A stretch of 64,000 nt of DNA, taken from NCBI RefSeq assembly GCF_005490785.1, contig NZ_CP027295.1, forward strand, positions 558,001 to 622,000, in the 5' to 3' direction. Below the pieces are notes generated by a model. It made no database searches. It was not told the DNA's origin and saw nothing but the letters and a program-made list of their open reading frames with translations. A program made the translations under genes and the position numbers. This DNA comes from Brachybacterium sp. SGAir0954. Its GTDB lineage: Bacteria > Actinomycetota > Actinomycetes > Actinomycetales > Dermabacteraceae. Shown one piece after another: positions 1 through 64,000 of the stretch (positions within the stretch are counted from its first letter, which is position 1; each line of letters begins with the position of its first letter).

Positions 1-2
1 CG

Positions 3-851
3 AAGCCGGACACCTTCGCCACCAAGGCGCTGTCGTTCCTGCCCGGCCGCGGCGCCGCGAAGCGCTACTTCCGCGGCTTCGAGTCCAACCAGAAGCAGCT
101 CGACGAGGTGCTCCAGGCGCTGGGCCGCGGGCAGGAGATGCTGCAGCGGGACAACGCCGAGCTCGCCGTGGAGCGCCGCGCCCTGTGGGAGGACCTCCAG
201 AACCTCCAGAAGGCCTCCCACCTGCTGGGCCAGCTCGACTCGCAGGTCGTGGACCGGGCCGCGCAGGCGCGGGCGGAGGGCCGGGCCGACGTCGCCGACG
301 GTCTCGAGCGGGACGTGCTCTTCGCGGTGCGCCAGCGCCGCCAGGACGTCGCCACCCAGATCGCCGTGACCGTCCAGGCCTACCTCTCGATGGGCCTCAT
401 CGAGGACAACAACACCCAGCTCGCGCGCGGCGTGGACCGGGCCCGCACCACGACCGTGACCGCGCTGCGCACCGCCGTCATCACGGCGCAGGCGCTCGAG
501 AACCAGCAGATCGTGCTCGACCAGATCGACGCGGTCAACCGCACCACGAACGACCTCATCGACCGCACCTCCCAGATGCTCGCCCAGAACACGGCGCGCA
601 TCCAGGAGCAGGCGGCCACCTCGGGCGTCTCCCCCGAGACGCTGCAGCGCGCCTTCGACAACCTCTTCACGACCATGGACGGGATCGACGCCTTCCGCGC
701 GAAGGCCAACGAGAACTTCCTGACCACCGTGAACGCCCTCGAGCAGCAGGTGGGGCGTGCCCACCCGTACGTCGAGCGGCTCCAGCACGACGCCGCCGAG
801 GGCCGCACCCTCGAGGGCGGGACCCGCACGAACCTGTCCATCGAGGACTGA
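3..851 (+). CDS. TelA/KlaA-type toxic anion resistance protein, 3' part
   Basis: The gene runs in from the left edge and its start lies outside the window; 282 codons are visible, perhaps three quarters of a typical TelA. The protein is almost entirely helical, with heptad-like Leu/Ala spacing and no membrane segment. It contains the family-typical early segment FRGFESNQKQLDEVLQAL and later LARGVDRARTTTVTALRTAV. TelA-family proteins were named for tellurite resistance on plasmids, but chromosomal copies in Gram-positive bacteria are linked to cell envelope or stress functions and their biochemistry is unsettled. A strong hairpin follows the stop codon. Family assignment is from residue patterns I recognise; function is not established. 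Confidence 0.8.
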   Translation, partial: KPDTFATKALSFLPGRGAAKRYFRGFESNQKQLDEVLQALGRGQEMLQRDNAELAVERRALWEDLQNLQKASHLLGQLDSQVVDRAAQARAEGRADVADGLERDVLFAVRQRRQDVATQIAVTVQAYLSMGLIEDNNTQLARGVDRARTTTVTALRTAVITAQALENQQIVLDQIDAVNRTTNDLIDRTSQMLAQNTARIQEQAATSGVSPETLQRAFDNLFTTMDGIDAFRAKANENFLTTVNALEQQVGRAHPYVERLQHDAAEGRTLEGGTRTNLSIED

Positions 852-856
852 GCCGG

Positions 857-911
857 CGCACGTGAGCGGCCCCTGCCCCGGTGACTCGGGAGCAGGGGCC
901 GCCTGCGTGCT
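857..911. terminator. Rho-independent-type hairpin after telA
   Basis: An 11-bp perfect stem (GCGGCCCCTGC, 866-876, against 892-902) is extended outward by a second short pairing GCACG/CGTGC. It lies between two convergent genes, so it could end both. No long T tract follows, as is common in GC-rich actinobacteria. Confidence 0.7.
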
Positions 912-923
912 GCGGGAGCGACC

Positions 924-2264
924 TCAGACGGACGTGTCCACGCGGGTGCCGTCCGGCTGGACGCCCGGGGTGGCCTCGACCGGGTTCCGGCCGGCCCAGG
1001 CGCGCATGCCGATCGCGGCGCCGATCGCCCCGAGCACGAGGACCGCGCCCAGGAAGAACATGCCGTTGACCGGGTTGCCGGTCGCGTCCGAGACCGCGCC
1101 GACCACGTAGGGGCCGACGAAGCCGCCGATGTTGCCGAAGGAGTTCACGAACGCGATGCCGACGGCCGCGGTGGCGCCCACGAGGTAGCGGGTGGGCAGC
1201 GCCCAGAACACGCCGGCGACCGCGTAGAGGAAGAACGCCGCCATGGACATGGCCGCGATCTGCAGCGGCCCCGGCGGGGCGACGGCGGCGAGCAGGATGC
1301 CGATCGCCGCGCCCACGTAGATGACGATGAGCGGGATCCAGTTCTCGCTCATGCGGGCGGCGAGCCGCGAGGTGACGAAGATGCCGATCACGCCGAAGAC
1401 GTACGGGATCGTGGCGAGCCAGCCCGTCTCCGCGGAGGAATCGCTGAAGGCGCTGATCACGGTGGGCAGCCAGAAGCTCAGGCCGTAGATGCCGACGGTC
1501 GAGGGGAAGAAGAGCAGGGCGAACACCCACACGTACTTCGAGCGCAGGGCCCGCAGCGGGTTCGCGTGCGACTCCTGGCCGTAGAGCAGGCGGTCCTTGT
1601 CCAGCTCGGTCTCGATCCAGGTCGCCTCCGCGTCGGACATCCACGGGGCCGAGCGCGGGGTGTCCCGCAGCCACAGCAGGGTGGGGACCGCGGCGATCAT
1701 CGCGACGACGCCCGCGAGGATGAACAGCCAGTGCCATCCCTGCAGGCCGAACCAGCTCAGCTCGAGCACGACGCCGGAGAGCGGGCCCATGACGAGGAAG
1801 GCGATCGGGGCGGCGAGCACGAAGGTGCCGGTGGCCTTGGTGCGGTGGCGCTGCGGGAACCAGAAGGTCAGGTAGAACAGCACGCCCGGGTAGAAGCCGG
1901 CCTCGGCGACGCCCAGCAGGAAGCGCAGCAGGTAGAACAGGCCGGTCGAGTTCGTCAGCGCGGTGAGGGCCGTGATGAGACCCCACGTGAAGAGGATCCG
2001 CGCGAACCACTTCCGGGCCCCGACCTTGGGGAGGATGTAGTTCGAGGGGACCTCGAAGAGGAAGTACGCGAGGAAGAACAGGCCCGCGCCGAGGCCGAAG
2101 GCGGCGTCGCTGAGGCCCACCTCCGCGGACATCTGGGTCTTCGCGAAGCCGAGCACGGAGCGGTCGATGTACGCGATCGTGTACAGGACCATGACGAAGG
2201 GCACGATGTGCCAGGTGATCTTGGAGATGAGCTGGCGCTCGTCGATCTGGGCGGATGATTCCAC
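924..2264 (-). CDS. MFS transporter, anion:cation symporter (ACS) type
   Basis: This is a 446-residue, 12-helix permease. The first helix region reads IVPFVMVLYTIAYIDRSVLG and is followed by the FLAYFLFEVPSNYIL segment typical of ACS-family carriers for tartrate, galactarate, phthalate and other organic or sugar acids. I place the start at the GTG at 2264, which has AGAGGA seven bases upstream; an ATG further upstream lacks a ribosome site. It is the last gene of the left arm of the island, after the 3-hydroxyacyl-CoA-dehydrogenase-like gene. The family suggests that the imported substrate is an acid, for example an aldonate. The specific substrate cannot be read from the sequence. Confidence 0.85.
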   Translation of the reverse strand: MESSAQIDERQLISKITWHIVPFVMVLYTIAYIDRSVLGFAKTQMSAEVGLSDAAFGLGAGLFFLAYFLFEVPSNYILPKVGARKWFARILFTWGLITALTALTNSTGLFYLLRFLLGVAEAGFYPGVLFYLTFWFPQRHRTKATGTFVLAAPIAFLVMGPLSGVVLELSWFGLQGWHWLFILAGVVAMIAAVPTLLWLRDTPRSAPWMSDAEATWIETELDKDRLLYGQESHANPLRALRSKYVWVFALLFFPSTVGIYGLSFWLPTVISAFSDSSAETGWLATIPYVFGVIGIFVTSRLAARMSENWIPLIVIYVGAAIGILLAAVAPPGPLQIAAMSMAAFFLYAVAGVFWALPTRYLVGATAAVGIAFVNSFGNIGGFVGPYVVGAVSDATGNPVNGMFFLGAVLVLGAIGAAIGMRAWAGRNPVEATPGVQPDGTRVDTSV

Positions 2265-2307
2265 GATGAATCCTCTGGGCGAGTAGGGCAGGGGGATGCG
2301 CCGCCGG

Positions 2308-2332
2308 GCCGGCGGGCGCATGGCCCGCCGGC
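2308..2332. terminator. Perfect hairpin between the dehydrogenase and MFS genes
   Basis: A 10-bp perfect stem GCCGGCGGGC (2308-2317) pairs with 2323-2332 around a 5-base loop. It sits in the 102-bp gap inside the left-arm operon, between the stop of the upstream gene and the start of the MFS gene. It could lower expression of the transporter or stabilise a processed mRNA end; which of these is unknown. Confidence 0.5.
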
Positions 2333-2366
2333 GGCGGTCAGGGTGCTGCTGGGGTGGAGGCCCGGG

Positions 2367-3326
2367 TCAGGAGGCCTTGGGGGCGGGGCCGAGCTCGGCG
2401 AGGAGCTGCGACATCTTCGCGTAGGCGTTGTTGCGGTAGGCGACGAGCTCGGCGCTCGTGGCCTCGTCGTAGGTGCCGAGCAGGCCGGCGCCGTTCTTCA
2501 CGCCCTTGCGGTCCGCGGCGACGGCGTCCTTCAGCAGCTGCGGGGTCGCGAGCCGCTCGCCGAAGGCGTTCTCGAAGGTCTCGAAGCAGTTGGCGTAGAC
2601 GTCGAGGCCGGCCTGGTCGGCGATCGCGAAGGGGCCGAAGAAGCCCAGGCGGAAGCCGAAGGTCGTGCGGACGATCGTGTCGACGTCCTCCTTCGTGGCG
2701 ACGCCCTCCTCGACGATCGACATGGCCTCCTTGAGCAGCACGTACTGCAGGCGGTTGAGGACCATGCCGGGGGTGTCCGCGACCTGTGCGCCCTGGTTGC
2801 CGGAGCGCTCGAGCAGCGCCTTGACGGCCGCGACGGTCTCCGGCGTGGTGGCCTCGCCGGCGACGAGCTCGACGCCCGGGATGAAGGGAGCCGGGTTGGA
2901 GAAGTGCACGGTGAGGAAGCGCTCGGGGTGCTTCACGGCGCTCTCGAGCTCCTTCACCGGGATGGTGGAGGTGTTGGTGCCGATGATCGTGTCGGGGCGG
3001 GCGTGCTCGGAGATGAGGCCGAGCACCTGGCGCTTGACGTCGAGCCGCTCGAAGACGGCCTCCTCGACGAGGTCGACGTCCGCGACGGCCTCCTCGATGG
3101 TCCTGCCCGCGGAGATGTTCTTCTCGACGAGGTCTGCGCTGCCGGGGGCGAAGAGCCCCTGGGCCTCGAACTCACGGGCCTCGTTGCGGAGACGCTCGAG
3201 GGAGGCGTTCGCGGTCTCGACGCTGACGTCGGCGAGGGTCACGTCGAGGCCGGCGATCGCGAGGACCTGGGCGATGCCGCCGCCCATGTAGCCGGCGCCG
3301 ACGATCGTCACGGTGGAGATGGTCAT
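2367..3326 (-). CDS. 3-hydroxyacyl-CoA dehydrogenase-family NAD-dependent oxidoreductase
   Basis: The protein has 319 residues. The N-terminal Rossmann fold begins TVTIVGAGYMGGGIAQVLA (GxGxxG dinucleotide site, about residues 8-14) and contains the NTSTIPVKEL segment. The C-terminal helical domain has the family motif GMVLNRLQ. It is close to 3-hydroxybutyryl-CoA dehydrogenases, but the same fold also serves L-gulonate 3-dehydrogenase and other polyol-acid dehydrogenases. Its place beside sugar enzymes and a sugar-acid carrier makes a non-CoA sugar-acid substrate more likely. The ATG has AAGGAG about nine bases upstream. An operator-like TCCTATGGGA lies 78 bp upstream, so it probably has its own promoter, shared with the MFS gene downstream. 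Confidence 0.8.
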   Translation of the reverse strand: MTISTVTIVGAGYMGGGIAQVLAIAGLDVTLADVSVETANASLERLRNEAREFEAQGLFAPGSADLVEKNISAGRTIEEAVADVDLVEEAVFERLDVKRQVLGLISEHARPDTIIGTNTSTIPVKELESAVKHPERFLTVHFSNPAPFIPGVELVAGEATTPETVAAVKALLERSGNQGAQVADTPGMVLNRLQYVLLKEAMSIVEEGVATKEDVDTIVRTTFGFRLGFFGPFAIADQAGLDVYANCFETFENAFGERLATPQLLKDAVAADRKGVKNGAGLLGTYDEATSAELVAYRNNAYAKMSQLLAELGPAPKAS

Positions 3327-3403
3327 GCTGGGGGACTCCTTCGTCTGTGCTGGGCCGCGGGCCCGGGTCGTGCCCGGTGTCTCTCGCCGCGGCGACAGCA
3401 GTG

Positions 3404-3417
3404 ATCCTATGGGATAT
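3404..3417. promoter_or_regulatory. GntR-type operator copy 1
   Basis: ATCCTATGGGATAT is an inverted repeat with half-sites TCC/GGA around TATG. It matches three other copies at 5206-5215, 5354-5363 and 9957-9966 (consensus TCCYATRGGA). It lies in the gap between the SDR gene and the dehydrogenase-like gene, where a promoter for the latter and the MFS gene would be. Confidence 0.7.
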
Positions 3418-3438
3418 CTGGTGAGTGTGGGGGGCCGG

Positions 3439-4212
3439 TCAGACCATGTGCTTGCCGCCGTCGACGAAGACCGAGTCCCCGTTGACGAAGCTCGAGTCCT
3501 CGCTGGTCAGGAACTTGATGAGGCCCGCAACCTCCTGGGGCTGGCCGACGCGCTGCAGCGGGATGTCGGCGGACATCCCGGCCTTGCGCTCGTCGGTGAG
3601 GGTGCCGCCCATGATGTCGGTGTCGATCGGGCCCGGGACGATCGCGTTGCAGGTGATCCCGTGCTTGCCGAGCTCACGGGCGCCGCCGCGGGTCAGGCCC
3701 AGCACGGCGGCCTTCGCCGCCGCGTAGCCGATCTTGGAGAAGGTGCCGCCGCCGTCGTAGGCGGTGATCGAGGCGGTGTTGACGATGCGGCCGCCGTGAC
3801 CGCCCTCGATCATGCGGGTCGCCGCGGCCTGCATCATGAACAGGGTGCCCTTGGCGTTGACGTTCATGACGCGGTCCCAGGTCTCCCCGTCGAGCTCGAA
3901 GATCGAGTGCGGGCTGGGGATGCCGGCGAGGTTCACCTCGGCGATGACGGGCGGGAGCTCCCGGTCGATCACCGCGAAGGCGGCCTCCACGGAGTCCTTG
4001 TCGGAGATGTCGACGCCGACGCCGATCACCGTGCGGCCCGACTCGGCGGCGAGCTCCGCCGCGAACTCCTGCACGGCGGCCTCGTCGATGTCGAGGGCGG
4101 CGACGTCCCAGCCGGCGGCGGCCAGGGCGCGGGCGACGTGGCGGCCGATGCCGCGCGGGGCGCCCGCCCCGGTGACGACGGCGGTGCGCTTCTGGGGAAA
4201 CGTGCTGGTCAT
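3439..4212 (-). CDS. Short-chain dehydrogenase/reductase (SDR)
   Basis: The 257-residue protein has all classical SDR elements: the NAD(P) loop TGAGAPRGIG near the N-terminus, an acidic residue after beta-2 (ALDID, favouring NAD), NLAG in place of NNAG, Ser in NTASITAY, and the catalytic YAAAK. The C-terminus has the usual PGPIDTDI and FVDGG segments. The ATG at 4212 has GAAGGAG five bases upstream. It lies 38 bp downstream of the TIM-barrel gene and is probably co-transcribed with it. In tetritol and sugar-acid pathways SDRs oxidise a secondary hydroxyl to a ketone. That is the likely role here, with substrate unknown. Confidence 0.88.
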   Translation of the reverse strand: MTSTFPQKRTAVVTGAGAPRGIGRHVARALAAAGWDVAALDIDEAAVQEFAAELAAESGRTVIGVGVDISDKDSVEAAFAVIDRELPPVIAEVNLAGIPSPHSIFELDGETWDRVMNVNAKGTLFMMQAAATRMIEGGHGGRIVNTASITAYDGGGTFSKIGYAAAKAAVLGLTRGGARELGKHGITCNAIVPGPIDTDIMGGTLTDERKAGMSADIPLQRVGQPQEVAGLIKFLTSEDSSFVNGDSVFVDGGKHMV

Positions 4213-4250
4213 TGCTGCTCCTTCGCAGGGTGATGACGAGGGGATCGGGG

Positions 4251-5171
4251 TCAGGCGAGGGCCGAGGTGAGCACCTGGCGCACGTACTGCACGTTCTCGG
4301 CGATGACGCCGAGCGAGTCCGAGCCGTAGTGCTCGCAGCAGAACGGGCCGGTGTAGCCGAGCTCGACGGCGCGGCGGATCACCTGGCGGTAGTTGATGTA
4401 GCCGTACTTGAGCGGGGTCGGTGCGGTCGCGTAGGCGCCGGTCGCCGGGTCGAAGTCCCGCGAGTAGTTCTTGATGTGCCAGAAGTTCGCGTGCGGCAGC
4501 ACCTTCTCGAACATGTCCTGCCAGGGCTCGACCTCGCGGTGCAGGCGCACGATGTTGCCGATGTCCGGGTTCAGGCCCACGTTCGCGTGGTCGACGTCGC
4601 CCAGGAAGGAGACGGCGTCGTCGGCCGTGCCGACGTAGGTGTCCTCGTACATCTCGAGGCTGATCTGCACGCCGCTGGCCTGGCCGAGGTCGCCGAGCTC
4701 GCGGATCCGCTCGATCGCGAGGTCGCGCAGGGCCGGGTCGTCGTGGTGGCCGTCCTCGAGCCAGAACCACACCGAGTCGTTCTGCGCCGGGGTCGTGGCC
4801 TGCATGAAGCCGGTGTTCACGACCGTCACACCGAAGCTCGGGGCGAGCTCGACGAAGCGGCGGGCGTCGGCGAGGTTCTGCTCGCCGTTCTCGACGTCCA
4901 CGACGGAGCTGCGGGTCATGGAGATCGAGGAGAGGGACAGACCCTCGCCGTCGAGCACGCGACGGAACTCCTCGAGGCGCTCGTCGGAGAGCTTCGCGAG
5001 CGGCAGCCAGGCGTCGGTGGGGTCGATCTGGTCGACGCCCAGCTCCTTGACCTGTCGGAGCTGCGAGGCCCAGACCGAGGACGAGGCCTCCAGGGTGGGA
5101 GTGCCGTCCGGGGTGGTGCTGCCGAAGGACAGCATGTTGGCGCCGATCGGCCAGTTCTCAGCGGTGAGCAT
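4251..5171 (-). CDS. Xylose-isomerase-like TIM-barrel enzyme (sugar or sugar-acid isomerase, epimerase or decarboxylase)
   Basis: The 306-residue protein belongs to the AP endonuclease 2/xylose-isomerase-like superfamily. Likely divalent-metal ligands are Glu in SLEMYED, Asp in LNPDIGN, His in FWHIKN and Glu in FCCEHYG, in the expected barrel order. The family includes erythrulose/tagatose epimerases, hydroxypyruvate isomerases and, as I recall, the 3-oxo-isoapionate decarboxylase that yields L-erythrulose. Because the divergent operon looks suited to consume erythrulose, a role producing or interconverting that ketose is attractive but unproven. It is the first gene of the left arm. The ATG has GAGGAAGG upstream, and an operator copy lies 35 bp upstream. 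Confidence 0.75.
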   Translation of the reverse strand: MLTAENWPIGANMLSFGSTTPDGTPTLEASSSVWASQLRQVKELGVDQIDPTDAWLPLAKLSDERLEEFRRVLDGEGLSLSSISMTRSSVVDVENGEQNLADARRFVELAPSFGVTVVNTGFMQATTPAQNDSVWFWLEDGHHDDPALRDLAIERIRELGDLGQASGVQISLEMYEDTYVGTADDAVSFLGDVDHANVGLNPDIGNIVRLHREVEPWQDMFEKVLPHANFWHIKNYSRDFDPATGAYATAPTPLKYGYINYRQVIRRAVELGYTGPFCCEHYGSDSLGVIAENVQYVRQVLTSALA

Positions 5172-5205
5172 CAGGTGCCTTCCTCGTTGACGTGGTCGTC
5201 GGGAA

Positions 5206-5215
5206 TCCTATAGGA
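5206..5215. promoter_or_regulatory. GntR-type operator copy 2 (left-arm promoter)
   Basis: TCCTATAGGA is a perfect 10-bp palindrome 35 bp upstream of the TIM-barrel gene. It lies in the 294-bp divergent intergenic region 5172-5465, which holds no gene. The placement suits a repressor acting on the leftward promoter. Confidence 0.75.
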
Positions 5216-5353
5216 AGATTCGCGAGGTGGCGACCCGCGGCTCTCGTCGACCCCGCCGAGGCCGCTCGAACCTCTCCTGCCGCGCCCACCCTGCGGCAGC
5301 ATCCGAGCAGGTAGGAGCAGAACTTTCCCGCCGTCTCGCCGCGCGCCGCATGT

Positions 5354-5363
5354 TCCTATAGGA
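5354..5363. promoter_or_regulatory. GntR-type operator copy 3 (right-arm promoter)
   Basis: A second perfect TCCTATAGGA lies in the same divergent region, 103 bp upstream of the kinase gene and 148 bp from copy 2. The pair suggests independent control of both divergent promoters by one regulator, or looping between the sites. Confidence 0.75.
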
Positions 5364-5465
5364 TCGTCTCCGTCGACGGGTCGTCCCCACGCCCCGAGCG
5401 GTCGACGACGACCCCGCCCCGTCCACCGCGCCGCACCGCCGCCGGCGCCCGCCCAGGAGTTCCCG

Positions 5466-7169
5466 ATGACGAAGCTCTACAACGACCCCGCCCAGTTCGC
5501 CGCCCAGGCGGTCCGGGGTCTCACCCTGTCCCACCCCGAGCACGTCGCCGAGGTCCACGGCGGCGTCGTGCGCCCCACGCTGACCCCGAAGGGCCAGCCC
5601 GCCCTCGTGATCGGCGGCGGCTCCGGCCACTACCCCGCCTTCGCCGGCTGGGTGGGCCCCGGCATGGGGCACGGCGCCCCGTGCGGCAACGTCTTCGCCT
5701 CGCCGTCGGCCTCGCAGGTGTACTCCGTCGCCCGCAACGCCGAGAACGGCGGCGGCGTGATCCTCGGCTTCGGCAACTACGCCGGGGACGTGCTGCACTT
5801 CGGCCTCGCCGCCGAGAAGCTCCGGGCCGAGGGCGTGGACGTGCGCATCGTCAAGGTCAGCGACGACATCGTCTCCAACACCCCTGACCAGCACCGCGAC
5901 CGCCGCGGCATCGCCGGCGACCTGCCCGTCTTCAAGATCGCGGGCGCCGCGATCGAGGCCGGCGCGGACCTCGACGAGGCCGAGCGGATCGCCTGGAAGG
6001 CCAACGACGCCACCCGCTCCTTCGGCGTCGCCTTCGACGGCTGCACCCTCCCCGGCGCGGACGACGCCCTCTTCCACGTGCCGGCCGGCCAGATGGGCGT
6101 GGGCCTCGGCATCCACGGCGAGCCCGGTGTGCGCGACGAGCCCGTCGGCTCCGCCGACGAGATCGCGACCCTGCTCGTCGAGGGCCTGCTCGCCGAGCGG
6201 CCCGAGGGATCCTCCGGTCGCGCCGCCGTGATCCTCAACGGCCTCGGCACCGTGAAGTACGAGGAGCTCTTCGTGGTCTATGCGAAGGTCGCCGAGCTGC
6301 TCGAGACCGCCGGCATCACCCCGGTGCGCCCCGAGGTCGGCGAGTTCATCACGAGCCTCGACATGGCCGGTCTCTCCCTCACCCTCGTCTTCCTCGACGA
6401 GGAGCTCGAGCAGCACTGGCTCGCGCCCGTCGACACCCCCGCCTACCGCCGCGGCGCCGTCGCACCCGTCGAGCGCGAGCAGCGCGAGAGCTACTGGACC
6501 CCCGGCGCGGACCCGGTCCCCGCCGCGAGCGACGACTCCCGCGCGACCGCCGCGAAGGTCGCGGACGTCCTGGACCTGTTCCAGGCCGTCTGCGCCCGCG
6601 AGGAGGCCGAGCTGGGCCGCATCGACCAGATCGCCGGTGACGGCGACCACGGCCAGGGCATGGCCTACGGCTCCACGGGCGCCGCGAAGGCCGCCCGCGC
6701 CGCGCTCGACGAGGGCGCCGGCGCGCGCACCCTGCTCGTCCGGGCCGGTGAGGCGTGGTCCGAGTCCGCCGGCGGCACCTCCGGCGCGCTCTGGGGCGCG
6801 GCGCTCACCGCCGCGGCGGGCGTCTGCTCCGACGACGAGGGCGCCACCCCGCGCACCGTCGTCGACGCGCTCGACTCCGGCATCGACGCGGTGCTGCGCC
6901 TCGGCGGCGCCCAGGTGGGCGACAAGACCATGGTCGACGCCGCCGTCCCCTTCCGTGCCACCCTGGAGAAGGCGTTCACCGGGGAGAACCCGGCCGCCGC
7001 GATCCTCGAGGCCGCGGGCGCCGCCCGCGAGGCGGCCGCCGCGACCGCGGAGATCACCGCCCGCCTCGGCCGCTCCCGCGTGCTGGGCGAGCGCTCGCTC
7101 GGCACCCCCGACCCGGGCGCGATCTCGTTCTCGATCCTCATGACCGAGCTCGGCGAGCACCTGTCCTGA
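5466..7169 (+). CDS. DhaKL-type (ATP-dependent DAK) kinase, probably an erythrulose kinase
   Basis: This is a 567-residue single-chain dihydroxyacetone kinase. The DhaK half (about residues 1-335) contains GGGSGHYPAFAGWVGPGM and the substrate-binding His in GLGIHGEPG, which forms a hemiaminal with ketoses in this family. After a linker, the DhaL half (from about residue 360) has the Mg-ATP site GDGDHGQGM and SAGGTSGALWG. In Mycobacterium smegmatis, fused DAK homologues encoded with RpiB and TIM homologues phosphorylate D- or L-erythrulose (DerK/LerK). The same three-gene order here makes a tetrulose kinase more likely than a dihydroxyacetone kinase. The start has AGGAG seven bases upstream. 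Confidence 0.85.
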   Translation: MTKLYNDPAQFAAQAVRGLTLSHPEHVAEVHGGVVRPTLTPKGQPALVIGGGSGHYPAFAGWVGPGMGHGAPCGNVFASPSASQVYSVARNAENGGGVILGFGNYAGDVLHFGLAAEKLRAEGVDVRIVKVSDDIVSNTPDQHRDRRGIAGDLPVFKIAGAAIEAGADLDEAERIAWKANDATRSFGVAFDGCTLPGADDALFHVPAGQMGVGLGIHGEPGVRDEPVGSADEIATLLVEGLLAERPEGSSGRAAVILNGLGTVKYEELFVVYAKVAELLETAGITPVRPEVGEFITSLDMAGLSLTLVFLDEELEQHWLAPVDTPAYRRGAVAPVEREQRESYWTPGADPVPAASDDSRATAAKVADVLDLFQAVCAREEAELGRIDQIAGDGDHGQGMAYGSTGAAKAARAALDEGAGARTLLVRAGEAWSESAGGTSGALWGAALTAAAGVCSDDEGATPRTVVDALDSGIDAVLRLGGAQVGDKTMVDAAVPFRATLEKAFTGENPAAAILEAAGAAREAAAATAEITARLGRSRVLGERSLGTPDPGAISFSILMTELGEHLS

Positions 7170-7206
7170 CGTCCTGACCAGCACCACCACCCCTGAGGAG
7201 ATCACC

Positions 7207-7677
7207 ATGGCCCTGCGCATCGTCACCGGATCCGACAACGCCGGCTACGGCCACAAGTCCGCCCTGAAGGAGCTGCTCGAGAACGACCCGCGCGTCGAGT
7301 CCGTGACCGACGTCGGCGTCGGCGGGCGCGAGGACGGCGAGCTGTACCCGAACGTCGCCGTCGCCGCGGCGGAGAAGGTCGCCGCCGGCGAGGCGGACCG
7401 CGCCCTGCTCATCTGCGGGACCGGCCTGGGTGTCGCGATCGCCGCGAACAAGGTGAGCGGCATCCGCGCCGTCACCGCCCACGACCTGTACTCCGTGCAG
7501 CGCTCCGTCCTCTCGAACAACGCGCAGATCCTCTGCATGGGCGAGCGCGTCATCGGCCTCGAGCTCGCCAAGGAGCTCGTGAAGGTGTGGCTCGACCTCG
7601 AGTTCGACCCCACCTCCTCCTCCGCCGAGAAGGTCGACGCGATCTGCGCCTACGACGGCTCCCTCGAGCAGGCCTGA
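7207..7677 (+). CDS. rpiB: RpiB/LacAB-family isomerase, probably D-erythrulose-4-phosphate isomerase
   Basis: The 156-residue protein is a full-length RpiB-type sugar-phosphate isomerase. It has the N-terminal GSDNAGYGHK segment (SDxAG), the catalytic Cys in LLICGTGLG, and the NKVSGIRA and SNNAQILCMG motifs. RpiB enzymes interconvert aldose and ketose phosphates. Beside a tetrulose kinase and an EryH-like TIM homologue, the expected reaction is D-erythrulose 4-phosphate to D-erythrose 4-phosphate (DerI/EryI type) and not ribose 5-phosphate isomerisation. It lies 37 bp after the kinase with a GAGGAG ribosome site, and is clearly co-transcribed. Confidence 0.85.
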   Translation: MALRIVTGSDNAGYGHKSALKELLENDPRVESVTDVGVGGREDGELYPNVAVAAAEKVAAGEADRALLICGTGLGVAIAANKVSGIRAVTAHDLYSVQRSVLSNNAQILCMGERVIGLELAKELVKVWLDLEFDPTSSSAEKVDAICAYDGSLEQA

Positions 7678-7682
7678 TCCCC

Positions 7683-8432
7683 ATGAGCACGCTGTGGGTG
7701 GGCACCAGCTGGAAGATGACGAAGACCCTCACCGAGGCGCGGGCCTGGGCGGAGGGGCTGCGCGAGCACCTCGACACCGTCCCGGACGGCGTGCAGCCCT
7801 TCGTCATCCCCTCCTTCACCGCCACCACCACGGTGCGGGAGATCCTCGGCGAGGACTCCCCCGTGCTGCTCGGCGTGCAGAACGCGCACTGGGAGGACAC
7901 CGGCGCCTGGACCGGCGAGGTCTCCGTCCCGCAGGCGAAGGACGCCGGCGCGCAGATCGTCGAGATCGGCCACTCCGAGCGCCGCGAGCACTTCGGGGAG
8001 ACCGTGGAGACCACACGGCTCAAGGTCGCCGCGGCCCTGCGCCACGGCCTCACCCCGCTGCTGTGCATCGGGGAGAGCGCGGGGGTGAAGGAGGCCGGCG
8101 GCTCGAGCGCGTTCATCCTCGAGCAGGCCGCGGGCGCCCTCGAGGGCCTCTCCGAGGAGGAGCTCGCGCGCGTGGTCATCGCCTACGAGCCGATCTGGGC
8201 GATCGGCGAGAAGGGCCGACCCGCCACCGTCGAGGAGCTCGTCGAGCCCTTCGCCGCCCTCGGCGCGGAGTACACCCGCCGCGTCGCCGGGCTGCTCTAC
8301 GGCGGCTCCGTCAACCTCGGCAATGCCGCGGATCTGCTCGGCATCGACCACGTGACCGGCCTGTTCGTGGGCCGCACGGCATGGGAGCTCGAGGGCTACC
8401 TCGAGCTGCTCGCGATCGCCGGGCGGTCCTGA
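7683..8432 (+). CDS. Triosephosphate isomerase homologue of EryH/LerI type (L-erythrulose-1-phosphate isomerase)
   Basis: The 249-residue TIM barrel keeps the catalytic Lys (TSWKM), His (EIGHSERR) and Glu (AYEPIWAIG), and the phosphate loop LYGGSVN. The usual first-strand NWK is replaced by SWK, which I recall as typical of the EryH/LerI branch that acts on L-erythrulose 1-phosphate and not on glyceraldehyde phosphate. It starts five bases after the rpiB stop, so it is translationally close-coupled. With the kinase and RpiB it would complete L-erythrulose to L-erythrulose 1-phosphate to D-erythrulose 4-phosphate to D-erythrose 4-phosphate. A housekeeping tpiA is expected elsewhere in the genome. 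Confidence 0.8.
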   Translation: MSTLWVGTSWKMTKTLTEARAWAEGLREHLDTVPDGVQPFVIPSFTATTTVREILGEDSPVLLGVQNAHWEDTGAWTGEVSVPQAKDAGAQIVEIGHSERREHFGETVETTRLKVAAALRHGLTPLLCIGESAGVKEAGGSSAFILEQAAGALEGLSEEELARVVIAYEPIWAIGEKGRPATVEELVEPFAALGAEYTRRVAGLLYGGSVNLGNAADLLGIDHVTGLFVGRTAWELEGYLELLAIAGRS

Positions 8433-8488
8433 GAGCCCTCTCGGGGAGCGGTCGTATCCTTGTCCGCACGGCGAGGTCAGGGGGAACC

Positions 8489-9238
8489 ATGGCACAGCGG
8501 ACCGGCACGCTCCGGGTCCGGCCGCGGCGACGCGGCCGATGGCTCACGATCGGTGTGCCCGTCACCGCCGGGCTCGTGCTCGGCATCGGCAGCTTCCTCA
8601 CCCTCGGCGTCGCGAGCCTGATCGGCGGCGGCACCCTGCTCGCCCCGCTGCTCGCCGGCCTCGGCGTCGGCGTGCTCGTGGGCGGCGCCCTGGGCCTCGC
8701 CCTCCGCAACCGTCGCGCCGCCCCCGTGCGCCTGCAGGACTCGGGCCTCGCGATGCCCGAGGGCACGCTCCCCGCCCTCGAGGGGATCGTGCGCACCACC
8801 CGCCGTCGGCGACGTGACCTGCAGCGGGTGCGCCGGCACGTGCGCGACCGCACCGTGCGGCCCGTCCTGCGGCGCGCGGAGACGCTGCTGCTGCGGATCG
8901 ACGCGCTCGTCGCGAGCCCCGCGCTCCGGACCCGCCGCCCCTGGGACGACGACGTGCTCCTTCTCGAGGGGATGGCCGAGCGCTACGTCCCCGACCTTGT
9001 GCGCGCCGCGGAGGACAACGCCGGCTTCCTCACCGCCCCCGGCGACGGCCCGCGGCAGACGGCGCTCGCGAACCTCCGCAGCATCGACGCCCAGCTCGAC
9101 GCCCTCGCCATGAGGCTCGACGAGGTCGAGGGCCGGCTCGTCTCGGGCGTCACCCGGGAGCTCGACGTGCACGCCGAGTTCCTGCGCGTGCGCCTCGCCC
9201 AGGGCGAGCCGGTGCGGGTCAGTCCTCCGCTGCGCTGA
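8489..9238 (+). CDS. Membrane-anchored helical protein of unknown function
   Basis: The 249-residue protein has a short Arg-rich N-terminus, then two closely spaced hydrophobic helices (about residues 20-42 and 45-65, Gly/Leu-rich). A basic linker RRRRRDLQRVRRH and a long alpha-helical cytoplasmic part follow. I do not recognise a domain. The layout loosely resembles XpaC-like proteins that often accompany TelA, and a TelA gene lies 8 kb to the left, but that is weak. The ATG at 8489 has AGGGGG five to ten bases upstream. Its 3' end overlaps the convergent GntR gene by 20 bp. It is probably not part of the sugar pathway. Confidence 0.65.
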   Translation: MAQRTGTLRVRPRRRGRWLTIGVPVTAGLVLGIGSFLTLGVASLIGGGTLLAPLLAGLGVGVLVGGALGLALRNRRAAPVRLQDSGLAMPEGTLPALEGIVRTTRRRRRDLQRVRRHVRDRTVRPVLRRAETLLLRIDALVASPALRTRRPWDDDVLLLEGMAERYVPDLVRAAEDNAGFLTAPGDGPRQTALANLRSIDAQLDALAMRLDEVEGRLVSGVTRELDVHAEFLRVRLAQGEPVRVSPPLR

Positions 9239-9899
9239 GCGAGCGGGCGAGCACGGCGTCGAGGTGCGCGGCGAGGGCCTGCAGCGCCCCGTCATGATGA
9301 TGCTGGCGCACCTTCTCCAGCACGATCCCGTGCTCCTCGTGGGCCACGCGGCCGTCGAAGGTCTCGGGCCCGCCGGACCAGGTCTGCCGCATGCGGTGGC
9401 TGTAGGTGCTGAGGTTCTCGACCATGGTGCGCAGGTAGCGGTTGTCCGCGTGGGCGAAGAACACCTGGTGGAAGGCCCAGTCCGCCCGGAAGTGCTCGTT
9501 GAGCAGCTCGTAGTCCTCGGCGCCCGCGGCGTCGATCTGGGCGAGCACCTCGGCGTGGCGGGCGTGCGCGGCCTCGAGATCGGCGACGAGCGCGTCCCAC
9601 TGGGTGAAGGCGCGACCCAGGGCCGCGGACTCAACGACCTTGCGGGCGTCGAGCAGCTCGGTCATGTGCTCGGCGTCCAGCGGCGGGGCGACCACGTAGC
9701 CGCGCAGCGCCACGTACTCCACGAGGCCGGAGCGCTCGAGGGCCACCATCGCCTCGCGCACCGGGGTGGGTGAGACCTCAAGGTCGCGGGCGAGGCCGTC
9801 GATGCTGAGGCGGGAGCCGGGGGCCCAGCGGTTCTCGAGGAGGCGCTGGAGGATGAGCTCCTCGACCTCGTCGCGCAGGACCTGTCGTCGGATGGCCAA
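9219..9899 (-). CDS. GntR-family regulator, FadR/FCD subfamily
   Basis: The 226-residue protein has an N-terminal winged helix (about residues 1-70; RLSIDGLARDLEVSPTPVRE, recognition helix VSPTPVREAMVALE) and a C-terminal all-helical FCD ligand domain. Acidic and His residues for a metal-bound carboxylate are visible (D in AEDYELLNEHFRAD; H in FHQVFFAHADN). I place the start at the TTG at 9899, because it has AAGGAG exactly seven bases upstream and leaves the operator at 9957-9966 in the promoter; the longer reading frame would run through that operator. It is divergent from the MFS gene. Organic acids are the usual ligands of this subfamily. It is the best candidate for the four TCCYATRGGA sites. 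Confidence 0.85.
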   Translation of the reverse strand: MAIRRQVLRDEVEELILQRLLENRWAPGSRLSIDGLARDLEVSPTPVREAMVALERSGLVEYVALRGYVVAPPLDAEHMTELLDARKVVESAALGRAFTQWDALVADLEAAHARHAEVLAQIDAAGAEDYELLNEHFRADWAFHQVFFAHADNRYLRTMVENLSTYSHRMRQTWSGGPETFDGRVAHEEHGIVLEKVRQHHHDGALQALAAHLDAVLARSLSAAED

Positions 9900-9956
9900 G
9901 GGGCGGCTCCTTCGGGCGGGGCGGCGGCTCCCGGTGTCCGGACTGCCGATCGGGCT

Positions 9957-9966
9957 TCCCATAGGA
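9957..9966. promoter_or_regulatory. GntR-type operator copy 4 (regulator/MFS divergent promoter)
   Basis: TCCCATAGGA, one mismatch from a perfect palindrome, lies 58 bp upstream of the regulator start and 34 bp upstream of the divergent MFS reading frame. The position suggests autoregulation and control of the exporter-like MFS gene. Confidence 0.7.
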
Positions 9967-9999
9967 TAACGGGGCCCGCGCCGAGCTGAGGAGCCTCCC

Positions 10000-11247
10000 A
10001 CGACCACCACCGCGCCCCGCCGCTTCGGCGCCCTCCGCGACCCCCACTCGCGGCCCTACCTGCTCACCGCCGGCCTCTCGATGATGGCGGACAACATCGA
10101 GCACGTCATCACCTACTGGTTCCTCTGGCAGGCCTTCCACTCCCCCGCGCTCGTGGGCTTCCAGGTGATCAGCCACTGGCTGCCGTTCCTGCTGTGCTCG
10201 GTGTGGTTCGGCGAGCTCGCCGAGCGGCACGACTGCCGTCGGATCATCCAGATCGCCCAGGGGCTGTTCGCCTTCGTCTCCGTGGCCTGGGGCGTCCTCT
10301 TCCTCACCGGCACGCTGACGATGTGGGAGGCGTGCATCCTGCTCGTGCTGCACGGCTGCGCGGGCGCCCTCTGGGGCCCGGCGGAGCAGCTCATGCTCCA
10401 CGACTTCGCCGAGCCGCGGGAGCTGCCCGGTGCGGTGCGGCTGAACGCGACCTTCAAGAGCCTCGGCGTGCTCGCCGGGCCGATCGTCGGCTCCGCGCTG
10501 CTGCTCGCCCTGGGCCCGGCGATCGGGATCCTCGTGAACGTCCTGTTCTACCTGCCGATGACCCTGCTCATGCTGCGCACCCCCTACACCGGGCACACGC
10601 GCGACGGCGTGGTCCGACGTGAGCGGCTCGGCCCGCTGCGCTCCCTCGCCGTGCTGCGCACCGTCGCCGGGGACCGCGTGCTCGTCGCGATGATCGCGCT
10701 GGGCGGGCTCATCGCGGTGGGCGTCGGCTCCTCCCTCCAGGTCGCCATGCCCTCCCTCGCCGACGCCCTCGGCGCCGGGGACGCGGGCGCCGCCTACGGC
10801 CTGCTCCTCTTCGCGAACGGCGTGGGCGGCGTGGTGGGCGGCGTGCTGCTCGAGGCGACGGGCGTGATCCGGCCCAGCACCCGCGCCGCCGTCGTCGCGA
10901 CCTTCCTCTTCGGGGTGACCACGATCGTGGTGGCGACCTCGCCGAGCTACCTCGTCACCGTGCTCGCGCTCGTCATCGGCGGCGTCGCGAACATGGCCTC
11001 GATGACGATCGGCCAGGCCGTCGTGCAGCTGCGCGCGCCGGTCGACCAGCGCGGCCGCGTGATCGGCGTCTACAGCATGCTCACCACGGGTCTGCGCACC
11101 GGCAACGGGATCACCCTCGCGGTGCTCGGCTCCCTGATCGGCGTGACCGGGACCGTGCTCGTGGGCGGCGGCGTGCTCGCCGTCGGGGCGGTCGTCATCG
11201 CGGCGCTCATCGCGCTGGCGACCGCCCGACGGCGCGCGGCGGGCTAG
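10000..11247 (+). CDS. MFS transporter with a possible ACG start
   Basis: This is a 415-residue 12-helix MFS protein of the drug/siderophore exporter type; the early helix reads MMADNIEHVITYWFLWQAFH. The first ATG (10081) would cut about 27 residues that look like a normal MFS N-terminus (RRFGALRDP, then the first helix). Between the in-frame stop at 9967 and 10081 there is no ATG, GTG or TTG. An ACG at 10000 sits six bases after GAGGAG (9988-9993), a perfect ribosome-site distance. Either ACG initiates, a base differs from the true sequence, or a shortened form is made. The gene is divergent from the GntR gene with an operator between them, so it may export a pathway intermediate or import a substrate. 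Confidence 0.7.
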   Translation, partial: TTTTAPRRFGALRDPHSRPYLLTAGLSMMADNIEHVITYWFLWQAFHSPALVGFQVISHWLPFLLCSVWFGELAERHDCRRIIQIAQGLFAFVSVAWGVLFLTGTLTMWEACILLVLHGCAGALWGPAEQLMLHDFAEPRELPGAVRLNATFKSLGVLAGPIVGSALLLALGPAIGILVNVLFYLPMTLLMLRTPYTGHTRDGVVRRERLGPLRSLAVLRTVAGDRVLVAMIALGGLIAVGVGSSLQVAMPSLADALGAGDAGAAYGLLLFANGVGGVVGGVLLEATGVIRPSTRAAVVATFLFGVTTIVVATSPSYLVTVLALVIGGVANMASMTIGQAVVQLRAPVDQRGRVIGVYSMLTTGLRTGNGITLAVLGSLIGVTGTVLVGGGVLAVGAVVIAALIALATARRRAAG

Positions 11248-12230
11248 AGCGAGGCGAGCGGCACGGGCTGCCCCGTGCGCACGGACTCCTGGGCGGCGGC
11301 GACCACGCGCGTGGTGCGCAGGCCCACCTCGCCCGTCGGCTCGACCGCCTCACCGGCGCGCACGGCGCCGAGGAACGCCTCGAGCAGCGCCGCGTCGAGG
11401 TCCGTCCCGTAGGGCAGCCAGCGGCCGGGGCCGCCCACGTGCGGGGCGAAGGCGTCGATCTGCAGCTGCCCGCCGGTGCCCACGGCCTGCAGGGTGAGGC
11501 CGCCCCAGGTGGGGGCGTCCGCCGGCTGCGACCACGAGCAGTCGATCGTCGCGACGAGGCCGCCGGGGTAGGTGAGGGTGACGAGGCCGCCGGTCTCCGC
11601 GTCCCCTGCCCGGTCCTTCCAGAGGATCCGGTTGGTGACGGCGTGGACCGTCTCCGGCTCGCCGAGCAGCGAGTCGAGGATCTGGGCGAGGTGCACCGTG
11701 TGGTCCACGAGGGCGCCGCCGCCTGCGAGCTCCGGGTCGCTGAACCAGTCGCGGCCCGCGGGCAGCTTGCCGTTGTTCGTGCCGGTCAGGCCGATGACCT
11801 CACCGAGCGTGCCGTCGGCGGCCGCCGTGCGGAGCGCCGCGACGGCCGGGGAGAAGTGCACGGGGAAGGCCGTCATGAGCACGACGCCCGCATCCCGGCA
11901 GGCCGCGACCATCTCCTCGGCGTCCGCGACGGTGGTCGCGAGCGGCTTCTCGCACAGCACGTGCACACCGCGCCGCGCGGCCTCGAGCACGAGGTCGCGG
12001 TGGTGGGCGTTCGCGCTGGTCACAACGATCGCCTCGGGGCCGTCGGCCCAGCGGTCCCAGGCCTCCTCGTAGGAGCCGACGAGGCTGCGGGCGCTCACGT
12101 TGCCGAAGCCGTCCGGGTCCGCGACGACGAGGTCGACGTCCGCCCGGGCCTCGAGCAGCGCCGCGTAGCCCGCGGCATGGGTGTGCGCGCAGCTCATGAG
12201 CGCCACGCGGAGGGGGGTGGGGGTCAGCAT
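11244..12230 (-). CDS. Gfo/Idh/MocA-family oxidoreductase A
   Basis: The 328-residue NAD(P)-dependent dehydrogenase has an N-terminal Rossmann domain (LRVALMSCAHTHAAGYAALL) and the family signature CEKPLATTVADAEEM with the conserved Lys. The C-terminal part contains the DH pair GGGALVDHTVHLAQIL expected near the active site. The normal GxGxxG is altered to MSCAHTHA, as in one subgroup of the family. It overlaps the stop of gene B by seven bases (ATGCTGA), which implies translational coupling. Substrates of such enzymes include inositols, sugars and their lactones. A role in sugar oxidation is likely, but the exact substrate is unknown. It overlaps the convergent MFS gene by four bases. Confidence 0.82.
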   Translation of the reverse strand: MLTPTPLRVALMSCAHTHAAGYAALLEARADVDLVVADPDGFGNVSARSLVGSYEEAWDRWADGPEAIVVTSANAHHRDLVLEAARRGVHVLCEKPLATTVADAEEMVAACRDAGVVLMTAFPVHFSPAVAALRTAAADGTLGEVIGLTGTNNGKLPAGRDWFSDPELAGGGALVDHTVHLAQILDSLLGEPETVHAVTNRILWKDRAGDAETGGLVTLTYPGGLVATIDCSWSQPADAPTWGGLTLQAVGTGGQLQIDAFAPHVGGPGRWLPYGTDLDAALLEAFLGAVRAGEAVEPTGEVGLRTTRVVAAAQESVRTGQPVPLASL

Positions 12231-13237
12231 GCGATGCTCCGTCCGGTGCGCAGGGACTGCAGGGCCGCGCCGGCCACGCGCACGGCCTCGGCGCCGTCGG
12301 CCCCGTCCACGCGCGCGGCGCCGCCGCTGCTCAGGGCCGCCACGAAGTCGAGGATCTCCTCGGCGTAGGGGCTGGGGAAGGTCGTGACCTCCGGCAGGAA
12401 GCCGTCGCCGGAGGCCTGGCGGGCCGCGGCGACCGCGTCGAAGGTGATGCCGGAGTCGCCCGCGGAGTCGTAGCGCAGGCAGCCGCCGGAGCCGGCGAGG
12501 TCGAAGGTGTAGCGGAACGCGGTGCCGGGAGCGCCCCACAGGCCGCGGCAGTGGCTGATCGCGCCCGAGGCGTGGGTGAGGACCACGTGGGCGGTGCGCA
12601 CCTCGTCCGTCGCGGCGGCCGTGTGCTGGCGGGCGTGGACGGCGACGGCCGGGCCGGCCATCCACAGCGCCTGGTCGATGTCGTGGATCATCTGGTCCAT
12701 GACGATGCCGCCCGAGAGCGACTCGTCCCCGAACCAGGGCTGGCGCGGGAAGGAGCCGGTGCGCTCGAAGCGCAGCACGGCGATCTCGCCGATCTCGCCC
12801 GCGTCGATCGCCCGCTTCGCGGCCGCGTACTGCGGGAAGTAGCGGACGACGTGCGCGGGCAGCAGGCGTCGGCCCGCCCGCTCGGCGTGCGCGACGAGAT
12901 CGTCGGCCTCCTCCGCGGTGAGCGCGAGCGGCTTCTCGCAGACCACGTCGAGCCCCGCGTCGAGCGCAGCGTGCACGATCGCGCCGTGCTCCGGAGTGGG
13001 GGTGCAGACGTCGACCACGTCGACGGCCGCGAGCAGGGAGCCGAGGTCCGCGTGAACCCGCGCGCCGAACTGCGCGGCGAACTCCTCCGCGCCGGCGACG
13101 CTGTGGCAGTGCAGCTCGGCGCCCGCCTCGACCCAGCCGGGGGCGTGGGCGCGGGAGATGCCGCCGGTGCCGACGATGCCGACGCGGAGCGGGGACGAAT
13201 GCTGGTCAGGTGCCGGGTCGGCGCTGAACTGGGGCAT
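12224..13237 (-). CDS. Gfo/Idh/MocA-family oxidoreductase B
   Basis: The 337-residue protein has a canonical dinucleotide site RVGIVGTGGISRAHA, the signature VVCEKPLALTAEEADDL, and the substrate-site pair MDQMIHDIDQALW in the C-terminal domain. It is the first gene of a two-gene operon with oxidoreductase A and is divergent from the broken arabinofuranosidase. No good ribosome site precedes the ATG at 13237; a TAGGTT lies a few bases upstream, so a leaderless transcript is possible. D-apiose dehydrogenase and several pentose dehydrogenases belong to this family, but the sequence alone does not decide the substrate. Confidence 0.83.
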   Translation of the reverse strand: MPQFSADPAPDQHSSPLRVGIVGTGGISRAHAPGWVEAGAELHCHSVAGAEEFAAQFGARVHADLGSLLAAVDVVDVCTPTPEHGAIVHAALDAGLDVVCEKPLALTAEEADDLVAHAERAGRRLLPAHVVRYFPQYAAAKRAIDAGEIGEIAVLRFERTGSFPRQPWFGDESLSGGIVMDQMIHDIDQALWMAGPAVAVHARQHTAAATDEVRTAHVVLTHASGAISHCRGLWGAPGTAFRYTFDLAGSGGCLRYDSAGDSGITFDAVAAARQASGDGFLPEVTTFPSPYAEEILDFVAALSSGGAARVDGADGAEAVRVAGAALQSLRTGRSIAC

Positions 13238-13294
13238 GGGTCGAACCTATCGCGCAGCGGGCATCCCTGGCCCGGCGTCCGCAGGTCCCACTAG

Positions 13295-14800
<1,506 letters not shown>

Positions 14801-15841
14801 CCTCCGGCCCCGTCCCCTGCTTCTCGCGGAACAGGGACGCGAAAAGAGGGCCACGCCCACGGCGAGCGCGGCGGGGATCAGCCGGATCGCCCGCCAGGCG
14901 TGGGTGCCGTCGGAGGCGAGGAAGGCGTCGACGATGGGCCCGGAGATCAGCGAGCCGATCAGCAGCGTCCACTTGATGCCGAGCTTCTTCAGCATGAGCG
15001 GCATGATCAGCAGGAACAGCGCCTCGGAGACCTGCCCGAGGGACTGCACCGCCGCCGCGGACCTCACCCCGATCTCGTTGAGGTAGAGGTTGGTGAAGTT
15101 GTAGTAGAAGGCCAGCGGGATGCAGATGAGGATCGAGGAGAGGAAGAAGACGAGGAAGGAGCGGCTCCTCAGCAGGGCGAGGGCGTCGAGGCCCAGCACG
15201 TCCCGCACGGTCGCGCGGCCCTGCGCCGGCTGCGGCGGCTGCGGCGGCGTGTGCGGGAGGGTGAAGGCGTAGATCCCCAGCAACGCCGAGCCGATCGCGG
15301 CCATGACGAAGGTGTTCGCGAGCGCACCGCCCGCCTCCCAGCCGAGCCAGCCGATGAGCAGGCCCGCGATGATCCAGCCGATCGTGCCGAACACGCGGAT
15401 CGACGGGAACTGCTTCTCGGGGCTCGCGAGGCGCCGGAAGGAGATCGAGTTCGCGAGCGCGAGGGTGGGCATGAAGGACACCATCGCGAGCAGCGCGAGC
15501 ACGAAGAACGGCCCGAACTCCTCCTGCCGCCCCGCGAGGAACAGCATGACGGCGCTGACCACGTGCAGCACGCCGAGGATCCGCTGGGCCGCGAAGAAGC
15601 GGTCCGCGATGAGGCCCACGATGAACGGGGCGAGGATCGCGCCGAGGGACTGGGTGAGGAAGGCGAGGGAGATCTGGCTGCCGCTCGCCTGCAGATCGGT
15701 CGCGAGGTAGGTGCCGAGGGTGACGAACCAGGCGCCCCAGACGAAGAACTCCAGGAACATCATCGTCGAGAGCCGCGCACGGGTGAGGAGGTCGAGGTCC
15801 ATGCCCCAGGAATCCAGCCCGGCACAGGGCACCATGGGGGC

Positions 15842-16585
15842 ATGATCGACGACGAGCATCCGCTGCTGACGGCGCTCACCGGGCAGTGGGTGGAGGCCGC
15901 CGACCCGGCGCCGCAACCCGTCCTGGTGACGAGCCGCGCGGCCGTGCTGCACGGTGACCTGCGGGGGCCGAGCGGCGCTCCCACCAGGGACGACGCCCGC
16001 GTGCTGGGCGCCTTCGTCACCTCGAGCGTGCTCGCCGCCGACGGGACGCTGACGCTCCTGCTCGCCGATGCGGACGGCGGCCGGCCGATGCCGCTCGCGG
16101 TCGCCGCGCCCTGGGGCCTCGCCCTTCCGGACGGCTCCGCCCTCGCCGCCGCGGAGGACGGCCGGATCGGCGTGCGTCCCGGGGATCCTGCCCCGCGCTT
16201 CGCGACCCCCGCGGCCATGGCGGCGTGGGCGGCGAGCGACCCGGACGAGGTCGAGCTCGCGGTGCTCGAGGCGGGGCTCGACGACTGGGTGACCCCGGGG
16301 GACGTCGTCGCCGAGCTCGTGGAGCGCGGCGTGCGGGACCCGCGGGAGATCGCCCGCCATGGCGCGGCGGCGCTCGCCCGGCTCGTGGCCCGCGGGGACC
16401 TCGAGGCCGGTTCGATCGGCGAGCAGGGCTTCGTCGCTGCTGCTGAGGGACAGGCCGCATCGATCGAGCACGTGGCGGCGCTGTGGTCCGCGCTCGGCGG
16501 GATCGGGAGGCGGCCGGGCCCCGGTCAGATCGCCTGGTTCGCGATCACCGACCGGGGCCGGTCCCGCATGCCCGTCAGCTCGTGA
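15842..16585 (+). CDS. Hypothetical protein, 247 residues
   Basis: I do not recognise this protein. It is Ala-rich and soluble, without signal peptide or membrane helix. The N-terminal half looks like beta structure with repeated hydrophobic strands (AVLHGDLRG, LTLLLADADGGRPMPL). The C-terminal half looks helical and may hold a winged-helix-like segment (TPGDVVAELVERGVRDPREI). The ATG at 15842 is preceded by a G-rich stretch. It overlaps the convergent GH94 gene by 11 bp. Codon use is as clean as its neighbours, so it is a real gene. Confidence 0.65.
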   Translation: MIDDEHPLLTALTGQWVEAADPAPQPVLVTSRAAVLHGDLRGPSGAPTRDDARVLGAFVTSSVLAADGTLTLLLADADGGRPMPLAVAAPWGLALPDGSALAAAEDGRIGVRPGDPAPRFATPAAMAAWAASDPDEVELAVLEAGLDDWVTPGDVVAELVERGVRDPREIARHGAAALARLVARGDLEAGSIGEQGFVAAAEGQAASIEHVAALWSALGGIGRRPGPGQIAWFAITDRGRSRMPVSS

Positions 16586-19500
16586 CGACCTCGAGGCGGG
16601 TGCCCGCGCGCACCCGGCCGCGGTCGATCGCGACGCCCGCCGCACGGTAGCGGCGCTCGAGGCCGCGCACACCCTCGCCCGCGAGGTCGATCTCCTGCCC
16701 GTCGATCCGGAGGGAGCGCACACCGCAGCCCGTCTCCCCCACGGTGACCTGCACGGTCAGCATGCCGCCGTCGAAGGGGACCTCGGCGGTGGTGCCGTCG
16801 AGCGCGGCCGGCAGCACCGGGTCGACCTCGAGCAGGCCGGCGCGGGCGCGCACGCCGAGCACGTCCTCGACGACGAGGCGCAGCAGCAGCCCCGGGCCGG
16901 AGGAGTAGACGCGCCAGCCGCCCTCGAAGCCCGTGGACTCCTCGAACAGCGCCGCGCCGTTCTCGGCGGCGACGTAGCGGTCCGGGAAGACGGCGTCGGA
17001 GCTCGAGTAGTAGCAGTTCGCCTGCCGGGGCCGGGCCCCGCGGATCCGCTCGGTGACCCCGATCGGGACGGCCTTCAGCAGCTCCTGCCAGGCGCGCTCC
17101 GCCTCGCCCAGGCGGGTGAGCGCCTCGATGAAGCGCAGGTGGGAGTGCATGTACATGAGGCCGATCTCGCGGCCCCAGAAGGTCGCGGTCTCCGCCCGCT
17201 GGAAGACCTCCATGACGCCGCCGTGGTACTCGACGGGATGGTCGAAGAGGTACACGCCGGTGGGGCCGGCGAGGTGCTCGTCGATGAGGTCGAGGTGGTG
17301 GCGGGCCTGCTCGGGCGTGAGCAGCTCGTCGGTGAGGGCGTGGATCATCTGCAGGGAGCCGTGCTGCAGCCCCGTGGTGGTGTCGGTGGGGTGCACGAGG
17401 TGGCGCAGGCGCCCCTCCTCGAGCCAGCCGTAGCCGGCGAGCTCGCCGTCGACGAGCAGCAGCTCCGCGAAGGCCTCCGCGGCGCCCGCGGCGATCGTGC
17501 GGCAGCGCTCGACGAGCGCCGCGGTCTCCTCGCCGGCGTGCTCGGCGAGGGCGTCGGCGAGGCCGGTGAGGGCGGTGATCTCGAGCTCCGTGGTCCACGT
17601 GGAGCACAGGTGGCGGGCGAGCTCGGGCCGCGCGGGCTGGAGGGAGTCGTTCCAGTCGCCGTGGCCGTAGGCGGGCAGGCGGGGGTCCTCGGTGCGGGCG
17701 CCCTCGATGTGGGCGACGGCGCGGGTGAGGTGGTCGAGCACGCTCGTGGGCGCCCCCATCGCGGCATCCCCCACCCAGGGGGCGGTCTCGCCGAGGATGC
17801 TCGCGTCCCCTGTCGCGTCGAGGTACTCGCCGAGCGCGCGCAGCGGCCAGTAGACGACGTCGCCGTGGCTGTCGCGCAGGCCGGGGCCGGCGTGGCCGGG
17901 CAGGTAGTCGAACCACTGCGGCCAGGTGCCGTCCTCCTGCTGGGCGCCGAGCACGGAGAGCAGGGTGCTGCGGAGGGCCGCGGGCTCGTCGGTCGCGAGC
18001 AGCAGGCCCAGCGGGCCCTGGCACACGTCGCGGGTGCCCCAGGCGCCGCCGCTGTACTGCTCGAGGCCGCGCGGGGAGCGGAAGTGCACGGCGGCGTTCT
18101 GGGCGAGCCAGGGCAGCATCTCGCCGATCGCCTCCCCCTCGACGGTCGCGGCGCCCGTGAGGGCGGGCAGGCGCGGGGCGTAGGCGGGCTCGGGCTGGGA
18201 GGTGCCGAGCAGCACCTCGGCGGTGCGGGCGGTGCCGAGGGCGGCGGTGCGCAGGCCGCTGCCGTGCTCGCGGGCGTCGGCGAACAGGGCGGCGTCGCCG
18301 TCCACCGGCACGGGCGCGCCGTCGGCCGTGACCTGCAGCGCGAGCTCCTCGGAGCCGTCGACGACGAGGAGCAGCTCGCCGGCGGTCGAGGTGATCGTGA
18401 TCCGGGCGGCGCCGGGCAGCTCGACGGCGGAGCGCACCTCGATCCCGCCGTGCTCGGTGGAGTAGCGCCAGGTGCTCGCGGCGGCGGAGGTCGACCAGGC
18501 GGAGGGCACGCCGAGCAGCTCCCAGTCGCCGCCCTCGGCGCGGTGCAGCAGGCGCACGCCGCTGCGGCGCTCGAGGCCCAGGTAGGAGCGGCGCACGGTC
18601 GTGGTCTCGCCGCTCGAGGCGTGCCCCTCGGTGAGCTGGGAGCAGAAGACGCCGCGCATCCAGACGGTCGAGGCGACGGTCGCGAGATCGGCGACGGCGC
18701 CCGCGGTGGCCTGTTGGATGTGGCCGTGGGGGCGCAGCACGCCGCGCTCCTTCGCAGCGCTGACCACGTGCCCGGCGGGGCCGAAGCCGGAGAGCAGGCC
18801 GGAGCGGCCCTCCTCGACGAGGCGCAGCTCGCCGCCCGCGAGCTCCTCGAGCAGGGCGCGGTCGCCGGGGTGGACGGGCAGCTCGGCGGCGAGGGCGAGC
18901 AGGCTCGCGGCGAGGGGGGTGCCCGGCTCCGCGGCGGGGAGGGCCGGGAGCTCGAGCCCCTCGCGCACGGCGAGCACGAGATCGGCGTCCGCCGCCGACG
19001 TCGCCTCGGGGTGGTCCGCGACGACGGCGCCCCAGAAGCTGGTCACCTGCTCCTCGCCCGGGGCGAGGGTCACGGCGGCGGTGCGCAGGCCGGCGAGGGT
19101 GTGCTCGTGCTGGAGCCGCTCGGAGGGCAGGTCCAGCGCGGCGTCGAGGCCGGAGCCGGTCGCACGGTCCACGAGCTGGAGGGCGTCGGTGCCCCACTGG
19201 GCGACGGGGGCGTCGGCCCCGATCACGGCCCAGGGGACGTCGCCGGTCGGCATGTTCTGGCGCACGGCGAGGGCGAGCGTGCCGCCGGGGAGGTCCACGG
19301 GCGTGAGGTCGAGGTACTGGGCGACGTACTGCTCGTTGCGGCGCACGGCGTCCATCGCGGTCAGCGCCACGTCGAGGGTGTGCAGGAGGTCCGCCTCGAC
19401 CGCCTCGGCGCCGTCGTTGCGCAGCGCGATCGTCCAGGCCCATCCGGCGCCGTCGGCCGTGGCGGCGAGGCGGGTGCGGGCGGTGAGGTCGCCGTGGGTG

Positions 19501-19745
19501 GTGGTGACGGTGCCGCCCGCGGTGATGGTGCCGCCGCTCGCGGGGCCGGTGAGCGGGGCGGCGGTCCAGGCGGCGTCGCCGGGGCGGCGGTGGCGCAGGT
19601 GCACGCCCGCGGGGCCGGAGCCGGCGGCGGTCGCGGGGTACTGGAGCAGGCTGAGGCCGGCGGCGTCGAGGCGGGCGGCGTCGCCGGCCTCGGTGCGCTC
19701 GAGGGTCACCGGGAGGGTGCGCACGGCGGTGGTGGAGGGGGTCAC
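16575..19745 (-). CDS. GH94-type glycoside phosphorylase, candidate 1,2-beta-oligoglucan phosphorylase
   Basis: The protein has 1056 residues. An N-terminal beta-sandwich region is followed by an (alpha/alpha)6 barrel, with GH94 hallmarks YSGGAWGTRDVCQGPLG, the general-acid Asp in YGHGDWNDSL, and the LHPT-like block HLVHPTDTTTGLQHGSLQ. Cellobiose phosphorylases are about 800 residues long. About 1100 residues without a glycosyltransferase domain is the size of 1,2-beta-oligoglucan phosphorylases (SOGP), which split sophoro-oligosaccharides to glucose 1-phosphate. No signal peptide is present, so it acts in the cytoplasm on imported oligosaccharides. The GTG start at 19745 has AGGAG six bases upstream and overlaps the lacI stop by four bases. 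A GH35 gene nearby supports the beta-1,2 assignment. Confidence 0.72.
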   Translation of the reverse strand: MTPSTTAVRTLPVTLERTEAGDAARLDAAGLSLLQYPATAAGSGPAGVHLRHRRPGDAAWTAAPLTGPASGGTITAGGTVTTTHGDLTARTRLAATADGAGWAWTIALRNDGAEAVEADLLHTLDVALTAMDAVRRNEQYVAQYLDLTPVDLPGGTLALAVRQNMPTGDVPWAVIGADAPVAQWGTDALQLVDRATGSGLDAALDLPSERLQHEHTLAGLRTAAVTLAPGEEQVTSFWGAVVADHPEATSAADADLVLAVREGLELPALPAAEPGTPLAASLLALAAELPVHPGDRALLEELAGGELRLVEEGRSGLLSGFGPAGHVVSAAKERGVLRPHGHIQQATAGAVADLATVASTVWMRGVFCSQLTEGHASSGETTTVRRSYLGLERRSGVRLLHRAEGGDWELLGVPSAWSTSAAASTWRYSTEHGGIEVRSAVELPGAARITITSTAGELLLVVDGSEELALQVTADGAPVPVDGDAALFADAREHGSGLRTAALGTARTAEVLLGTSQPEPAYAPRLPALTGAATVEGEAIGEMLPWLAQNAAVHFRSPRGLEQYSGGAWGTRDVCQGPLGLLLATDEPAALRSTLLSVLGAQQEDGTWPQWFDYLPGHAGPGLRDSHGDVVYWPLRALGEYLDATGDASILGETAPWVGDAAMGAPTSVLDHLTRAVAHIEGARTEDPRLPAYGHGDWNDSLQPARPELARHLCSTWTTELEITALTGLADALAEHAGEETAALVERCRTIAAGAAEAFAELLLVDGELAGYGWLEEGRLRHLVHPTDTTTGLQHGSLQMIHALTDELLTPEQARHHLDLIDEHLAGPTGVYLFDHPVEYHGGVMEVFQRAETATFWGREIGLMYMHSHLRFIEALTRLGEAERAWQELLKAVPIGVTERIRGARPRQANCYYSSSDAVFPDRYVAAENGAALFEESTGFEGGWRVYSSGPGLLLRLVVEDVLGVRARAGLLEVDPVLPAALDGTTAEVPFDGGMLTVQVTVGETGCGVRSLRIDGQEIDLAGEGVRGLERRYRAAGVAIDRGRVRAGTRLEVVTS

Positions 19746-20800
19746 GGGGTCTCCTGGGGAGCGGGGGTGGGGGTCAGCTCCTCGCCGTCGCCGGGCGCGG
19801 CGCAGCCGCAGCTGGACCGGTGGACGATGCGGGAGTCGAGCACGACGGGCTCGGGGTCGGGGTCGGCGCCGTCCACGAGCTCGGCGAGGCGGCGCGCGGC
19901 GAGCGCCCCGAGCTCCTCCACGGGCTGGGCGACGGTGGTCAGGTCGGGGCGCACGTAGCGGGCGGCGTGGACGTCGTCCCAGCCCACGACCGCGATCTTC
20001 GCGGGGACGTCGACGCCGAGGTCCTGCAGCTCGTGCTGGACGGCGAGGGCGAGCTCGTCGTTGCCGCACACGATGGCGTCGATGTCGAGGCCCTCGGAGT
20101 GCAGCTCGCGGGCCACCTCGGCCCCCTCCTCCTCGACGGGGTCGACGGCGAAGGTGGCGACGGGCTCGAGGCCGGCGTCGGCGAGGGCGCTGCGGAACCC
20201 CTCGTGGCGGGCGCCGATGTCGGAGTCCGGCTCGGGGCGGCCGACGAAGGCGAGGCGGCGGCGGCCGGTCTCGATGAGGTGCGCGGTGAGGCGGGCGGCG
20301 GTGACGGTGTTCTCCGCGTAGAGCGCGTCGCGGCCGGGAATGCGGCCGCGGGCGGCGACGACGACGGGACGGCGGGCGGCGATCTCGGTGATGAGGGCGT
20401 CGTCCACGGCGCTGCGGGCCATGAAGGCGACGCCGTCCACGTTCCCGGCGAGCCGGCGCACGGCGCGGTCGGGGTCGGTGTCCGGGCCGGCGAGGTCGAG
20501 GACGACGGAGAGGCCCATCTCGCTCGCGGCCATCTCGAAGCCGACGAGCACGGCGGCGTAGTAGGGGCCGTCGATGTGCGGGAGCACGAGGCCCAGGGCG
20601 TTGGTGCGCCGTCCGGCGAGGGCGCGGGCGGCGCCGTCGGGCACGTAGTTGAGCTCGCGGGCGGCGACGAGGACGGCCTCGCGGGTGCGGGGGGCGACCT
20701 TGTCGCTGCCGCCGAGGGCGCGGGAGACCGTCGCGGTGGAGACGCCGGCGCGCTGGGCGACGGCGTAGATGGTGGCGGCGCGATCGGGGGTCCGATGCAT
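19742..20800 (-). CDS. LacI-family transcriptional regulator (GH94/GH35/Opp locus)
   Basis: The 352-residue protein has an N-terminal HTH (TIYAVAQRAGVSTATVSRAL, hinge NYVPDGAARALAGRRT) and a periplasmic-binding-like ligand domain. The tail is Cys-containing (SSCGCAAPG), which is unusual. I use the ATG at 20800 with AGGAAGG upstream; a longer frame to 20854 adds only low-complexity residues. Its stop overlaps the GH94 start as GTGA, so the regulator and the phosphorylase are one transcript. Palindromes with central GCGCTT lie in front of the divergent GH35 gene and in front of the ABC transporter 9 kb away. These fit the AnCGnT-type centre bound by LacI-family proteins. Confidence 0.88.
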   Translation of the reverse strand: MHRTPDRAATIYAVAQRAGVSTATVSRALGGSDKVAPRTREAVLVAARELNYVPDGAARALAGRRTNALGLVLPHIDGPYYAAVLVGFEMAASEMGLSVVLDLAGPDTDPDRAVRRLAGNVDGVAFMARSAVDDALITEIAARRPVVVAARGRIPGRDALYAENTVTAARLTAHLIETGRRRLAFVGRPEPDSDIGARHEGFRSALADAGLEPVATFAVDPVEEEGAEVARELHSEGLDIDAIVCGNDELALAVQHELQDLGVDVPAKIAVVGWDDVHAARYVRPDLTTVAQPVEELGALAARRLAELVDGADPDPEPVVLDSRIVHRSSCGCAAPGDGEELTPTPAPQETP

Positions 20801-20893
20801 GCTCCTCACCTTCCTGGGGCGTGTGCTGCGGGTGGGGTCCGGGGCGGGGGTCATGGGGTCCCGCCTGGTGGCCTCGTGCTTGCGCTCCCGGAA

Positions 20894-20907
20894 TGGAAGC
20901 GCTTACA
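20894..20907. promoter_or_regulatory. LacI-type operator in the lacI/GH35 divergent region
   Basis: TGGAAGCGCTTACA is a near-palindrome centred on GCGC, within the 206-bp gap 20801-21006. It matches the sites at 29183-29196 and 29204-29217. It would control both the regulator-GH94 transcript and GH35. Confidence 0.72.
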
Positions 20908-21006
20908 TAGTCTCACGGTAGACGAGGACGCCTCCCGCGTCCACGTCGCCCACCTGACGGCGGGGTCCCTGGTCCCACGCCACCCAGCCACGGACGGGAC
21001 ACCCTC

Positions 21007-23391
21007 ATGATCACCATCGACCGCCGCCGGATCCTCGTGGACGGCCGGCCCCGCCTGGTCCTCGCCGGGGAGATCCACTACTTCCGCCTGCCCCGCGACC
21101 AGTGGGCCGCGCGCATCGAGCAGCTCCGCGCGGCCGGCGCGAACGCCGTCGCGAGCTACCTCCCCTGGATCTGGCACGAGCTGCCCGGCGGCGACCTCGA
21201 CGTCACCGGGGACACCCGCCCCGAGCGGGACCTCGGCGCCTTCGTCGACCTCTGCGCGGAGGCCGGGCTGTGGTTCATCGCCCGTCCCGGCCCCTTCCAG
21301 ATGGCCGAGCTCAAGAACGAGGGCCTCCCCCACCGCCTCTACCGCGAGCACCCCGAGATCGTGCCCGTGGGCTGGGACGGCACGCCCGCTCCCACCGCGG
21401 CCGTCGATTACCTCGCCCCCGCATTCCTCATCGAGGCCGAGCGCTGGTACGACGCCGTCCTGCCCGTGCTCGCCCCGCGGCTGGCCACCCGCGGCGGCCC
21501 CGTGATCGCCGTCCAGCTCGACAACGAGATCGGCATGCTCGCCTGGGTCTCCAACTCCCCCGACCTCACCGACCACCTGCTCGCGGACCTCCGCACCTGG
21601 ATCCTCGAGCACCGCGAGGACGCCGCTGGGACCTACCCCGCGATCACGGAGGGGGCGGACGCCTGGGCGCGCGCCGTGCGCAGCCCCGAGGAGGCCTGGG
21701 CCGGGCCGCTGCGTGTGGACTTCACCCGCTTCATGCGCGGCCGCTTCGCCCGCTACGTCGGCCGTCTGCGCGCGGCCGCCGAGGCCCGCGGGATCACCGG
21801 CGTGCCCTTCCTCATCAACATCCACGGCACGGGCGACGGCTCCGGCGAGCCCTTCGGGATCGGCATCAGCCAGCTCGAGGAGACCTACGCCGGCCTGCCC
21901 GGCATGGTCTCCGGCTCGGACCACTACACGGGCGACATGACCCTGGACACCACCACGGACCTCTACGTCATGAACGCCCTCCAGCAGGCGGTCCACGACG
22001 AGGACCAGCCGCTCACCTCCCTCGAGTTCGAGGCCGGGACCGGCGACTACGGGGACGGGTACGAGCGTCTCGCCGAGCCCTCCACCGCGGATCTGAAGTC
22101 CCGCCTCTTCGTCGCCCAGGGCAACCGCCTGCTGAACCACTACCTCTTCGCGGGCGGCGTGAACCCGCCGCTCGAGGAGCCCCTGGGCGACGGCAACGAC
22201 CGCCTCGCCTTCACCGGCGAGCGCCACGGCTTCGCCGCCCCGATCACCCCCGAGGGGCTCGAGGGGCCCGCCTACGCGCCGCTCGCCGCGTCGATCTCGC
22301 GCCTGCTGCTGCACGAGCGGCACCTCGCGAGCGCCGTCGAGGAGCTCGACGACCTCGCCCTCGGCTTCGTCGTGGACTCCTACGCGACCGAGTACGCCCA
22401 CCCCCGCAGCGCGCTCATGCAGGAGGTCGTCGAGGACCTCCGCGCGCACCGCGGCGCCGGGCAGCGCAAGGCCCTCGCCCGCAGCGCCCTGCTGCGCGGG
22501 CACCGCTTCGACGCTGTGGACCTGCGCCGCCCGCGGCCGCGGCCGGACGGCGAGGGCCGGCGCGTGCTCATGCTCGCCGCCTCCCGCCACCTCGACCCGC
22601 TCGTGCAGAGCCACCTCGTCGAGCACGTGGAGGCGGGCGGGAGCCTGCTCCTGCTGGGCCCGCTGCCCGAGAGGGACCTCGAGGGCCGCCCCTGCCGGAT
22701 CCTCGCCCGCGCCCTCGGCGTGCAGGCCGGGGAGCTGCGCCGCGACTCGCCGCACCACTACCCCTCCGTGCGCGGGGAGGCCGCGGCGGCGGCGCTCGGC
22801 GAGACCCGCGTGTCCTGGTTCCAGGAGCTGCGGGTGCCCGCGGGCACCGCGCTGCTGCGCACCGTCGACGGGGAGGTCTGCGGGGCCGACGTCACCGTCG
22901 GGACGGGCCGCGCGGTGCTGCTCGCGGCGGGCCTGCCCTCGCACCCGCGCCTGTTCGGGGAGCTGCTCGAGTCGCTCGGATCCGGCCGGGGCCTGGCCCT
23001 GACCAGCGACGTGCCCGGCGTGTTCGCGCTCAGCACCCGCGACGAGGAAGGCGGGCGCATGCTGCACCTGCTCAACGTCACCGGCTACCGGCCGCGCGTG
23101 CGGATCGTGCTCGACGGCGAGGAGATCGACCTCGAGCCCGCCCCGCACACCGGCTACCTGCTCGCCCGCGGCCTGCGGCTCGGCGGGGTCGAGGTGTTCG
23201 CGGCGAACGCCGAGATCGACCACGTCGGGACGGGAGTCCTCGGCTTCGACGCGCCCGCCGGACCGCGGGCGCGGATCGTGCTGCGCACCGACGCCCCGGT
23301 CACCGCGGAGGGCCCCGGCGCCCGCGCCGTCCGCACCGGGGACGGGGTCGTCGTCACGGCCGACGGCCCCGTCCGCGTGCACCTCGGCTGA
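21007..23391 (+). CDS. GH35-family enzyme (beta-galactosidase-like; possible beta-1,2-glucan-active enzyme)
   Basis: The 794-residue protein begins with the GH35 barrel (RRILVDGRPRLVLAGEIHYF, SYLPWIWHE, RPGPFQMAELKNEG). The acid/base Glu is in QLDNEIGM and the probable nucleophile Glu in SLEFEAGTG. All-beta C-terminal domains follow. There is no signal peptide, so it is cytoplasmic. Most GH35 enzymes are beta-galactosidases. However, from memory, a GH35 protein of Ignavibacterium album encoded beside an SOGP homologue is a beta-1,2-glucosyltransferase. The present gene is divergent from a lacI-GH94 pair, so a gluco-oligosaccharide role is plausible. The substrate is an inference; family membership is clear. 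Confidence 0.8.
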   Translation: MITIDRRRILVDGRPRLVLAGEIHYFRLPRDQWAARIEQLRAAGANAVASYLPWIWHELPGGDLDVTGDTRPERDLGAFVDLCAEAGLWFIARPGPFQMAELKNEGLPHRLYREHPEIVPVGWDGTPAPTAAVDYLAPAFLIEAERWYDAVLPVLAPRLATRGGPVIAVQLDNEIGMLAWVSNSPDLTDHLLADLRTWILEHREDAAGTYPAITEGADAWARAVRSPEEAWAGPLRVDFTRFMRGRFARYVGRLRAAAEARGITGVPFLINIHGTGDGSGEPFGIGISQLEETYAGLPGMVSGSDHYTGDMTLDTTTDLYVMNALQQAVHDEDQPLTSLEFEAGTGDYGDGYERLAEPSTADLKSRLFVAQGNRLLNHYLFAGGVNPPLEEPLGDGNDRLAFTGERHGFAAPITPEGLEGPAYAPLAASISRLLLHERHLASAVEELDDLALGFVVDSYATEYAHPRSALMQEVVEDLRAHRGAGQRKALARSALLRGHRFDAVDLRRPRPRPDGEGRRVLMLAASRHLDPLVQSHLVEHVEAGGSLLLLGPLPERDLEGRPCRILARALGVQAGELRRDSPHHYPSVRGEAAAAALGETRVSWFQELRVPAGTALLRTVDGEVCGADVTVGTGRAVLLAAGLPSHPRLFGELLESLGSGRGLALTSDVPGVFALSTRDEEGGRMLHLLNVTGYRPRVRIVLDGEEIDLEPAPHTGYLLARGLRLGGVEVFAANAEIDHVGTGVLGFDAPAGPRARIVLRTDAPVTAEGPGARAVRTGDGVVVTADGPVRVHLG

Positions 23392-23409
23392 GCTCCCCAT
23401 CCCGGGCCC

Positions 23410-25374
23410 CTACGGCTTGTAGATGTCCGCGAAGGGGTTCGGGATCGCGTCGAGCAGGCGCCGCGTGTACTCGTCCTGCGGGTCGCGGATCACGTCGATC
23501 GCGATCCCGTGCTCCGCCACGCGCCCCTGGTTCAGCACGACGACGTCGTCCGCGAGCATGCGCGCGGAGAGCAGGTCGTGGGTGATGTAGAGGATGCCGA
23601 CGTCGGAGTCCGCGACGAGCCGCTGCAGCAGGTCCAGCACCTCCGCCCGGATCGACACGTCCAGGCTCGAGATCGGCTCGTCCGCGATGATCAGCTCCGG
23701 CTCCGCGGCGAGCGCCCGGGCGATGACGACGCGCTGGCGCTGCCCGCCGGAGAGCTCGAAGGCGTGCCGGCTGCGGTAGCGGCGCGCCGGGGTCAGCGCG
23801 ACCCGCTCGAGCAGCTCGTCGATCGCGGCGCCCAGCTCCGCCCGGCCCATCTGCCGGTGGTTCCGCAGCGGCCGCGACAGGATGTACTCGAGGGTCTTGT
23901 TCGGGTTCAGCGAGGAGTACGGGTCCTGGAAGACCATCTGCACGAGCGAGCGGTAGCCGCGCAGGCCGCTCCCGCCCAGCGTGCCGACGTCGACGGGCCC
24001 CTGCCGGCCGTGGAAGGTGATCGACCCGGAGGTGGGGCGGTCCACGCCCGTGATCATCCGGGCGAGCGTCGACTTCCCCGATCCGGACTGGCCCACGAGC
24101 GCCGTGACCATGCCGCGGCGCAGCTGGAAGCTCACGCCGTCCACGGCGAGCGTCTCCCGCCGGCGCAGACCCTGGCGGGAGCTGAACACCTTGGTCACGT
24201 CGGCGACGTCGAGCAGGACCTCCCCGCGCAGCGCCTCCGTCGTCTCCCCCACCGACTTCTCGAAGGCGGGACCGGCGAAGCGCACCGTCCGCTCGGGCAG
24301 GCCGGGGGTTCCCGGCTCCGTGCGCTGCAGCAGCGCCACGTGGCAGGCGGCGCGCGGCGGCCGCCAGGTTCCGGCCGCGTCCAGGCGCAGCGCGGTCACG
24401 GCGCCCTCGGTGCGGGTCGTCGGCATCTCCACGAGCGGCGGCGCGTCCGTCAGGCAGCGGTCGATCCTCTCCGGGCAGCGCGGCGCGAAGGGGCAGCCCT
24501 GCAGCGGCTGGGAGAGGTCCGGCGGCCGGCCCGGCACGTAGGTGATCCGCACGGTCTCCTGGCGGGGGTCGCCGTAGGAGCCCAGCAGGCCCTTCGTGTA
24601 CGGGTGCAGCGGCTCGCGCAGCAGGTCGTCGGTGTCGTGCTCCTCGACGATCCGCCCCGCGTACATGACGAGGATGCGGTCGGAGAGGTCCATGACCGTG
24701 CCGATGTCGTGGCTGATGAACAGCACCGCGAAGCCCTGCTCCGCCTGCAGGCGGCGCACGCCCTCGAGGATCGAGCGCTGCACCACGACGTCCAGGCCTG
24801 TCGTCGGCTCGTCCAGGAGCACGAACTTCGGGTCGTTGGCGAGGGCGAGGGCGAGGTTCACGCGCTGCTTCATGCCGCCGGAGAGCTCGTGCGGGTAGGC
24901 CCGGATGAACCGATGGTCGATGAGCACGAGGTCGAAGAGCTCCTTGATCCGCTCGACGACCTCCCCGCCGCGGCGGGAGGAGTGCAGCTCGATCGCGTCG
25001 CGGAACTGGTCCTCGACCCGCACCACGGGGTTCAGCGCGTTCATCGAGCTCTGGAAGACGGTCGAGAAGTCGCGCCAGCGGTAGGGGCGCAGCTCCTCCT
25101 GGCTCATGCTCGTGATGTCCATGCCGTCGAAGCGGATCGTGCCGCCCGTGATCGAGCCGGGTCGCTCGGTGAGCCGCAGCACCGCGGTGCCGAGCGTCGA
25201 CTTGCCCGAGCCGGACTCGCCGATCAGGCCCACGAACTCGCCGGGCCGGATCGAGAAGGACACGTGGTCCACGGCGTCCAGGGCCGGGTGCAGCTTCGGG
25301 GCGTAGCGGACGGTGAGGTCCTCGACCTCGAGGATCGGGGTCACGTCGTCGGGCGCGGATGCGTGGCGGTCCAT
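23410..25374 (-). CDS. Opp/Dpp-type ABC transporter ATPase, fused OppD-OppF
   Basis: The 654-residue protein carries two nucleotide-binding domains in one chain. NBD1 has Walker A GESGSGKST, signature LSGGMKQR and Walker B FVLLDEPTTGLD, followed by the Opp-type Cys motif CPFAPRCPERIDRC. NBD2 has GQSGSGKST, LSGGQRQR and LIIADEPISSLD. Opp systems import oligopeptides, and in several bacteria they import oligosaccharides such as cello- or mannooligosaccharides. Its start follows the upstream permease stop by one base (TGACATG). The gene order SBP, DppB-like, DppC-like, ATPase is complete, so the importer has everything it needs. Confidence 0.9.
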   Translation of the reverse strand: MDRHASAPDDVTPILEVEDLTVRYAPKLHPALDAVDHVSFSIRPGEFVGLIGESGSGKSTLGTAVLRLTERPGSITGGTIRFDGMDITSMSQEELRPYRWRDFSTVFQSSMNALNPVVRVEDQFRDAIELHSSRRGGEVVERIKELFDLVLIDHRFIRAYPHELSGGMKQRVNLALALANDPKFVLLDEPTTGLDVVVQRSILEGVRRLQAEQGFAVLFISHDIGTVMDLSDRILVMYAGRIVEEHDTDDLLREPLHPYTKGLLGSYGDPRQETVRITYVPGRPPDLSQPLQGCPFAPRCPERIDRCLTDAPPLVEMPTTRTEGAVTALRLDAAGTWRPPRAACHVALLQRTEPGTPGLPERTVRFAGPAFEKSVGETTEALRGEVLLDVADVTKVFSSRQGLRRRETLAVDGVSFQLRRGMVTALVGQSGSGKSTLARMITGVDRPTSGSITFHGRQGPVDVGTLGGSGLRGYRSLVQMVFQDPYSSLNPNKTLEYILSRPLRNHRQMGRAELGAAIDELLERVALTPARRYRSRHAFELSGGQRQRVVIARALAAEPELIIADEPISSLDVSIRAEVLDLLQRLVADSDVGILYITHDLLSARMLADDVVVLNQGRVAEHGIAIDVIRDPQDEYTRRLLDAIPNPFADIYKP

Positions 25375-25375
25375 G

Positions 25376-26311
25376 TCAGCCGTCCTCCCGCAGGTGCGGG
25401 TTCGAGATGAGGTCGATGCCGAAGTTGATGAGGGTGAGCGCCATGATCAGGCCGGACAGCGCGAGGCCCGGCACCAGCAGCCACACCCACAGCCCCTGCG
25501 CGAGCGCCCCCTGCAGCTGGGCCTGGTAGAGCATGGTCCCCCAGGAGACGGACTCGGTGTTCCCGAGCCCCAGGAAGCTCAGCCCGGCCTCCGCGCCGAT
25601 CGCGCCGGTCGCCGCGCCGAAGAAGCCGGCGGCCACGAGCGAGGTCATCTGCGGGAGGATCTCGCGGGCGATGATCGTGGGCGTGCGGTCCCCCGCGAAC
25701 TTCGCCGCGGTGACGAAGTCGCGGTGGCGCAGGGTGATCATGAGGGCCCGCTTCGAGCGGGCGGCGCCGGCCCAGGAGATGATCCCGATGATGAGGATCG
25801 TGAACCAGATCGAGCGCACCTCGGAGTACGCCATGAGGGTGATGATCAGCGGCAGCGTCGGCACCACGAGGGCGACGTTCGTGAGCAGCGAGAGCACGTC
25901 GTCGATCCAGGTGCCCTCGAAGTAGCCCGAGGTCAGGCCGATCACGAGGCCCACGGCCGTCGCGAAGAGCCCGCCGAACAGGCCCACGACGAGCGAGACG
26001 CGGGTGCCCCAGATGAGCTGGCTGAAGATGTCCGCGCCCTGGGTGGTGGTGCCCATGAGGTGCTCGCCGCCGGGCAGCAGCACGGGCGCGAAGCTCGTGT
26101 CGTCCCCGCGGTACGGGGCGATGACGGGCGCGAGGATCGCGAGCAGCACGTACAGGCCCAGCAGCACGATCCCGGCGCGGGCCTTCCTCGAGGACCACAG
26201 GATCCGGAACCAGCCGGGCCCGTGGTCGATCCGGTCCGTCTGCTCCGCCTCGGCGAGCGCGAGATCGGCGACGTCGGGGGCCGGGGTGGGGTTCGAGGGG
26301 TTCTCGCTCAT
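25376..26311 (-). CDS. Opp/Dpp-type ABC permease, DppC-like
   Basis: The 311-residue protein has six predicted helices. It starts with a long hydrophilic N-terminus typical of DppC/OppC (about 40 residues before the first helix, FRILWSSRKARAGIVLLGLY). The EAA-type cytoplasmic loop is TAAKFAGDRTPTIIAREILPQ, for coupling to the ATPase. Two bases separate it from the upstream permease stop, so it is translationally coupled. Confidence 0.9.
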   Translation of the reverse strand: MSENPSNPTPAPDVADLALAEAEQTDRIDHGPGWFRILWSSRKARAGIVLLGLYVLLAILAPVIAPYRGDDTSFAPVLLPGGEHLMGTTTQGADIFSQLIWGTRVSLVVGLFGGLFATAVGLVIGLTSGYFEGTWIDDVLSLLTNVALVVPTLPLIITLMAYSEVRSIWFTILIIGIISWAGAARSKRALMITLRHRDFVTAAKFAGDRTPTIIAREILPQMTSLVAAGFFGAATGAIGAEAGLSFLGLGNTESVSWGTMLYQAQLQGALAQGLWVWLLVPGLALSGLIMALTLINFGIDLISNPHLREDG

Positions 26312-26312
26312 C

Positions 26313-27299
26313 TCAGGCCGCCTTCCGGGCGCGCGGGTCCAGGACGCCGTAGAGCATGTCCGCCACGAGGTTCGCCACGAGCGTGCCGACGATCGTGAAC
26401 AGCAGCAGCGCCTGCAGCAGCGGGTAGTCCTTGCCGGAGGCGGCCTGCTGCATGAGCCGGCCCAGCCCCGGGTAGTCGAAGGTCGTCTCGATGAGGATCT
26501 GCCCGCCGAGGATCCCGCCGAGCGCCATCGCGAGCCCCGTCACCGAGGGCAGCAGCGCGTTGCGGGCCGCGTAGCGCAGGGCGATCTGCTTGTCCGGCAC
26601 GCCCTTCGCGCGGGCGAGGCGGATGTAGTCCTCGCCGAGGTTGAGGATCATCGTGTTGCGCATCCCGAGCACCCAGCCCACCGGGCCCAGCAGCATGAGC
26701 ACCGCCGCCGGCAGCACCGAGTGCTTGACCGCGTCGAGCAGGAACTCGAGGTTCAGCCCCGGCATCGAGGCCTCGTAGCCGCCCGCCGTGGGGAACCAGC
26801 CCAGCACGTAGCCGAAGACGAACAGCAGCAGCAGGGCCACCCAGAAGGACTGCAGGGTCCCCACGAAGGTCGAGCCGAGCGTGACGATCGAGTCGAACGG
26901 GGAGTTGCGCCACCAGGCGGCGAAGGCGCCCAGCACCGTGCCCAGCACGAAGGAGAGCACGAGCGTCACGCCCACGAGCACGAGGGTCCACAGCAGGGCC
27001 CGGCCGATCACGTCCGTCACCGTCGCCGGGAAGTACGTGTAGGAGTAGCCGAAGTCGCCGCGGGCGAGCTGGCCGAGGTAGGCGAGGTACTGCTCGAAGA
27101 GGTTGCCGTCGGGCTGGCCCAGCATGACCCGCATCGCCTCGATGCGGGCGGGGTCGATCTCGGTGTCGCGACCGGAGATCTGGCGGATCATGAGCTCGGC
27201 GGGGTCGCCGGGCTGCAGCCTCGGGATGAGGAAGTTCAGGGTGATCGCGGCCCACAGGGTCAGCAGGAAGTAGCCGATCCGGCGCAGGAAGTACTTCAC
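26313..27299 (-). CDS. Opp/Dpp-type ABC permease, DppB-like
   Basis: The 328-residue protein has the canonical DppB/OppB opening KYFLRRIGYFLLTLWAAITL and the periplasmic loop between helices 1 and 2. The EAA loop region is EDYIRLARAKGVPDKQIALR. Six helices are predicted. It lies 64 bp downstream of the binding-protein gene in the same operon. Confidence 0.9.
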   Translation of the reverse strand: MKYFLRRIGYFLLTLWAAITLNFLIPRLQPGDPAELMIRQISGRDTEIDPARIEAMRVMLGQPDGNLFEQYLAYLGQLARGDFGYSYTYFPATVTDVIGRALLWTLVLVGVTLVLSFVLGTVLGAFAAWWRNSPFDSIVTLGSTFVGTLQSFWVALLLLFVFGYVLGWFPTAGGYEASMPGLNLEFLLDAVKHSVLPAAVLMLLGPVGWVLGMRNTMILNLGEDYIRLARAKGVPDKQIALRYAARNALLPSVTGLAMALGGILGGQILIETTFDYPGLGRLMQQAASGKDYPLLQALLLFTIVGTLVANLVADMLYGVLDPRARKAA

Positions 27300-27363
27300 G
27301 GAGCGCTCCGTTCCACTCGGGAGGGCACGACCGGGGCGGTGCGCTCACGCCCCGGCCGTGGCG

Positions 27364-29052
27364 TCAGGAGGCGCTCGGCGGCACCAGGCGGGTGATGATC
27401 ATGAGCATCTCGGAGTTCGTCCCGTAGGGGTCCTCCTCCGAGGGCCAGCCCTCCGCCTTGTCGGTGCGGTAGATCATCCGGGCCGGGGCGTAGAACAGGC
27501 AGGTCACGGGGTACTGGGTCATCATGATCTCGACCAGCTCGCCGGTGAGCGCCTTCTGCTTCTCCGGGTCCGTCTCGCCGGAGAGCTCGGCGACGATCTC
27601 GTCGGTGTGCGCGTCCTCCCAGCGGCCCACGTTCGCCTTGACCGTGTCCTTCGTGGGGACCTGGTCCGAGGCGAGCTTGGAGCCCAGGTTGCGCGCGACC
27701 TCGCAGCCGCCGTGGAGGTACTCCAGGCACATGTCGAAGTCGGCGTCCTTCTTCGCCTGGTCCACGGCCTCTGGCGGGGAGGTCTGCACCGAGGCGTTGA
27801 TGCCCATGGTCTGCAGGTTCCGCACGACGACGTCGGCCGCGGCCTGATAGTCGATCCAGCCGGCCTGCACGAGGAACTTCGGGGCGAAGGCGGAGCCGTC
27901 GGGCAGGGTGCGGAAGCCGTCGGAGCCCTTCGCGTAGCCGGCCGCGTCGAGCAGCTCCTCGGCCTTCGCGGTGTCGAAGGGGAGGACCGTCTCCTGGTCC
28001 TTGTAGGAGTCCGGGAGCAGGTTCTCGGCGTAGGGCAGCTTGAGGCCGGTCTGCGAGGCCGGCTTCATCACCGAGTAGGTGGCCTTCGCGCTGATCTCGT
28101 CCTTGTCCAGCCCCTGGGAGATCGCCTCGCGCAGCTTCGCGTCGTCGAAGGGCGACTTGGTGAGGTTGTAGGTGAGCACGGTCGAGCCGGCCGGGGCGTA
28201 CCAGAAGTGGTTGAGCTTCTCGTCCTTCGAGGCGAAGGCCTGCTCGGGGTTCGGGATCTCGCCCCAGAAGGCGTCGAGGTCGCCGGCGGTGAGCTTGAGG
28301 GCGGCGTTCGTGGCGTCGTAGTTGCCCTCGAGGATCAGCTCCTGGACCTTGACCTTGTCCGCCTGCCAGTAGTCCTCGCGGCGGGTGAGCTGGAGGCGGC
28401 GGCCGTTGTAGGAGCCCAGGTCGAAGGGGCCGGAGCCCACCGGCTTCTCGTCGACGTGCTGCGTGGGGTCCCCGGCGTCCTCCCAGACGTGCTGCGGGAG
28501 CACCTTCGCGGTGATGAGCGAGTCGAACTTCGCGGCGGCGAGGCCGGAGAAGGAGATGACGACGTCCTGGCCGTCCACCTCGACGGACTCGGCGGGGGCG
28601 CCGAAGACGTCGTTCCACAGGCCGATGTCGTCCGCCGCGGGGTACTGCTTGCGGAGGTTGAGGGTGAAGGCGACGTCGTCCGGGGTGAGCGGCTTCCCGT
28701 CGGACCAGGTCACACCGTCGCGGATGGTGAAGACGAGGGTGGTGTCGTCCTTCCAGGCGAACTCGGTCGCGATCCAGGGGACGACCTCGCAGTTCATGGA
28801 GCTGCGGATCATGATCGGCTCGTAGAAGTAGTTCTTCGAGGTCACGTTCGGGGAGAACGGGTTGAAGTTGGTGATGCCGGCGACGTTCTCGGCGACCTCG
28901 GCGGGGAAGGTCAGCTGCGGGATCGTGGTGCCGTCCCCGGAGGTCGCGGCGCCGCCGCCCTGGTTGGTCTGGATCTGGCCCGAGCACGCGGCGGTGCCGG
29001 CGACGAGCGCGGCGGCCAGCGGTCCGGTGGCGAGGAGGGTCCTTCTCTTCAT
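27364..29052 (-). CDS. Family 5 extracellular solute-binding lipoprotein
   Basis: The 562-residue protein carries a lipoprotein signal (MKRRTLLATGPLAAALVAGT with lipobox ending AAC, Cys at residue 23). An SBP_bac_5 domain with the typical TLVFTIRDGVTWSDGKPLTP segment follows. It is the first gene of the importer operon. Ligand class is uncertain: family 5 proteins bind peptides, nickel, or oligosaccharides. The shared operators and neighbouring GH94/GH35 genes favour an oligosaccharide. The start has AGGAGC eight bases upstream. Confidence 0.88.
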   Translation of the reverse strand: MKRRTLLATGPLAAALVAGTAACSGQIQTNQGGGAATSGDGTTIPQLTFPAEVAENVAGITNFNPFSPNVTSKNYFYEPIMIRSSMNCEVVPWIATEFAWKDDTTLVFTIRDGVTWSDGKPLTPDDVAFTLNLRKQYPAADDIGLWNDVFGAPAESVEVDGQDVVISFSGLAAAKFDSLITAKVLPQHVWEDAGDPTQHVDEKPVGSGPFDLGSYNGRRLQLTRREDYWQADKVKVQELILEGNYDATNAALKLTAGDLDAFWGEIPNPEQAFASKDEKLNHFWYAPAGSTVLTYNLTKSPFDDAKLREAISQGLDKDEISAKATYSVMKPASQTGLKLPYAENLLPDSYKDQETVLPFDTAKAEELLDAAGYAKGSDGFRTLPDGSAFAPKFLVQAGWIDYQAAADVVVRNLQTMGINASVQTSPPEAVDQAKKDADFDMCLEYLHGGCEVARNLGSKLASDQVPTKDTVKANVGRWEDAHTDEIVAELSGETDPEKQKALTGELVEIMMTQYPVTCLFYAPARMIYRTDKAEGWPSEEDPYGTNSEMLMIITRLVPPSAS

Positions 29053-29182
29053 CGAGTGCTCCTAGGTGCGGCGGTCGCGCCCGACGGTGGGCGCCGACCT
29101 GGGGGTCCCGGCGGTGGAGAGGCTGGTGGGACCGGGGGTGGGGATCTCGGAGGCGCCGGCTCTGGCGCTCCGATGGCGATGA

Positions 29183-29196
29183 TGTTAGCGCTTACA
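29183..29196. promoter_or_regulatory. LacI-type operator O1 of the Opp operon
   Basis: TGTTAGCGCTTACA is palindromic around AGCGCT and lies 131 bp upstream of the binding-protein start. It is nearly identical in its right half to the site in front of the GH35 gene (20894-20907). Confidence 0.72.
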
Positions 29197-29203
29197 CTCA
29201 CAA

Positions 29204-29217
29204 TGTCAACGCTGACA
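29204..29217. promoter_or_regulatory. LacI-type operator O2 of the Opp operon
   Basis: TGTCAACGCTGACA is palindromic with centre AACGCT, 21 bp from O1 (two helical turns, centre to centre). Two adjacent copies suggest cooperative repression. The rest of 29053-29275 shows no gene. Confidence 0.7.
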
Positions 29218-29275
29218 TCGCGGGATGGGCGGGTCCGACGGGCGCGCGATCCGCTGGCGGGACGGCCCGGCGGGG

Positions 29276-30637
<1,362 letters not shown>

Positions 30638-30712
30638 CTGCCCGAGTGTACGGCCGGGCGTCTCACGGGGTGGCGGGCCCTCGCGCGCTCCCCGCGCCCC
30701 GATGATACTTTC

Positions 30713-30739
30713 GGCCTAGGCCAATGATTGGCCTAGGCC
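30713..30739. promoter_or_regulatory. Paired GGCCTAGGCC palindromes, likely PdxR operator
   Basis: Two identical 10-bp palindromes (30713-30722 and 30730-30739) lie 17 bp apart in the pdxR-pdxS divergent region, separated by AATGATT. With flanks, each reads close to TTGGCCTAGGCCAA. MocR regulators usually bind repeated sites next to their divergent target, so this is the expected place and form. Confidence 0.75.
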
Positions 30740-30782
30740 ATAGATGCGGGGCGGAGACTCCGCCCGACCCGAGGAGAGCCCC

Positions 30783-31673
30783 ATGAGCGCACCCACCACC
30801 GGCACCGGCACCGTCAAGCGGGGCCTCGCCGAGATGCTGAAGGGCGGCGTCATCATGGACGTCGTCACCCCCGAGCAGGCCCGCATCGCAGAGGACGCCG
30901 GCGCCGTCGCCGTCATGGCCCTCGAGCGCGTCCCCGCGGACATCCGCGCCCAGGGCGGCGTCTCCCGCATGAGCGACCCGGACATGATCGACGGCATCAT
31001 CGAGGCCGTCTCCATCCCCGTCATGGCGAAGGCGCGGATCGGCCACCAGGTCGAGGCGCAGGTGCTGCAGGAGCTCGGCGTGGACTACGTCGACGAGTCC
31101 GAGGTCCTCTCCCCCGCCGACTACGTGCACCACATCGACAAGCACCGCTTCACCGTGCCCTTCGTGTGCGGCGCGACGAACCTCGGCGAGGCCCTGCGCC
31201 GCATCACCGAGGGCGCCGCGATGATCCGCTCCAAGGGCGAGGCCGGCACCGGCGACGTCTCCGAGGCGACCAAGCACATCCGCACCATCACCGGCCAGAT
31301 CCGTGAGCTCGCCGCGAAGAGCGAGGATGAGCTCTACCTCGCCGCGAAGGACCTCCAGGCACCGTTCGCCCTGGTCAAGGAGGTCGCGGAGACGGGCGCG
31401 CTGCCCGTCGTCCTGTTCACCGCGGGCGGGGTCGCGACCCCGGCGGACGCCGCCTTCATGATGCAGCTGGGGGCCGACGGCGTGTTCGTGGGCTCCGGCA
31501 TCTTCAAGAGCGGCGATCCCGCGAAGCGCGCGGCAGCGATCGTCAAGGCCACCGCCTTCCACGACGACCCGAAGGTCATCGCGGAGGCCTCGCGCGGCCT
31601 CGGCGAGGCGATGGTGGGCATCAACGTCGCGGACCTCCCCGCCCCGCACCGGCTCGCCGAGCGCGGTTGGTGA
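30783..31673 (+). CDS. pdxS: Pyridoxal 5'-phosphate synthase lyase subunit PdxS
   Basis: The 296-residue protein is very strongly conserved: [17 protein letters not shown] at the N-terminus, the catalytic Lys in [14 protein letters not shown], and [26 protein letters not shown] and KSGDP. PdxS condenses ribose 5-phosphate, glyceraldehyde 3-phosphate and ammonia to PLP, and forms a dodecamer decorated by PdxT. The ATG at 30783 follows GAGGAG; the frame is open further upstream but that part lacks similarity. Confidence 0.97.
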
Positions 31674-31684
31674 GCGGAGCGCGG

Positions 31685-32281
31685 ATGACGAGCGCGCCGC
31701 GGATCGGCATCCTCGCCCTGCAGGGGGACGTGCGCGAGCACGCGCGCACCCTGCGGGGTCTGGGCGCCGAGGCGGTGCCCGTGCGCCGCGCGGAGGAGCT
31801 CGAGACGGTCCAGGGGCTCGTGCTGCCCGGCGGCGAGTCGAGCGTGATCGACAAGCTCACGCGGATCTTCGGCCTGCGCGAGCCGCTCGTCGCCGCGATC
31901 CGCGGCGGCCTGCCCGTGTACGGCACATGCGCGGGGATGATCCTGCTCGCGGACCGCGTCGAGGACGCGATCGCCGGGCAGCAGACCCTCGGCGGGCTCG
32001 ACGTGACCGTGCGGCGCAACGCCTTCGGCCGGCAGAACGAGTCCTTCGAGACCACGCTGCCGGTGCCCGCGCTCGGCCCCGTGCCGGTCGCCGCGACGTT
32101 CATCCGGGCGCCCGAGGTCACGGGCGTCGGCCCCGCGGCGGAGGTCCTCGCGCGCCTCGAGGACGGCCGCATCGTCGCCGTCCGGCAGGGGGCGCTGCTC
32201 GCGACCGCCTTCCACCCGGAGGTCGCGGGCGAGGACCGCTTCCACCGGCTCCTGCTCGACCTCGCGCGCGAGCGGGGCTGA
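31685..32281 (+). CDS. pdxT: Pyridoxal 5'-phosphate synthase glutaminase subunit PdxT
   Basis: The 198-residue protein is a class I glutaminase: IGILALQGDVREHA at the start, the oxyanion GGESSVI loop, the nucleophile Cys in YGTCAGMILLA, and the His-Glu dyad in FHPEV. It supplies ammonia to PdxS. It starts 11 bases after the pdxS stop with GGAG ahead of the ATG and is co-transcribed. Confidence 0.96.
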   Translation: MTSAPRIGILALQGDVREHARTLRGLGAEAVPVRRAEELETVQGLVLPGGESSVIDKLTRIFGLREPLVAAIRGGLPVYGTCAGMILLADRVEDAIAGQQTLGGLDVTVRRNAFGRQNESFETTLPVPALGPVPVAATFIRAPEVTGVGPAAEVLARLEDGRIVAVRQGALLATAFHPEVAGEDRFHRLLLDLARERG

Positions 32282-32386
32282 GGGGGCGGGTCTCACACGA
32301 GGTGGAGCGGCGCGGGGCGCGGTCGGTACCGTCGAGGTGACGGACGAGGGTGACCGTGTCCCTGCACCGTCCACCCCAGGAGCCCC

Positions 32387-34051
32387 ATGACCCCCGCCCC
32401 GCACCCCTCCGCCGCCCCGTCGGCCCCGATCGGCCGACGCACGCTGCTGCGCCGCACCGGCCTCGGCGCGGGCGCTGCCGGCGCGGTGCTGCTCGCGGCC
32501 TCCTGCACCCGCGAGGACGGGGGCGGGAGCGGGGGCTCCCCGACGACCGCCGCGCCCACCCCCGACGCCGCCTCGCGCCGCGCGCGCCTGCACCTCACGC
32601 CTGCCGCGGGGTGGGTCGGCGACCCGCAGCGACCGCTCGTCCTGGACGGCGTGCACCACGTGTACGGGCTGCTGCACGCGGAGGAGCCGGCCCCCGGGGC
32701 GACGGTCTGGGGCCACTGGACGAGCACCGACCTCGTGACCTTCGAGCCGCAGGCCCCGGCGCTGACCGGGGACGACGTGGCGGACGTCTGGTCCGGCTCC
32801 GCGGTGGTCGACGAGCGCGGCACGGCGGGTCTCGGCGAGGGGACGGTGGTCGCGCTCGCGACGCGCCCCACCGACGGCAAGGCCGAGCTGCAGGAGCAGT
32901 ACCTCGCCTCCTCCCCCGACGGCACGGCCTTCACCCTCGAGCCCGAACCGGTGCTGCGCAACGAGGAGGGCCCCGCGGCGCGCAGCGAGGAGGAGATCGC
33001 CCAGGCCTCGTGGTTCCGCGACCCCAAGCTGCAGCGGGACGAGGAGCGCGACCAGTGGGTGTGCGCGATCGGCCGCGACCACCGCGTCACCCTCTGGACC
33101 TCGCCGGACCTTCGCTCCTGGGAGCGGCGGGAGGACTTCGCCTACCGCGACGCCGCGCCGGACCTCCCGGACCTGGGCGGTGTGGAGTGCCCGGACCTGT
33201 TCACGCTCACGGCGAGCGACGGCAGCGCGCACTGGGTGCTCGGCGCGAGCCTGGACGGGAGCGGCGCGGGTGAGCCGACGGCCTACGCGTACTGGGTGGG
33301 CACCTGGGACGGGGAGCGCTTCACGCCGGAGGATCCCGCCCCGCGCTGGCTGGACCGGGGATGGGACTGGTACGCGGGCGTGACCTGGCCGTCCCCGGAG
33401 GATCCCGAGCACGTGCGGCTCGGGATCGGCTGGATGAACAACTGGGCCTATGCGCGGGAGGGCTCCGCGACCGCGGACTCCGACGGCTACGACGGGCAGT
33501 ACTCGGTGGTGCGGGAGGTGCGCCTGCAGCGGGACGAGGACGGCTCGCTCACCCTCGTGAGCACCCCGGTCCCGGCGCTCGCGGCGGCCGCCTCGGCCAC
33601 CCGCACGCTCGGGGACCAGGAGGTGGACGGCGAGGCGGATCTGGGCGACCTGGGCCCCGCCTTCACCCTCGAGATGGACCTGGCCTGGGAGGACGCGAGC
33701 GCGGTGGGCCTCGTGGTGCTCGGAGGCGAGGACGCCGCGCGCGGCACCCGGATCACGATCGGCGGGGGCGCGCTCACGGTGGACCGCAGCGGGAGCGCCG
33801 CGACCGACGGGAACCTGGGCGAGGGCGATCCCTTCGCCGGGCTCACCGCGGCGAGCGCCCCGGTGGACGAGGCGGCGCGATCGGCGCACCTGCACGTCGT
33901 CGTGGACACGCAGAGCGTCGAGGTGTTCCTCGACGACGGCCGCACGGTGATCTCGCTGGGCGCGCATCCCGCGGAGGGCGAGCAGCAGGTGCGGCTGCTC
34001 GCCGAGGGCGGGACCGCGCAGGTCACGGGGATGGTGCTGCGCTCGCACTGA
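32387..34051 (+). CDS. Exported GH32 fructan hydrolase (levanase/inulinase type), lipoprotein
   Basis: The protein has 554 residues. The N-terminus combines a Tat motif (RRTLLRR) with a lipobox (LLAASC), so it is probably a Tat-exported lipoprotein. The GH32 five-blade propeller has the nucleophile Asp in WVGDPQRP (in place of WMNDPNG), the stabiliser in WFRDPKL and the acid/base Glu in VECPDLF. The C-terminal beta-sandwich (about from residue 385) ends with the typical VDTQSVEVFLDDGRTV. The WxxDPQRP variant occurs in bacterial levan- and inulin-degrading exo-enzymes. It would release fructose or short oligosaccharides outside the cell. It lies upstream of the repressor sites and may have its own promoter. 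Confidence 0.87.
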   Translation: MTPAPHPSAAPSAPIGRRTLLRRTGLGAGAAGAVLLAASCTREDGGGSGGSPTTAAPTPDAASRRARLHLTPAAGWVGDPQRPLVLDGVHHVYGLLHAEEPAPGATVWGHWTSTDLVTFEPQAPALTGDDVADVWSGSAVVDERGTAGLGEGTVVALATRPTDGKAELQEQYLASSPDGTAFTLEPEPVLRNEEGPAARSEEEIAQASWFRDPKLQRDEERDQWVCAIGRDHRVTLWTSPDLRSWERREDFAYRDAAPDLPDLGGVECPDLFTLTASDGSAHWVLGASLDGSGAGEPTAYAYWVGTWDGERFTPEDPAPRWLDRGWDWYAGVTWPSPEDPEHVRLGIGWMNNWAYAREGSATADSDGYDGQYSVVREVRLQRDEDGSLTLVSTPVPALAAAASATRTLGDQEVDGEADLGDLGPAFTLEMDLAWEDASAVGLVVLGGEDAARGTRITIGGGALTVDRSGSAATDGNLGEGDPFAGLTAASAPVDEAARSAHLHVVVDTQSVEVFLDDGRTVISLGAHPAEGEQQVRLLAEGGTAQVTGMVLRSH

Positions 34052-34105
34052 GCGGCCCGGGCCGCGGACGGTCGCCGCTCGGCGCCCGGCTCCGCGAAAT
34101 CTATG

Positions 34106-34123
34106 TGATCAAACGCTTGACCA
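34106..34123. promoter_or_regulatory. LacI-type operator O1 of the fructan uptake operon
   Basis: TGATCAAACGCTTGACCA has the perfect core TCAAnCGnTTGA. It lies 57-74 bp upstream of the cytoplasmic GH32 gene. Confidence 0.8.
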
Positions 34124-34149
34124 CATGACGACCGGAGATCTACAGTCCC

Positions 34150-34167
34150 TGATCAAACGATTGATCA
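34150..34167. promoter_or_regulatory. LacI-type operator O2 of the fructan uptake operon
   Basis: TGATCAAACGATTGATCA is a near-perfect 18-bp palindrome ending 12 bp before the start codon and touching the GAGGA ribosome site. The two operator centres are 44 bp apart (about four turns), which fits cooperative binding by the LacI protein encoded at the end of the operon. Confidence 0.82.
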
Positions 34168-34179
34168 CGAGGATGTGAC

Positions 34180-35595
34180 ATGCACCGAGCACCGTTCTTC
34201 ACCCCCGCGCCGGACTGGGTGGGCGACACGATCCCCTTCGTCCACGAGGACACGCTGTACGTCTACTACCTGCACCATCGCCGCGAGGCGATCGGCGAGG
34301 GCACCTCCTGGCACCTGCTCACCACGACCGATCTGGTGACCTGGACGGACCACGGCGAGGTGCTCCCCCACGGCGGCCCCGAGGACGAGGACCTCAACTG
34401 CTACACCGGCAGCGTCGTCACCGACGACGACGGCCTCCACCACCTCTTCTCCACCGCCCAGAACCCCGCGCGCACCGCACCGGACGGCCGGCCCCTCCAG
34501 CTCGTCGCCCACGCCACGAGCACCGACCTCCTGCACTGGGACAAGCAGCCCGCGCACACCTTCGGCGCCCCCGAGGGCTGGGACCCCGCGGACTTCCGCG
34601 ACCCCTTCGTGCACCGCACCGCCCCCGGCGAGCCCTGGCAGATGCTGCTCGCCGCCCGCCGCAGCACGGGCCCCGAGCGCCGTCGCGGCATCGTCGGCCG
34701 CCTCACGAGCGCCGACCTGCAGCGCTGGGAGCCGGCCGCCCCGCTCTGGGACCCGCGCCGCTTCCTCACCCAGGAGTGCCCCGAGGTGTTCCGCATCGGC
34801 GAGTGGTGGTACCTCGTGTACTCCGAGTTCACCGACGCCTTCGTCACCCGCTACCGCATGTCCCGCTCCCCCGGGGGCCCCTGGCACGCACCCCGCCACG
34901 ACTCCCTCGACGCCCGCTCCTTCTACGCCGCGAAGTCCGCGACCTGGAAGGGCCGGCGGATCTTCGCCGGCTGGATCGCGACCCGCGAGGGGCGCCGCGA
35001 CGACGGCCCCTGGCAGTGGGCCGGCACGCTCTCCCTGCTCGAGGCCGTGCAGCAGGCCGACGGCACCCTCGACCTGCGCCTCCCGCCCGAGGTGCTCGCT
35101 GCGGACGCCGCCCCCGTCGAGGCCGGGCTCGCCCCCACCACGATCGCGGCACCCACCCACTACGAGTCCGCCGTCGGCTCCCACGAGCTCCCCTCCCGCG
35201 CCACGATCCGCGCCCGCCTGCGGCTCGACCCCGAGGGTCGCGCGGGCGGGCTGCTGCTGCGCACCGACGCCGAGGGCGAGCGCGGCTACGTGCTGCGGCT
35301 CGAGCCGCGCGCCGGGCGCATGGTCCTGGACCGCTGGCCCCGCACCGTCACCGGCACCGAGCAGTGGCAGATCTCCGGCGACGTCCCCCACCTCATCGAG
35401 CTCGAGCGCCCCGCGGACCTCTCCTCCCCCGAGCACTGCCTGGACCTCGTTCTCGAGGAGGACCTGCTCGTCGCCGTCCTCGACGAGAAGGTCGCCCTCT
35501 CCACCCGGATCTACGACCACCCCGTCGGCCGCCTCGGCGTCTTCGCCGAGGACGCCACCCTCAGCCTCACCGATCTGCACGTCACCACCGCCTGA
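34180..35595 (+). CDS. Cytoplasmic GH32-family glycosidase
   Basis: The 471-residue protein has no signal peptide. The propeller keeps the likely nucleophile Asp in PDWVGDTIPF, the Asp in DFRDPF and the acid/base Glu in TQECPEVF. A C-terminal beta-sandwich follows (DHPVGRLGVFAEDATL at the end). The unusual GDTIP in place of NDPNG marks a divergent GH32 branch. As the first gene of an operon with a sugar ABC importer, it should split imported fructo- or levan-oligosaccharides. It differs enough from the two exported GH32 proteins here that it is probably not a recent duplicate. Confidence 0.83.
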   Translation: MHRAPFFTPAPDWVGDTIPFVHEDTLYVYYLHHRREAIGEGTSWHLLTTTDLVTWTDHGEVLPHGGPEDEDLNCYTGSVVTDDDGLHHLFSTAQNPARTAPDGRPLQLVAHATSTDLLHWDKQPAHTFGAPEGWDPADFRDPFVHRTAPGEPWQMLLAARRSTGPERRRGIVGRLTSADLQRWEPAAPLWDPRRFLTQECPEVFRIGEWWYLVYSEFTDAFVTRYRMSRSPGGPWHAPRHDSLDARSFYAAKSATWKGRRIFAGWIATREGRRDDGPWQWAGTLSLLEAVQQADGTLDLRLPPEVLAADAAPVEAGLAPTTIAAPTHYESAVGSHELPSRATIRARLRLDPEGRAGGLLLRTDAEGERGYVLRLEPRAGRMVLDRWPRTVTGTEQWQISGDVPHLIELERPADLSSPEHCLDLVLEEDLLVAVLDEKVALSTRIYDHPVGRLGVFAEDATLSLTDLHVTTA

Positions 35596-35624
35596 CCCGC
35601 TCGGACCTGTCGAAGGAGACACTC

Positions 35625-36965
35625 ATGAAGCGCAAGCAGTTCCTGGCCCTCGCCGCCGGTACGGCCTCCCTCCCCCTCGTCGCCGCGTGCGGCGGCTCCT
35701 CCGGGGGCGCCGCCTCCACGGCCGCAGCCGTCGACGGCGAGATCGAGCCCCGCGCCATCTCGTGGCTGCTCTCGCGGCCCGCGAACGGCCCGGTCATCGA
35801 GATCATGACGGCCCTCGCGGAGGACTACGCCGCCGAGCACGACGGCTTCTCCCTGAAGCTCATCACCACCCCGGACCGCCCCAGCTACATCCAGAAGTAC
35901 GAGACCCTCGCCGCCGCGAACGAGCTGCCCGAGCTCTTCGACACCGACGCCACGCCCTTCGCCGCGAAGCTCAACAGCGCCGGGCGCATGATCGACGTCG
36001 AGGACCTGCTCACCCAGCTCGGGGTGCTCGAGGACTTCCGGCCCGCGGCGCTCGACTACCAGCGCTTCGACGACGGCTCCCTGCGGATGATCCCGCTCGA
36101 GTTCGGCGTCGAGCTGTTCTGGTACAACAAGGGCCTCTTCGAGGAGGCCGGCGTCGAGGTGCCCACCACGCTCGACGAGCTCACCTCCGCGTGCGAGGCG
36201 CTCGCGGCGACGGGCGCCACCCCGATCGCCGTGGGCGGGCAGGACGCCTGGCCGCTCGAGCGGTACGTCGCCTATCAGCCCTTCCGCATCGCCGGCCCGG
36301 ACTACGTCACGAAGCTGAAGTCCGCCGACGCCGCCTTCGCGGACGAGCCCGGCGCGGCCTCCGCCGCCTGGCTCGCGAAGCTCGGGGAGGTGGGCGCCTT
36401 CCAGCAGGGCTTCTCCTCCGTGGGCTACGCGGACGCCCAGGCGCTGTTCACCTCCGGGAAGGCCGCGATCTACAACATGGGCACCTGGGAGCTGCCGAAC
36501 CTCGCGACCTCCGCGCTGCCCGAGGCGATGCGCGAGCAGATCGGCTTCTTCACCCTCCCCGTGACCGACGGCTCCGTCACCGGGGCCGACGAGTTCGTCG
36601 CCCCCTCCGGCATCGGCGTCGCCGTCAACGCGCAGACCTACGACCCGCTCGTGCGGGACTTCCTCGCCTTCGTCCTCGAGCGCTACCCCGCGGAGTACGC
36701 GAAGAGCGGCCTGCTGGGCCCCACCGGCATCGACCCGGTGGTCCCCGAGGACGCGCTGCCGATCTACCAGGAGGCGATCGGTGTCGCCGCGGAGCTCGGC
36801 GAGGCGACCCTCATGCCCTGGGACACGCAGCTGGACCCGGCGACGAACTCGCGCCTCCAGCAGGAGCTCGTGCTGCTGGTCCAGGGGGACGTCACCCCGG
36901 AGCAGTTCCTCTCCACGATGGACGAGGCCCTGACCACCAACGCCCCGAAGTATTTCGAGGACTGA
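35625..36965 (+). CDS. Sugar ABC transporter solute-binding lipoprotein (family 1)
   Basis: The 446-residue protein has a lipoprotein signal peptide (MKRKQFLALAAGTASLPLVA with AAC lipobox, Cys at residue 22). An SBP_bac_1 carbohydrate-binding domain with LEFGVELFWYNKGLFEEAG follows. It starts 29 bp after the GH32 gene with AAGGAGA as ribosome site. Neighbouring GH32 and GH68 genes suggest binding of fructo- or levan-oligosaccharides. Confidence 0.9.
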   Translation: MKRKQFLALAAGTASLPLVAACGGSSGGAASTAAAVDGEIEPRAISWLLSRPANGPVIEIMTALAEDYAAEHDGFSLKLITTPDRPSYIQKYETLAAANELPELFDTDATPFAAKLNSAGRMIDVEDLLTQLGVLEDFRPAALDYQRFDDGSLRMIPLEFGVELFWYNKGLFEEAGVEVPTTLDELTSACEALAATGATPIAVGGQDAWPLERYVAYQPFRIAGPDYVTKLKSADAAFADEPGAASAAWLAKLGEVGAFQQGFSSVGYADAQALFTSGKAAIYNMGTWELPNLATSALPEAMREQIGFFTLPVTDGSVTGADEFVAPSGIGVAVNAQTYDPLVRDFLAFVLERYPAEYAKSGLLGPTGIDPVVPEDALPIYQEAIGVAAELGEATLMPWDTQLDPATNSRLQQELVLLVQGDVTPEQFLSTMDEALTTNAPKYFED

Positions 36966-36996
36966 GCGGCTCCCGCTCGTCATGGAAGGAGGAGGC

Positions 36997-37875
36997 ATGC
37001 TCCCCCATCGCTCACGGCTCTCCGTGCTCGTGTTCCTCGCCCCGCCCCTGCTGCTCTTCGGCGGCGGCGTGCTGCTGCCGATCGTGCAGTCGCTCGTGCT
37101 GAGCTTCTTCGAGTGGGACGGCATCACGGGCCTCGACTTCGTGGGGCTCGAGAACTACCGCGCGCTGCTGCTGCACGACGACGTGTTCCGCACGGCCTTC
37201 GGCAACCAGCTCGTCTACCTCGTCATCTGCCTGCTGCTGCAGGTGGGCGGCGGCCTGCTCGTCGCGACGCTGCTCATGACGATCACCCGCGGCCGCGAGG
37301 TGCTCAAGGTGCTCTACCTGATGCCGGCCGTGATCTCGACCCCCGCGATCGCCCTGCTCTTCCAGCGCATCTACTCCTTCGAGCCCGAGGGGCTCGTGAA
37401 CACGCTGCTGGGGGCCGTGGGCCTCGACGCGCTCGCGCGGCCCTGGCTCTCCGATGTCTCCACGGTGCTCACCGCGGTCTCCGTCCCCGAGGGCTGGAGG
37501 TTCCTGGGCCTGTACACGGTGATCCTCTACGCGGCGCTGCTCTCCGTGCCCCGCGAGCTCGAGGAGGCCGCGTCGCTGGACGGCGCGAACGCCTGGCAGG
37601 TGTTCGCCCGGATCCGCTTCCCGCACATCATGCCGGTGTTCGTCACGACGCTGATCATGGCGACGACCTACGCGCTGCGCGGCTTCGACATCCCGTTCCT
37701 GCTCACGAACGGCGGGCCCGGCCAGGCCTCCGAACTCGTGACCACCTACATGTACAAGACGGCGTTCACCTCCGGGCACTACGGCTCCGCGAGCGCGATC
37801 TCCGTGATCATCGTCCTCGAGTGCCTGGTCGCGGTGGGTCTGATCCTGCTGGTCCTGCGCAGGAAGGCGGACTGA
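36997..37875 (+). CDS. Sugar ABC permease, MalF type
   Basis: The 292-residue protein has six helices (RLSVLVFLAPPLLLFGGGVL first). The EAA loop reads RELEEAASLDGANAWQVFAR, for docking the ATPase. An ATG at 36982 precedes the ribosome site AAGGAGGAGG, so I use 36997. It is paired with the next gene. Confidence 0.9.
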   Translation: MLPHRSRLSVLVFLAPPLLLFGGGVLLPIVQSLVLSFFEWDGITGLDFVGLENYRALLLHDDVFRTAFGNQLVYLVICLLLQVGGGLLVATLLMTITRGREVLKVLYLMPAVISTPAIALLFQRIYSFEPEGLVNTLLGAVGLDALARPWLSDVSTVLTAVSVPEGWRFLGLYTVILYAALLSVPRELEEAASLDGANAWQVFARIRFPHIMPVFVTTLIMATTYALRGFDIPFLLTNGGPGQASELVTTYMYKTAFTSGHYGSASAISVIIVLECLVAVGLILLVLRRKAD

Positions 37876-37876
37876 C

Positions 37877-38806
37877 ATGACCTCCGCACCGCTCGCTCCC
37901 CCCGTCCCCGCCCGTGAGGCGGCGGCCCCCGCCCTCGGGCGCCGTCCCCCGGCCCGCCGCCGTCGGGAGCGCCCCACCGGCCTGCGGATCTCCCGCATCG
38001 TCTCCCGGGTGCTCATCGCGGCCGTGCTCGTGATGCAGGTGTACCCGTTCCTGTGGCTGCTGCAGACGAGCCTCCGGGACCGGGAGGACTTCGCCGCCGC
38101 GAACCCCTTCTCGATCCCCACGCAGCTCACGCTCGACAACTTCTCCCGGGCGTTCGAGCAGGGGCATCTGCTGCGCAGCATCCTCAACAGCCTGATCATC
38201 ACGGGCGGTGCGTGCCTGCTGCTCGTGGTGTGCGGCATGGCGGGCGCCTACGCGATCGCCGTGCTGGGCTTCCGCTTCTCTGGCCTCGTGCGGGGACTGT
38301 TCCTGCTGGGCATCGTGGTGCCGGTGCAGGTGGCGCTCGTGCCCCTGTTCATCGACTACTCGCGGATCGGGATGCTGGACACGCACCTGTCGGTGATGAT
38401 CCCGCTCGCGGGCTTCGCCCTGCCGATGGCGCTGTACCTGTTCCTCTCCTTCTACAGCTACATCCCGCGCGAGCTGTACGAGGCGGCGACGCTCGACGGC
38501 GCCGGCCCGTACCGGATCTTCGCGCGGATCACGCTGCCGATGTCCTGGAACACCGTGGTGACGGTCGTGATGGTCAACGCGATCTTCATCTGGAACGACT
38601 TCGTCTTCGCGAACACCTTCATCCTCAGCGAGGAGCTCAAGACGATCCCGCTGGGCCTGCAGGACTACGTGGGGGCGATGGGCAACACGGACTGGACGGC
38701 GACCTTCGCGGCCGTGTCGATCACGGTGACGCCGCTGCTGCTGGTCTTCCTCGTGCTCAACCGCGCCATGATCTATGGTCTCGAGAGCGGAGCGAGCAAG
38801 GGATGA
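37877..38806 (+). CDS. Sugar ABC permease, MalG type
   Basis: The 309-residue protein has a long Arg/Pro-rich N-terminus, six helices and the EAA loop RELYEAATLDGAGPYRIFAR. One base separates it from the previous stop (TGACATG). The operon encodes no ATPase, so a shared MsmK/MalK-type ATPase from elsewhere in the genome must energise it. Confidence 0.9.
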   Translation: MTSAPLAPPVPAREAAAPALGRRPPARRRRERPTGLRISRIVSRVLIAAVLVMQVYPFLWLLQTSLRDREDFAAANPFSIPTQLTLDNFSRAFEQGHLLRSILNSLIITGGACLLLVVCGMAGAYAIAVLGFRFSGLVRGLFLLGIVVPVQVALVPLFIDYSRIGMLDTHLSVMIPLAGFALPMALYLFLSFYSYIPRELYEAATLDGAGPYRIFARITLPMSWNTVVTVVMVNAIFIWNDFVFANTFILSEELKTIPLGLQDYVGAMGNTDWTATFAAVSITVTPLLLVFLVLNRAMIYGLESGASKG

Positions 38807-39834
38807 CGGGAATGACGAGCACGGGGCGAGCGGACCGCACGGTCACGATGCGCGAGGTCGCCGAGCGCGCCGGCGTCTCGGTGACCACGGTCTCCCACGT
38901 CGTCAACGACAAGGCCGGCGCCCGGATCGGCGCCGAGGCCCGGGCCCGCGTGCAGCAGGCGGTCGTGGACCTCGGCTACCGGCCCAACGTCCTCGCGAAG
39001 AACCTCGTGCAGGGCACGAGCGCCTTCATCGGCCTGGTCGCGGATTCGATCGCGACCACGCCCTTCGCGGGGCAGATCATCCGCGGCGCCCAGGAGGAGG
39101 CCTGGCGGCACGGTCACGTGCTGCTGGTCGCCAACACCGAGGCCGACGAGGCCGCCGAGCGGGACGCGCTCGCGATGATGCTCGAGTACAAGGTGCGCGG
39201 CATCCTCTACTCGACCTGGACGCACCGGGCCACGCAGCTGCCGCCGGCGCTCGCGGAGACGGACCACGTGCTCGTGAACTGCTACGCCCCGGGCACCGCG
39301 ACCCGGGCCGTGGTGCCGGACGAGGTCGCGGGCGGCCGCTCGGCGACGGCGCTGCTGCTCGCGCAGGGGCACCGTCGGATCGCCTTCGTCAACACGACCT
39401 CGCCCTCCCCGGCCCGGGAGGGCCGTCTGCAGGGCTACCGGGAGGCGCATGCGGAGGCGGGCGTCGAGGTGGACGAGGCGCTGGTCCTCGACGCCTCCCC
39501 CGAGCAGGAGGGCGGCTACGGCGCCGCGGAGCGAATCCTCGCGCTCGGCGCCACGGGCGTGTTCTGCCACAACGACCGGGTCGCGATGGGCCTGTACGAC
39601 GCCCTGCGCGAGCGGGGCCTGCGGGTGCCGCGGGACATGGCGGTCGTCGGCTTCGACAACCAGGAGGTCATCGCCGGGCACCTGCGCCCGCCGCTGTCCA
39701 CCGTGGCCCTGCCGCACTACGAGCTGGGCGCCGCCGGGGTGCGGGTCCTGCTGGGCGAGCAGCGCGTGGAGCCGGGCGCGTCGCTGCGCGTGGCCTGCCC
39801 CGTGATCGCGCGGGACTCGATCTCCGCGCGCTGA
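38803..39834 (+). CDS. LacI-family regulator of the fructan operon
   Basis: The 343-residue protein has the HTH TMREVAERAGVSVTTVSHVV and hinge GYRPNVLAKNLVQG, then a sugar-binding effector domain. It overlaps the permease stop as ATGA (38803-38806); an alternative ATG lies nine bases further. As the last gene of the operon it would be autoregulated through the paired operators at 34106-34167. The effector is probably a fructose-containing sugar. Confidence 0.87.
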   Translation: MTGMTSTGRADRTVTMREVAERAGVSVTTVSHVVNDKAGARIGAEARARVQQAVVDLGYRPNVLAKNLVQGTSAFIGLVADSIATTPFAGQIIRGAQEEAWRHGHVLLVANTEADEAAERDALAMMLEYKVRGILYSTWTHRATQLPPALAETDHVLVNCYAPGTATRAVVPDEVAGGRSATALLLAQGHRRIAFVNTTSPSPAREGRLQGYREAHAEAGVEVDEALVLDASPEQEGGYGAAERILALGATGVFCHNDRVAMGLYDALRERGLRVPRDMAVVGFDNQEVIAGHLRPPLSTVALPHYELGAAGVRVLLGEQRVEPGASLRVACPVIARDSISAR

Positions 39835-39952
39835 GCGCGCGCACCACCCTCCTCCGCCGCCACCCCGGGACGCCACGTCGGCCCCCGGCCGTTCGCTGCA
39901 CCCCTCCGATCCCCGCTGTGCCGATCCCACCGACGATGATGGAGAACGCCCG

Positions 39953-41518
39953 ATGATCCGACCCACCCGACGCGACCTCCTCCGCAGCACGGGCTGCGGG
40001 GCCCTCGCGCTCACCGGAGCCCTCTTGACCACTCCGCTCACCGCCCGCGCCGAGGGACCCGAGTCCCTGCGGGCCCGCTTCCACCTCACCCCGCCGCAGG
40101 GCTGGCTGTGCGACCCGCAGCGTCCCGTCGTCACCGGCGGCGCAACCCAGCTGTACTACCTGCACTCCGCGGAGAACTCCGGGGACGGCGGCTGGGACCG
40201 CGCCTCGACCACGGACCTCGTCACCTTCACGCACCACGGCGAGGCGATCCCGCTGCGCCCGGACTTCCCCGCCTGGAGCGGCTCCCTCGTCATCGACGAG
40301 GAGGACGACGCCGGGTTCGGGGCGGGAGCCGTGCTCGCCTTCGCGACCCAGCCCACCGACGGCGTGCGCCGGTACCAGGAGCAGTACCTGTACTGGTCCC
40401 TCGACGGCGGGGCGACGTTCACGCAGGTCGAGCAGCCCGTCATCGTCAACGAGGACGGCCGCGAGGCGAGCACCCCGGAGGAGGTCGAGAACGCGGAGTG
40501 GTTCCGCGACCCGAAGATCCACCGGGACACCGCGCGCGGCGAGTGGGTGTGCGTGATCGGCCGCCACCGCTACGCGGCCTTCTACACGTCCACGGACCTG
40601 CGCACCTGGACCCTGCGCCGCAACTTCGACTACCGCCTCGACGCCGCGGAGCCGGACCTCGGCGGCATCGAGTGCCCGGACCTGTTCGAGATGACGGCGA
40701 GCGACGGCAGCTCCCACTGGGTGCTCGGCGCCTCGATGGACGCCTACGGCGCGGGACTGCCGATGACCTACGCCTACTGGACCGGCAGCTGGGACGGGGA
40801 GCAGTTCCTGCCCGACTCCCGCACCCCGCAGTGGCTCGATCACGGCTGGGACTGGTACGCGGCGGTCACCTGGCCCTCGGAGGAGGACCCGGCGGGCGTG
40901 CGGTACGCGATCGGCTGGATGAACAACTGGAAGTACGCGAACCGCGAGGTCCCCACCGATGCGAGCGACGGCTACAACGGTCAGTTCTCGGTGGTGCGGG
41001 AGCTGCGCCTGCGGCGGGAGGCCGACGGCCGCTGCGCGCTCGTCTCCGCCCCCGTCCCCGCCCTCGCCGCCGCGGCGACCGCGGAGCGCACCCTGCCCGA
41101 CGTGACGGTCGAGGATGCCGCGGTGCTCGACGTCGATGCCCGCGCGTACGAGCTCGAGCTCGACCTGACCTGGGACGCGGCGACGAACGTGGGCCTCTCC
41201 GTGGGGCGTTCGGCGGACGGCGCCCGGCACACGAACATCGGGGTCACGGGCGGCCGGGTGTACGTGGACCGGGGCCCGTCGGACCTCGAGGGCTTCTCCT
41301 TCGGGGAGTTCCGCCAGGCGGAGGCCCCGATCGATCCGGCGGCCCGCACGGTGCACCTGCGGGTGCTCGTGGACACGCAGAGCGTCGAGGTGTTCGTGGA
41401 CGACGGGTACACGGTGCTGTCCCAGCAGGTGCACCTGCTGCCCGGGGACACGGGCGCCTCGCTCTACGCCGACGGCGGGCCGTTGCAGGTCACCGGGGTC
41501 TCGCTGCGCGAGCACTGA
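39953..41518 (+). CDS. Tat-exported GH32 fructan hydrolase
   Basis: The 521-residue protein has a Tat signal (TRRDLLRSTGCGALALTGAL) with cleavage likely near TARAEG. GH32 residues are: nucleophile Asp in WLCDPQRP, stabiliser in WFRDPKI, acid/base Glu in IECPDLF. A C-terminal sandwich with VDTQSVEVFVDDGYTV follows. It shares its whole architecture and many segments (SDGYNGQFSVVRELRL; WMNNW) with the GH32 lipoprotein at 32387, so the two are paralogues, one membrane-anchored and one released. It lies 118 bp after lacI and may have its own promoter. No copy of the operon's operator is visible in the gap. Confidence 0.88.
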   Translation: MIRPTRRDLLRSTGCGALALTGALLTTPLTARAEGPESLRARFHLTPPQGWLCDPQRPVVTGGATQLYYLHSAENSGDGGWDRASTTDLVTFTHHGEAIPLRPDFPAWSGSLVIDEEDDAGFGAGAVLAFATQPTDGVRRYQEQYLYWSLDGGATFTQVEQPVIVNEDGREASTPEEVENAEWFRDPKIHRDTARGEWVCVIGRHRYAAFYTSTDLRTWTLRRNFDYRLDAAEPDLGGIECPDLFEMTASDGSSHWVLGASMDAYGAGLPMTYAYWTGSWDGEQFLPDSRTPQWLDHGWDWYAAVTWPSEEDPAGVRYAIGWMNNWKYANREVPTDASDGYNGQFSVVRELRLRREADGRCALVSAPVPALAAAATAERTLPDVTVEDAAVLDVDARAYELELDLTWDAATNVGLSVGRSADGARHTNIGVTGGRVYVDRGPSDLEGFSFGEFRQAEAPIDPAARTVHLRVLVDTQSVEVFVDDGYTVLSQQVHLLPGDTGASLYADGGPLQVTGVSLREH

Positions 41519-41536
41519 CCCCGCCCGCGCAGCGAC

Positions 41537-41570
41537 GCGGCGCCGCCCCCGGTCCCGGGGACGGCGCCGC
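41537..41570. terminator. Hairpin between convergent GH32 and GH68 genes
   Basis: A 9-bp stem GCGGCGCCG (41537-41545) pairs with 41562-41570, and a further six pairs lie inside. It stands in the 79-bp gap between convergent stops and probably terminates both transcripts. Confidence 0.72.
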
Positions 41571-41597
41571 GCGCGTCAGCTCAGCAGGGGCCGCCGA

Positions 41598-43154
41598 TCA
41601 CTTGTAGTGGCCGACGCCGCCCTTGCGCTTGTTGGTGGGGATGTAGGCGTACGGGCCGAGGCCGTTGTCGCCGAAGGAGTAGTCCACCGCGGAGGTCGCG
41701 GTCGCGCCGTCGACGTCCACCTTCACGGTGGGCGAGAGGGTGCCGCCGCGGCGGCCGTCGACGTTGTCGATGAAGGACTGCACGAGCCCACCGGGCTGGA
41801 TGTAGTGCGAGTACGCCTGGAACTGGCGCGGGTTCTGGCCCGCGGTGGGCGACTCGGGGGCGTCGGCCGGGAGGTTGAGGTCCACGGGGCTGCCGAGCAC
41901 CACGCCGGAGGAGTTCAGCGGCTGGAAGTCGGAGCGGATGCCGTCGCCGACGAAGCCGTAGACGCCGTCGGGGCCGCGCAGGCCGGCCGCGTAGGTGAAC
42001 TGGTGGGAGATCGTGAAGAGGAAGTACTTGCCGTCCTCGATGATCATCTGGGGGCGCTCGGTCTGATCGTTCACTCCGTAGGCGGTGAGGATCGGGGGGA
42101 GCATCGTCCAGGAGGTGAGGTCGCTCGAGTCCGCCCAGGCCAGGCCGATGTTGCCGCGCTGGTACTGGACGCCCTTGGCGTTGACCTCGTCGACGGTCTC
42201 CGCGAAGGGATCGCCGTCCACGTAGCCGAGGTCCTCGGCGGTCGCGTTCGTCTCCTCGGTGCCGGGGACGCCGGCGCCGCAGCCCTCGAAGAGCATGAAG
42301 GTGATCCCGGGGGTCGCCGGGTCCTCGAAGGTGAAGGGGTCGCGGAAGGAGAAGTACTGGTTCTGCTCCTGCGTCTGGTACCAGGTGCCGTCGGGCTCGG
42401 CGATCTCGACGTGCTCACCGAAGCCGGAGAAGCTCACGCCCTTCTTGGTGGCCTTGATCTTGCCGAGCACGGTCGCGAGCACGGCGGGCTTGCCGTCGGT
42501 GCCGGGGCGCTTCTCGCCGAAGGTGGTGGCGGTGTAGAAGACGCGGATCTTGTTGCCCTGGAGCAGGCGGGCGGAGCCGGACCACTCGGTGTTGGACAGG
42601 GAGGTCTCGTCCTCGAAGAGGTAGCCGCCGTAGGTCCAGGCCTCGTCGGGGTCGGCGCTCGAGGGGCGGGTGAAGTAGCCGATGCGGGCGCTCCAGTGGC
42701 GCTCGTCGAAGGGGATGTCGCGCGGGGCGACGAGGGAGAAGATGACGTCCCAGCCCTTGTAGCTCATCTGGTTGGAGTGCTCGTCGGTGAGCGACCAGGT
42801 GTCCCAGACCCAGACCTCGTCAGTCATGATCGGGAAGTCCTTGGGGATCTCCGGCATGGTGATCGACTCGGGCATGGAGTTCTCGCCGCGCTCGACGGAG
42901 GTGTCGTTCTGGGTGCGCATGATCTGACGGGCGTCGGCGCGGGTCCAGCGGCCGTGGAAGTCGCTGTCGATCGGGTCGTACGCCTTCTGGGTGTGCGGCG
43001 TGGGCTGGGGTCCCTCAGCGGCCGGAGCGGCCGGGGCGGCCGCGGCGCGGGGAGCGCCGAGCACCGAGGTGGTGCCGGCGGCGGCGAGGGCGCCCAGGGC
43101 GAGGGCGCCGAATCCGCGGCGGGTGGGGTTCAGGGGGGTCATGTGGGGGGACAC
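41598..43154 (-). CDS. GH68 levansucrase (or inulosucrase), Tat-exported
   Basis: The 518-residue protein has a Tat-type signal peptide (NPTRRGFGALALGALAAAGT). GH68 catalytic triad: nucleophile Asp in VWVWDTWSL, transition-state stabiliser Asp in SFRDPFTF, acid/base Glu in QTERPQM. It would polymerise the fructose of sucrose into levan outside the cell and release glucose. The GTG at 43154 has AGGAG five bases upstream and is preferred over the ATG at 43142, which lies 17 bases away. It is convergent with the exported GH32 gene, so one locus makes and degrades fructan. Confidence 0.92.
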   Translation of the reverse strand: MSPHMTPLNPTRRGFGALALGALAAAGTTSVLGAPRAAAAPAAPAAEGPQPTPHTQKAYDPIDSDFHGRWTRADARQIMRTQNDTSVERGENSMPESITMPEIPKDFPIMTDEVWVWDTWSLTDEHSNQMSYKGWDVIFSLVAPRDIPFDERHWSARIGYFTRPSSADPDEAWTYGGYLFEDETSLSNTEWSGSARLLQGNKIRVFYTATTFGEKRPGTDGKPAVLATVLGKIKATKKGVSFSGFGEHVEIAEPDGTWYQTQEQNQYFSFRDPFTFEDPATPGITFMLFEGCGAGVPGTEETNATAEDLGYVDGDPFAETVDEVNAKGVQYQRGNIGLAWADSSDLTSWTMLPPILTAYGVNDQTERPQMIIEDGKYFLFTISHQFTYAAGLRGPDGVYGFVGDGIRSDFQPLNSSGVVLGSPVDLNLPADAPESPTAGQNPRQFQAYSHYIQPGGLVQSFIDNVDGRRGGTLSPTVKVDVDGATATSAVDYSFGDNGLGPYAYIPTNKRKGGVGHYK

Positions 43155-43300
43155 GTCTTCTCCTGGGGTGGGGGATGGCGGTGACGTGGTCCGGGGCTGA
43201 CGGCGGGACTGCGGCCGTCGACCTCCAGCGCTCGTCGGGATCGACCTTGACACGTGGCGAAGCAGCGTCGTCAAACCCCTGTGAGGTGACCCACGAGTCC

Positions 43301-43314
43301 CTGAAACCGTTCAG
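43301..43314. promoter_or_regulatory. LacI-type palindrome upstream of levansucrase
   Basis: CTGAAACCGTTCAG has perfect 5-bp arms around ACCG, 147 bp upstream of the levansucrase start and between it and the flavodoxin gene. The centre differs from the fructan-operon sites, so another LacI protein may bind. The rest of 43155-43367 shows no gene. Confidence 0.5.
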
Positions 43315-43367
43315 CCGTGGATCGTGAACGTGACCGACGATCGCGCCGTGAACGGTAACGTCGCAGG

Positions 43368-43862
43368 TCAGAGCGTTGCAGTGGGAAGCGCTCCGCGAGC
43401 CCAGCGCGCGGCCGCCGCGAGATCGCGGAAATCACCCGTCGGCGTCCCCATCGCGCGCAGCAGCGCGCGCTCCGCCGCCGGGATCCGGTCCATCAGCACC
43501 CACCCGGGGAGGTTCGCGGTCGCGACGGGGCGCAGCGGGGTCCACTCGAGGAAGCGGTCCATCGCCCGCTGCCGCCCCTGCTTCGCGGGATCCGCGGCGG
43601 AGCCCGAGCACGTGAACACCGCGAGCGGCCGGGCGGCGAGGGCCTCGCCGTGGTGGCGGGTCCAGCGCGCGAAGGACTTCTCGACGGACTCCCCGCGCAC
43701 CGCGGAGCCCGCGATCACCGCCTCGTGCTGGGCGGGGTCCGGATCATCGGCGACGTCCGCGAGGACGACCTCCCGCCCCTCCTCCTCGAGGGCCGCGGCC
43801 ATCGCCTCGGCGAGGGTGCGGGTGGCGCCGGAGTGGGTCGCATAGGCCAGGAGCACGCTCAT
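43368..43862 (-). CDS. Flavodoxin-domain protein (HemG-like)
   Basis: The 164-residue protein opens with an FMN-binding flavodoxin loop (VLLAYATHSGATRTLAEAM) and includes VIAGSAVRGES and AVFTCSGSA. It resembles the menaquinone-dependent protoporphyrinogen oxidase family by size and order. Actinobacteria usually use other protoporphyrinogen or coproporphyrinogen oxidases, so a general FMN redox role is as likely. The ATG at 43862 has GAGGA upstream. Confidence 0.75.
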   Translation of the reverse strand: MSVLLAYATHSGATRTLAEAMAAALEEEGREVVLADVADDPDPAQHEAVIAGSAVRGESVEKSFARWTRHHGEALAARPLAVFTCSGSAADPAKQGRQRAMDRFLEWTPLRPVATANLPGWVLMDRIPAAERALLRAMGTPTGDFRDLAAAARWARGALPTATL

Positions 43863-44075
43863 GCGTCCATCCTCGAGCGGCCCTCCCCCGGCATGCCAGG
43901 GACCGAAGGCCCGACCGCACTCCCCCTCCTCCACCGGGCCCGAGGTGCCCGGACGGTCACGTCACGATCCGGTGGTCATCGCCCCCTGCCCTCTCGCGCT
44001 CCGTGCGACGGAAACGGATAATCCAGGCACGGTCCTGGTCGCAGGGGCCCGGACCCGGGCACGAAGGAGTGCACC

Positions 44076-44621
44076 ATGACACGGTTCCTCGCCGCCCTCG
44101 CCGGCGTGCTGCTGCTCGTCGGCCTCGGCGCCGTCGCCCCCACGGCCGCCACTGCCGCGCCCTCCTGCGGCATCGGCTGGGGCTCCGTCACGAAGGTGAG
44201 GGCGGGCACGTCCGCCACCCACCTCACCGACCTGCGCACCGGTGAGCACACGTGCTACGACCGGCTCGTCATCGATCTCGACCACAAGGCGACCGGCTAC
44301 ACGGTGCGCTACGTGAGCGCGGTCCACCGCCCCGGCTCCGGTCAGGTGGTGCCGCTCGCCGGCGCCGCGGACCTCGAGATCATCGTGCGCGCCCCCGCGT
44401 ACGACGACGCCGGGCGTCCCACCTTCCCCGTCTCCCGCTGGTCCCGCGCCGCGGACGTCACCGGCTACGCCACCTTCGAACAGGTGACCGTCGCCGGGAG
44501 CTTCGAGGGCGAGACCACGATCGGCCTGGGCGTGCGCGCCCGGCTGCCCATGCGGGTGCTCGTGCTCGACGGCCCCGGGATCGGCTCCCGGATCGTCGTG
44601 GACGTCGCCCATCGCTGGTGA
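44076..44621 (+). CDS. Secreted AMIN-like domain protein
   Basis: The 181-residue protein has a clear signal peptide (LAALAGVLLLVGLGAVAPTA, cleavage near ATAAPS). A small beta-rich domain has the two-Cys pattern SCGIGWGS and HTCYDRLVIDL. The pattern matches actinobacterial AMIN-like extracellular proteins of unknown biochemical role, perhaps cell-wall binding. AAGGAG precedes the ATG by seven bases. A strong terminator hairpin follows at 44641. Confidence 0.72.
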   Translation: MTRFLAALAGVLLLVGLGAVAPTAATAAPSCGIGWGSVTKVRAGTSATHLTDLRTGEHTCYDRLVIDLDHKATGYTVRYVSAVHRPGSGQVVPLAGAADLEIIVRAPAYDDAGRPTFPVSRWSRAADVTGYATFEQVTVAGSFEGETTIGLGVRARLPMRVLVLDGPGIGSRIVVDVAHRW

Positions 44622-44640
44622 GCACACCACCCACCGACGC

Positions 44641-44680
44641 CCGTGCGCCGTGCCCCCGCGGAGGAGGGCACGGCGCACGG
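44641..44680. terminator. Strong 15-bp hairpin between convergent genes
   Basis: CCGTGCGCCGTGCCC (44641-44655) pairs perfectly with 44666-44680 around a 10-base loop. It lies in the 75-bp gap between the AMIN-like gene and tctA and suits bidirectional termination. Confidence 0.8.
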
Positions 44681-44696
44681 GGCCGTCCGGGGGCGA

Positions 44697-46217
44697 TCAG
44701 GCGGCCTGCTGCCGACGGTCCTCCCGGGCATGGCGCAGGTGCTGGACCACGGAGACCACGACGATGCCGACCAGCACGATGTACACGCCGATCGTGATCG
44801 GGCTCGAGACGAGGATCGAGGGATCCCCCTCGGAGACCGCGAGCGCGCGCCGCAGCTCCGTCTCCGCGAGCGGGCCCAGGATCACGCCGATCATGAGCGG
44901 CGCGAGCGGCATGCCGAAGCGGCGCATGAGGAAGCCGAGCACACCGAGCCCCACCAGCAGGTAGAGGTCCACGTAGGAGGAGGAGGTCGCGTACACGCCG
45001 AGCATGGCGAGCACCGTGATCCCCGCGTAGAGGTAGTGCTGGGGGATGAACAGCAGCCGCGCCCACACCGGGGCGAGCAGCATGTTCAGCAGCAGCAGCA
45101 CCACGAGGCCGATGAACAGCGAGGCCAGCAGGGTCCACACGAGCTCACCGGAGCGCTGGAAGAGCAGCGGCCCGGGCTGCATGCCGTACTGCTGGAAGGC
45201 GGCGAGCAGGATCGCGGCCGTCGCGGAGGTGGGCAGGCCCAGGGCGAGCAGGGTGCCGAGCGCTGTGCCGGCGGTCGCGTTCGCGGCGGCCTCCGGGGCG
45301 GCGAGGCCCTTGATCGACCCGCTCTTCCCGAACTCCGGGTCCTGGCGGCGGTCCGCGAGGCGCTTCTCCGTGCCGTAGGCGAGGAAGGTGGGGACCTCGG
45401 CGCCGCCCGCGGGGATCATGCCGAAGGGGGCGCCGAAGGCGCTGCCGCGCAGCCAGGCGGGCAGGGCCTTGCTGAAGTCCTGCTTCCCGATCCGGGCGAT
45501 CCCGCCGGTGGGCAGCGTGATCGAGGAGGGGTCGCGGTGGATCCGGGAGGCCGCGTGGAGCACCTCGCCGAGGGCCAGCAGGCCCACGGTGACGACGACG
45601 ATGTCGATGCCGTCGAAGAGGTTCGGGATGCCGAAGGAGTAGCGCTCGGTGCCGCTCGGGCCGTCGATGCCCACGAGGGCGAGGGCGACGCCGAGCAGCA
45701 GCGCGCCGATGCCGCGCAGCACAGACTCGGAGACCACGGAGGAGATCGCGAGGAACGCGAAGACGGCGAGGGCGAAGTACTCCGCGGGGCCGAACTCCGT
45801 CGCCATGGTGACGAGCACGGGCGAGAAGAACACGACGATCGTGGTGGAGATGAGCCCGCCGATGAACGCGCCGATCGCGGCGGTCGCGAGGGCGACGGCG
45901 GCGCGGCCGTTGCGGGCCATGCGGTGGCCCTCGAAGGTGGAGGCGATCGCGGAGGACTGCCCGGGCGTGTTCAGCAGGATGCCGGCGGTGGAGTCGCCGA
46001 ACAGACCGCCGAAGTACACGCCCGCGAACATGATGAACGCGGCGGTGGGGTCCAGGGCGAAGGTGATCGGCAGCAGCAGGGCGACGGCCATCGAGGAGCC
46101 GAGCCCCGGCAGCACGCCGACGGCGGTGCCGAGCACCGCGCCGATGAGCACGAACAGCAGGTTGTACGGGGTGAGGGCGGAGGCGAAGCCGTCCAGCAGC
46201 AGGGGGATCTGTTCCAT
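44697..46217 (-). CDS. tctA: Tripartite tricarboxylate transporter large permease TctA
   Basis: The 506-residue protein has about 12 helices, with the family signatures GVLPGLGSSMAVALLLPITF and STAGILLNTPGQ in the first half and GLPTSATAAILLAAF in the second. Its start shares one base with the tctB stop (TGATG). It moves tricarboxylates with the binding protein TctC and the small subunit TctB, driven by an ion gradient. Confidence 0.94.
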   Translation of the reverse strand: MEQIPLLLDGFASALTPYNLLFVLIGAVLGTAVGVLPGLGSSMAVALLLPITFALDPTAAFIMFAGVYFGGLFGDSTAGILLNTPGQSSAIASTFEGHRMARNGRAAVALATAAIGAFIGGLISTTIVVFFSPVLVTMATEFGPAEYFALAVFAFLAISSVVSESVLRGIGALLLGVALALVGIDGPSGTERYSFGIPNLFDGIDIVVVTVGLLALGEVLHAASRIHRDPSSITLPTGGIARIGKQDFSKALPAWLRGSAFGAPFGMIPAGGAEVPTFLAYGTEKRLADRRQDPEFGKSGSIKGLAAPEAAANATAGTALGTLLALGLPTSATAAILLAAFQQYGMQPGPLLFQRSGELVWTLLASLFIGLVVLLLLNMLLAPVWARLLFIPQHYLYAGITVLAMLGVYATSSSYVDLYLLVGLGVLGFLMRRFGMPLAPLMIGVILGPLAETELRRALAVSEGDPSILVSSPITIGVYIVLVGIVVVSVVQHLRHAREDRRQQAA

Positions 46218-46897
46218 CAGAGGGCACCTCCGAGCAGGACGGGGAGCGAGAGGCCCAGCAGGCCGCCGAACACGAGCTGGATGAAGGAGGAGAGCAGGAG
46301 GGCCACGCCGAGGTCGATCCAGGTGCGGCGGGAGCCGAGCGCCCGGGCGACGCACCAGAACAGGGCGGCGGCGGAGAGCACCCAGCCCGCCCAGGGCAGG
46401 ATCAGCACGAAGCCGACGAGGCTCGCGAGCACGTACCCGGTGGTGCGCAGGTCGCTCGCGACGGGCTTCTTCGCGGTCTCCTCCGCAGCAGGCTCGGCGG
46501 CACTGTCCGACGTCGCGGCGGTGGTGGTCGAGCCTGCTGGGCTCGCGTCCTCGGCGAGGTCGGCGACGCCGACGGCGCGGAACTCCGCGGTCCCGGTGTC
46601 GGAGAGGTCCTGGAGGAGGTCGCGGGAGATGTCGCGGCCCTCGTCGGGCAGGACCCGCTCCTCCTCGGCGTGGCGGAGCACCTCGATCGCGAGGATCACG
46701 GCGACCACGAGCAGGGCGACGCCCACGATGACGGGCACGAACTGCGGCCCGGGGGCGGAGTCGCCGAGGACGTCCATGGTCTGCGCGCCGATCAGCAGCA
46801 CGAGGCCCACGATCAGCAGGATCGCGGCCATGACCAGCTCCTTGCGGCGCCAGAGGGCACCGCGACCGGAGGCGCGGGTGGGGGTGGATGTGCTCAC
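46217..46897 (-). CDS. tctB: Tripartite tricarboxylate transporter small permease TctB
   Basis: The 226-residue protein has four helices, two before and two after a hydrophilic middle segment of about 75 residues rich in Ala, Ser, Thr and acidic residues (about 70-145). That insert is longer than in most TctB proteins. The GTG start at 46897 has GAGGAG four bases upstream. It overlaps tctA by one base. Confidence 0.88.
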   Translation of the reverse strand: MSTSTPTRASGRGALWRRKELVMAAILLIVGLVLLIGAQTMDVLGDSAPGPQFVPVIVGVALLVVAVILAIEVLRHAEEERVLPDEGRDISRDLLQDLSDTGTAEFRAVGVADLAEDASPAGSTTTAATSDSAAEPAAEETAKKPVASDLRTTGYVLASLVGFVLILPWAGWVLSAAALFWCVARALGSRRTWIDLGVALLLSSFIQLVFGGLLGLSLPVLLGGAL

Positions 46898-46905
46898 GGT
46901 GCTCC

Positions 46906-47889
46906 TCACAGCCCGAGGTCCGAGACGATGCCCCGGGCCTGCTCGGTCTCGTCGGCGATGTACTGGGCGAAGTCGTCGCCGGTGAGGAAGGAGTCCGTCC
47001 AGTCGTTGCGCTGGAGGGTGTCCTTCCACTCGTCGCTCTCGCGCATCTCGGTGATGATCGCGGTGAACTCCGCGCGGGCCTCCTCGGTGATCCCGGGGGC
47101 GGCGACGAGGCCGCGCCAGTTGGACATGGCGATGTCCACGCCGAGCTCGGTGAAGGTGGGCACGTCGATGCCGTCCAGGCGCTCCGGGGAGGAGATCGCG
47201 AGGGCGCGGAGGGTGCCCGCCTCGATCTGGTCGGAGAGCTCGTTGTACCCGGAGCTGCCGGCCGTCGTGGTGTGCGAGAGCAGGGAGTTCAGGGCCTCGC
47301 CGCCGCCGGAGTAGGCGATGTAGTTGAGGTCCTTCGGGTCGATCCCGGCGAGCTGGGCGAGGCGCCCGCTCATGAGGTGGTCGATCGAGCCGAGGGAGCC
47401 GCCGCCGATCGAGGTGCCGCGGGGGTTCTCCTTCCAGGCCGCGAGGAAGCCGTCGAGGTCCTGGATCTCGGAGTCCGCGGGGACCACGAGGGCGGCGAAG
47501 TCGTCGGCGAGGCGGGCGATGGGGACGACGTCGGCGAGGGTCGTGTCGCCCTCGTCGAGGGCGATCGCGCCGACCATGACGCCGCCGGTGACGAGCAGGG
47601 TGTCCTCGGAGCCGGTCTGGCCCACGAACTGGCTGAGGCCGATCGTGCCGCCCGCGCCGGGGATGTTCACCACCTGCACGTTGTTGACGATCGAGGCGCC
47701 GCGCAGCACCTGCTGGGCCTCGCGGGCGAAGCCGTCCCAGCCGCCGCCGGGGGCGGCGGGGGCGATCAGGGTCAGGGTGCTGCGGGCCTCGGCGCGCCCG
47801 CTGGATCCGGCGGCGCTGGCGAGGGCCGCTCCCGTGGTCACGGCGACCGCCGCCCCGAAGGCGCCATGGAGGAGGGTCCTCCGCTGCAT
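46906..47889 (-). CDS. tctC: Tripartite tricarboxylate transporter binding protein TctC
   Basis: The 327-residue protein starts with an RR-containing signal peptide (MQRRTLLHGAFGAAVAVTTG) without a lipobox. The Bug/TctC fold shows APAAPGGGWDGFAREAQQVL and the second ligand loop NIPGAGGTIGLSQF. The ligand is probably citrate, tricarballylate or a related tricarboxylate, since a TcuA-like dehydrogenase is divergently encoded. It is the first gene of the tctCBA operon. Confidence 0.9.
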   Translation of the reverse strand: MQRRTLLHGAFGAAVAVTTGAALASAAGSSGRAEARSTLTLIAPAAPGGGWDGFAREAQQVLRGASIVNNVQVVNIPGAGGTIGLSQFVGQTGSEDTLLVTGGVMVGAIALDEGDTTLADVVPIARLADDFAALVVPADSEIQDLDGFLAAWKENPRGTSIGGGSLGSIDHLMSGRLAQLAGIDPKDLNYIAYSGGGEALNSLLSHTTTAGSSGYNELSDQIEAGTLRALAISSPERLDGIDVPTFTELGVDIAMSNWRGLVAAPGITEEARAEFTAIITEMRESDEWKDTLQRNDWTDSFLTGDDFAQYIADETEQARGIVSDLGL

Positions 47890-47987
47890 GCTCCACTCTC
47901 CTCGAACATCGTCGTCCCGCCGGTCTGGCGGAGTGGTCCGGTGAGTGTATGCACGGCGAGGAAGCGGCGCGCAACACGCTTGCCGTC

Positions 47988-48024
47988 TGTTCTCTCTGGA
48001 CACACGTGTATCCATCTGAGAACA
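47988..48024. promoter_or_regulatory. Nested palindrome in the tctC/tcuA divergent region
   Basis: An inner 18-bp palindrome TGGACACACGTGTATCCA (47997-48014, one mismatched pair) lies inside an outer inverted repeat TGTTCTC (47988-47994) / GAGAACA (48018-48024). Their centres differ by only half a base. The region is 50-86 bp upstream of the dehydrogenase gene. It is the likely target of the GntR regulator at 49587, and perhaps of a second protein. Confidence 0.75.
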
Positions 48025-48073
48025 TCGGGATGCGCGACGAGGACCTGTCGCGACCGGACCGAAGGGATGCCCC

Positions 48074-49534
48074 ATGCAGCACGACGCCGACGTCATCGTG
48101 GTGGGAGGCGGCAACGCCGGCTTCAGTGCGGCCCACGCCGCCGCGGAGCGCGGCCGCTCGGTGATCGTCCTCGAGCGCGGCGAGGGCCCCACGGCCGGCG
48201 GCAACAGCTTCTTCACTGCGGGCGCCACCCGCATCGCCCACGAGGGCCTCGCCCAGCTCCAGGAGTTCGTCGAGCCGGACGACCGCCACGCCGTCTCCAC
48301 CGTCCCGCCCTACTGCGAGCAGGAGTACCTCGCGGATCTCGAGCGCGTCACCGAGGGCCGCAACGACCCGGAGCTCAGCGCCGTGCTCGTCGCCGAGGCC
48401 CAGCCCACCCTGCGCTGGCTCGCGGGCCTGGGCCTGCGCTACCGCCTCATGTACGAGCGCCAGGCCTACGCCCGGCCGGACGGCACGTACCTCTTCTGGG
48501 GCGGACTGCACGTGGGCAACGTCGGCGGCGGCGAGGGCCTCGTCGCCGATCACACCGCCGTCGCCGCGCGCCTCGGGGAGGACGTCCGCTACGGGCACCG
48601 CGCGCTCGAGCTCGTCGTCGAGGACGGCGCCGTCGTGGGCGTGGTCGCCGAGCACGCGGGCGAGCGGGTGACCCTCCGCGCCGAGTCCGTGGTCCTCGCC
48701 GCGGGCGGCTTCGAGGCGAGCGCGGAGCTGCGGGCGGAGCACCTCGGCGAGCGCTGGGCCGCCGCGAAGGTGCGCGGCACGGCCTTCAACGTCGGGGACA
48801 TGATCACCGCGGGGCTCGCCGTCGGCGCCGCGAAGGGCGGGGACTGGTCCACCTGCCACAGCGTCCAGTGGGACGCCTTCCACCCCCGCAACGAGGGCAA
48901 CCTCGAGCTCACCAACCGCCTCACCCGGCAGTCCTACCCGCTGGGGATCCTCGTGAACACCGACGGCCGGCGCTTCCTCGACGAGGGGGCGGACTTCCGC
49001 AACTACACCTACGCCAAGTACGGCAAGGTCATCCTCGAGCAGCCCGGCTCCCTCGCCTTCCAGGTGTTCGACGCCGCGACCCGGCCGCTGCTGCGCGCCG
49101 AGGAGTACGAGATGCCCGGCGTCTCCGAGCTGCGCGCGGAGACCCTCGAGGAGCTCGCCGCGCTCATGGAGGTCCCCGCGGAGCAGCTGCGCCGCACCGT
49201 CGAGGACTTCAACGCCTCGATCGTGGAGGCGCCGCTGGATCCCACGGTCAAGGACGGCAGACGTGCCGCGACCACGCCGCCGAAGTCGAACTGGGCGAGC
49301 GCGATCGCCCAGGCGCCCTTCTACGCCTACCCCGTGACCTGCGGGATCACCTTCACCTTCGGCGGGCTCAAGGGGGACACGGAGGGCCGGGTGCTCGGTG
49401 AGCAGGGCGCGCCGATCCCGGGCCTGCTCGTGTGCGGGGAGATGCTCGGCGGGCTGTTCTCCACGAACTACCCCGGCGGCTCGGGTCTCGCCGCGGGCGC
49501 CGTCCTCGGCCGCCGCGCAGGAATGATCGCGTGA
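48074..49534 (+). CDS. tcuA: FAD-dependent tricarballylate dehydrogenase-like protein (TcuA)
   Basis: The 486-residue flavoprotein is of the fumarate reductase/succinate dehydrogenase family. It has the FAD site ADVIVVGGGNAGFSAAHAA, TAGGNSFFTAG, the active-site region SQSYP-like (TRQSYPLGILVNTDGRRFLDEG), and the C-terminal STNYPGGSGLAAGAV. In Salmonella TcuA oxidises tricarballylate to cis-aconitate and TcuB reoxidises it. No tcuB-like iron-sulfur/haem gene is visible here, so another electron acceptor is needed. The divergent tctCBA would supply the substrate. Confidence 0.8.
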   Translation: MQHDADVIVVGGGNAGFSAAHAAAERGRSVIVLERGEGPTAGGNSFFTAGATRIAHEGLAQLQEFVEPDDRHAVSTVPPYCEQEYLADLERVTEGRNDPELSAVLVAEAQPTLRWLAGLGLRYRLMYERQAYARPDGTYLFWGGLHVGNVGGGEGLVADHTAVAARLGEDVRYGHRALELVVEDGAVVGVVAEHAGERVTLRAESVVLAAGGFEASAELRAEHLGERWAAAKVRGTAFNVGDMITAGLAVGAAKGGDWSTCHSVQWDAFHPRNEGNLELTNRLTRQSYPLGILVNTDGRRFLDEGADFRNYTYAKYGKVILEQPGSLAFQVFDAATRPLLRAEEYEMPGVSELRAETLEELAALMEVPAEQLRRTVEDFNASIVEAPLDPTVKDGRRAATTPPKSNWASAIAQAPFYAYPVTCGITFTFGGLKGDTEGRVLGEQGAPIPGLLVCGEMLGGLFSTNYPGGSGLAAGAVLGRRAGMIA

Positions 49535-49586
49535 GCCCCACTAGGCTCACCGCTCAGCACACCCCGCACCCGCCAGGAGGACCGGA

Positions 49587-50258
49587 ATGAGTGGTCGTCA
49601 CGACCGCGAGAGCATCTTCGCGCTCCTGCACGCGGAGATCCTCGACGGAACCCTCGCCCCCGGCACGCCCCTGCGCGAGGTGGCGCTCGCGGAGCGCTTC
49701 GAGGTCTCCCGCACCCCCGTGCGGGACGCCCTGTCCCGCCTCGAGCAGGCGGGCCTGCTCACCCGCGCCCAGCGGGGCCTCGAGGTGCAGAGCGTGGACC
49801 CGCAGACGATCATGCAGGTCTACGACGCGCGCATCCTGCTCGAGGAGCAGGTCGCAGGGGACGCGGCCCTGCAGCGCACGGTGAGCGACGTGCTGCGCAT
49901 CGAGGCCCTGCTCGAGCGGGACCGCGCGCTCACCGCCCGGGACGACGCCGCGCTCATCCGCGCGAACCTCGAGTTCCACCACGCCGTGTGGACGGCGAGC
50001 CACAACCCGGTGCTGCAGGACCTGCTCGCCCAGCTCTCCCGCCACCTCGTCCACGCCCCCCATTCGACGCTCACCGTCGAGGGCCGCTGGGAGCAGGCGC
50101 TCGAGGAGCACGCCCGGCTCGTCGCCGCGATCTCCGCGCGGGACGTGGACGCCGCCCGCGCGACCGCCCGTGCGCACTTCGAGACCGCCCGCGCGATCCG
50201 CCTGGACCTGTTGCGCGCCTCCGCGCGCGAGGAGACCACGGCCTCCGCCGCCGGCTGA
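49587..50258 (+). CDS. GntR-family regulator, FCD subfamily (tct/tcu locus)
   Basis: The 223-residue protein has a winged helix (TPLREVALAERFEVSRTPVR) and an FCD domain with likely metal-binding residues (D of DARILLEE; H in LEFHHAVW; H in EEHARL and ARAHFETA). FCD regulators often sense di- and tricarboxylates, which fits the neighbours. AGGAGG precedes the ATG by seven bases. It follows the dehydrogenase by 52 bp and may be co-transcribed. Confidence 0.87.
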   Translation: MSGRHDRESIFALLHAEILDGTLAPGTPLREVALAERFEVSRTPVRDALSRLEQAGLLTRAQRGLEVQSVDPQTIMQVYDARILLEEQVAGDAALQRTVSDVLRIEALLERDRALTARDDAALIRANLEFHHAVWTASHNPVLQDLLAQLSRHLVHAPHSTLTVEGRWEQALEEHARLVAAISARDVDAARATARAHFETARAIRLDLLRASAREETTASAAG

Positions 50259-50280
50259 CCTCGTGCGCACCGCGCGCACG

Positions 50281-50316
50281 TCGGCGCCGGCAGGTCCGAG
50301 GACCCGCCGGCGCCGA
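50281..50316. terminator. Hairpin between the GntR gene and aceB
   Basis: TCGGCGCCGGC (50281-50291) pairs with 50306-50316, and GGTCC pairs with GGACC inside, with one opposing mismatch. It stands between convergent genes. Confidence 0.78.
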
Positions 50317-50327
50317 GGTGCTCCGGC

Positions 50328-51977
50328 TCAGCTGAGGAAGCGGTCGTAGGCGGCGTTGGTGAGGAAGGCCGGGAAGTCCTCGCCGAGGACGGCGTCCCGC
50401 AGCAGCTCGGCGGCGTCGGCCGCGCGGCTGCCCTCCTCGCGGCCCATCTCCTCCGCGTAGCGCTCGATGAGGAACTCGACCTTCTCGCGCACCACGGGCA
50501 TCCCGTCGGCCGTGGTCATGCCCTGGTTGATCCACAGCCACAGCTGCGAGCGGGAGATCTCGGCGGTCGCGGCGTCCTCCATGAGGTGGTCGATCGCCGC
50601 GGCGCCCTGGCCGCGGAGCCAGCTGTCGAGGTAGCGCAGCGCGACCCGCACGTTCTGGCGGACCCCGGTCTCGGTGATCGCGGCGCCCTCCACGGACATG
50701 TCCAGCAGGTCCTCCGCGGTGACGTGCACGTCCTCGCGCAGGCGGTGTCGCTGGTCCGGGTCGGTGCCGAGCACGGCGTCGAACTCCGCCTGCGCGGCGG
50801 GCACGAGGTCCGGGTGCGCCACCCAGGTGCCGTCGAAGCCGTCGGTCGCCTCGCGGCGCTTGTCCTCGGAGACCATCTCGAGCGCCTGCCGGGTGACCTC
50901 CGGGTCGCGGCGGTCCGGGATGAAGGCGCTCATGCCGCCGATCGCGTGGGCCCCGCGCTGGTGGCAGGTGCTCACCAGCAGCTCCGTGTACGCCCGCATG
51001 AACGGGACGGACATGGTGAGCTCGCCGCGGTCCGGCAGCACGCGGCGGCGGCCGCGGTCGCGGAACATCTTGATGACGCTGAAGAGGTAGTCCCAGCGGC
51101 CCGCGTTCAGGCCCGCGCAGTGGTCGCGCAGCTCGTAGAGGATCTCCTCCATCTCGAAGGCCGCGGGGAGGGTCTCGATGAGCACCGTCGCGCGGATCGT
51201 GCCGTGCTCGAGGCCCAGCTCCCGCTCGGTCTCCGTGAACACCTCGTCCCAGAGCCGCGCCTCCTGGTGGGACTCGAGCTTGGGGAGGTAGAAGTACGGG
51301 CCGCGGCCGCGCTCGATCAGCTCGCGGGCGTTGTGGAAGGCGTAGAGGCCGAAGTCCACGAGGCCGGCGACGGCCCGCCCGGTGCGGCCGCGGGGGCAGG
51401 TGTAGCGCAGGTGCGCCTCGCTCAGGTGCCAGCCGCGGGGGCGCAGCACGATCGTCGGGGTCTCCTCGCCGAGGCGGTACTCCTTGCCCTGCGGGGAGGT
51501 GAAGTCGATCTGCCGACGGATCGCGTCGAACAGGTTCACCTGCCCGCCGACGATGTTCTCCCAGGTGGGGCTGAGGGCGTCCTCGTGGTCGGCGAGCCAG
51601 ACGCGGGCGCCGGAGTTCATGGCGTTGATCGCCATCTTCCGGTCGGTGGGGCCGGTGATCTCCACGCGGCGGTCCTCGAGGCCGGGGCCGGGGCCCGCGA
51701 CCCTCCAGCCCGGGTCCTCGCGGATCGCGGCGGTCTCGGGGAGGAAGTCGAACATGGAGCCCGCGCCGATCGCGTCGCGGCGCAGCTCGCGGGTGCGCAG
51801 CAGCTGGTAGCGGCGGTTCTCGTAGAGGTCGTGGAGGTGGGCGACGAAGTCGAGCGCCTCGGGGGTGAGGATCTCGTCGAACCGGTCGTGCATCGGGCCC
51901 AGCACGGTGAGCGTGCCGCGGGGCTCGTCGCCCCGCTCGGTGGTGGTGGTCGTGGTGCGGTCCTGGGTGATGGTCAT
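50328..51977 (-). CDS. aceB: Malate synthase A
   Basis: The 549-residue protein is of malate synthase A type (no long insert of the G type). Signatures: ARVWLADHEDALSPTWENI, LRPRGWHLSEAHLRY, the catalytic-site region TVLIETLPAAFEMEEILYEL, and GRWDYLFSVIKMFR. It condenses glyoxylate and acetyl-CoA to malate. It lies 53 bp downstream of aceA in the same operon. The start has AGGAGC upstream. Confidence 0.96.
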   Translation of the reverse strand: MTITQDRTTTTTTERGDEPRGTLTVLGPMHDRFDEILTPEALDFVAHLHDLYENRRYQLLRTRELRRDAIGAGSMFDFLPETAAIREDPGWRVAGPGPGLEDRRVEITGPTDRKMAINAMNSGARVWLADHEDALSPTWENIVGGQVNLFDAIRRQIDFTSPQGKEYRLGEETPTIVLRPRGWHLSEAHLRYTCPRGRTGRAVAGLVDFGLYAFHNARELIERGRGPYFYLPKLESHQEARLWDEVFTETERELGLEHGTIRATVLIETLPAAFEMEEILYELRDHCAGLNAGRWDYLFSVIKMFRDRGRRRVLPDRGELTMSVPFMRAYTELLVSTCHQRGAHAIGGMSAFIPDRRDPEVTRQALEMVSEDKRREATDGFDGTWVAHPDLVPAAQAEFDAVLGTDPDQRHRLREDVHVTAEDLLDMSVEGAAITETGVRQNVRVALRYLDSWLRGQGAAAIDHLMEDAATAEISRSQLWLWINQGMTTADGMPVVREKVEFLIERYAEEMGREEGSRAADAAELLRDAVLGEDFPAFLTNAAYDRFLS

Positions 51978-52030
51978 CGTTCTGCTCCTGCTCGGGAGGT
52001 GGGGCCGGATGGTCGGGGGCCGGCGGGCGC

Positions 52031-53347
52031 TCAGTGGAACTGGGCGGTCTCGGTGGAGCCGGCGAGGGCGAGGGTGCTGCTGCCCGGGTTCAGCGCGGTC
52101 GCGACCCGGTCGAAGTACCCGGTGCCCACCTCGGCCTGGTGGCGATGGGCGGTGAAGCCGGCGGCGGCGGAGGCGAACTCCGCCTCCTGCAGGTCGACGA
52201 AGGCGCTCATCTGGCGCTCCTCGTAGCCCCGGGCCAGCTCGAACATGCCGTGGTTGAGGGAGTGGAACCCGGCGAGGGTGATGAACTGGAAGGCGTAGCC
52301 CATGGCGGCGAGCTCGCGCTGGAAGCGGGCGATCTCGTCGTCGTCGAGGTGGCGCTTCCAGTTGAAGCTGGGCGAGCAGTTGTAGGCGAGGCGCTGCTCG
52401 GGGAAGTCCGCGTGGATCCGCTCGGCGAAGGCGCGGGCCAGCTCGAGGTCCGGCTCCGCGGACTCCACCCACAGCAGGTCCGCGTAGGGGGCGTAGGCGA
52501 GGCCGCGGGCGATGACGGGCTCGATGCCCGGTCGCACCTCGTAGAAGCCCTCCGCGGTGCGCTCCCCGGTGAGGAACTCGCGGTCCCGCTCGTCGATGTC
52601 GCTGGTCAGCAGGTTCGCGGCGAGGGCGTCGGTGCGGGCGATGATGACGGAGGGCACGCCGGCGACGTCCGCGGCGAGGCGGGCGGCGTTCAGGGTGCGC
52701 ACGTGCTGGGAGGTCGGGATGAGGACCTTGCCGCCCATGTGCCCGCACTTCTTCTCGCTCGCGAGCTGGTCCTCCCAGTGCACGCCCGCGGCGCCCGCCT
52801 CGATCATCGAGAGCATGAGCTCGTAGGCGTTCAGCGGGCCGCCGAACCCGGCCTCGGCGTCGGCGACGACGGGCGCGAGCCAGTCGCGGCTCGTGGTGCC
52901 GGTCTCCGCGTGCTCGATCTGGGCGGCGCGCATGAGCGCATTGTTGATGCGCCGCACGACGTGGGGCACCGAGTTGGCTGGGTAGAGGGACTGGTCGGGG
53001 TAGGTCTTGCCGGAGAGGTTCGCGTCGGCCGCGACCTGCCAGCCGGAGAGGTAGATGGCCTTGAGGCCGGCGCGCACCTGCTGCACGGCCTGGTTGCCGG
53101 TGAGGGCGCCGAGCGCCCGGACCCAGCGGGTGGGGTCCTCGGCGTTCTCCTCGACGAGCTGCCAGAGGGTCTCGGCCCCGCGGCGGGCGAGGGTGTGCTC
53201 CTCGCGGACGGGGCCGGCGAGGGAGAGGACGTCCTCCGCGGTGTGGTCCCGGCGGACGCCGCGCCAGCGGGGGTCCACCTCCCAGGAGGCGGCGAGCTCG
53301 GCGGCGGTGACGTCCTGGTCTCCGTGGCGACGGGTGAACTGGTCCAT
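52031..53347 (-). CDS. aceA: Isocitrate lyase
   Basis: The 438-residue protein has the signature [13 protein letters not shown] with the catalytic Cys, [17 protein letters not shown] and [13 protein letters not shown]. It splits isocitrate to glyoxylate and succinate, the first step of the glyoxylate shunt, needed for growth on acetate, fatty acids or other C2 sources. It is divergent from a RamB-type regulator with palindromes between them. Confidence 0.97.
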
Positions 53348-53369
53348 GATGGCCTCCTTCGGCCGCAGC

Positions 53370-53427
53370 GTTGCGGGGGAACACCGGTGAACTTCACCGG
53401 GTGCTCACACTCTGGTGCCCCCGCAAC
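53370..53427. promoter_or_regulatory. Inverted repeats in the aceA promoter region
   Basis: CCGGTGAACTTCACCGG (53384-53400) is a perfect 17-bp palindrome. It is framed by GTTGCGGGGG (53370-53379) and its inverted copy CCCCCGCAAC (53418-53427). All lie within 80 bp upstream of aceA. Corynebacterial RamB sites have a TTTGC/GCAAA core; TTGCGG/CCGCAA here is similar but not identical. Confidence 0.65.
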
Positions 53428-53450
53428 CCCCTGCGAAGGGGAGATTCCGA

Positions 53451-53484
53451 AGAACTTTCCCCGAAGTTCTGTCCTGGAGAACTT
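53451..53484. promoter_or_regulatory. Three AGAACTT half-sites in front of ramB
   Basis: AGAACTT (53451-53457) and its inverted copy AAGTTCT (53464-53470) form an inverted repeat with a 6-base spacer. A third AGAACTT (53478-53484) follows. They end 20 bp before the ramB start, a position suited to autoregulation. The core GAACTT also occurs in the 53384-53400 palindrome. Confidence 0.6.
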
Positions 53485-53504
53485 CCACGTGGCACCCTGC
53501 CTCC

Positions 53505-55001
53505 ATGGCGCACGACGACGTGACCCCCGCCCCCGGCCGCTCCCCCGCGGCCACGTTCCCCGACGAGGACCCCACCGACCAGCTCACCGTCGGCCGGCGC
53601 ATCCGCGCCCGCCGCCTCGAGCAGGGGCTCTCCCTGCGCGAGCTCGCGCAGGCGCTGGACCGCGCCCCCTCCCAGCTCTCCGTCATCGAGAACGGCCGCC
53701 GCGAGCTGCGACTCGGCGAGCTGCGCCGCATCGCCGCGGTGCTCGAGGTGGAGGTCGCGGACCTCCTGCGCCCCGAGCCGCCCACGCGCCGCGCGGCCCT
53801 CGAGATCGCCCTCGAGCGGGCCCAGGCCGGCGCCCTCTACCAGGGCCTCGACCTGCCCGAGCTGCCCGTGCGCCGCTCGCTGAGCGACGCCGCGATCGAG
53901 ACGATCCTCGGGCTGCACGAGGAGCTGCGACGGCTCCATGAGGAGCGCGCGGCGACCCCGGAGGAGGCCCGCCGCGTCAACGGCCAGCTGCGCGAGGAGC
54001 AGTCCCGCAGCGGCAACTACTCCCCCGAGCTCGAGGCCACCGCCCGGGAGCTGCTGGACCGGATCGACCACGCCGGCGGCCCCCTCTCCCACCGCAAGGT
54101 CTCCCTGCTCGCCGGGGAGCTCGGCTTCACCCTGCACTCGGTGCCGGACCTCCCCCACTCCACCCGCTCGATCACCGACGCGGAGACGATGCGGATCTAC
54201 CTGCCGCTCGAGCGGGGCGGTGCCGACCCGCGGATCACGGTGCTGCAGGCGATCGCCGCGCACGTGCTCGGCGAGCAGGAGCCGGCGGACTACGGCGAGC
54301 TGCTGCGCCAGCGGGTCGAGGTCAACTACCTCGCCTCCGCGCTGCTGCTGCCGGAGGAGGGCGCGGCGGAGTTCCTGCGGGCCGCGAAGGCGCAGCGGGA
54401 GCTGTCCGTGGAGGACCTGCGGGACGAGTTCGCGGTGAGCTACGAGATGGCCGCGCACCGCTTCACGAACCTCGTCACCCGCCACCTCGACATCCCCGTG
54501 CACTTCCTCAAGACCCATTCGAGCGGGGCGATCCTCAAGGCGTACCAGAACGACGAGGTGCGCTTCCCGACGGACGCCCTCGGCGCCGTCGAGGGGCAGG
54601 TCGTGTGCCGCTGGTGGAGCGCGCGGCAGGTGTTCATGAGCGAGGACCGGATGAGCCCGTACTGCCAGTACACGGACAAGCCCGGCGGCACCTACTGGTG
54701 CACCTCGCACATCGAGTCCGGGCAGGGCGGGGAGTACTCGATCTCCGTGGGCACGCGCTTCGAGCACACGCGCTGGTTCCGCGGTCGGGAGACCACGCGC
54801 CGCTTCGCCTCCTCGTGCCCCGATCCCACGTGCTGCCGTCGCCCCCGGCCCGAGCTCGCGGAGCGCTGGCAGGGCTCCGCGTGGCCCGTGGCGCGGCTGC
54901 ACGCCTCGCTGCTCGCGGCGATGCCGTCGGGCACCTTCACCGGGGTGGACCGGGTCGCGATGCTCGAGTTCCTGGACCGGCACGCCCCGCAGCAGCAGTA
55001 G
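53505..55001 (+). CDS. ramB: RamB/ScfR-type XRE regulator of acetate metabolism
   Basis: The 498-residue protein has an N-terminal Cro/CI-type HTH (GRRIRARRLEQGLSLRELAQ, then RAPSQLSVIENGRR). A central IrrE-like/DUF955 region follows (NYLASALLLPEEGAAEFLRA; VSYEMAAHRFTNL). The C-terminal ScfR domain has the Cys cluster SSCPDPTCCRR. RamB of Corynebacterium represses aceA and aceB on glucose; mycobacterial RamB acts on icl. Divergent orientation to aceA supports that role. I take the ATG at 53505; the longer frame reads through the AGAACTT repeats. Confidence 0.85.
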   Translation: MAHDDVTPAPGRSPAATFPDEDPTDQLTVGRRIRARRLEQGLSLRELAQALDRAPSQLSVIENGRRELRLGELRRIAAVLEVEVADLLRPEPPTRRAALEIALERAQAGALYQGLDLPELPVRRSLSDAAIETILGLHEELRRLHEERAATPEEARRVNGQLREEQSRSGNYSPELEATARELLDRIDHAGGPLSHRKVSLLAGELGFTLHSVPDLPHSTRSITDAETMRIYLPLERGGADPRITVLQAIAAHVLGEQEPADYGELLRQRVEVNYLASALLLPEEGAAEFLRAAKAQRELSVEDLRDEFAVSYEMAAHRFTNLVTRHLDIPVHFLKTHSSGAILKAYQNDEVRFPTDALGAVEGQVVCRWWSARQVFMSEDRMSPYCQYTDKPGGTYWCTSHIESGQGGEYSISVGTRFEHTRWFRGRETTRRFASSCPDPTCCRRPRPELAERWQGSAWPVARLHASLLAAMPSGTFTGVDRVAMLEFLDRHAPQQQ

Positions 55002-55018
55002 TGCGGGAGCTCAGCGGC

Positions 55019-55396
55019 TCAGAGGAGACTGCCGAGCAGCAGGCCGATCGCGGCCGACGTGGTCGCCGCGACGAGCGTGCCCAGCGCGTTCACGATCCCG
55101 TCGCGGCGCCGGCCCGCCTGCAGCAGCCGCACCGTCTCGAGGCTCGCGGTGGAGAAGGTCGTGTACCCGCCGAGGAAGCCCGTGCCGAGCACGAGCTGCG
55201 CCGATCCGGCCAGCAGGTGCTGGCCGACCATCCCCGTGACCAGGCCCAGCAGGAAGGAGCCGGTCACGTTGATGAGGATCGTGCCCCAGGGCAGCGACTC
55301 CCCCGCCCGGGAGCGGATCACGCCGTCCAGGGCGAAGCGGGTCGCGGCGCCGAGCCCGCCCGCGAGGGAGAGCAGCACGAACAGCAGCGGGCTCAT
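55019..55396 (-). CDS. crcB1: CrcB/Fluc fluoride channel subunit 1
   Basis: The 125-residue four-helix protein has the CrcB motifs GGLGAATRFALDGV, WGTILINVTGSFLLGLV (channel Asn) and GFLGGYTTFSTASLE (Phe box). Fluc channels pass fluoride out of the cell as dual-topology dimers. Its start overlaps the second crcB gene by four bases (ATGA). Two different subunits encoded together usually form a heterodimer. Confidence 0.92.
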   Translation of the reverse strand: MSPLLFVLLSLAGGLGAATRFALDGVIRSRAGESLPWGTILINVTGSFLLGLVTGMVGQHLLAGSAQLVLGTGFLGGYTTFSTASLETVRLLQAGRRRDGIVNALGTLVAATTSAAIGLLLGSLL

Positions 55397-55827
55397 CGCT
55401 CACCCCGGCGCCGGGCGAGGGCGGCGCCGGCCATGATGCCGGCGAGGCTCGCCCCGGCGCCCAGCAGCAGTGTCGCCGCGACGTAGGCGAGCGCGAGCAG
55501 CGGTCGGCCCGCGCCGAGCAGGCCGGCGGTCGCGACCGCGAAGGTCGAGTAGGTGGTGAAGCCCCCGAGCACGCCCGTGCCGAGGCCCAGGCGCAGCAGG
55601 CGGCGCCGTCCCGCGTCCGGTCCGCTGCGGGCGAGGGCCTCGAGCAGCAGGCCCAGCAGGAACGCGCCGATCACGTTGATGCCGACGATCACCCAGGCCA
55701 CGTCGCCCGTGGCGGGGAACGCGAGGCTCAGCCCCTCCCGCGCCGCGGTGCCGAGCGTGCCGCCCGCGAGGACCACGGCGAGCAGGCCGGGCCGCAAGTG
55801 CGCGGGGCGGCTCTCCGAGGTCGTCAC
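55393..55827 (-). CDS. crcB2: CrcB/Fluc fluoride channel subunit 2
   Basis: The 144-residue protein has four helices and the motifs GGTLGTAAREGLSL, VGINVIGAFLLGLLLEAL and GVLGGFTTYSTFAVAT. The GTG start overlaps the stop of the upstream epimerase-like gene (GTGA). It is probably the heterodimer partner of subunit 1. I see no fluoride riboswitch upstream of this operon. Confidence 0.9.
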   Translation of the reverse strand: MTTSESRPAHLRPGLLAVVLAGGTLGTAAREGLSLAFPATGDVAWVIVGINVIGAFLLGLLLEALARSGPDAGRRRLLRLGLGTGVLGGFTTYSTFAVATAGLLGAGRPLLALAYVAATLLLGAGASLAGIMAGAALARRRGER

Positions 55828-56624
55828 GCGCTCTCCCCGGCGAGGATCGCGGCGTACCCCGCGCGATGGTCGGGCACCTCGAGATGCCCGAGGAGGCGAT
55901 GGAGCGCGGCGCCGTCGAGCACGGTGCCCGCGCCCGGGTCCGGCAGAGCCCGAGGAGGCACCGGCAGGTCCAGCCGCGCGGCGATGTGGCCCACGACCTC
56001 GCCGAGCGGCGCCGGTGCGGCGTCCACCGCGTGCAGCAGCCGGGGCGGTTCGGGGACCTCGAGCAGGGCGACGACGGCCCGGGCGAGATCCTGCTCGTGG
56101 ATGCGATTGGTGCGACGGTCGTGCTCGACGGGCCGCTGCTCGCGCACGGCGCGGATCAGGCGGTCACGGCCGGGACCGTAGATCCCGGCGGCGCGCAGCA
56201 CGATCGCGTCGAAGAGCTCCCGCGCCGCCTCCTCCCCCTCCACGAGCCGGCGCGCGCGCTCCGATCGGGGGCGTGGAGGATCCGCCTCGGTGAGCGGACG
56301 GCTCGCGTCGTATCCCTCGAGCACCCGCGTCGAGGAGATCAGGACGGTGCGGACGGGCAGCGCCCGCACGGCGTCGCGGAGATGCTGCAGCGGCGCGCGG
56401 AGGTCGGCGAAGCCCGAGGGCGGCAACGTGATGACCAGGGCATCCGCCGGCGGCAACGGGGACGTGAGCGGTGCGGAGAGATCCGCGGCGACCGGGATGA
56501 TCCCAGCTGGCAGGTTGCGGGGATCACGCCTGAGCCCCAGGACCTCGCCGCCGCCCTCCTGGAGCAGCGCGGCGATGCGCAGACCGAGCCGCCCGCAGCC
56601 CGCGATCAACGTCGTCCGTCCCAT
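55824..56624 (-). CDS. NAD(P)-binding epimerase/dehydratase-like protein (SDR extended)
   Basis: The 266-residue protein has a Rossmann fold with the site TLIAGCGRLGLRIAALLQ (GxGxxG) and later SSTRVLEGYD and RAAGIYGPGR. The latter has a Tyr but no clear YxxxK, so catalysis is uncertain. It resembles small YeeZ-type NAD-dependent epimerase-like proteins. It is the first gene of an operon with both crcB genes, overlapping crcB2 by four bases; whether it relates to fluoride is unknown. GGGAGG precedes the ATG at 56624. Confidence 0.72.
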   Translation of the reverse strand: MGRTTLIAGCGRLGLRIAALLQEGGGEVLGLRRDPRNLPAGIIPVAADLSAPLTSPLPPADALVITLPPSGFADLRAPLQHLRDAVRALPVRTVLISSTRVLEGYDASRPLTEADPPRPRSERARRLVEGEEAARELFDAIVLRAAGIYGPGRDRLIRAVREQRPVEHDRRTNRIHEQDLARAVVALLEVPEPPRLLHAVDAAPAPLGEVVGHIAARLDLPVPPRALPDPGAGTVLDGAALHRLLGHLEVPDHRAGYAAILAGESA

Positions 56625-56797
56625 CAGGCGCCTCCCTCTCCGTCTCTGCCGACGTTCCCGCCGCACGAGCTGCGGCGATGGCTGACACTACCCCGCCCCG
56701 CAGCGCGGCCCGACCCACGGCCCGGGTCGCGGAGGGCGCTGCACGCAGGGCACGCCCGCGAGCGCCGAGTAACACGCGTAGCGTTTCTGCTGATACG

Positions 56798-56813
56798 AAC
56801 GTTACGTACGTTA
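56798..56813. promoter_or_regulatory. ACGTTA direct repeats and ACGTACGT palindrome upstream of the kfrA-like gene
   Basis: AACGTTACGTACGTTA contains ACGTTA twice, nine bases apart, and the palindrome ACGTACGT (56804-56811). It lies 51-66 bp upstream of the gene and runs into a -10-like TTAGACT. It may be an autoregulatory site, as in plasmid KfrA. Confidence 0.5.
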
Positions 56814-56863
56814 GACTGGGGGAGCGTGCAGAGATCCACACGCGCCGGACCAGGGAGAACGTC

Positions 56864-57496
56864 ATGACCGAGCAGAACAGCACCGAGACCCAGCCCCTCT
56901 CCGAGGCCGAGGAGCGCGCGCTGCAGGCCGCCGAGGCCCTCGCCGCCGCCGATCAGCCGGTCACCGCGCGCTCCGTCCGCGAACGGGCCGGCGTCGCCAT
57001 GGCCGTCGCGAGCGCCGCCGCCACCGCCTGGAACGAGAAGGTCGCCGCCGCAGAGGCCGTCCCGGACATGCCCGACGACGTGCTGCGCCGCTTCGCAGGC
57101 GTCTGGGCGGCCGCCCACGAGCAGGCCAAGGGCGCCTTCACCGAGGAGCGGGACGGCCTCCGCGCCTATGTGCGGGAGGTCGAGGCCGAGCGCGACGGCC
57201 TGATCTCCGACCTCGAGCAGGAGGAGAGCCGGCGCGAGCAGGAGGTCGCCGCCGTCGAGGACCAGCTCGAGGAGGCGCGGCTCGTCATCACGGACCGCGA
57301 GCGCCAGCTCGAGGAGCAGCGCGAGCGGTACGAGGAGCAGGTCGCCGCCCAGCAGGACGAGCTGATCGAGACCCGCACCCGGGCCGAGCGCGCGGAGGCG
57401 GCGCTCACGGCGCTGCAGGACGCCCTGGGCCCCGCGCTGGCTCCGCTCATCGCCGCGGCGCAGAAGAACACCGCCGAGGAGCCCTCGGCGCGCTGA
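56864..57496 (+). CDS. KfrA-like DNA-binding coiled-coil protein
   Basis: The 210-residue protein has an N-terminal KfrA_N-like helical DNA-binding region (about 1-70; ADQPVTARSVRERAGVAMAVA). An uninterrupted acidic coiled coil (about 85-190; EERDGLRAYVREVEAERDGL) and a short Ala-rich tail follow. KfrA proteins are best known from plasmids, where they repress their own gene and help stability. Here the gene is chromosomal, near the origin-proximal tRNAs. It has its own promoter and ends at a strong terminator. Confidence 0.75.
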   Translation: MTEQNSTETQPLSEAEERALQAAEALAAADQPVTARSVRERAGVAMAVASAAATAWNEKVAAAEAVPDMPDDVLRRFAGVWAAAHEQAKGAFTEERDGLRAYVREVEAERDGLISDLEQEESRREQEVAAVEDQLEEARLVITDRERQLEEQRERYEEQVAAQQDELIETRTRAERAEAALTALQDALGPALAPLIAAAQKNTAEEPSAR

Positions 57497-57520
57497 CGAC
57501 CGCACCTCAGACGGACATGC

Positions 57521-57550
57521 AGAAGGCCCCTCCCGGAGGAGGGGCCTTCT
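57521..57550. terminator. 13-bp bidirectional terminator hairpin
   Basis: AGAAGGCCCCTCC (57521-57533) pairs perfectly with 57538-57550 around the tetraloop CGGA. It lies between the kfrA-like gene and the convergent tRNA-Ala gene. Confidence 0.88.
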
Positions 57551-57564
57551 GGTGGATCTGTCCG

Positions 57565-57637
57565 TGGAGACTAGGGGGGTCGAACCCCTGACCTGAAGCT
57601 TGCAAAGCTACCGCTCTACCAACTGAGCTAAGTCCCC
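57565..57637 (-). tRNA. tRNA-Ala (anticodon TGC)
   Basis: The 73-nt cloverleaf has acceptor GGGGACT/AGTCTCC with the G3:U70 pair that defines alanine tRNA. The D-arm is GCTC/GAGC and the T-arm AGGGG/CCCCT with TTCGACC. Anticodon TGC lies at plus-strand 57602-57604. The CCA end is not encoded. The anticodon stem has one U-U mismatch (positions 28:42). Confidence 0.95.
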
Positions 57638-57684
57638 TGATGCAGTTGTGGTGCTGCAGCCCGTGGCCGCGTCCCGCCGGGAGG

Positions 57685-57879
57685 TCAGGCCCGCGGTGCG
57701 GGGACGGACTCCGTGGTGTAGACGGTCTCGGCGCGAGGAGCATCCTGCTCGGAGGAGATCTTCTCGGCCTCGGCCCAGAGATCGTCGCGGTGCTGGTCCG
57801 CCTCGACCTTGCGCCAGACGAGGACTCCTGCGACGGCGCTTCCGGCCAGCAGGGCGGTGTACGCGAGAAGCTTCTTCAC
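57685..57879 (-). CDS. DLW-39-family small membrane protein
   Basis: The 64-residue protein begins with one hydrophobic helix (KKLLAYTALLAGSAVAGVLV) followed by a charged tail with the name-giving motif DDLWAEA. This small actinobacterial family typically sits by the origin-proximal tRNA genes, as here between tRNA-Ile and tRNA-Ala. I take the GTG at 57879, which has GGAGG five bases upstream; an in-frame ATG 15 bases further upstream lacks one. Function is unknown. Confidence 0.82.
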   Translation of the reverse strand: MKKLLAYTALLAGSAVAGVLVWRKVEADQHRDDLWAEAEKISSEQDAPRAETVYTTESVPAPRA

Positions 57880-57899
57880 GAGTCCTCCGATCATGGGAG

Positions 57900-57973
57900 T
57901 GGGCCTAACTGGACTTGAACCAGTGACCTCTGTCTTATCAGGACAGCGCTCTAACCGACTGAGCTATAGGCCC
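57900..57973 (-). tRNA. tRNA-Ile (anticodon GAT)
   Basis: The 74-nt cloverleaf has acceptor GGGCCTA/TAGGCCC. The anticodon loop reads CTGATAA with GAT at plus-strand 57937-57939, and the T-arm contains GGTTCAAGTCC. The CCA end is not encoded. It lies upstream of tRNA-Ala in transcription order. Confidence 0.96.
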
Positions 57974-58148
57974 ATGGGGGCTGGAACCGGATCGTACCGG
58001 GTGGGCCACCGACGCACTACTGTACGGGCGCCCCGCCTGAACGTCCAACCGAGAGCCCGTGCTGTACCCGAGGTCACAGCGGATTCGGAGGCTCGGGGCG
58101 CACGCTGGCCCTCGTAGCCCGCACGACCACCGCAGGGAAGGGGAGCCC

Positions 58149-59687
58149 ATGACCGCCTCGCCCCCTGCCGTGCGCACCCGCTCCGCTCTCGCGGGCGTGG
58201 CCGCGGGGCTCGTGCTCGTCGCCGTCGCGGAGCTCGCGTCCCTGCTGTTCAGCGCGTCCTCCGCGCCCTTCGTCGCCGTCGGCGGCGCCTTCGTGGACCT
58301 GATCCCGGGCGCTCTGAAGGACGTGGTCGTCGCCCTGTTCGGCACGGCGGACAAGCTCGTCCTGTTCCTCTGCATGGGCGTCGTGCACCTCGCCCTCACG
58401 GCCGGGATCGGGCTGCTCGGCACGCGCCGCATCGGGGACGCGGTGCTCGCGCTCACGGCGCTCGGGGTGCTCGCCGCCGTCGTCGTCATGACCCGGCCGG
58501 AGAACGCCCCGGCGAGCATGCTGCCCACGCTGCTCGGCACCGCCGTCGGCGCCCCCGCCCTGCTGCTGCTCCTGCGCGGCGCCGCCCGGGAGCGGGAGCC
58601 CGGTGACGGCGCCGGCCGGCGCGACCTGCTCGTCAGCGGCGCCGTCGCGATCGGTGCGGTGCTGCTGGGCGCCGGCGCGCGGGTCGTGAACGCCGGGCGC
58701 TCCGCCGCGGAGGCCGCGGCCCGCCGCTTCACGATCCCCACGCCCACAGCGCCGGCCCCCGCGGTCCCGGCGAGCGCGCAGGTCACTCTCGAGGGCATGC
58801 CCGACGTTGTCACCACGAACACCGACTTCTACCGCATCGACACGGCCCTCGCCGTGCCGCGCGTTGACCCCTCGACCTGGTCCCTGCGCATCGTGGGCCT
58901 CGTGGACCAGGAGCTCACCCTGAGCTTCGAGGAGCTGCTCGCCGAGCCCGCGATCGAGACCACGGTGACGCTCACCTGCGTCTCCAACACGGTGGGCGGG
59001 GATCTCGCCGGCAACGCCCGCTGGATCGGCGTGCCCGTGCGCACCCTGCTCGCCCGCGCCGGCGTGCAGGACGGCGCGGACATGGTCCTCTCCCGCTCGG
59101 TGGACGGCTTCACCGCCTCCACCCCGCTCGAAGCGCTCACGGATGACCGCGACGCGATCCTCGCGGTCGCCATGAACGGGGAGGCGCTGCCGCCGGAGCA
59201 CGGCTACCCGGTGCGGATGGTCGTGCCGGGCCTGTACGGCTACGTCTCGGCGACCAAGTGGGTCGAGGGGCTGACGGTGACCCGCTTCGCCGACGCGACC
59301 GCCTACTGGACGGACCGCGGCTGGTCGGAGAAGGGGCCGATCAAGACCGCCTCCCGCATCGACGTGCCGCGCGACGGGGCACGGGTGCGGGCGGACGACG
59401 CCGGCGCCGTGACCCTGGGCGGCACCGCCTGGGCGCAGCACCGCGGGGTGAATGGCGTGCAGGTCCAGCTCGACGACGACCCCTGGCAGGACGCGACCCT
59501 CGCCACCGCCATCAGCGGCGACACCTGGGTGCAGTGGTCGCTGAACTGGGCCGACGCCACTCCCGGCGAGCACACGGCCCGGGTGCGGGCCACGGACGGC
59601 ACCGGGGAGCTGCAGACCTCGAAGGTCGCCTCCCCCGCGCCCGACGGGGCGAGCGGCTGGCACGAAGTGTCCTTCACCGTGCGCTGA
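58149..59687 (+). CDS. Membrane-anchored molybdopterin-dependent oxidoreductase (sulfite oxidase family)
   Basis: The 512-residue protein has about five hydrophobic helices in the first 190 residues. A periplasmic/extracellular sulfite-oxidase-type molybdopterin domain follows, with the Mo-ligand Cys in TLTCVSNTVGGDLAGNARWIG, the cofactor segment EHGYPVRMVVPGLYGY, and a C-terminal Mo-co dimerisation domain (VNGVQVQLDDDPWQDA). The substrate is unknown for this actinobacterial group; sulfite or sulfoxide/nitrate-like reduction should not be assumed. A ribosome site GGAAGGGGAG precedes the ATG. Confidence 0.88.
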   Translation: MTASPPAVRTRSALAGVAAGLVLVAVAELASLLFSASSAPFVAVGGAFVDLIPGALKDVVVALFGTADKLVLFLCMGVVHLALTAGIGLLGTRRIGDAVLALTALGVLAAVVVMTRPENAPASMLPTLLGTAVGAPALLLLLRGAAREREPGDGAGRRDLLVSGAVAIGAVLLGAGARVVNAGRSAAEAAARRFTIPTPTAPAPAVPASAQVTLEGMPDVVTTNTDFYRIDTALAVPRVDPSTWSLRIVGLVDQELTLSFEELLAEPAIETTVTLTCVSNTVGGDLAGNARWIGVPVRTLLARAGVQDGADMVLSRSVDGFTASTPLEALTDDRDAILAVAMNGEALPPEHGYPVRMVVPGLYGYVSATKWVEGLTVTRFADATAYWTDRGWSEKGPIKTASRIDVPRDGARVRADDAGAVTLGGTAWAQHRGVNGVQVQLDDDPWQDATLATAISGDTWVQWSLNWADATPGEHTARVRATDGTGELQTSKVASPAPDGASGWHEVSFTVR

Positions 59688-59708
59688 GCCCGGGGGTCGG
59701 GGCGTGTC

Positions 59709-60434
59709 TCAGGGACGGGGCAGTCCGTCGGGCAGGTCGAGGCCGTGGGAGGCGAGCAGGGCGCGGGCGTCCTCCGGATCCGCGGCGAGGCGCGCGCAGA
59801 CCTCCGCCGCGTCCCCCTCGAAGGGATCGGGGTCCACGAGCGCGGCGAGCCGGTCGAACAGCTCCTGCTGGCTCGCATGCAGCGGCAGCGGGCGCAGGCG
59901 GCCGATCACCCCGTGCCGGCTCGCGTAGACCTCCGCCGCCGCGGGAGCCTCTCCGGCGGCGAGCTCGAGCGGGAACGGGCCGACGGGGAGGGCAAGACGC
60001 TCGTAGTTGGGCTCGGTGACGTCGATCGCCTCGCGCTGCTCGGTGGTGACCCACAGCCCGGTGACCTCCGTGCGCGCGCCTGGCGCGGCGAAGGGCGCGG
60101 CGGGGACGTAGCCGGGGGCGGAGGCGTGCGCGCTGTGCCCGACGGCGATCCCGGTGACATGAGCGGTGACCAGCACGGTCGCGGCCTGCGCGTCCTGCAG
60201 CAGCCCGGCGTGGGCGTACTTCGCGGCGATCACCTGCGGGTTCCGGTTGGAGCCGACGGCGAGCACAAGATGACGGCCCTCGAGCCCTGCGGCGCCGAGG
60301 CGGGCGAGCGCGGCGTCGGCGGCGGGGAGATCCGCGGCGGGCTCGGCGGCGCCGCCGGCCCCGAGGACGGCGAGCGGCGGGAGCGCCTCGGGCCAGGGGT
60401 AGTCCTGCGGGGGGCGGGGCGCGGCGTCATGCAT
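59709..60434 (-). CDS. Hypothetical protein, 241 residues
   Basis: I recognise only a pattern: HLVLAVGSNRNPQVIAAKY, then HSAHASAPGYVPAAPF and TEPNYERLALP. These are conserved-looking blocks of an actinobacterial uncharacterised family. The GSN block loosely recalls gamma-glutamylcyclotransferase-like folds, without proof. It has no signal peptide. The start at ATG 60434 has a weak ribosome site. Confidence 0.65.
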   Translation of the reverse strand: MHDAAPRPPQDYPWPEALPPLAVLGAGGAAEPAADLPAADAALARLGAAGLEGRHLVLAVGSNRNPQVIAAKYAHAGLLQDAQAATVLVTAHVTGIAVGHSAHASAPGYVPAAPFAAPGARTEVTGLWVTTEQREAIDVTEPNYERLALPVGPFPLELAAGEAPAAAEVYASRHGVIGRLRPLPLHASQQELFDRLAALVDPDPFEGDAAEVCARLAADPEDARALLASHGLDLPDGLPRP

Positions 60435-60525
60435 GTCGCCGAGCGTAGCGGTGCAGGACGCCGCCGGGCGCGCCGCATCCTGGCCGTCGCCGCAGGGCAG
60501 GCTCGTCGCCGCGGAGACTGGTGCC

Positions 60526-60966
60526 ATGACCTCCCCCGCCGCCCTGGATCCCGCCTACGAGCTCACGACCGAGCGCGAGCGCATCGACGTCGCGCGCGTG
60601 CACCGGCTGCTGCTGGACCACGCATACTGGGCGGCCGGTCGGAGCCGCGAGCAGCAGGTGGCGATCGTCGCGGTGTCCCGCAACTACGGCCTGCTCGAGC
60701 GGGCCACGGGACGGCAGGTCGGCTACGCGCGCATCGTCACCGACAGCGTGACCTTCGCCTGGCTCGCGGACGTCGTTGTCGACCCCGCCCATCGTTCCCG
60801 GGGACTCGGCGCCGCCCTCGTGGACGGGATCCTCGCGGACCTCGAGCCCCTGGGCCTGAAGCGCGTGCTGCTCAAGGCCTCGCCGGAGGGGGCTTCGCTC
60901 TACGTCCGTGCGGGCTTCGAGGCGCTCGAGGACCCCGAGGCGTGGATGGTGCGGCGGCGGCGCTGA
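60526..60966 (+). CDS. GNAT-family N-acetyltransferase
   Basis: The 146-residue protein has the acetyl-CoA-binding motif A DVVVDPAHRSRGLGAALVDG and motif B region LYVRAGFEAL. The acceptor substrate is unknown. Small single-domain GNATs of this type modify small amines or protein N-termini. It follows a divergent hypothetical gene and precedes a ybaK-like gene. Confidence 0.85.
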   Translation: MTSPAALDPAYELTTERERIDVARVHRLLLDHAYWAAGRSREQQVAIVAVSRNYGLLERATGRQVGYARIVTDSVTFAWLADVVVDPAHRSRGLGAALVDGILADLEPLGLKRVLLKASPEGASLYVRAGFEALEDPEAWMVRRRR

Positions 60967-61000
60967 GCCGCTCGGGCGGGCGCGCGCCTAGGCTGGCGGC

Positions 61001-61480
61001 ATGAACGAGCAGCGCGCGATCGACGCCCTGGAGGCCTCGGGCCTCGACTTCGAGATCACCCGCCACGGGCGGGTGGGCTCCCTCGCGGAGGCGGCGGCCG
61101 CCCGCGGCGTGCAGTCGCGGGACATCGTGAAAACACTCGTGGTGCGGCGCGGCGAGGGCGACTTCCTGTTCGTGCTCGTCCCCGGGGACCGGGAGATCTC
61201 CTGGCCGCTGCTGCGGTCGCTGCTCGGCGTGAACCGCCTGTCCATGCCGGACAAGGAGGTCGCGAAGGACGTCACCGGATACGAGCGCGGCACCATCACG
61301 CCCTTCGGTTCGACGACGGCCTGGCCGGTCGTCGCGGACGCCTCCCTCGTGGGGGACCCGGAGCGTCGGATCTCCGTGGGCGCGGGGGCGCACGGCACGG
61401 CCGCAACGGTGAGCGCCGAGGCCGCGCTCGGCTTCCTCGACGCACAGGTCGCCGACGTCACCGAGCTCCAGCAGGGCTGA
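61001..61480 (+). CDS. YbaK/ProX-type aminoacyl-tRNA editing protein
   Basis: The 159-residue single-domain protein of the YbaK/EbsC family has VQSRDIVKTLVVRRGEGDFL with the conserved Lys, FVLVPGDREISWPLLRSLLG, and the GXXXP-like GTITPFG loop. Such proteins hydrolyse mischarged tRNA such as Cys-tRNA(Pro). The exact specificity is not visible here. Confidence 0.87.
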   Translation: MNEQRAIDALEASGLDFEITRHGRVGSLAEAAAARGVQSRDIVKTLVVRRGEGDFLFVLVPGDREISWPLLRSLLGVNRLSMPDKEVAKDVTGYERGTITPFGSTTAWPVVADASLVGDPERRISVGAGAHGTAATVSAEAALGFLDAQVADVTELQQG

Positions 61481-61495
61481 GCGCCCTCGCCCCGC

Positions 61496-62062
61496 TCAGG
61501 CGGCGAGGGCGTGGTCCACGAGCACCTCGGCGGCGGCGCGGGCATGGGCCGCGGCGCTGGGCTCGCCGGCGATCGCGGCGGTGGACTGAGCGCCCTCGGC
61601 GAGCAGGGAGAGCTGGGCGGCGAGCTGCTCCCCGCCGGCCACGTCCTCCCCTACGAGCTCGACCATGGTGCGCTGGAAGGCGGCCTTGTGGTCGCGGACG
61701 ATCTGCGCGACCTGCTCGTCGGTCCCGGAGAGCTCGCCCCAGGCGCGCAGGAAGGCGCAGCCGCGGAAGGTGGGGTCCACGAACCATTCGGCGAGGTGGT
61801 CGAAGACGGCGAGCATGCGTGCGCGGCGGTCCTCCCCGGCGAGGTCGACCTTCGCGGCGAGCGCGTCCTCCCACTCCACGCGGCGGCGGGCGAGCACCGC
61901 AGCGACGATGTCCTCCTTGGAGGGGAAGAGCCCGTAGAGCCGGCGCAGGGAGACGCCGGCCTCGGTGCGCAGCGCGTCCATGCCGACGGCGCCGTAGCCG
62001 CGCTCGTAGTAGAGCCGCTCCGCCGTCGCCAGGATCCTCTCGCGGGCCTCGTCCTCGTCCAT
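61496..62062 (-). CDS. TetR-family regulator
   Basis: The 188-residue protein has the N-terminal HTH (ERILATAERLYYERGYGAVG, then VSLRRLYGLFPSKEDIVAAV) and a helical ligand domain (RGCAFLRAWGEL). I use the ATG at 62062, because the longer frame reads through its own operator. It is divergent from an alpha/beta hydrolase, with two perfect inverted repeats between them. The FRGCAF segment occurs in regulators of hydrolase/peroxidase genes. Confidence 0.86.
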   Translation of the reverse strand: MDEDEARERILATAERLYYERGYGAVGMDALRTEAGVSLRRLYGLFPSKEDIVAAVLARRRVEWEDALAAKVDLAGEDRRARMLAVFDHLAEWFVDPTFRGCAFLRAWGELSGTDEQVAQIVRDHKAAFQRTMVELVGEDVAGGEQLAAQLSLLAEGAQSTAAIAGEPSAAAHARAAAEVLVDHALAA

Positions 62063-62079
62063 CCCGTCATGGTACTTGA

Positions 62080-63000
<921 letters not shown>

Positions 63001-63018
63001 GGCACCAGGGACGACGAC

Positions 63019-63054
63019 AGCGGGCGCGCACCCCTCGAGGGGTGCGCGCCCGCT
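63019..63054. terminator. 16-bp perfect terminator hairpin
   Basis: AGCGGGCGCGCACCCC (63019-63034) pairs perfectly with 63039-63054 around the loop TCGA. It lies between the convergent hydrolase and DUF3566 genes. Confidence 0.9.
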
Positions 63055-63076
63055 GCTCTCCGCGCCGGGGCCCGGA

Positions 63077-63634
63077 TCAGTCGTCGGTGAAGGTGAACTT
63101 CAGCCCGCCCAGCAGGGCGGCGACGAGGTTGTACAGGAACGCCAGCAGCGTGCCGAGCGCCGTGATGATCACGACGTTCACCACGGCCACCACGGTCCCG
63201 TAGGAGACGAACTTCGAGAAGCTGAAGAAGTCCATGAACGGCAGCGCGTCACCGCCGTTGAGGTCCTTGCCCAGCTGGTCGATCTGCGCCCACAGGCCGA
63301 TCGCGTCGACGAGGTTCCACAGCAGCACCACGGCCACCACGGTCGCCAGGCCGATCGCGAGCGCGACGAGGAAGGACAGCTTCATCACCGAGAACGGGTC
63401 GATCCGGGCGAGGGTCAGCCGCACACGGCGCGGGCCGCGGCGCTCGGCGTCCCCGGCGGGCTTCTTCACGGGGCTGCGGGAGGCGCCCTTGCCGGCGGAC
63501 CCCCTGCCGCTGCCCAGGCCGGCCTCGGAGGGCGAGGGCGCGCTGCCCGTGCGGGCGGCCTTCCCCTTCTCCTGGAAGGCGGGAAGCGACGAGGTCTCGT
63601 CGGGCGAGGTCCCCTTGGAGGTGCTCGAGGTCAC
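63077..63634 (-). CDS. DUF3566 transmembrane protein
   Basis: The 185-residue protein has a long disordered Ser/Lys/Gly-rich N-terminus (about 1-68), then RRVRLTLARIDPFSVMKLSF, the DUF3566 hallmark. Two long membrane helices and the C-terminal FLYNLVAALLGGLKFTFTDD follow. The gene directly follows gyrA in nearly all actinobacteria. It starts with GTG three bases after the gyrA stop, with AGGAG overlapping the gyrA end. Function is unknown. Confidence 0.92.
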   Translation of the reverse strand: MTSSTSKGTSPDETSSLPAFQEKGKAARTGSAPSPSEAGLGSGRGSAGKGASRSPVKKPAGDAERRGPRRVRLTLARIDPFSVMKLSFLVALAIGLATVVAVVLLWNLVDAIGLWAQIDQLGKDLNGGDALPFMDFFSFSKFVSYGTVVAVVNVVIITALGTLLAFLYNLVAALLGGLKFTFTDD

Positions 63635-63637
63635 GGA

Positions 63638-64000
63638 TCACTCCTCGGTGATGTCGGCGTCGGTCCCGGCTTCGGCCGGGTCGGACTGGTCAGAGCCTAG
63701 CCCGTCAGCGGTCCCCGGTTCCGCACCGGCGTCACCCTCGGACGGAGCCTCCACAGCATCGCCACCCGCGGCCGGCTCGAGATCGGGCCGCTCCTCGGGG
63801 TCGACCGCCTCCTCGTCGATCTCGGACTCGGCGCTCGTGGTGACCAACAGGATGGTGTCGGCCTTGTCGGGCTTGGCGAACGTGACGCCCATGGTGGTGC
63901 GGCCCTTCGCGGGGACCTCCGCCACCTTCGAGCGGACCACGCGACCCTTGGCCATGACGACGAGCAGCTCGTCGGTCTCCTGGACGACGGCCGCGCCCAC
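63638..64000 (-). CDS. gyrA: DNA gyrase subunit A, C-terminal end
   Basis: The last 120 codons of gyrA; the rest lies beyond the right edge. The visible part is the end of the C-terminal beta-pinwheel ([32 protein letters not shown]), which wraps DNA. An acidic tail of about 60 residues rich in Glu, Asp, Gly and Ala follows, as in other high-GC actinobacteria. Confidence 0.93.

Follow-up and report, generated by a model that had tools for sequence, protein, structure and literature searches.

A probable GntR/FCD regulon with a candidate sugar-acid route to L-erythrulose in Brachybacterium sp. SGAir0954

Gene content of the island

The island occupies the left part of the window, the whole 64-kb stretch of DNA analysed here, and is made up of short units preceded by palindromes. 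On the minus strand, a 3-hydroxyacyl-CoA-dehydrogenase-fold dehydrogenase proposed to oxidize C3 (HCDH, 2367..3326; Pfam 3HCDH_N and 3HCDH) shares a unit with an MFS transporter of the anion:cation symporter type (ACS, 924..2321; Pfam MFS_1), a candidate sugar-acid importer that scores 271 bits against the NCBIfam D-galactonate transporter model, under its cut-off of 395. ACS is a member of the island, though it lies to the left of position 2367, where an earlier, sequence-only reading had begun it. The operator of this unit, TCCTATGGGA (3405..3414), is 78 bp ahead of the HCDH start codon. A second minus-strand unit holds AP2 (4251..5171), a xylose-isomerase-like barrel orthologous to PDB 5tnv and proposed to be a 3-oxo-acid decarboxylase, and a short-chain dehydrogenase (SDR, 3439..4212; Pfam match), with the operator TCCTATAGGA at 5206..5215, 34 bp ahead of the AP2 start codon. 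The same sequence recurs at 5354..5363, 102 bp ahead of the start codon of DAK, a fused DhaK-DhaL kinase (5466..7169, plus strand; Pfam Dak1 and Dak2, and a tree), which is followed on its strand by paralogues of RpiB (7207..7677) and TIM (7683..8432). An uncharacterised plus-strand protein (8489..9238), which has no Pfam match and is a conserved neighbour of TIM at several Brachybacterium loci, is possibly co-transcribed. The regulator gene, encoding 226 aa (9219..9899, minus strand; Pfam GntR and FCD), is separated by the operator TCCCATAGGA (9957..9966) from a divergent MFS_3-type transporter (10081..11247, plus strand; Pfam MFS_1 and MFS_3), the site lying 57 bp ahead of the GntR start and 114 bp from the transporter, whose membership of the pathway is uncertain. 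The TIM and SDR queries used for Pfam and NCBIfam were 1 and 7 residues longer, respectively, than the starts set later.

The palindrome and its candidate regulator

The pattern TCCYATRGGA occurs at four places in the window, where shuffles predict 0.10 and none of 100 shuffles reached four or more; with one mismatch allowed, a single extra place appears, at 63196, against 2.62 expected by chance. The whole genome (3,410,111 bases) holds exactly four places, all inside 6.6 kb, and the pattern read backwards has none. About five would be expected genome-wide when the window shuffles are scaled up, which makes the total unremarkable; it is the placing of all four in one island, ahead of its units, that goes beyond chance. 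Their gaps to the start codons are 34-102 bp. The sequence-only reading had placed four palindromes, each in front of a different unit including the GntR/FCD gene, and had proposed a genome scan to confirm their restriction to this regulon. All four are where it put them, save that the first spans 3405-3414 rather than 3404-3417, and the genome scan bears out the restriction, with no unrelated copies.

The 57-bp gap rests on a TTG start of GntR at 9899, which is likely from the preceding AAGGAG and from orthologues with ATG at or near the same place; if translation began at 10010, the ORF start in the list, the 9957-9966 operator would fall inside the gene. We infer that this regulator, encoded inside the regulon behind an operator of its own, binds the palindrome, represses and answers to an inducer: it would occupy WTCCTATAGGAW near the unit promoters and its own gene and would release it when a pathway metabolite is present. 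Of 43 AP2 operators, 18 have TTGAC at a distance of 15-32 bp on their upstream side and none (0/43) has it downstream, and this position just upstream suggests that the operator acts in repression.

Sites ahead of AP2, DAK and GntR recur in relatives, with an exact or near copy ahead of GntR in all six relatives listed; the site ahead of HCDH is poorly conserved, recurring with just one of the 11 HCDH genes in loci L055-L074. Among genomes of the class, the 12-mer WTCCTATAGGAW is found in 11 of 21 with AP2 versus 15 of 372 without (Fisher 2.5e-9, genomes being counted regardless of kinship), and in loci from other genera 43 of 45 TCCTATAGGA sites stand no more than 400 bp ahead of a regulon gene. 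The degenerate pattern matches 40 of 47 genomes, with its backwards control about as frequent in many; only TCCTATAGGA discriminates, being present in none of nine Brachybacterium genomes that lack AP2. Among 83 AP2 loci from other genera, 48 lack the exact 10-mer, and a changed GntR recognition helix was rejected as the cause of the missing motifs, the HTH being alike in loci with and without them. In two genomes (G009 and G023) operator sites have a DHDPS-family gene and a ROK regulator as neighbours, and in two more (G005 and G025) MFS-lactonase pairs stand behind the same operator.

Enzymes of the two arms and a proposed pathway

The right arm is best read, from its protein sequences, as an L-erythrulose funnel, and both the TIM tree and the kinship of RpiB fit the erythrulose-to-erythrose-4-phosphate module that the sequence-only reading had seen there. 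The island TIM groups with TIMs of erythritol loci (support 97), in the EryH-position clade, apart from canonical TIMs, and is 37% identical to the glycolytic copy of its own genome, while NCBIfam scores it above cut-off as triose-phosphate isomerase. The island RpiB is 96% identical to the RpiB of a second DAK cluster in the genome, 42-44% to erythritol-locus RpiB and 28% to a third RpiB of its own genome; in NCBIfam it passes the cut-off of the ribose-5-phosphate isomerase model and falls short of that for rhizobial DerI. The second cluster, tetritol-like and separate from the island, holds an SDR, a zinc alcohol dehydrogenase, an MFS transporter, a sugar-binding regulator, DAK and RpiB, and the whole-genome pattern scan found no operator in it. 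The corresponding funnel of M. smegmatis is named LerK-LerI-DerI. In DAK, His217 is present in 76 of 76 sequences; PMC5992420, citing Barbier 2014, describes a dihydroxyacetone kinase with EryH and EryI homologues as handling L-erythrulose.

In the left arm, the loop of HCDH reads HFSNPAPFIPGVE, like that of 4om8, versus HFFNPAPVMKLVE in the CoA enzyme 3mog, which speaks against a CoA-linked 3-hydroxyacyl-CoA dehydrogenase. S143, P150 and G151 of HCDH, and its presumed catalytic His, Glu, Ser and Asn, are intact in 67 of 67 sequences, as is the Ser-Tyr-Lys set of SDR in 48 of 48; the presumed metal residues of AP2 are kept in 103 of 103 sequences (E173, D203, E280) or 102 of 103 (H232). AP2 is 72% identical to 5tnv, an M. 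smegmatis barrel with magnesium (TM 0.97), whose title gives no function and which is named nowhere in the literature searched. Of 63 HCDH genes, 36 have an acid permease on their own strand no more than 400 bp away, and Mycolicibacterium parafortuitum (L113) has a compact set of TIM-RpiB-DAK, GntR and AP2-HCDH-GntP.

We lean, with modest confidence, towards the island being one GntR/FCD regulon for the catabolism of a C5 sugar acid via L-erythrulose. An anion permease, ACS here and GntP in many relatives, would import a linear pentonate, HCDH would oxidize its C3 hydroxyl with NAD, and AP2, as a metal-dependent barrel, would remove CO2 from the resulting 3-oxo-pentonate to leave L-erythrulose. 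Phosphorylation of L-erythrulose at C1 would fall to DAK, after which the TIM paralogue would convert L-erythrulose-1-phosphate to D-erythrulose-4-phosphate and the RpiB paralogue would yield D-erythrose-4-phosphate. The C5 substrate, the L configuration and the decarboxylation by AP2 are what we infer; to our knowledge, the entry half fits no known pathway. A conversion of a sugar acid to erythrulose by the left arm, which the sequence-only reading put forward, is supported at the level of gene content. Its example of a branched C5 acid, apionate, is unsupported because neither an ApnO-like gene (query from the relative G004) nor an OiaC-like gene was found in the genome at E 1e-3, and a linear pentonate fits the left arm better.

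Alternative readings and known systems

The most serious alternative, though an unlikely one, has AP2 act as a ketose 3-epimerase between D- and L-erythrulose, with the 3-oxo acid formed by HCDH, or elsewhere by PdxA, decarboxylating spontaneously or on the dehydrogenase. After 5tnv, the best 50 fold matches of AP2 are mostly ketose 3-epimerases (TM about 0.6-0.7), and its profile matches tagatose and psicose epimerases and UlaE. D-x-x-N plus H-x-K was dropped as a decarboxylase mark of the AP2/OiaC-like barrel, the epimerase UlaE (3cqh) having PDIGN and HVK as well. Against this stand the relation of AP2 to the OiaC-type barrel beside ApnO (97% probability, a kinship by profile) and the consideration that a D-erythrulose product could go straight through kinase and RpiB without TIM. 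The fold and presumed metal residues of AP2 alone do not decide between epimerase and decarboxylase; an EryC-like racemase was rejected at a profile probability of 4.5%.

A C4 substrate, threonate or erythronate, is in our view rather improbable. In that scheme HCDH would make 3-oxo-tetronate, AP2 would decarboxylate it to dihydroxyacetone, DAK would be a dihydroxyacetone kinase proper and TIM would work as triose-phosphate isomerase. The NCBIfam names of TIM and DAK agree with it, as do genes near AP2 in a survey of 95 loci (L075-L176, 102 in number, minus seven shorter than 11 kb: L099, L102, L103, L110, L161, L164 and L172; L055-L074, mostly overlapping named loci, are not among them): a DUF1537 kinase in 12 loci and an L-threonate-dehydrogenase-like (LtnD-like) gene in 15, with PdxA, OtnK and OtnC next to AP2-DAK in Paracoccus. 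The erythritol-locus affinity of the island TIM and the near identity of its RpiB to that of the tetritol-like cluster argue against a C4 acid; RpiB would be useless for a C3 product, yet it lies near AP2 in 66 of the 95 loci. DAK, RpiB and TIM are all present in 49 loci, and 15 have none of the three within the stretch covered.

PdxA also bears on how the proposed C5 route is entered elsewhere. Within about 10 kb of AP2, 64 loci have HCDH only, 14 PdxA only, none both and 17 neither (Fisher 1.3e-8); there are nine changes on the AP2 tree, and of eight independent pairs none goes the same way (sign test: median p 0.016, spanning 0.008-0.063). As strict alternatives the two were rejected, the exclusion weakening at genome level: three of six genomes with PdxA near AP2 hold HCDH elsewhere (G020, G024, which appears to be the genome of L101, and the L114 genome), whereas at E 1e-50 HCDH was not found in the genomes of L145, L166 and L160 or on plasmid pSymB, and G013, outside the 95 loci, carries the two genes no more than about 12 kb from AP2. 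Because some PdxA genomes hold HCDH too, the two are at most parallel entries. Proteobacterial AP2 loci with PdxA have no TIM or RpiB nearby. Sinorhizobium meliloti 1021 has a PdxA-TctABC-AP2-DAK operon.

A tetritol pathway with SDR as threitol or erythritol dehydrogenase is very unlikely: the funnel enzymes are common to tetritol pathways as described in PMC12780249, but the separate, operator-less cluster has the fuller set where the island has one SDR, SDR occurs in only 44 of 95 AP2 loci and acid permeases adjoin HCDH. The view of the sequence-only reading that the left arm differs from the known tetritol set is supported. The known D-apionate pathway is scarcely credible, for all that it uses the same kind of funnel and that in several Brachybacterium relatives copies of this operator flank ApnO-like and OiaC-like genes, given their absence from the searches of this genome and an ApnO near AP2 in only 10 of 95 loci.

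Looking past this genome, we tentatively, and with rather less confidence, extend the linear-pentonate proposal to an undescribed route for linear C5 aldonates that would be widespread. C3 would be oxidized by an HCDH-fold enzyme or, in other bacteria, by one of the PdxA family accompanied by a tripartite transporter; a new decarboxylase family within PF01261, with 5tnv as its solved member, would act next; and the product would join the pentose phosphate pathway as L-erythrulose, with a single conserved WTCCTATAGGAW regulon governing the route in many actinobacteria. For the narrower reading of this island, we counted in favour the operator restriction, the TIM and RpiB kinship, the permease beside HCDH, the compact L113 set, the HCDH loop, the AP2 profile kinship and the MFS-lactonase pairs; counted against it were AP2 loci that lack the 10-mer despite an alike GntR HTH, the weak HCDH operator, the NCBIfam calls, the epimerase folds, the PdxA versions without TIM or RpiB, the funnel-less loci and the nearby C4-acid genes. 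If true, the pathway would assign a function to the 5tnv structure and to the AP2 family, for which one scan confirmed at least 564 relatives, and would open a third route to the erythrulose branch alongside those from tetritols and apionate. It would also connect pentonates, which might derive from ascorbate or plant sugars, with erythrose-4-phosphate; by its operator, the regulon can readily be recognised in other actinobacteria.

Among known systems, GntR/FCD regulators of sugar-acid operons share the domains and short palindromic operators, whereas TCCTATAGGA was found in print only in six papers, on unrelated subjects judging by titles and abstracts. L-gulonate 3-dehydrogenase/lambda-crystallin and the FHMPC dehydrogenase 4om8 share the HCDH fold and act on non-CoA substrates, with a related loop in 4om8, but their substrates differ, and we know of no decarboxylase or erythrulose funnel that accompanies them. 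D-apionate catabolism, which reportedly runs through ApnO and OiaC, is alike in its C5 acid, PF01261 barrel, funnel and, in relatives, operator; AP2 belongs to another subfamily. The erythrulose/erythritol funnel of Brucella and Rhizobium (kinase, EryH and EryI) likewise gathers a kinase with TIM and RpiB paralogues in one operon, and whereas a polyol kinase and dehydrogenases feed that one, an acid permease, HCDH and AP2 stand in their place here.

The operator and its regulon

The palindrome TCCYATRGGA stands ahead of four units of the island: at 3405-3414, 78 bp before the genes for a 3-hydroxyacyl-CoA-dehydrogenase-fold enzyme (HCDH) and a candidate acid permease (ACS); at 5206-5215, 34 bp before a xylose-isomerase-like barrel (AP2) and a short-chain dehydrogenase (SDR); at 5354-5363, 102 bp before a fused DhaK-DhaL kinase (DAK) and the isomerase paralogues RpiB and TIM; and at 9957-9966, 57 bp before the GntR/FCD regulator gene (GntR), given a TTG start at 9899. 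The four copies reported by the sequence-only reading, each preceding a different unit including GntR, are thus all present, with gaps of 34-102 bp, where shuffling predicts 0.10 in the window. Its further claim, confinement to this regulon, held in a scan of the 3.41-Mb genome, which returned these four places and no others; the backwards-read control had none there. The motif almost certainly marks a single regulon, whose regulator is likely the product of the island's GntR gene.

Of the 17 named Brachybacterium loci, 15 carry the exact operator TCCTATAGGA; so do 35 of 83 loci from other genera, where 43 of 45 sites lie at most 400 bp before a regulon gene. The control AGGATATCCT was found in neither set. 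Copies of TCCTATAGGA at most 320 bp ahead of AP2 are found in 14/15 Brachybacterium and 24/83 other cases, and ahead of DAK in 7/8 and 14/68, so the exact form is missing from many loci of other genera, and the HCDH operator is little conserved (1 of 11 HCDH genes of relatives). The flanks of 68 operator sites prefer A/T at positions -1 (97%) and +10 (95%), which defines the 12-mer WTCCTATAGGAW. This 12-mer matches 26 of 393 class genomes (backwards control, 5), namely 11 of the 21 counted as AP2-bearing at a threshold of E 1e-60 versus 15 of 372 others (Fisher 2.5e-9, uncorrected for kinship). Ten of those 15 belong to one family of small genomes, and 16 of 18 places in AP2 class genomes are at AP2 or DAK. 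In two relatives (G009 and G023; L184:6231-8328, L185:7537-8652), TCCTATAGGA lies close to genes for a DHDPS-family protein and a ROK regulator, assigned via Pfam in L184 and by likeness of layout in L185. In the gammaproteobacterium Carnimonas nigrificans (locus L106), AP2 shares 81% identity with the window's and is preceded by the operator, likely a transfer from actinobacteria.

TTGAC occurs 15-32 bp upstream of 18/43 AP2 operators and 0/24 DAK operators. On the opposite, control side it is absent at AP2 (0/43) and present at GntR (2/6), RpiB (3/4), and TIM (1/2), a possible reason being that GntR, RpiB, and TIM are oriented divergently from AP2. The spacing would put the operator roughly at the place of the -10 box in many AP2 promoters, a geometry that fits repression.

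The DAK-RpiB-TIM arm

Dihydroxyacetone kinase and isomerase homologues convert L-erythrulose to erythrose-4-phosphate according to PMC5992420, which cites Barbier 2014, and the Brucella-type and Mycolicibacterium smegmatis pathways are summarised in PMC12780249. The earlier assignment of the right arm to such a tetrulose funnel is upheld as probable, with L-erythrulose as the predicted substrate. In a 45-row quick tree, TIMs of AP2 loci form two clades: the window's joins TIMs of four alphaproteobacterial erythritol loci (97; one locus annotated EryA-D, two alike in appearance, one barely annotated), the other includes an Erwinia TIM beside ApnO, an apionate-pathway enzyme, and both stand apart (99) from four canonical TIMs, among them the glycolytic copy of the same genome, to which the island TIM is 37% identical. 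The genome holds two TIM, three RpiB, and three Dak1 copies. Island RpiB shares 96% identity with its counterpart in a second, tetritol-like cluster, 42-44% with the RpiB of erythritol loci, and 28% with the third copy. Against the funnel, RpiB scores above the NCBIfam cut-off for ribose-5-phosphate isomerase and TIM above that for triose-phosphate isomerase.

The second cluster (378.6-385.3 kb of G000:C1, the same genome; L208:8624-15326) contains DAK, RpiB, SDR, MFS, zinc alcohol dehydrogenase, and a sugar-binding regulator, has no TCCYATRGGA, and probably serves tetritols. Between TIM and GntR, a conserved Brachybacterium protein without a Pfam hit is encoded at 8489-9238, overlapping the 3' end of GntR by 20 bp.

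A proposed entry route

Among 95 AP2 loci, DAK occurs in 78, RpiB in 66, HCDH in 64, TIM in 57, GntR in 56, SDR in 44, ACS in 33, GntP2 in 29, PdxA in 14, and ApnO in 10; all three funnel genes are present in 49 and none in 15. For 36 of 63 HCDH genes, a same-strand acid permease is found no more than 400 bp away, and Mycolicibacterium parafortuitum (L113) has a compact set of TIM-RpiB-DAK, GntR, and AP2-HCDH-GntP. We posit, as a well-founded proposal from gene content, that the island would admit a sugar acid and deliver a C4 ketose phosphate, with one NAD-dehydrogenase and one barrel in between. From this we infer that the simplest balance would be a C5 acid minus CO2; since C3 of D-apionate is tertiary and not oxidisable there, a linear pentonate would remain. 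Provided that the TIM paralogue is a marker of L-erythrulose, the acid would have L configuration at C4, making L-arabinonate, L-ribonate, L-xylonate, and L-lyxonate the candidates. Aldonates are also favoured by MFS and SMP-30/gluconolactonase pairs that immediately follow TCCTATAGGA in two genomes of Brachybacterium (G005 and G025; L187:4105-6562, L189:7313-9676), lying away from AP2 in one genome and about 5 kb from it in the other. Ascorbate breakdown is a possible source of C5 acids, and 2-oxo-L-threo-pentonate is described in PMC6225978. A search by title or abstract start, with most subscription papers outside its range, found no paper on this route, which is also absent from passages of PMC12780249, PMC11747546, PMC6302742, PMC5992420, and PMC6225978.

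Other possible entries and enzyme comparisons

Apionate, the branched C5 acid offered earlier as an example, was not supported: neither ApnO nor an OiaC-like barrel is encoded in the genome at E 1e-3. Several Brachybacterium relatives carry an ApnO-like gene (matching 5t57, which we take to be ApnO, at 9e-57), an OiaC-like barrel, and a GntP permease between operators of the island's kind, and in Erwinia E602 the genes for MFS, DAK, TIM, an OiaC-like barrel, and ApnO are consecutive, with RpiB close by. The island and the apionate module are distinct. OiaC reportedly makes L-erythrulose (Carter 2018). PMC6302742 cites that work for the phosphorylated branches, and in PMC11747546 D-apionate oxidoisomerase is named as part of a different apiose cluster.

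PdxA may be a second entry enzyme, because it clusters with TctCBA-AP2-DAK in proteobacteria. The order PdxA-TctCBA-AP2-DAK is found on plasmids of Sinorhizobium meliloti, Pararhizobium, and Shinella, and Paracoccus TOH has AP2-DAK-PdxA-TctCBA with OtnK and OtnC, each with an adjoining GntR gene and an AP2 45-48% identical to the window's. Such alphaproteobacterial plasmid clusters with PdxA-TctCBA-AP2-DAK (L175, L176, L211, L212) have no HCDH, TIM, or RpiB nearby and apparently form a complete alternative entry.

AP2 of the island's proposed linear-pentonate route is an orthologue of structure 5tnv; the other close folds among the matches listed are mainly ketose 3-epimerases, and the closest named relatives among the matches listed (83-86% identity) are nearly all Brachybacterium. 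Its presumed metal residues, whose role we assign by analogy, are nearly invariant, and profile comparison links it to the barrel beside ApnO, presumably OiaC, at 97% probability and to EryC at 4.5%. AP2 may be either a decarboxylase or an epimerase. His, Glu, Ser, and Asn, the presumed catalytic residues of HCDH, are kept in 67/67 sequences. The HCDH loop reads HFSNPAPFIPGVE; at that place the CoA enzyme 3mog reads HFFNPAPVMKLVE, and 4om8, which acts on a pyridine carboxylate, reads HWSNPPHIIPMIE.
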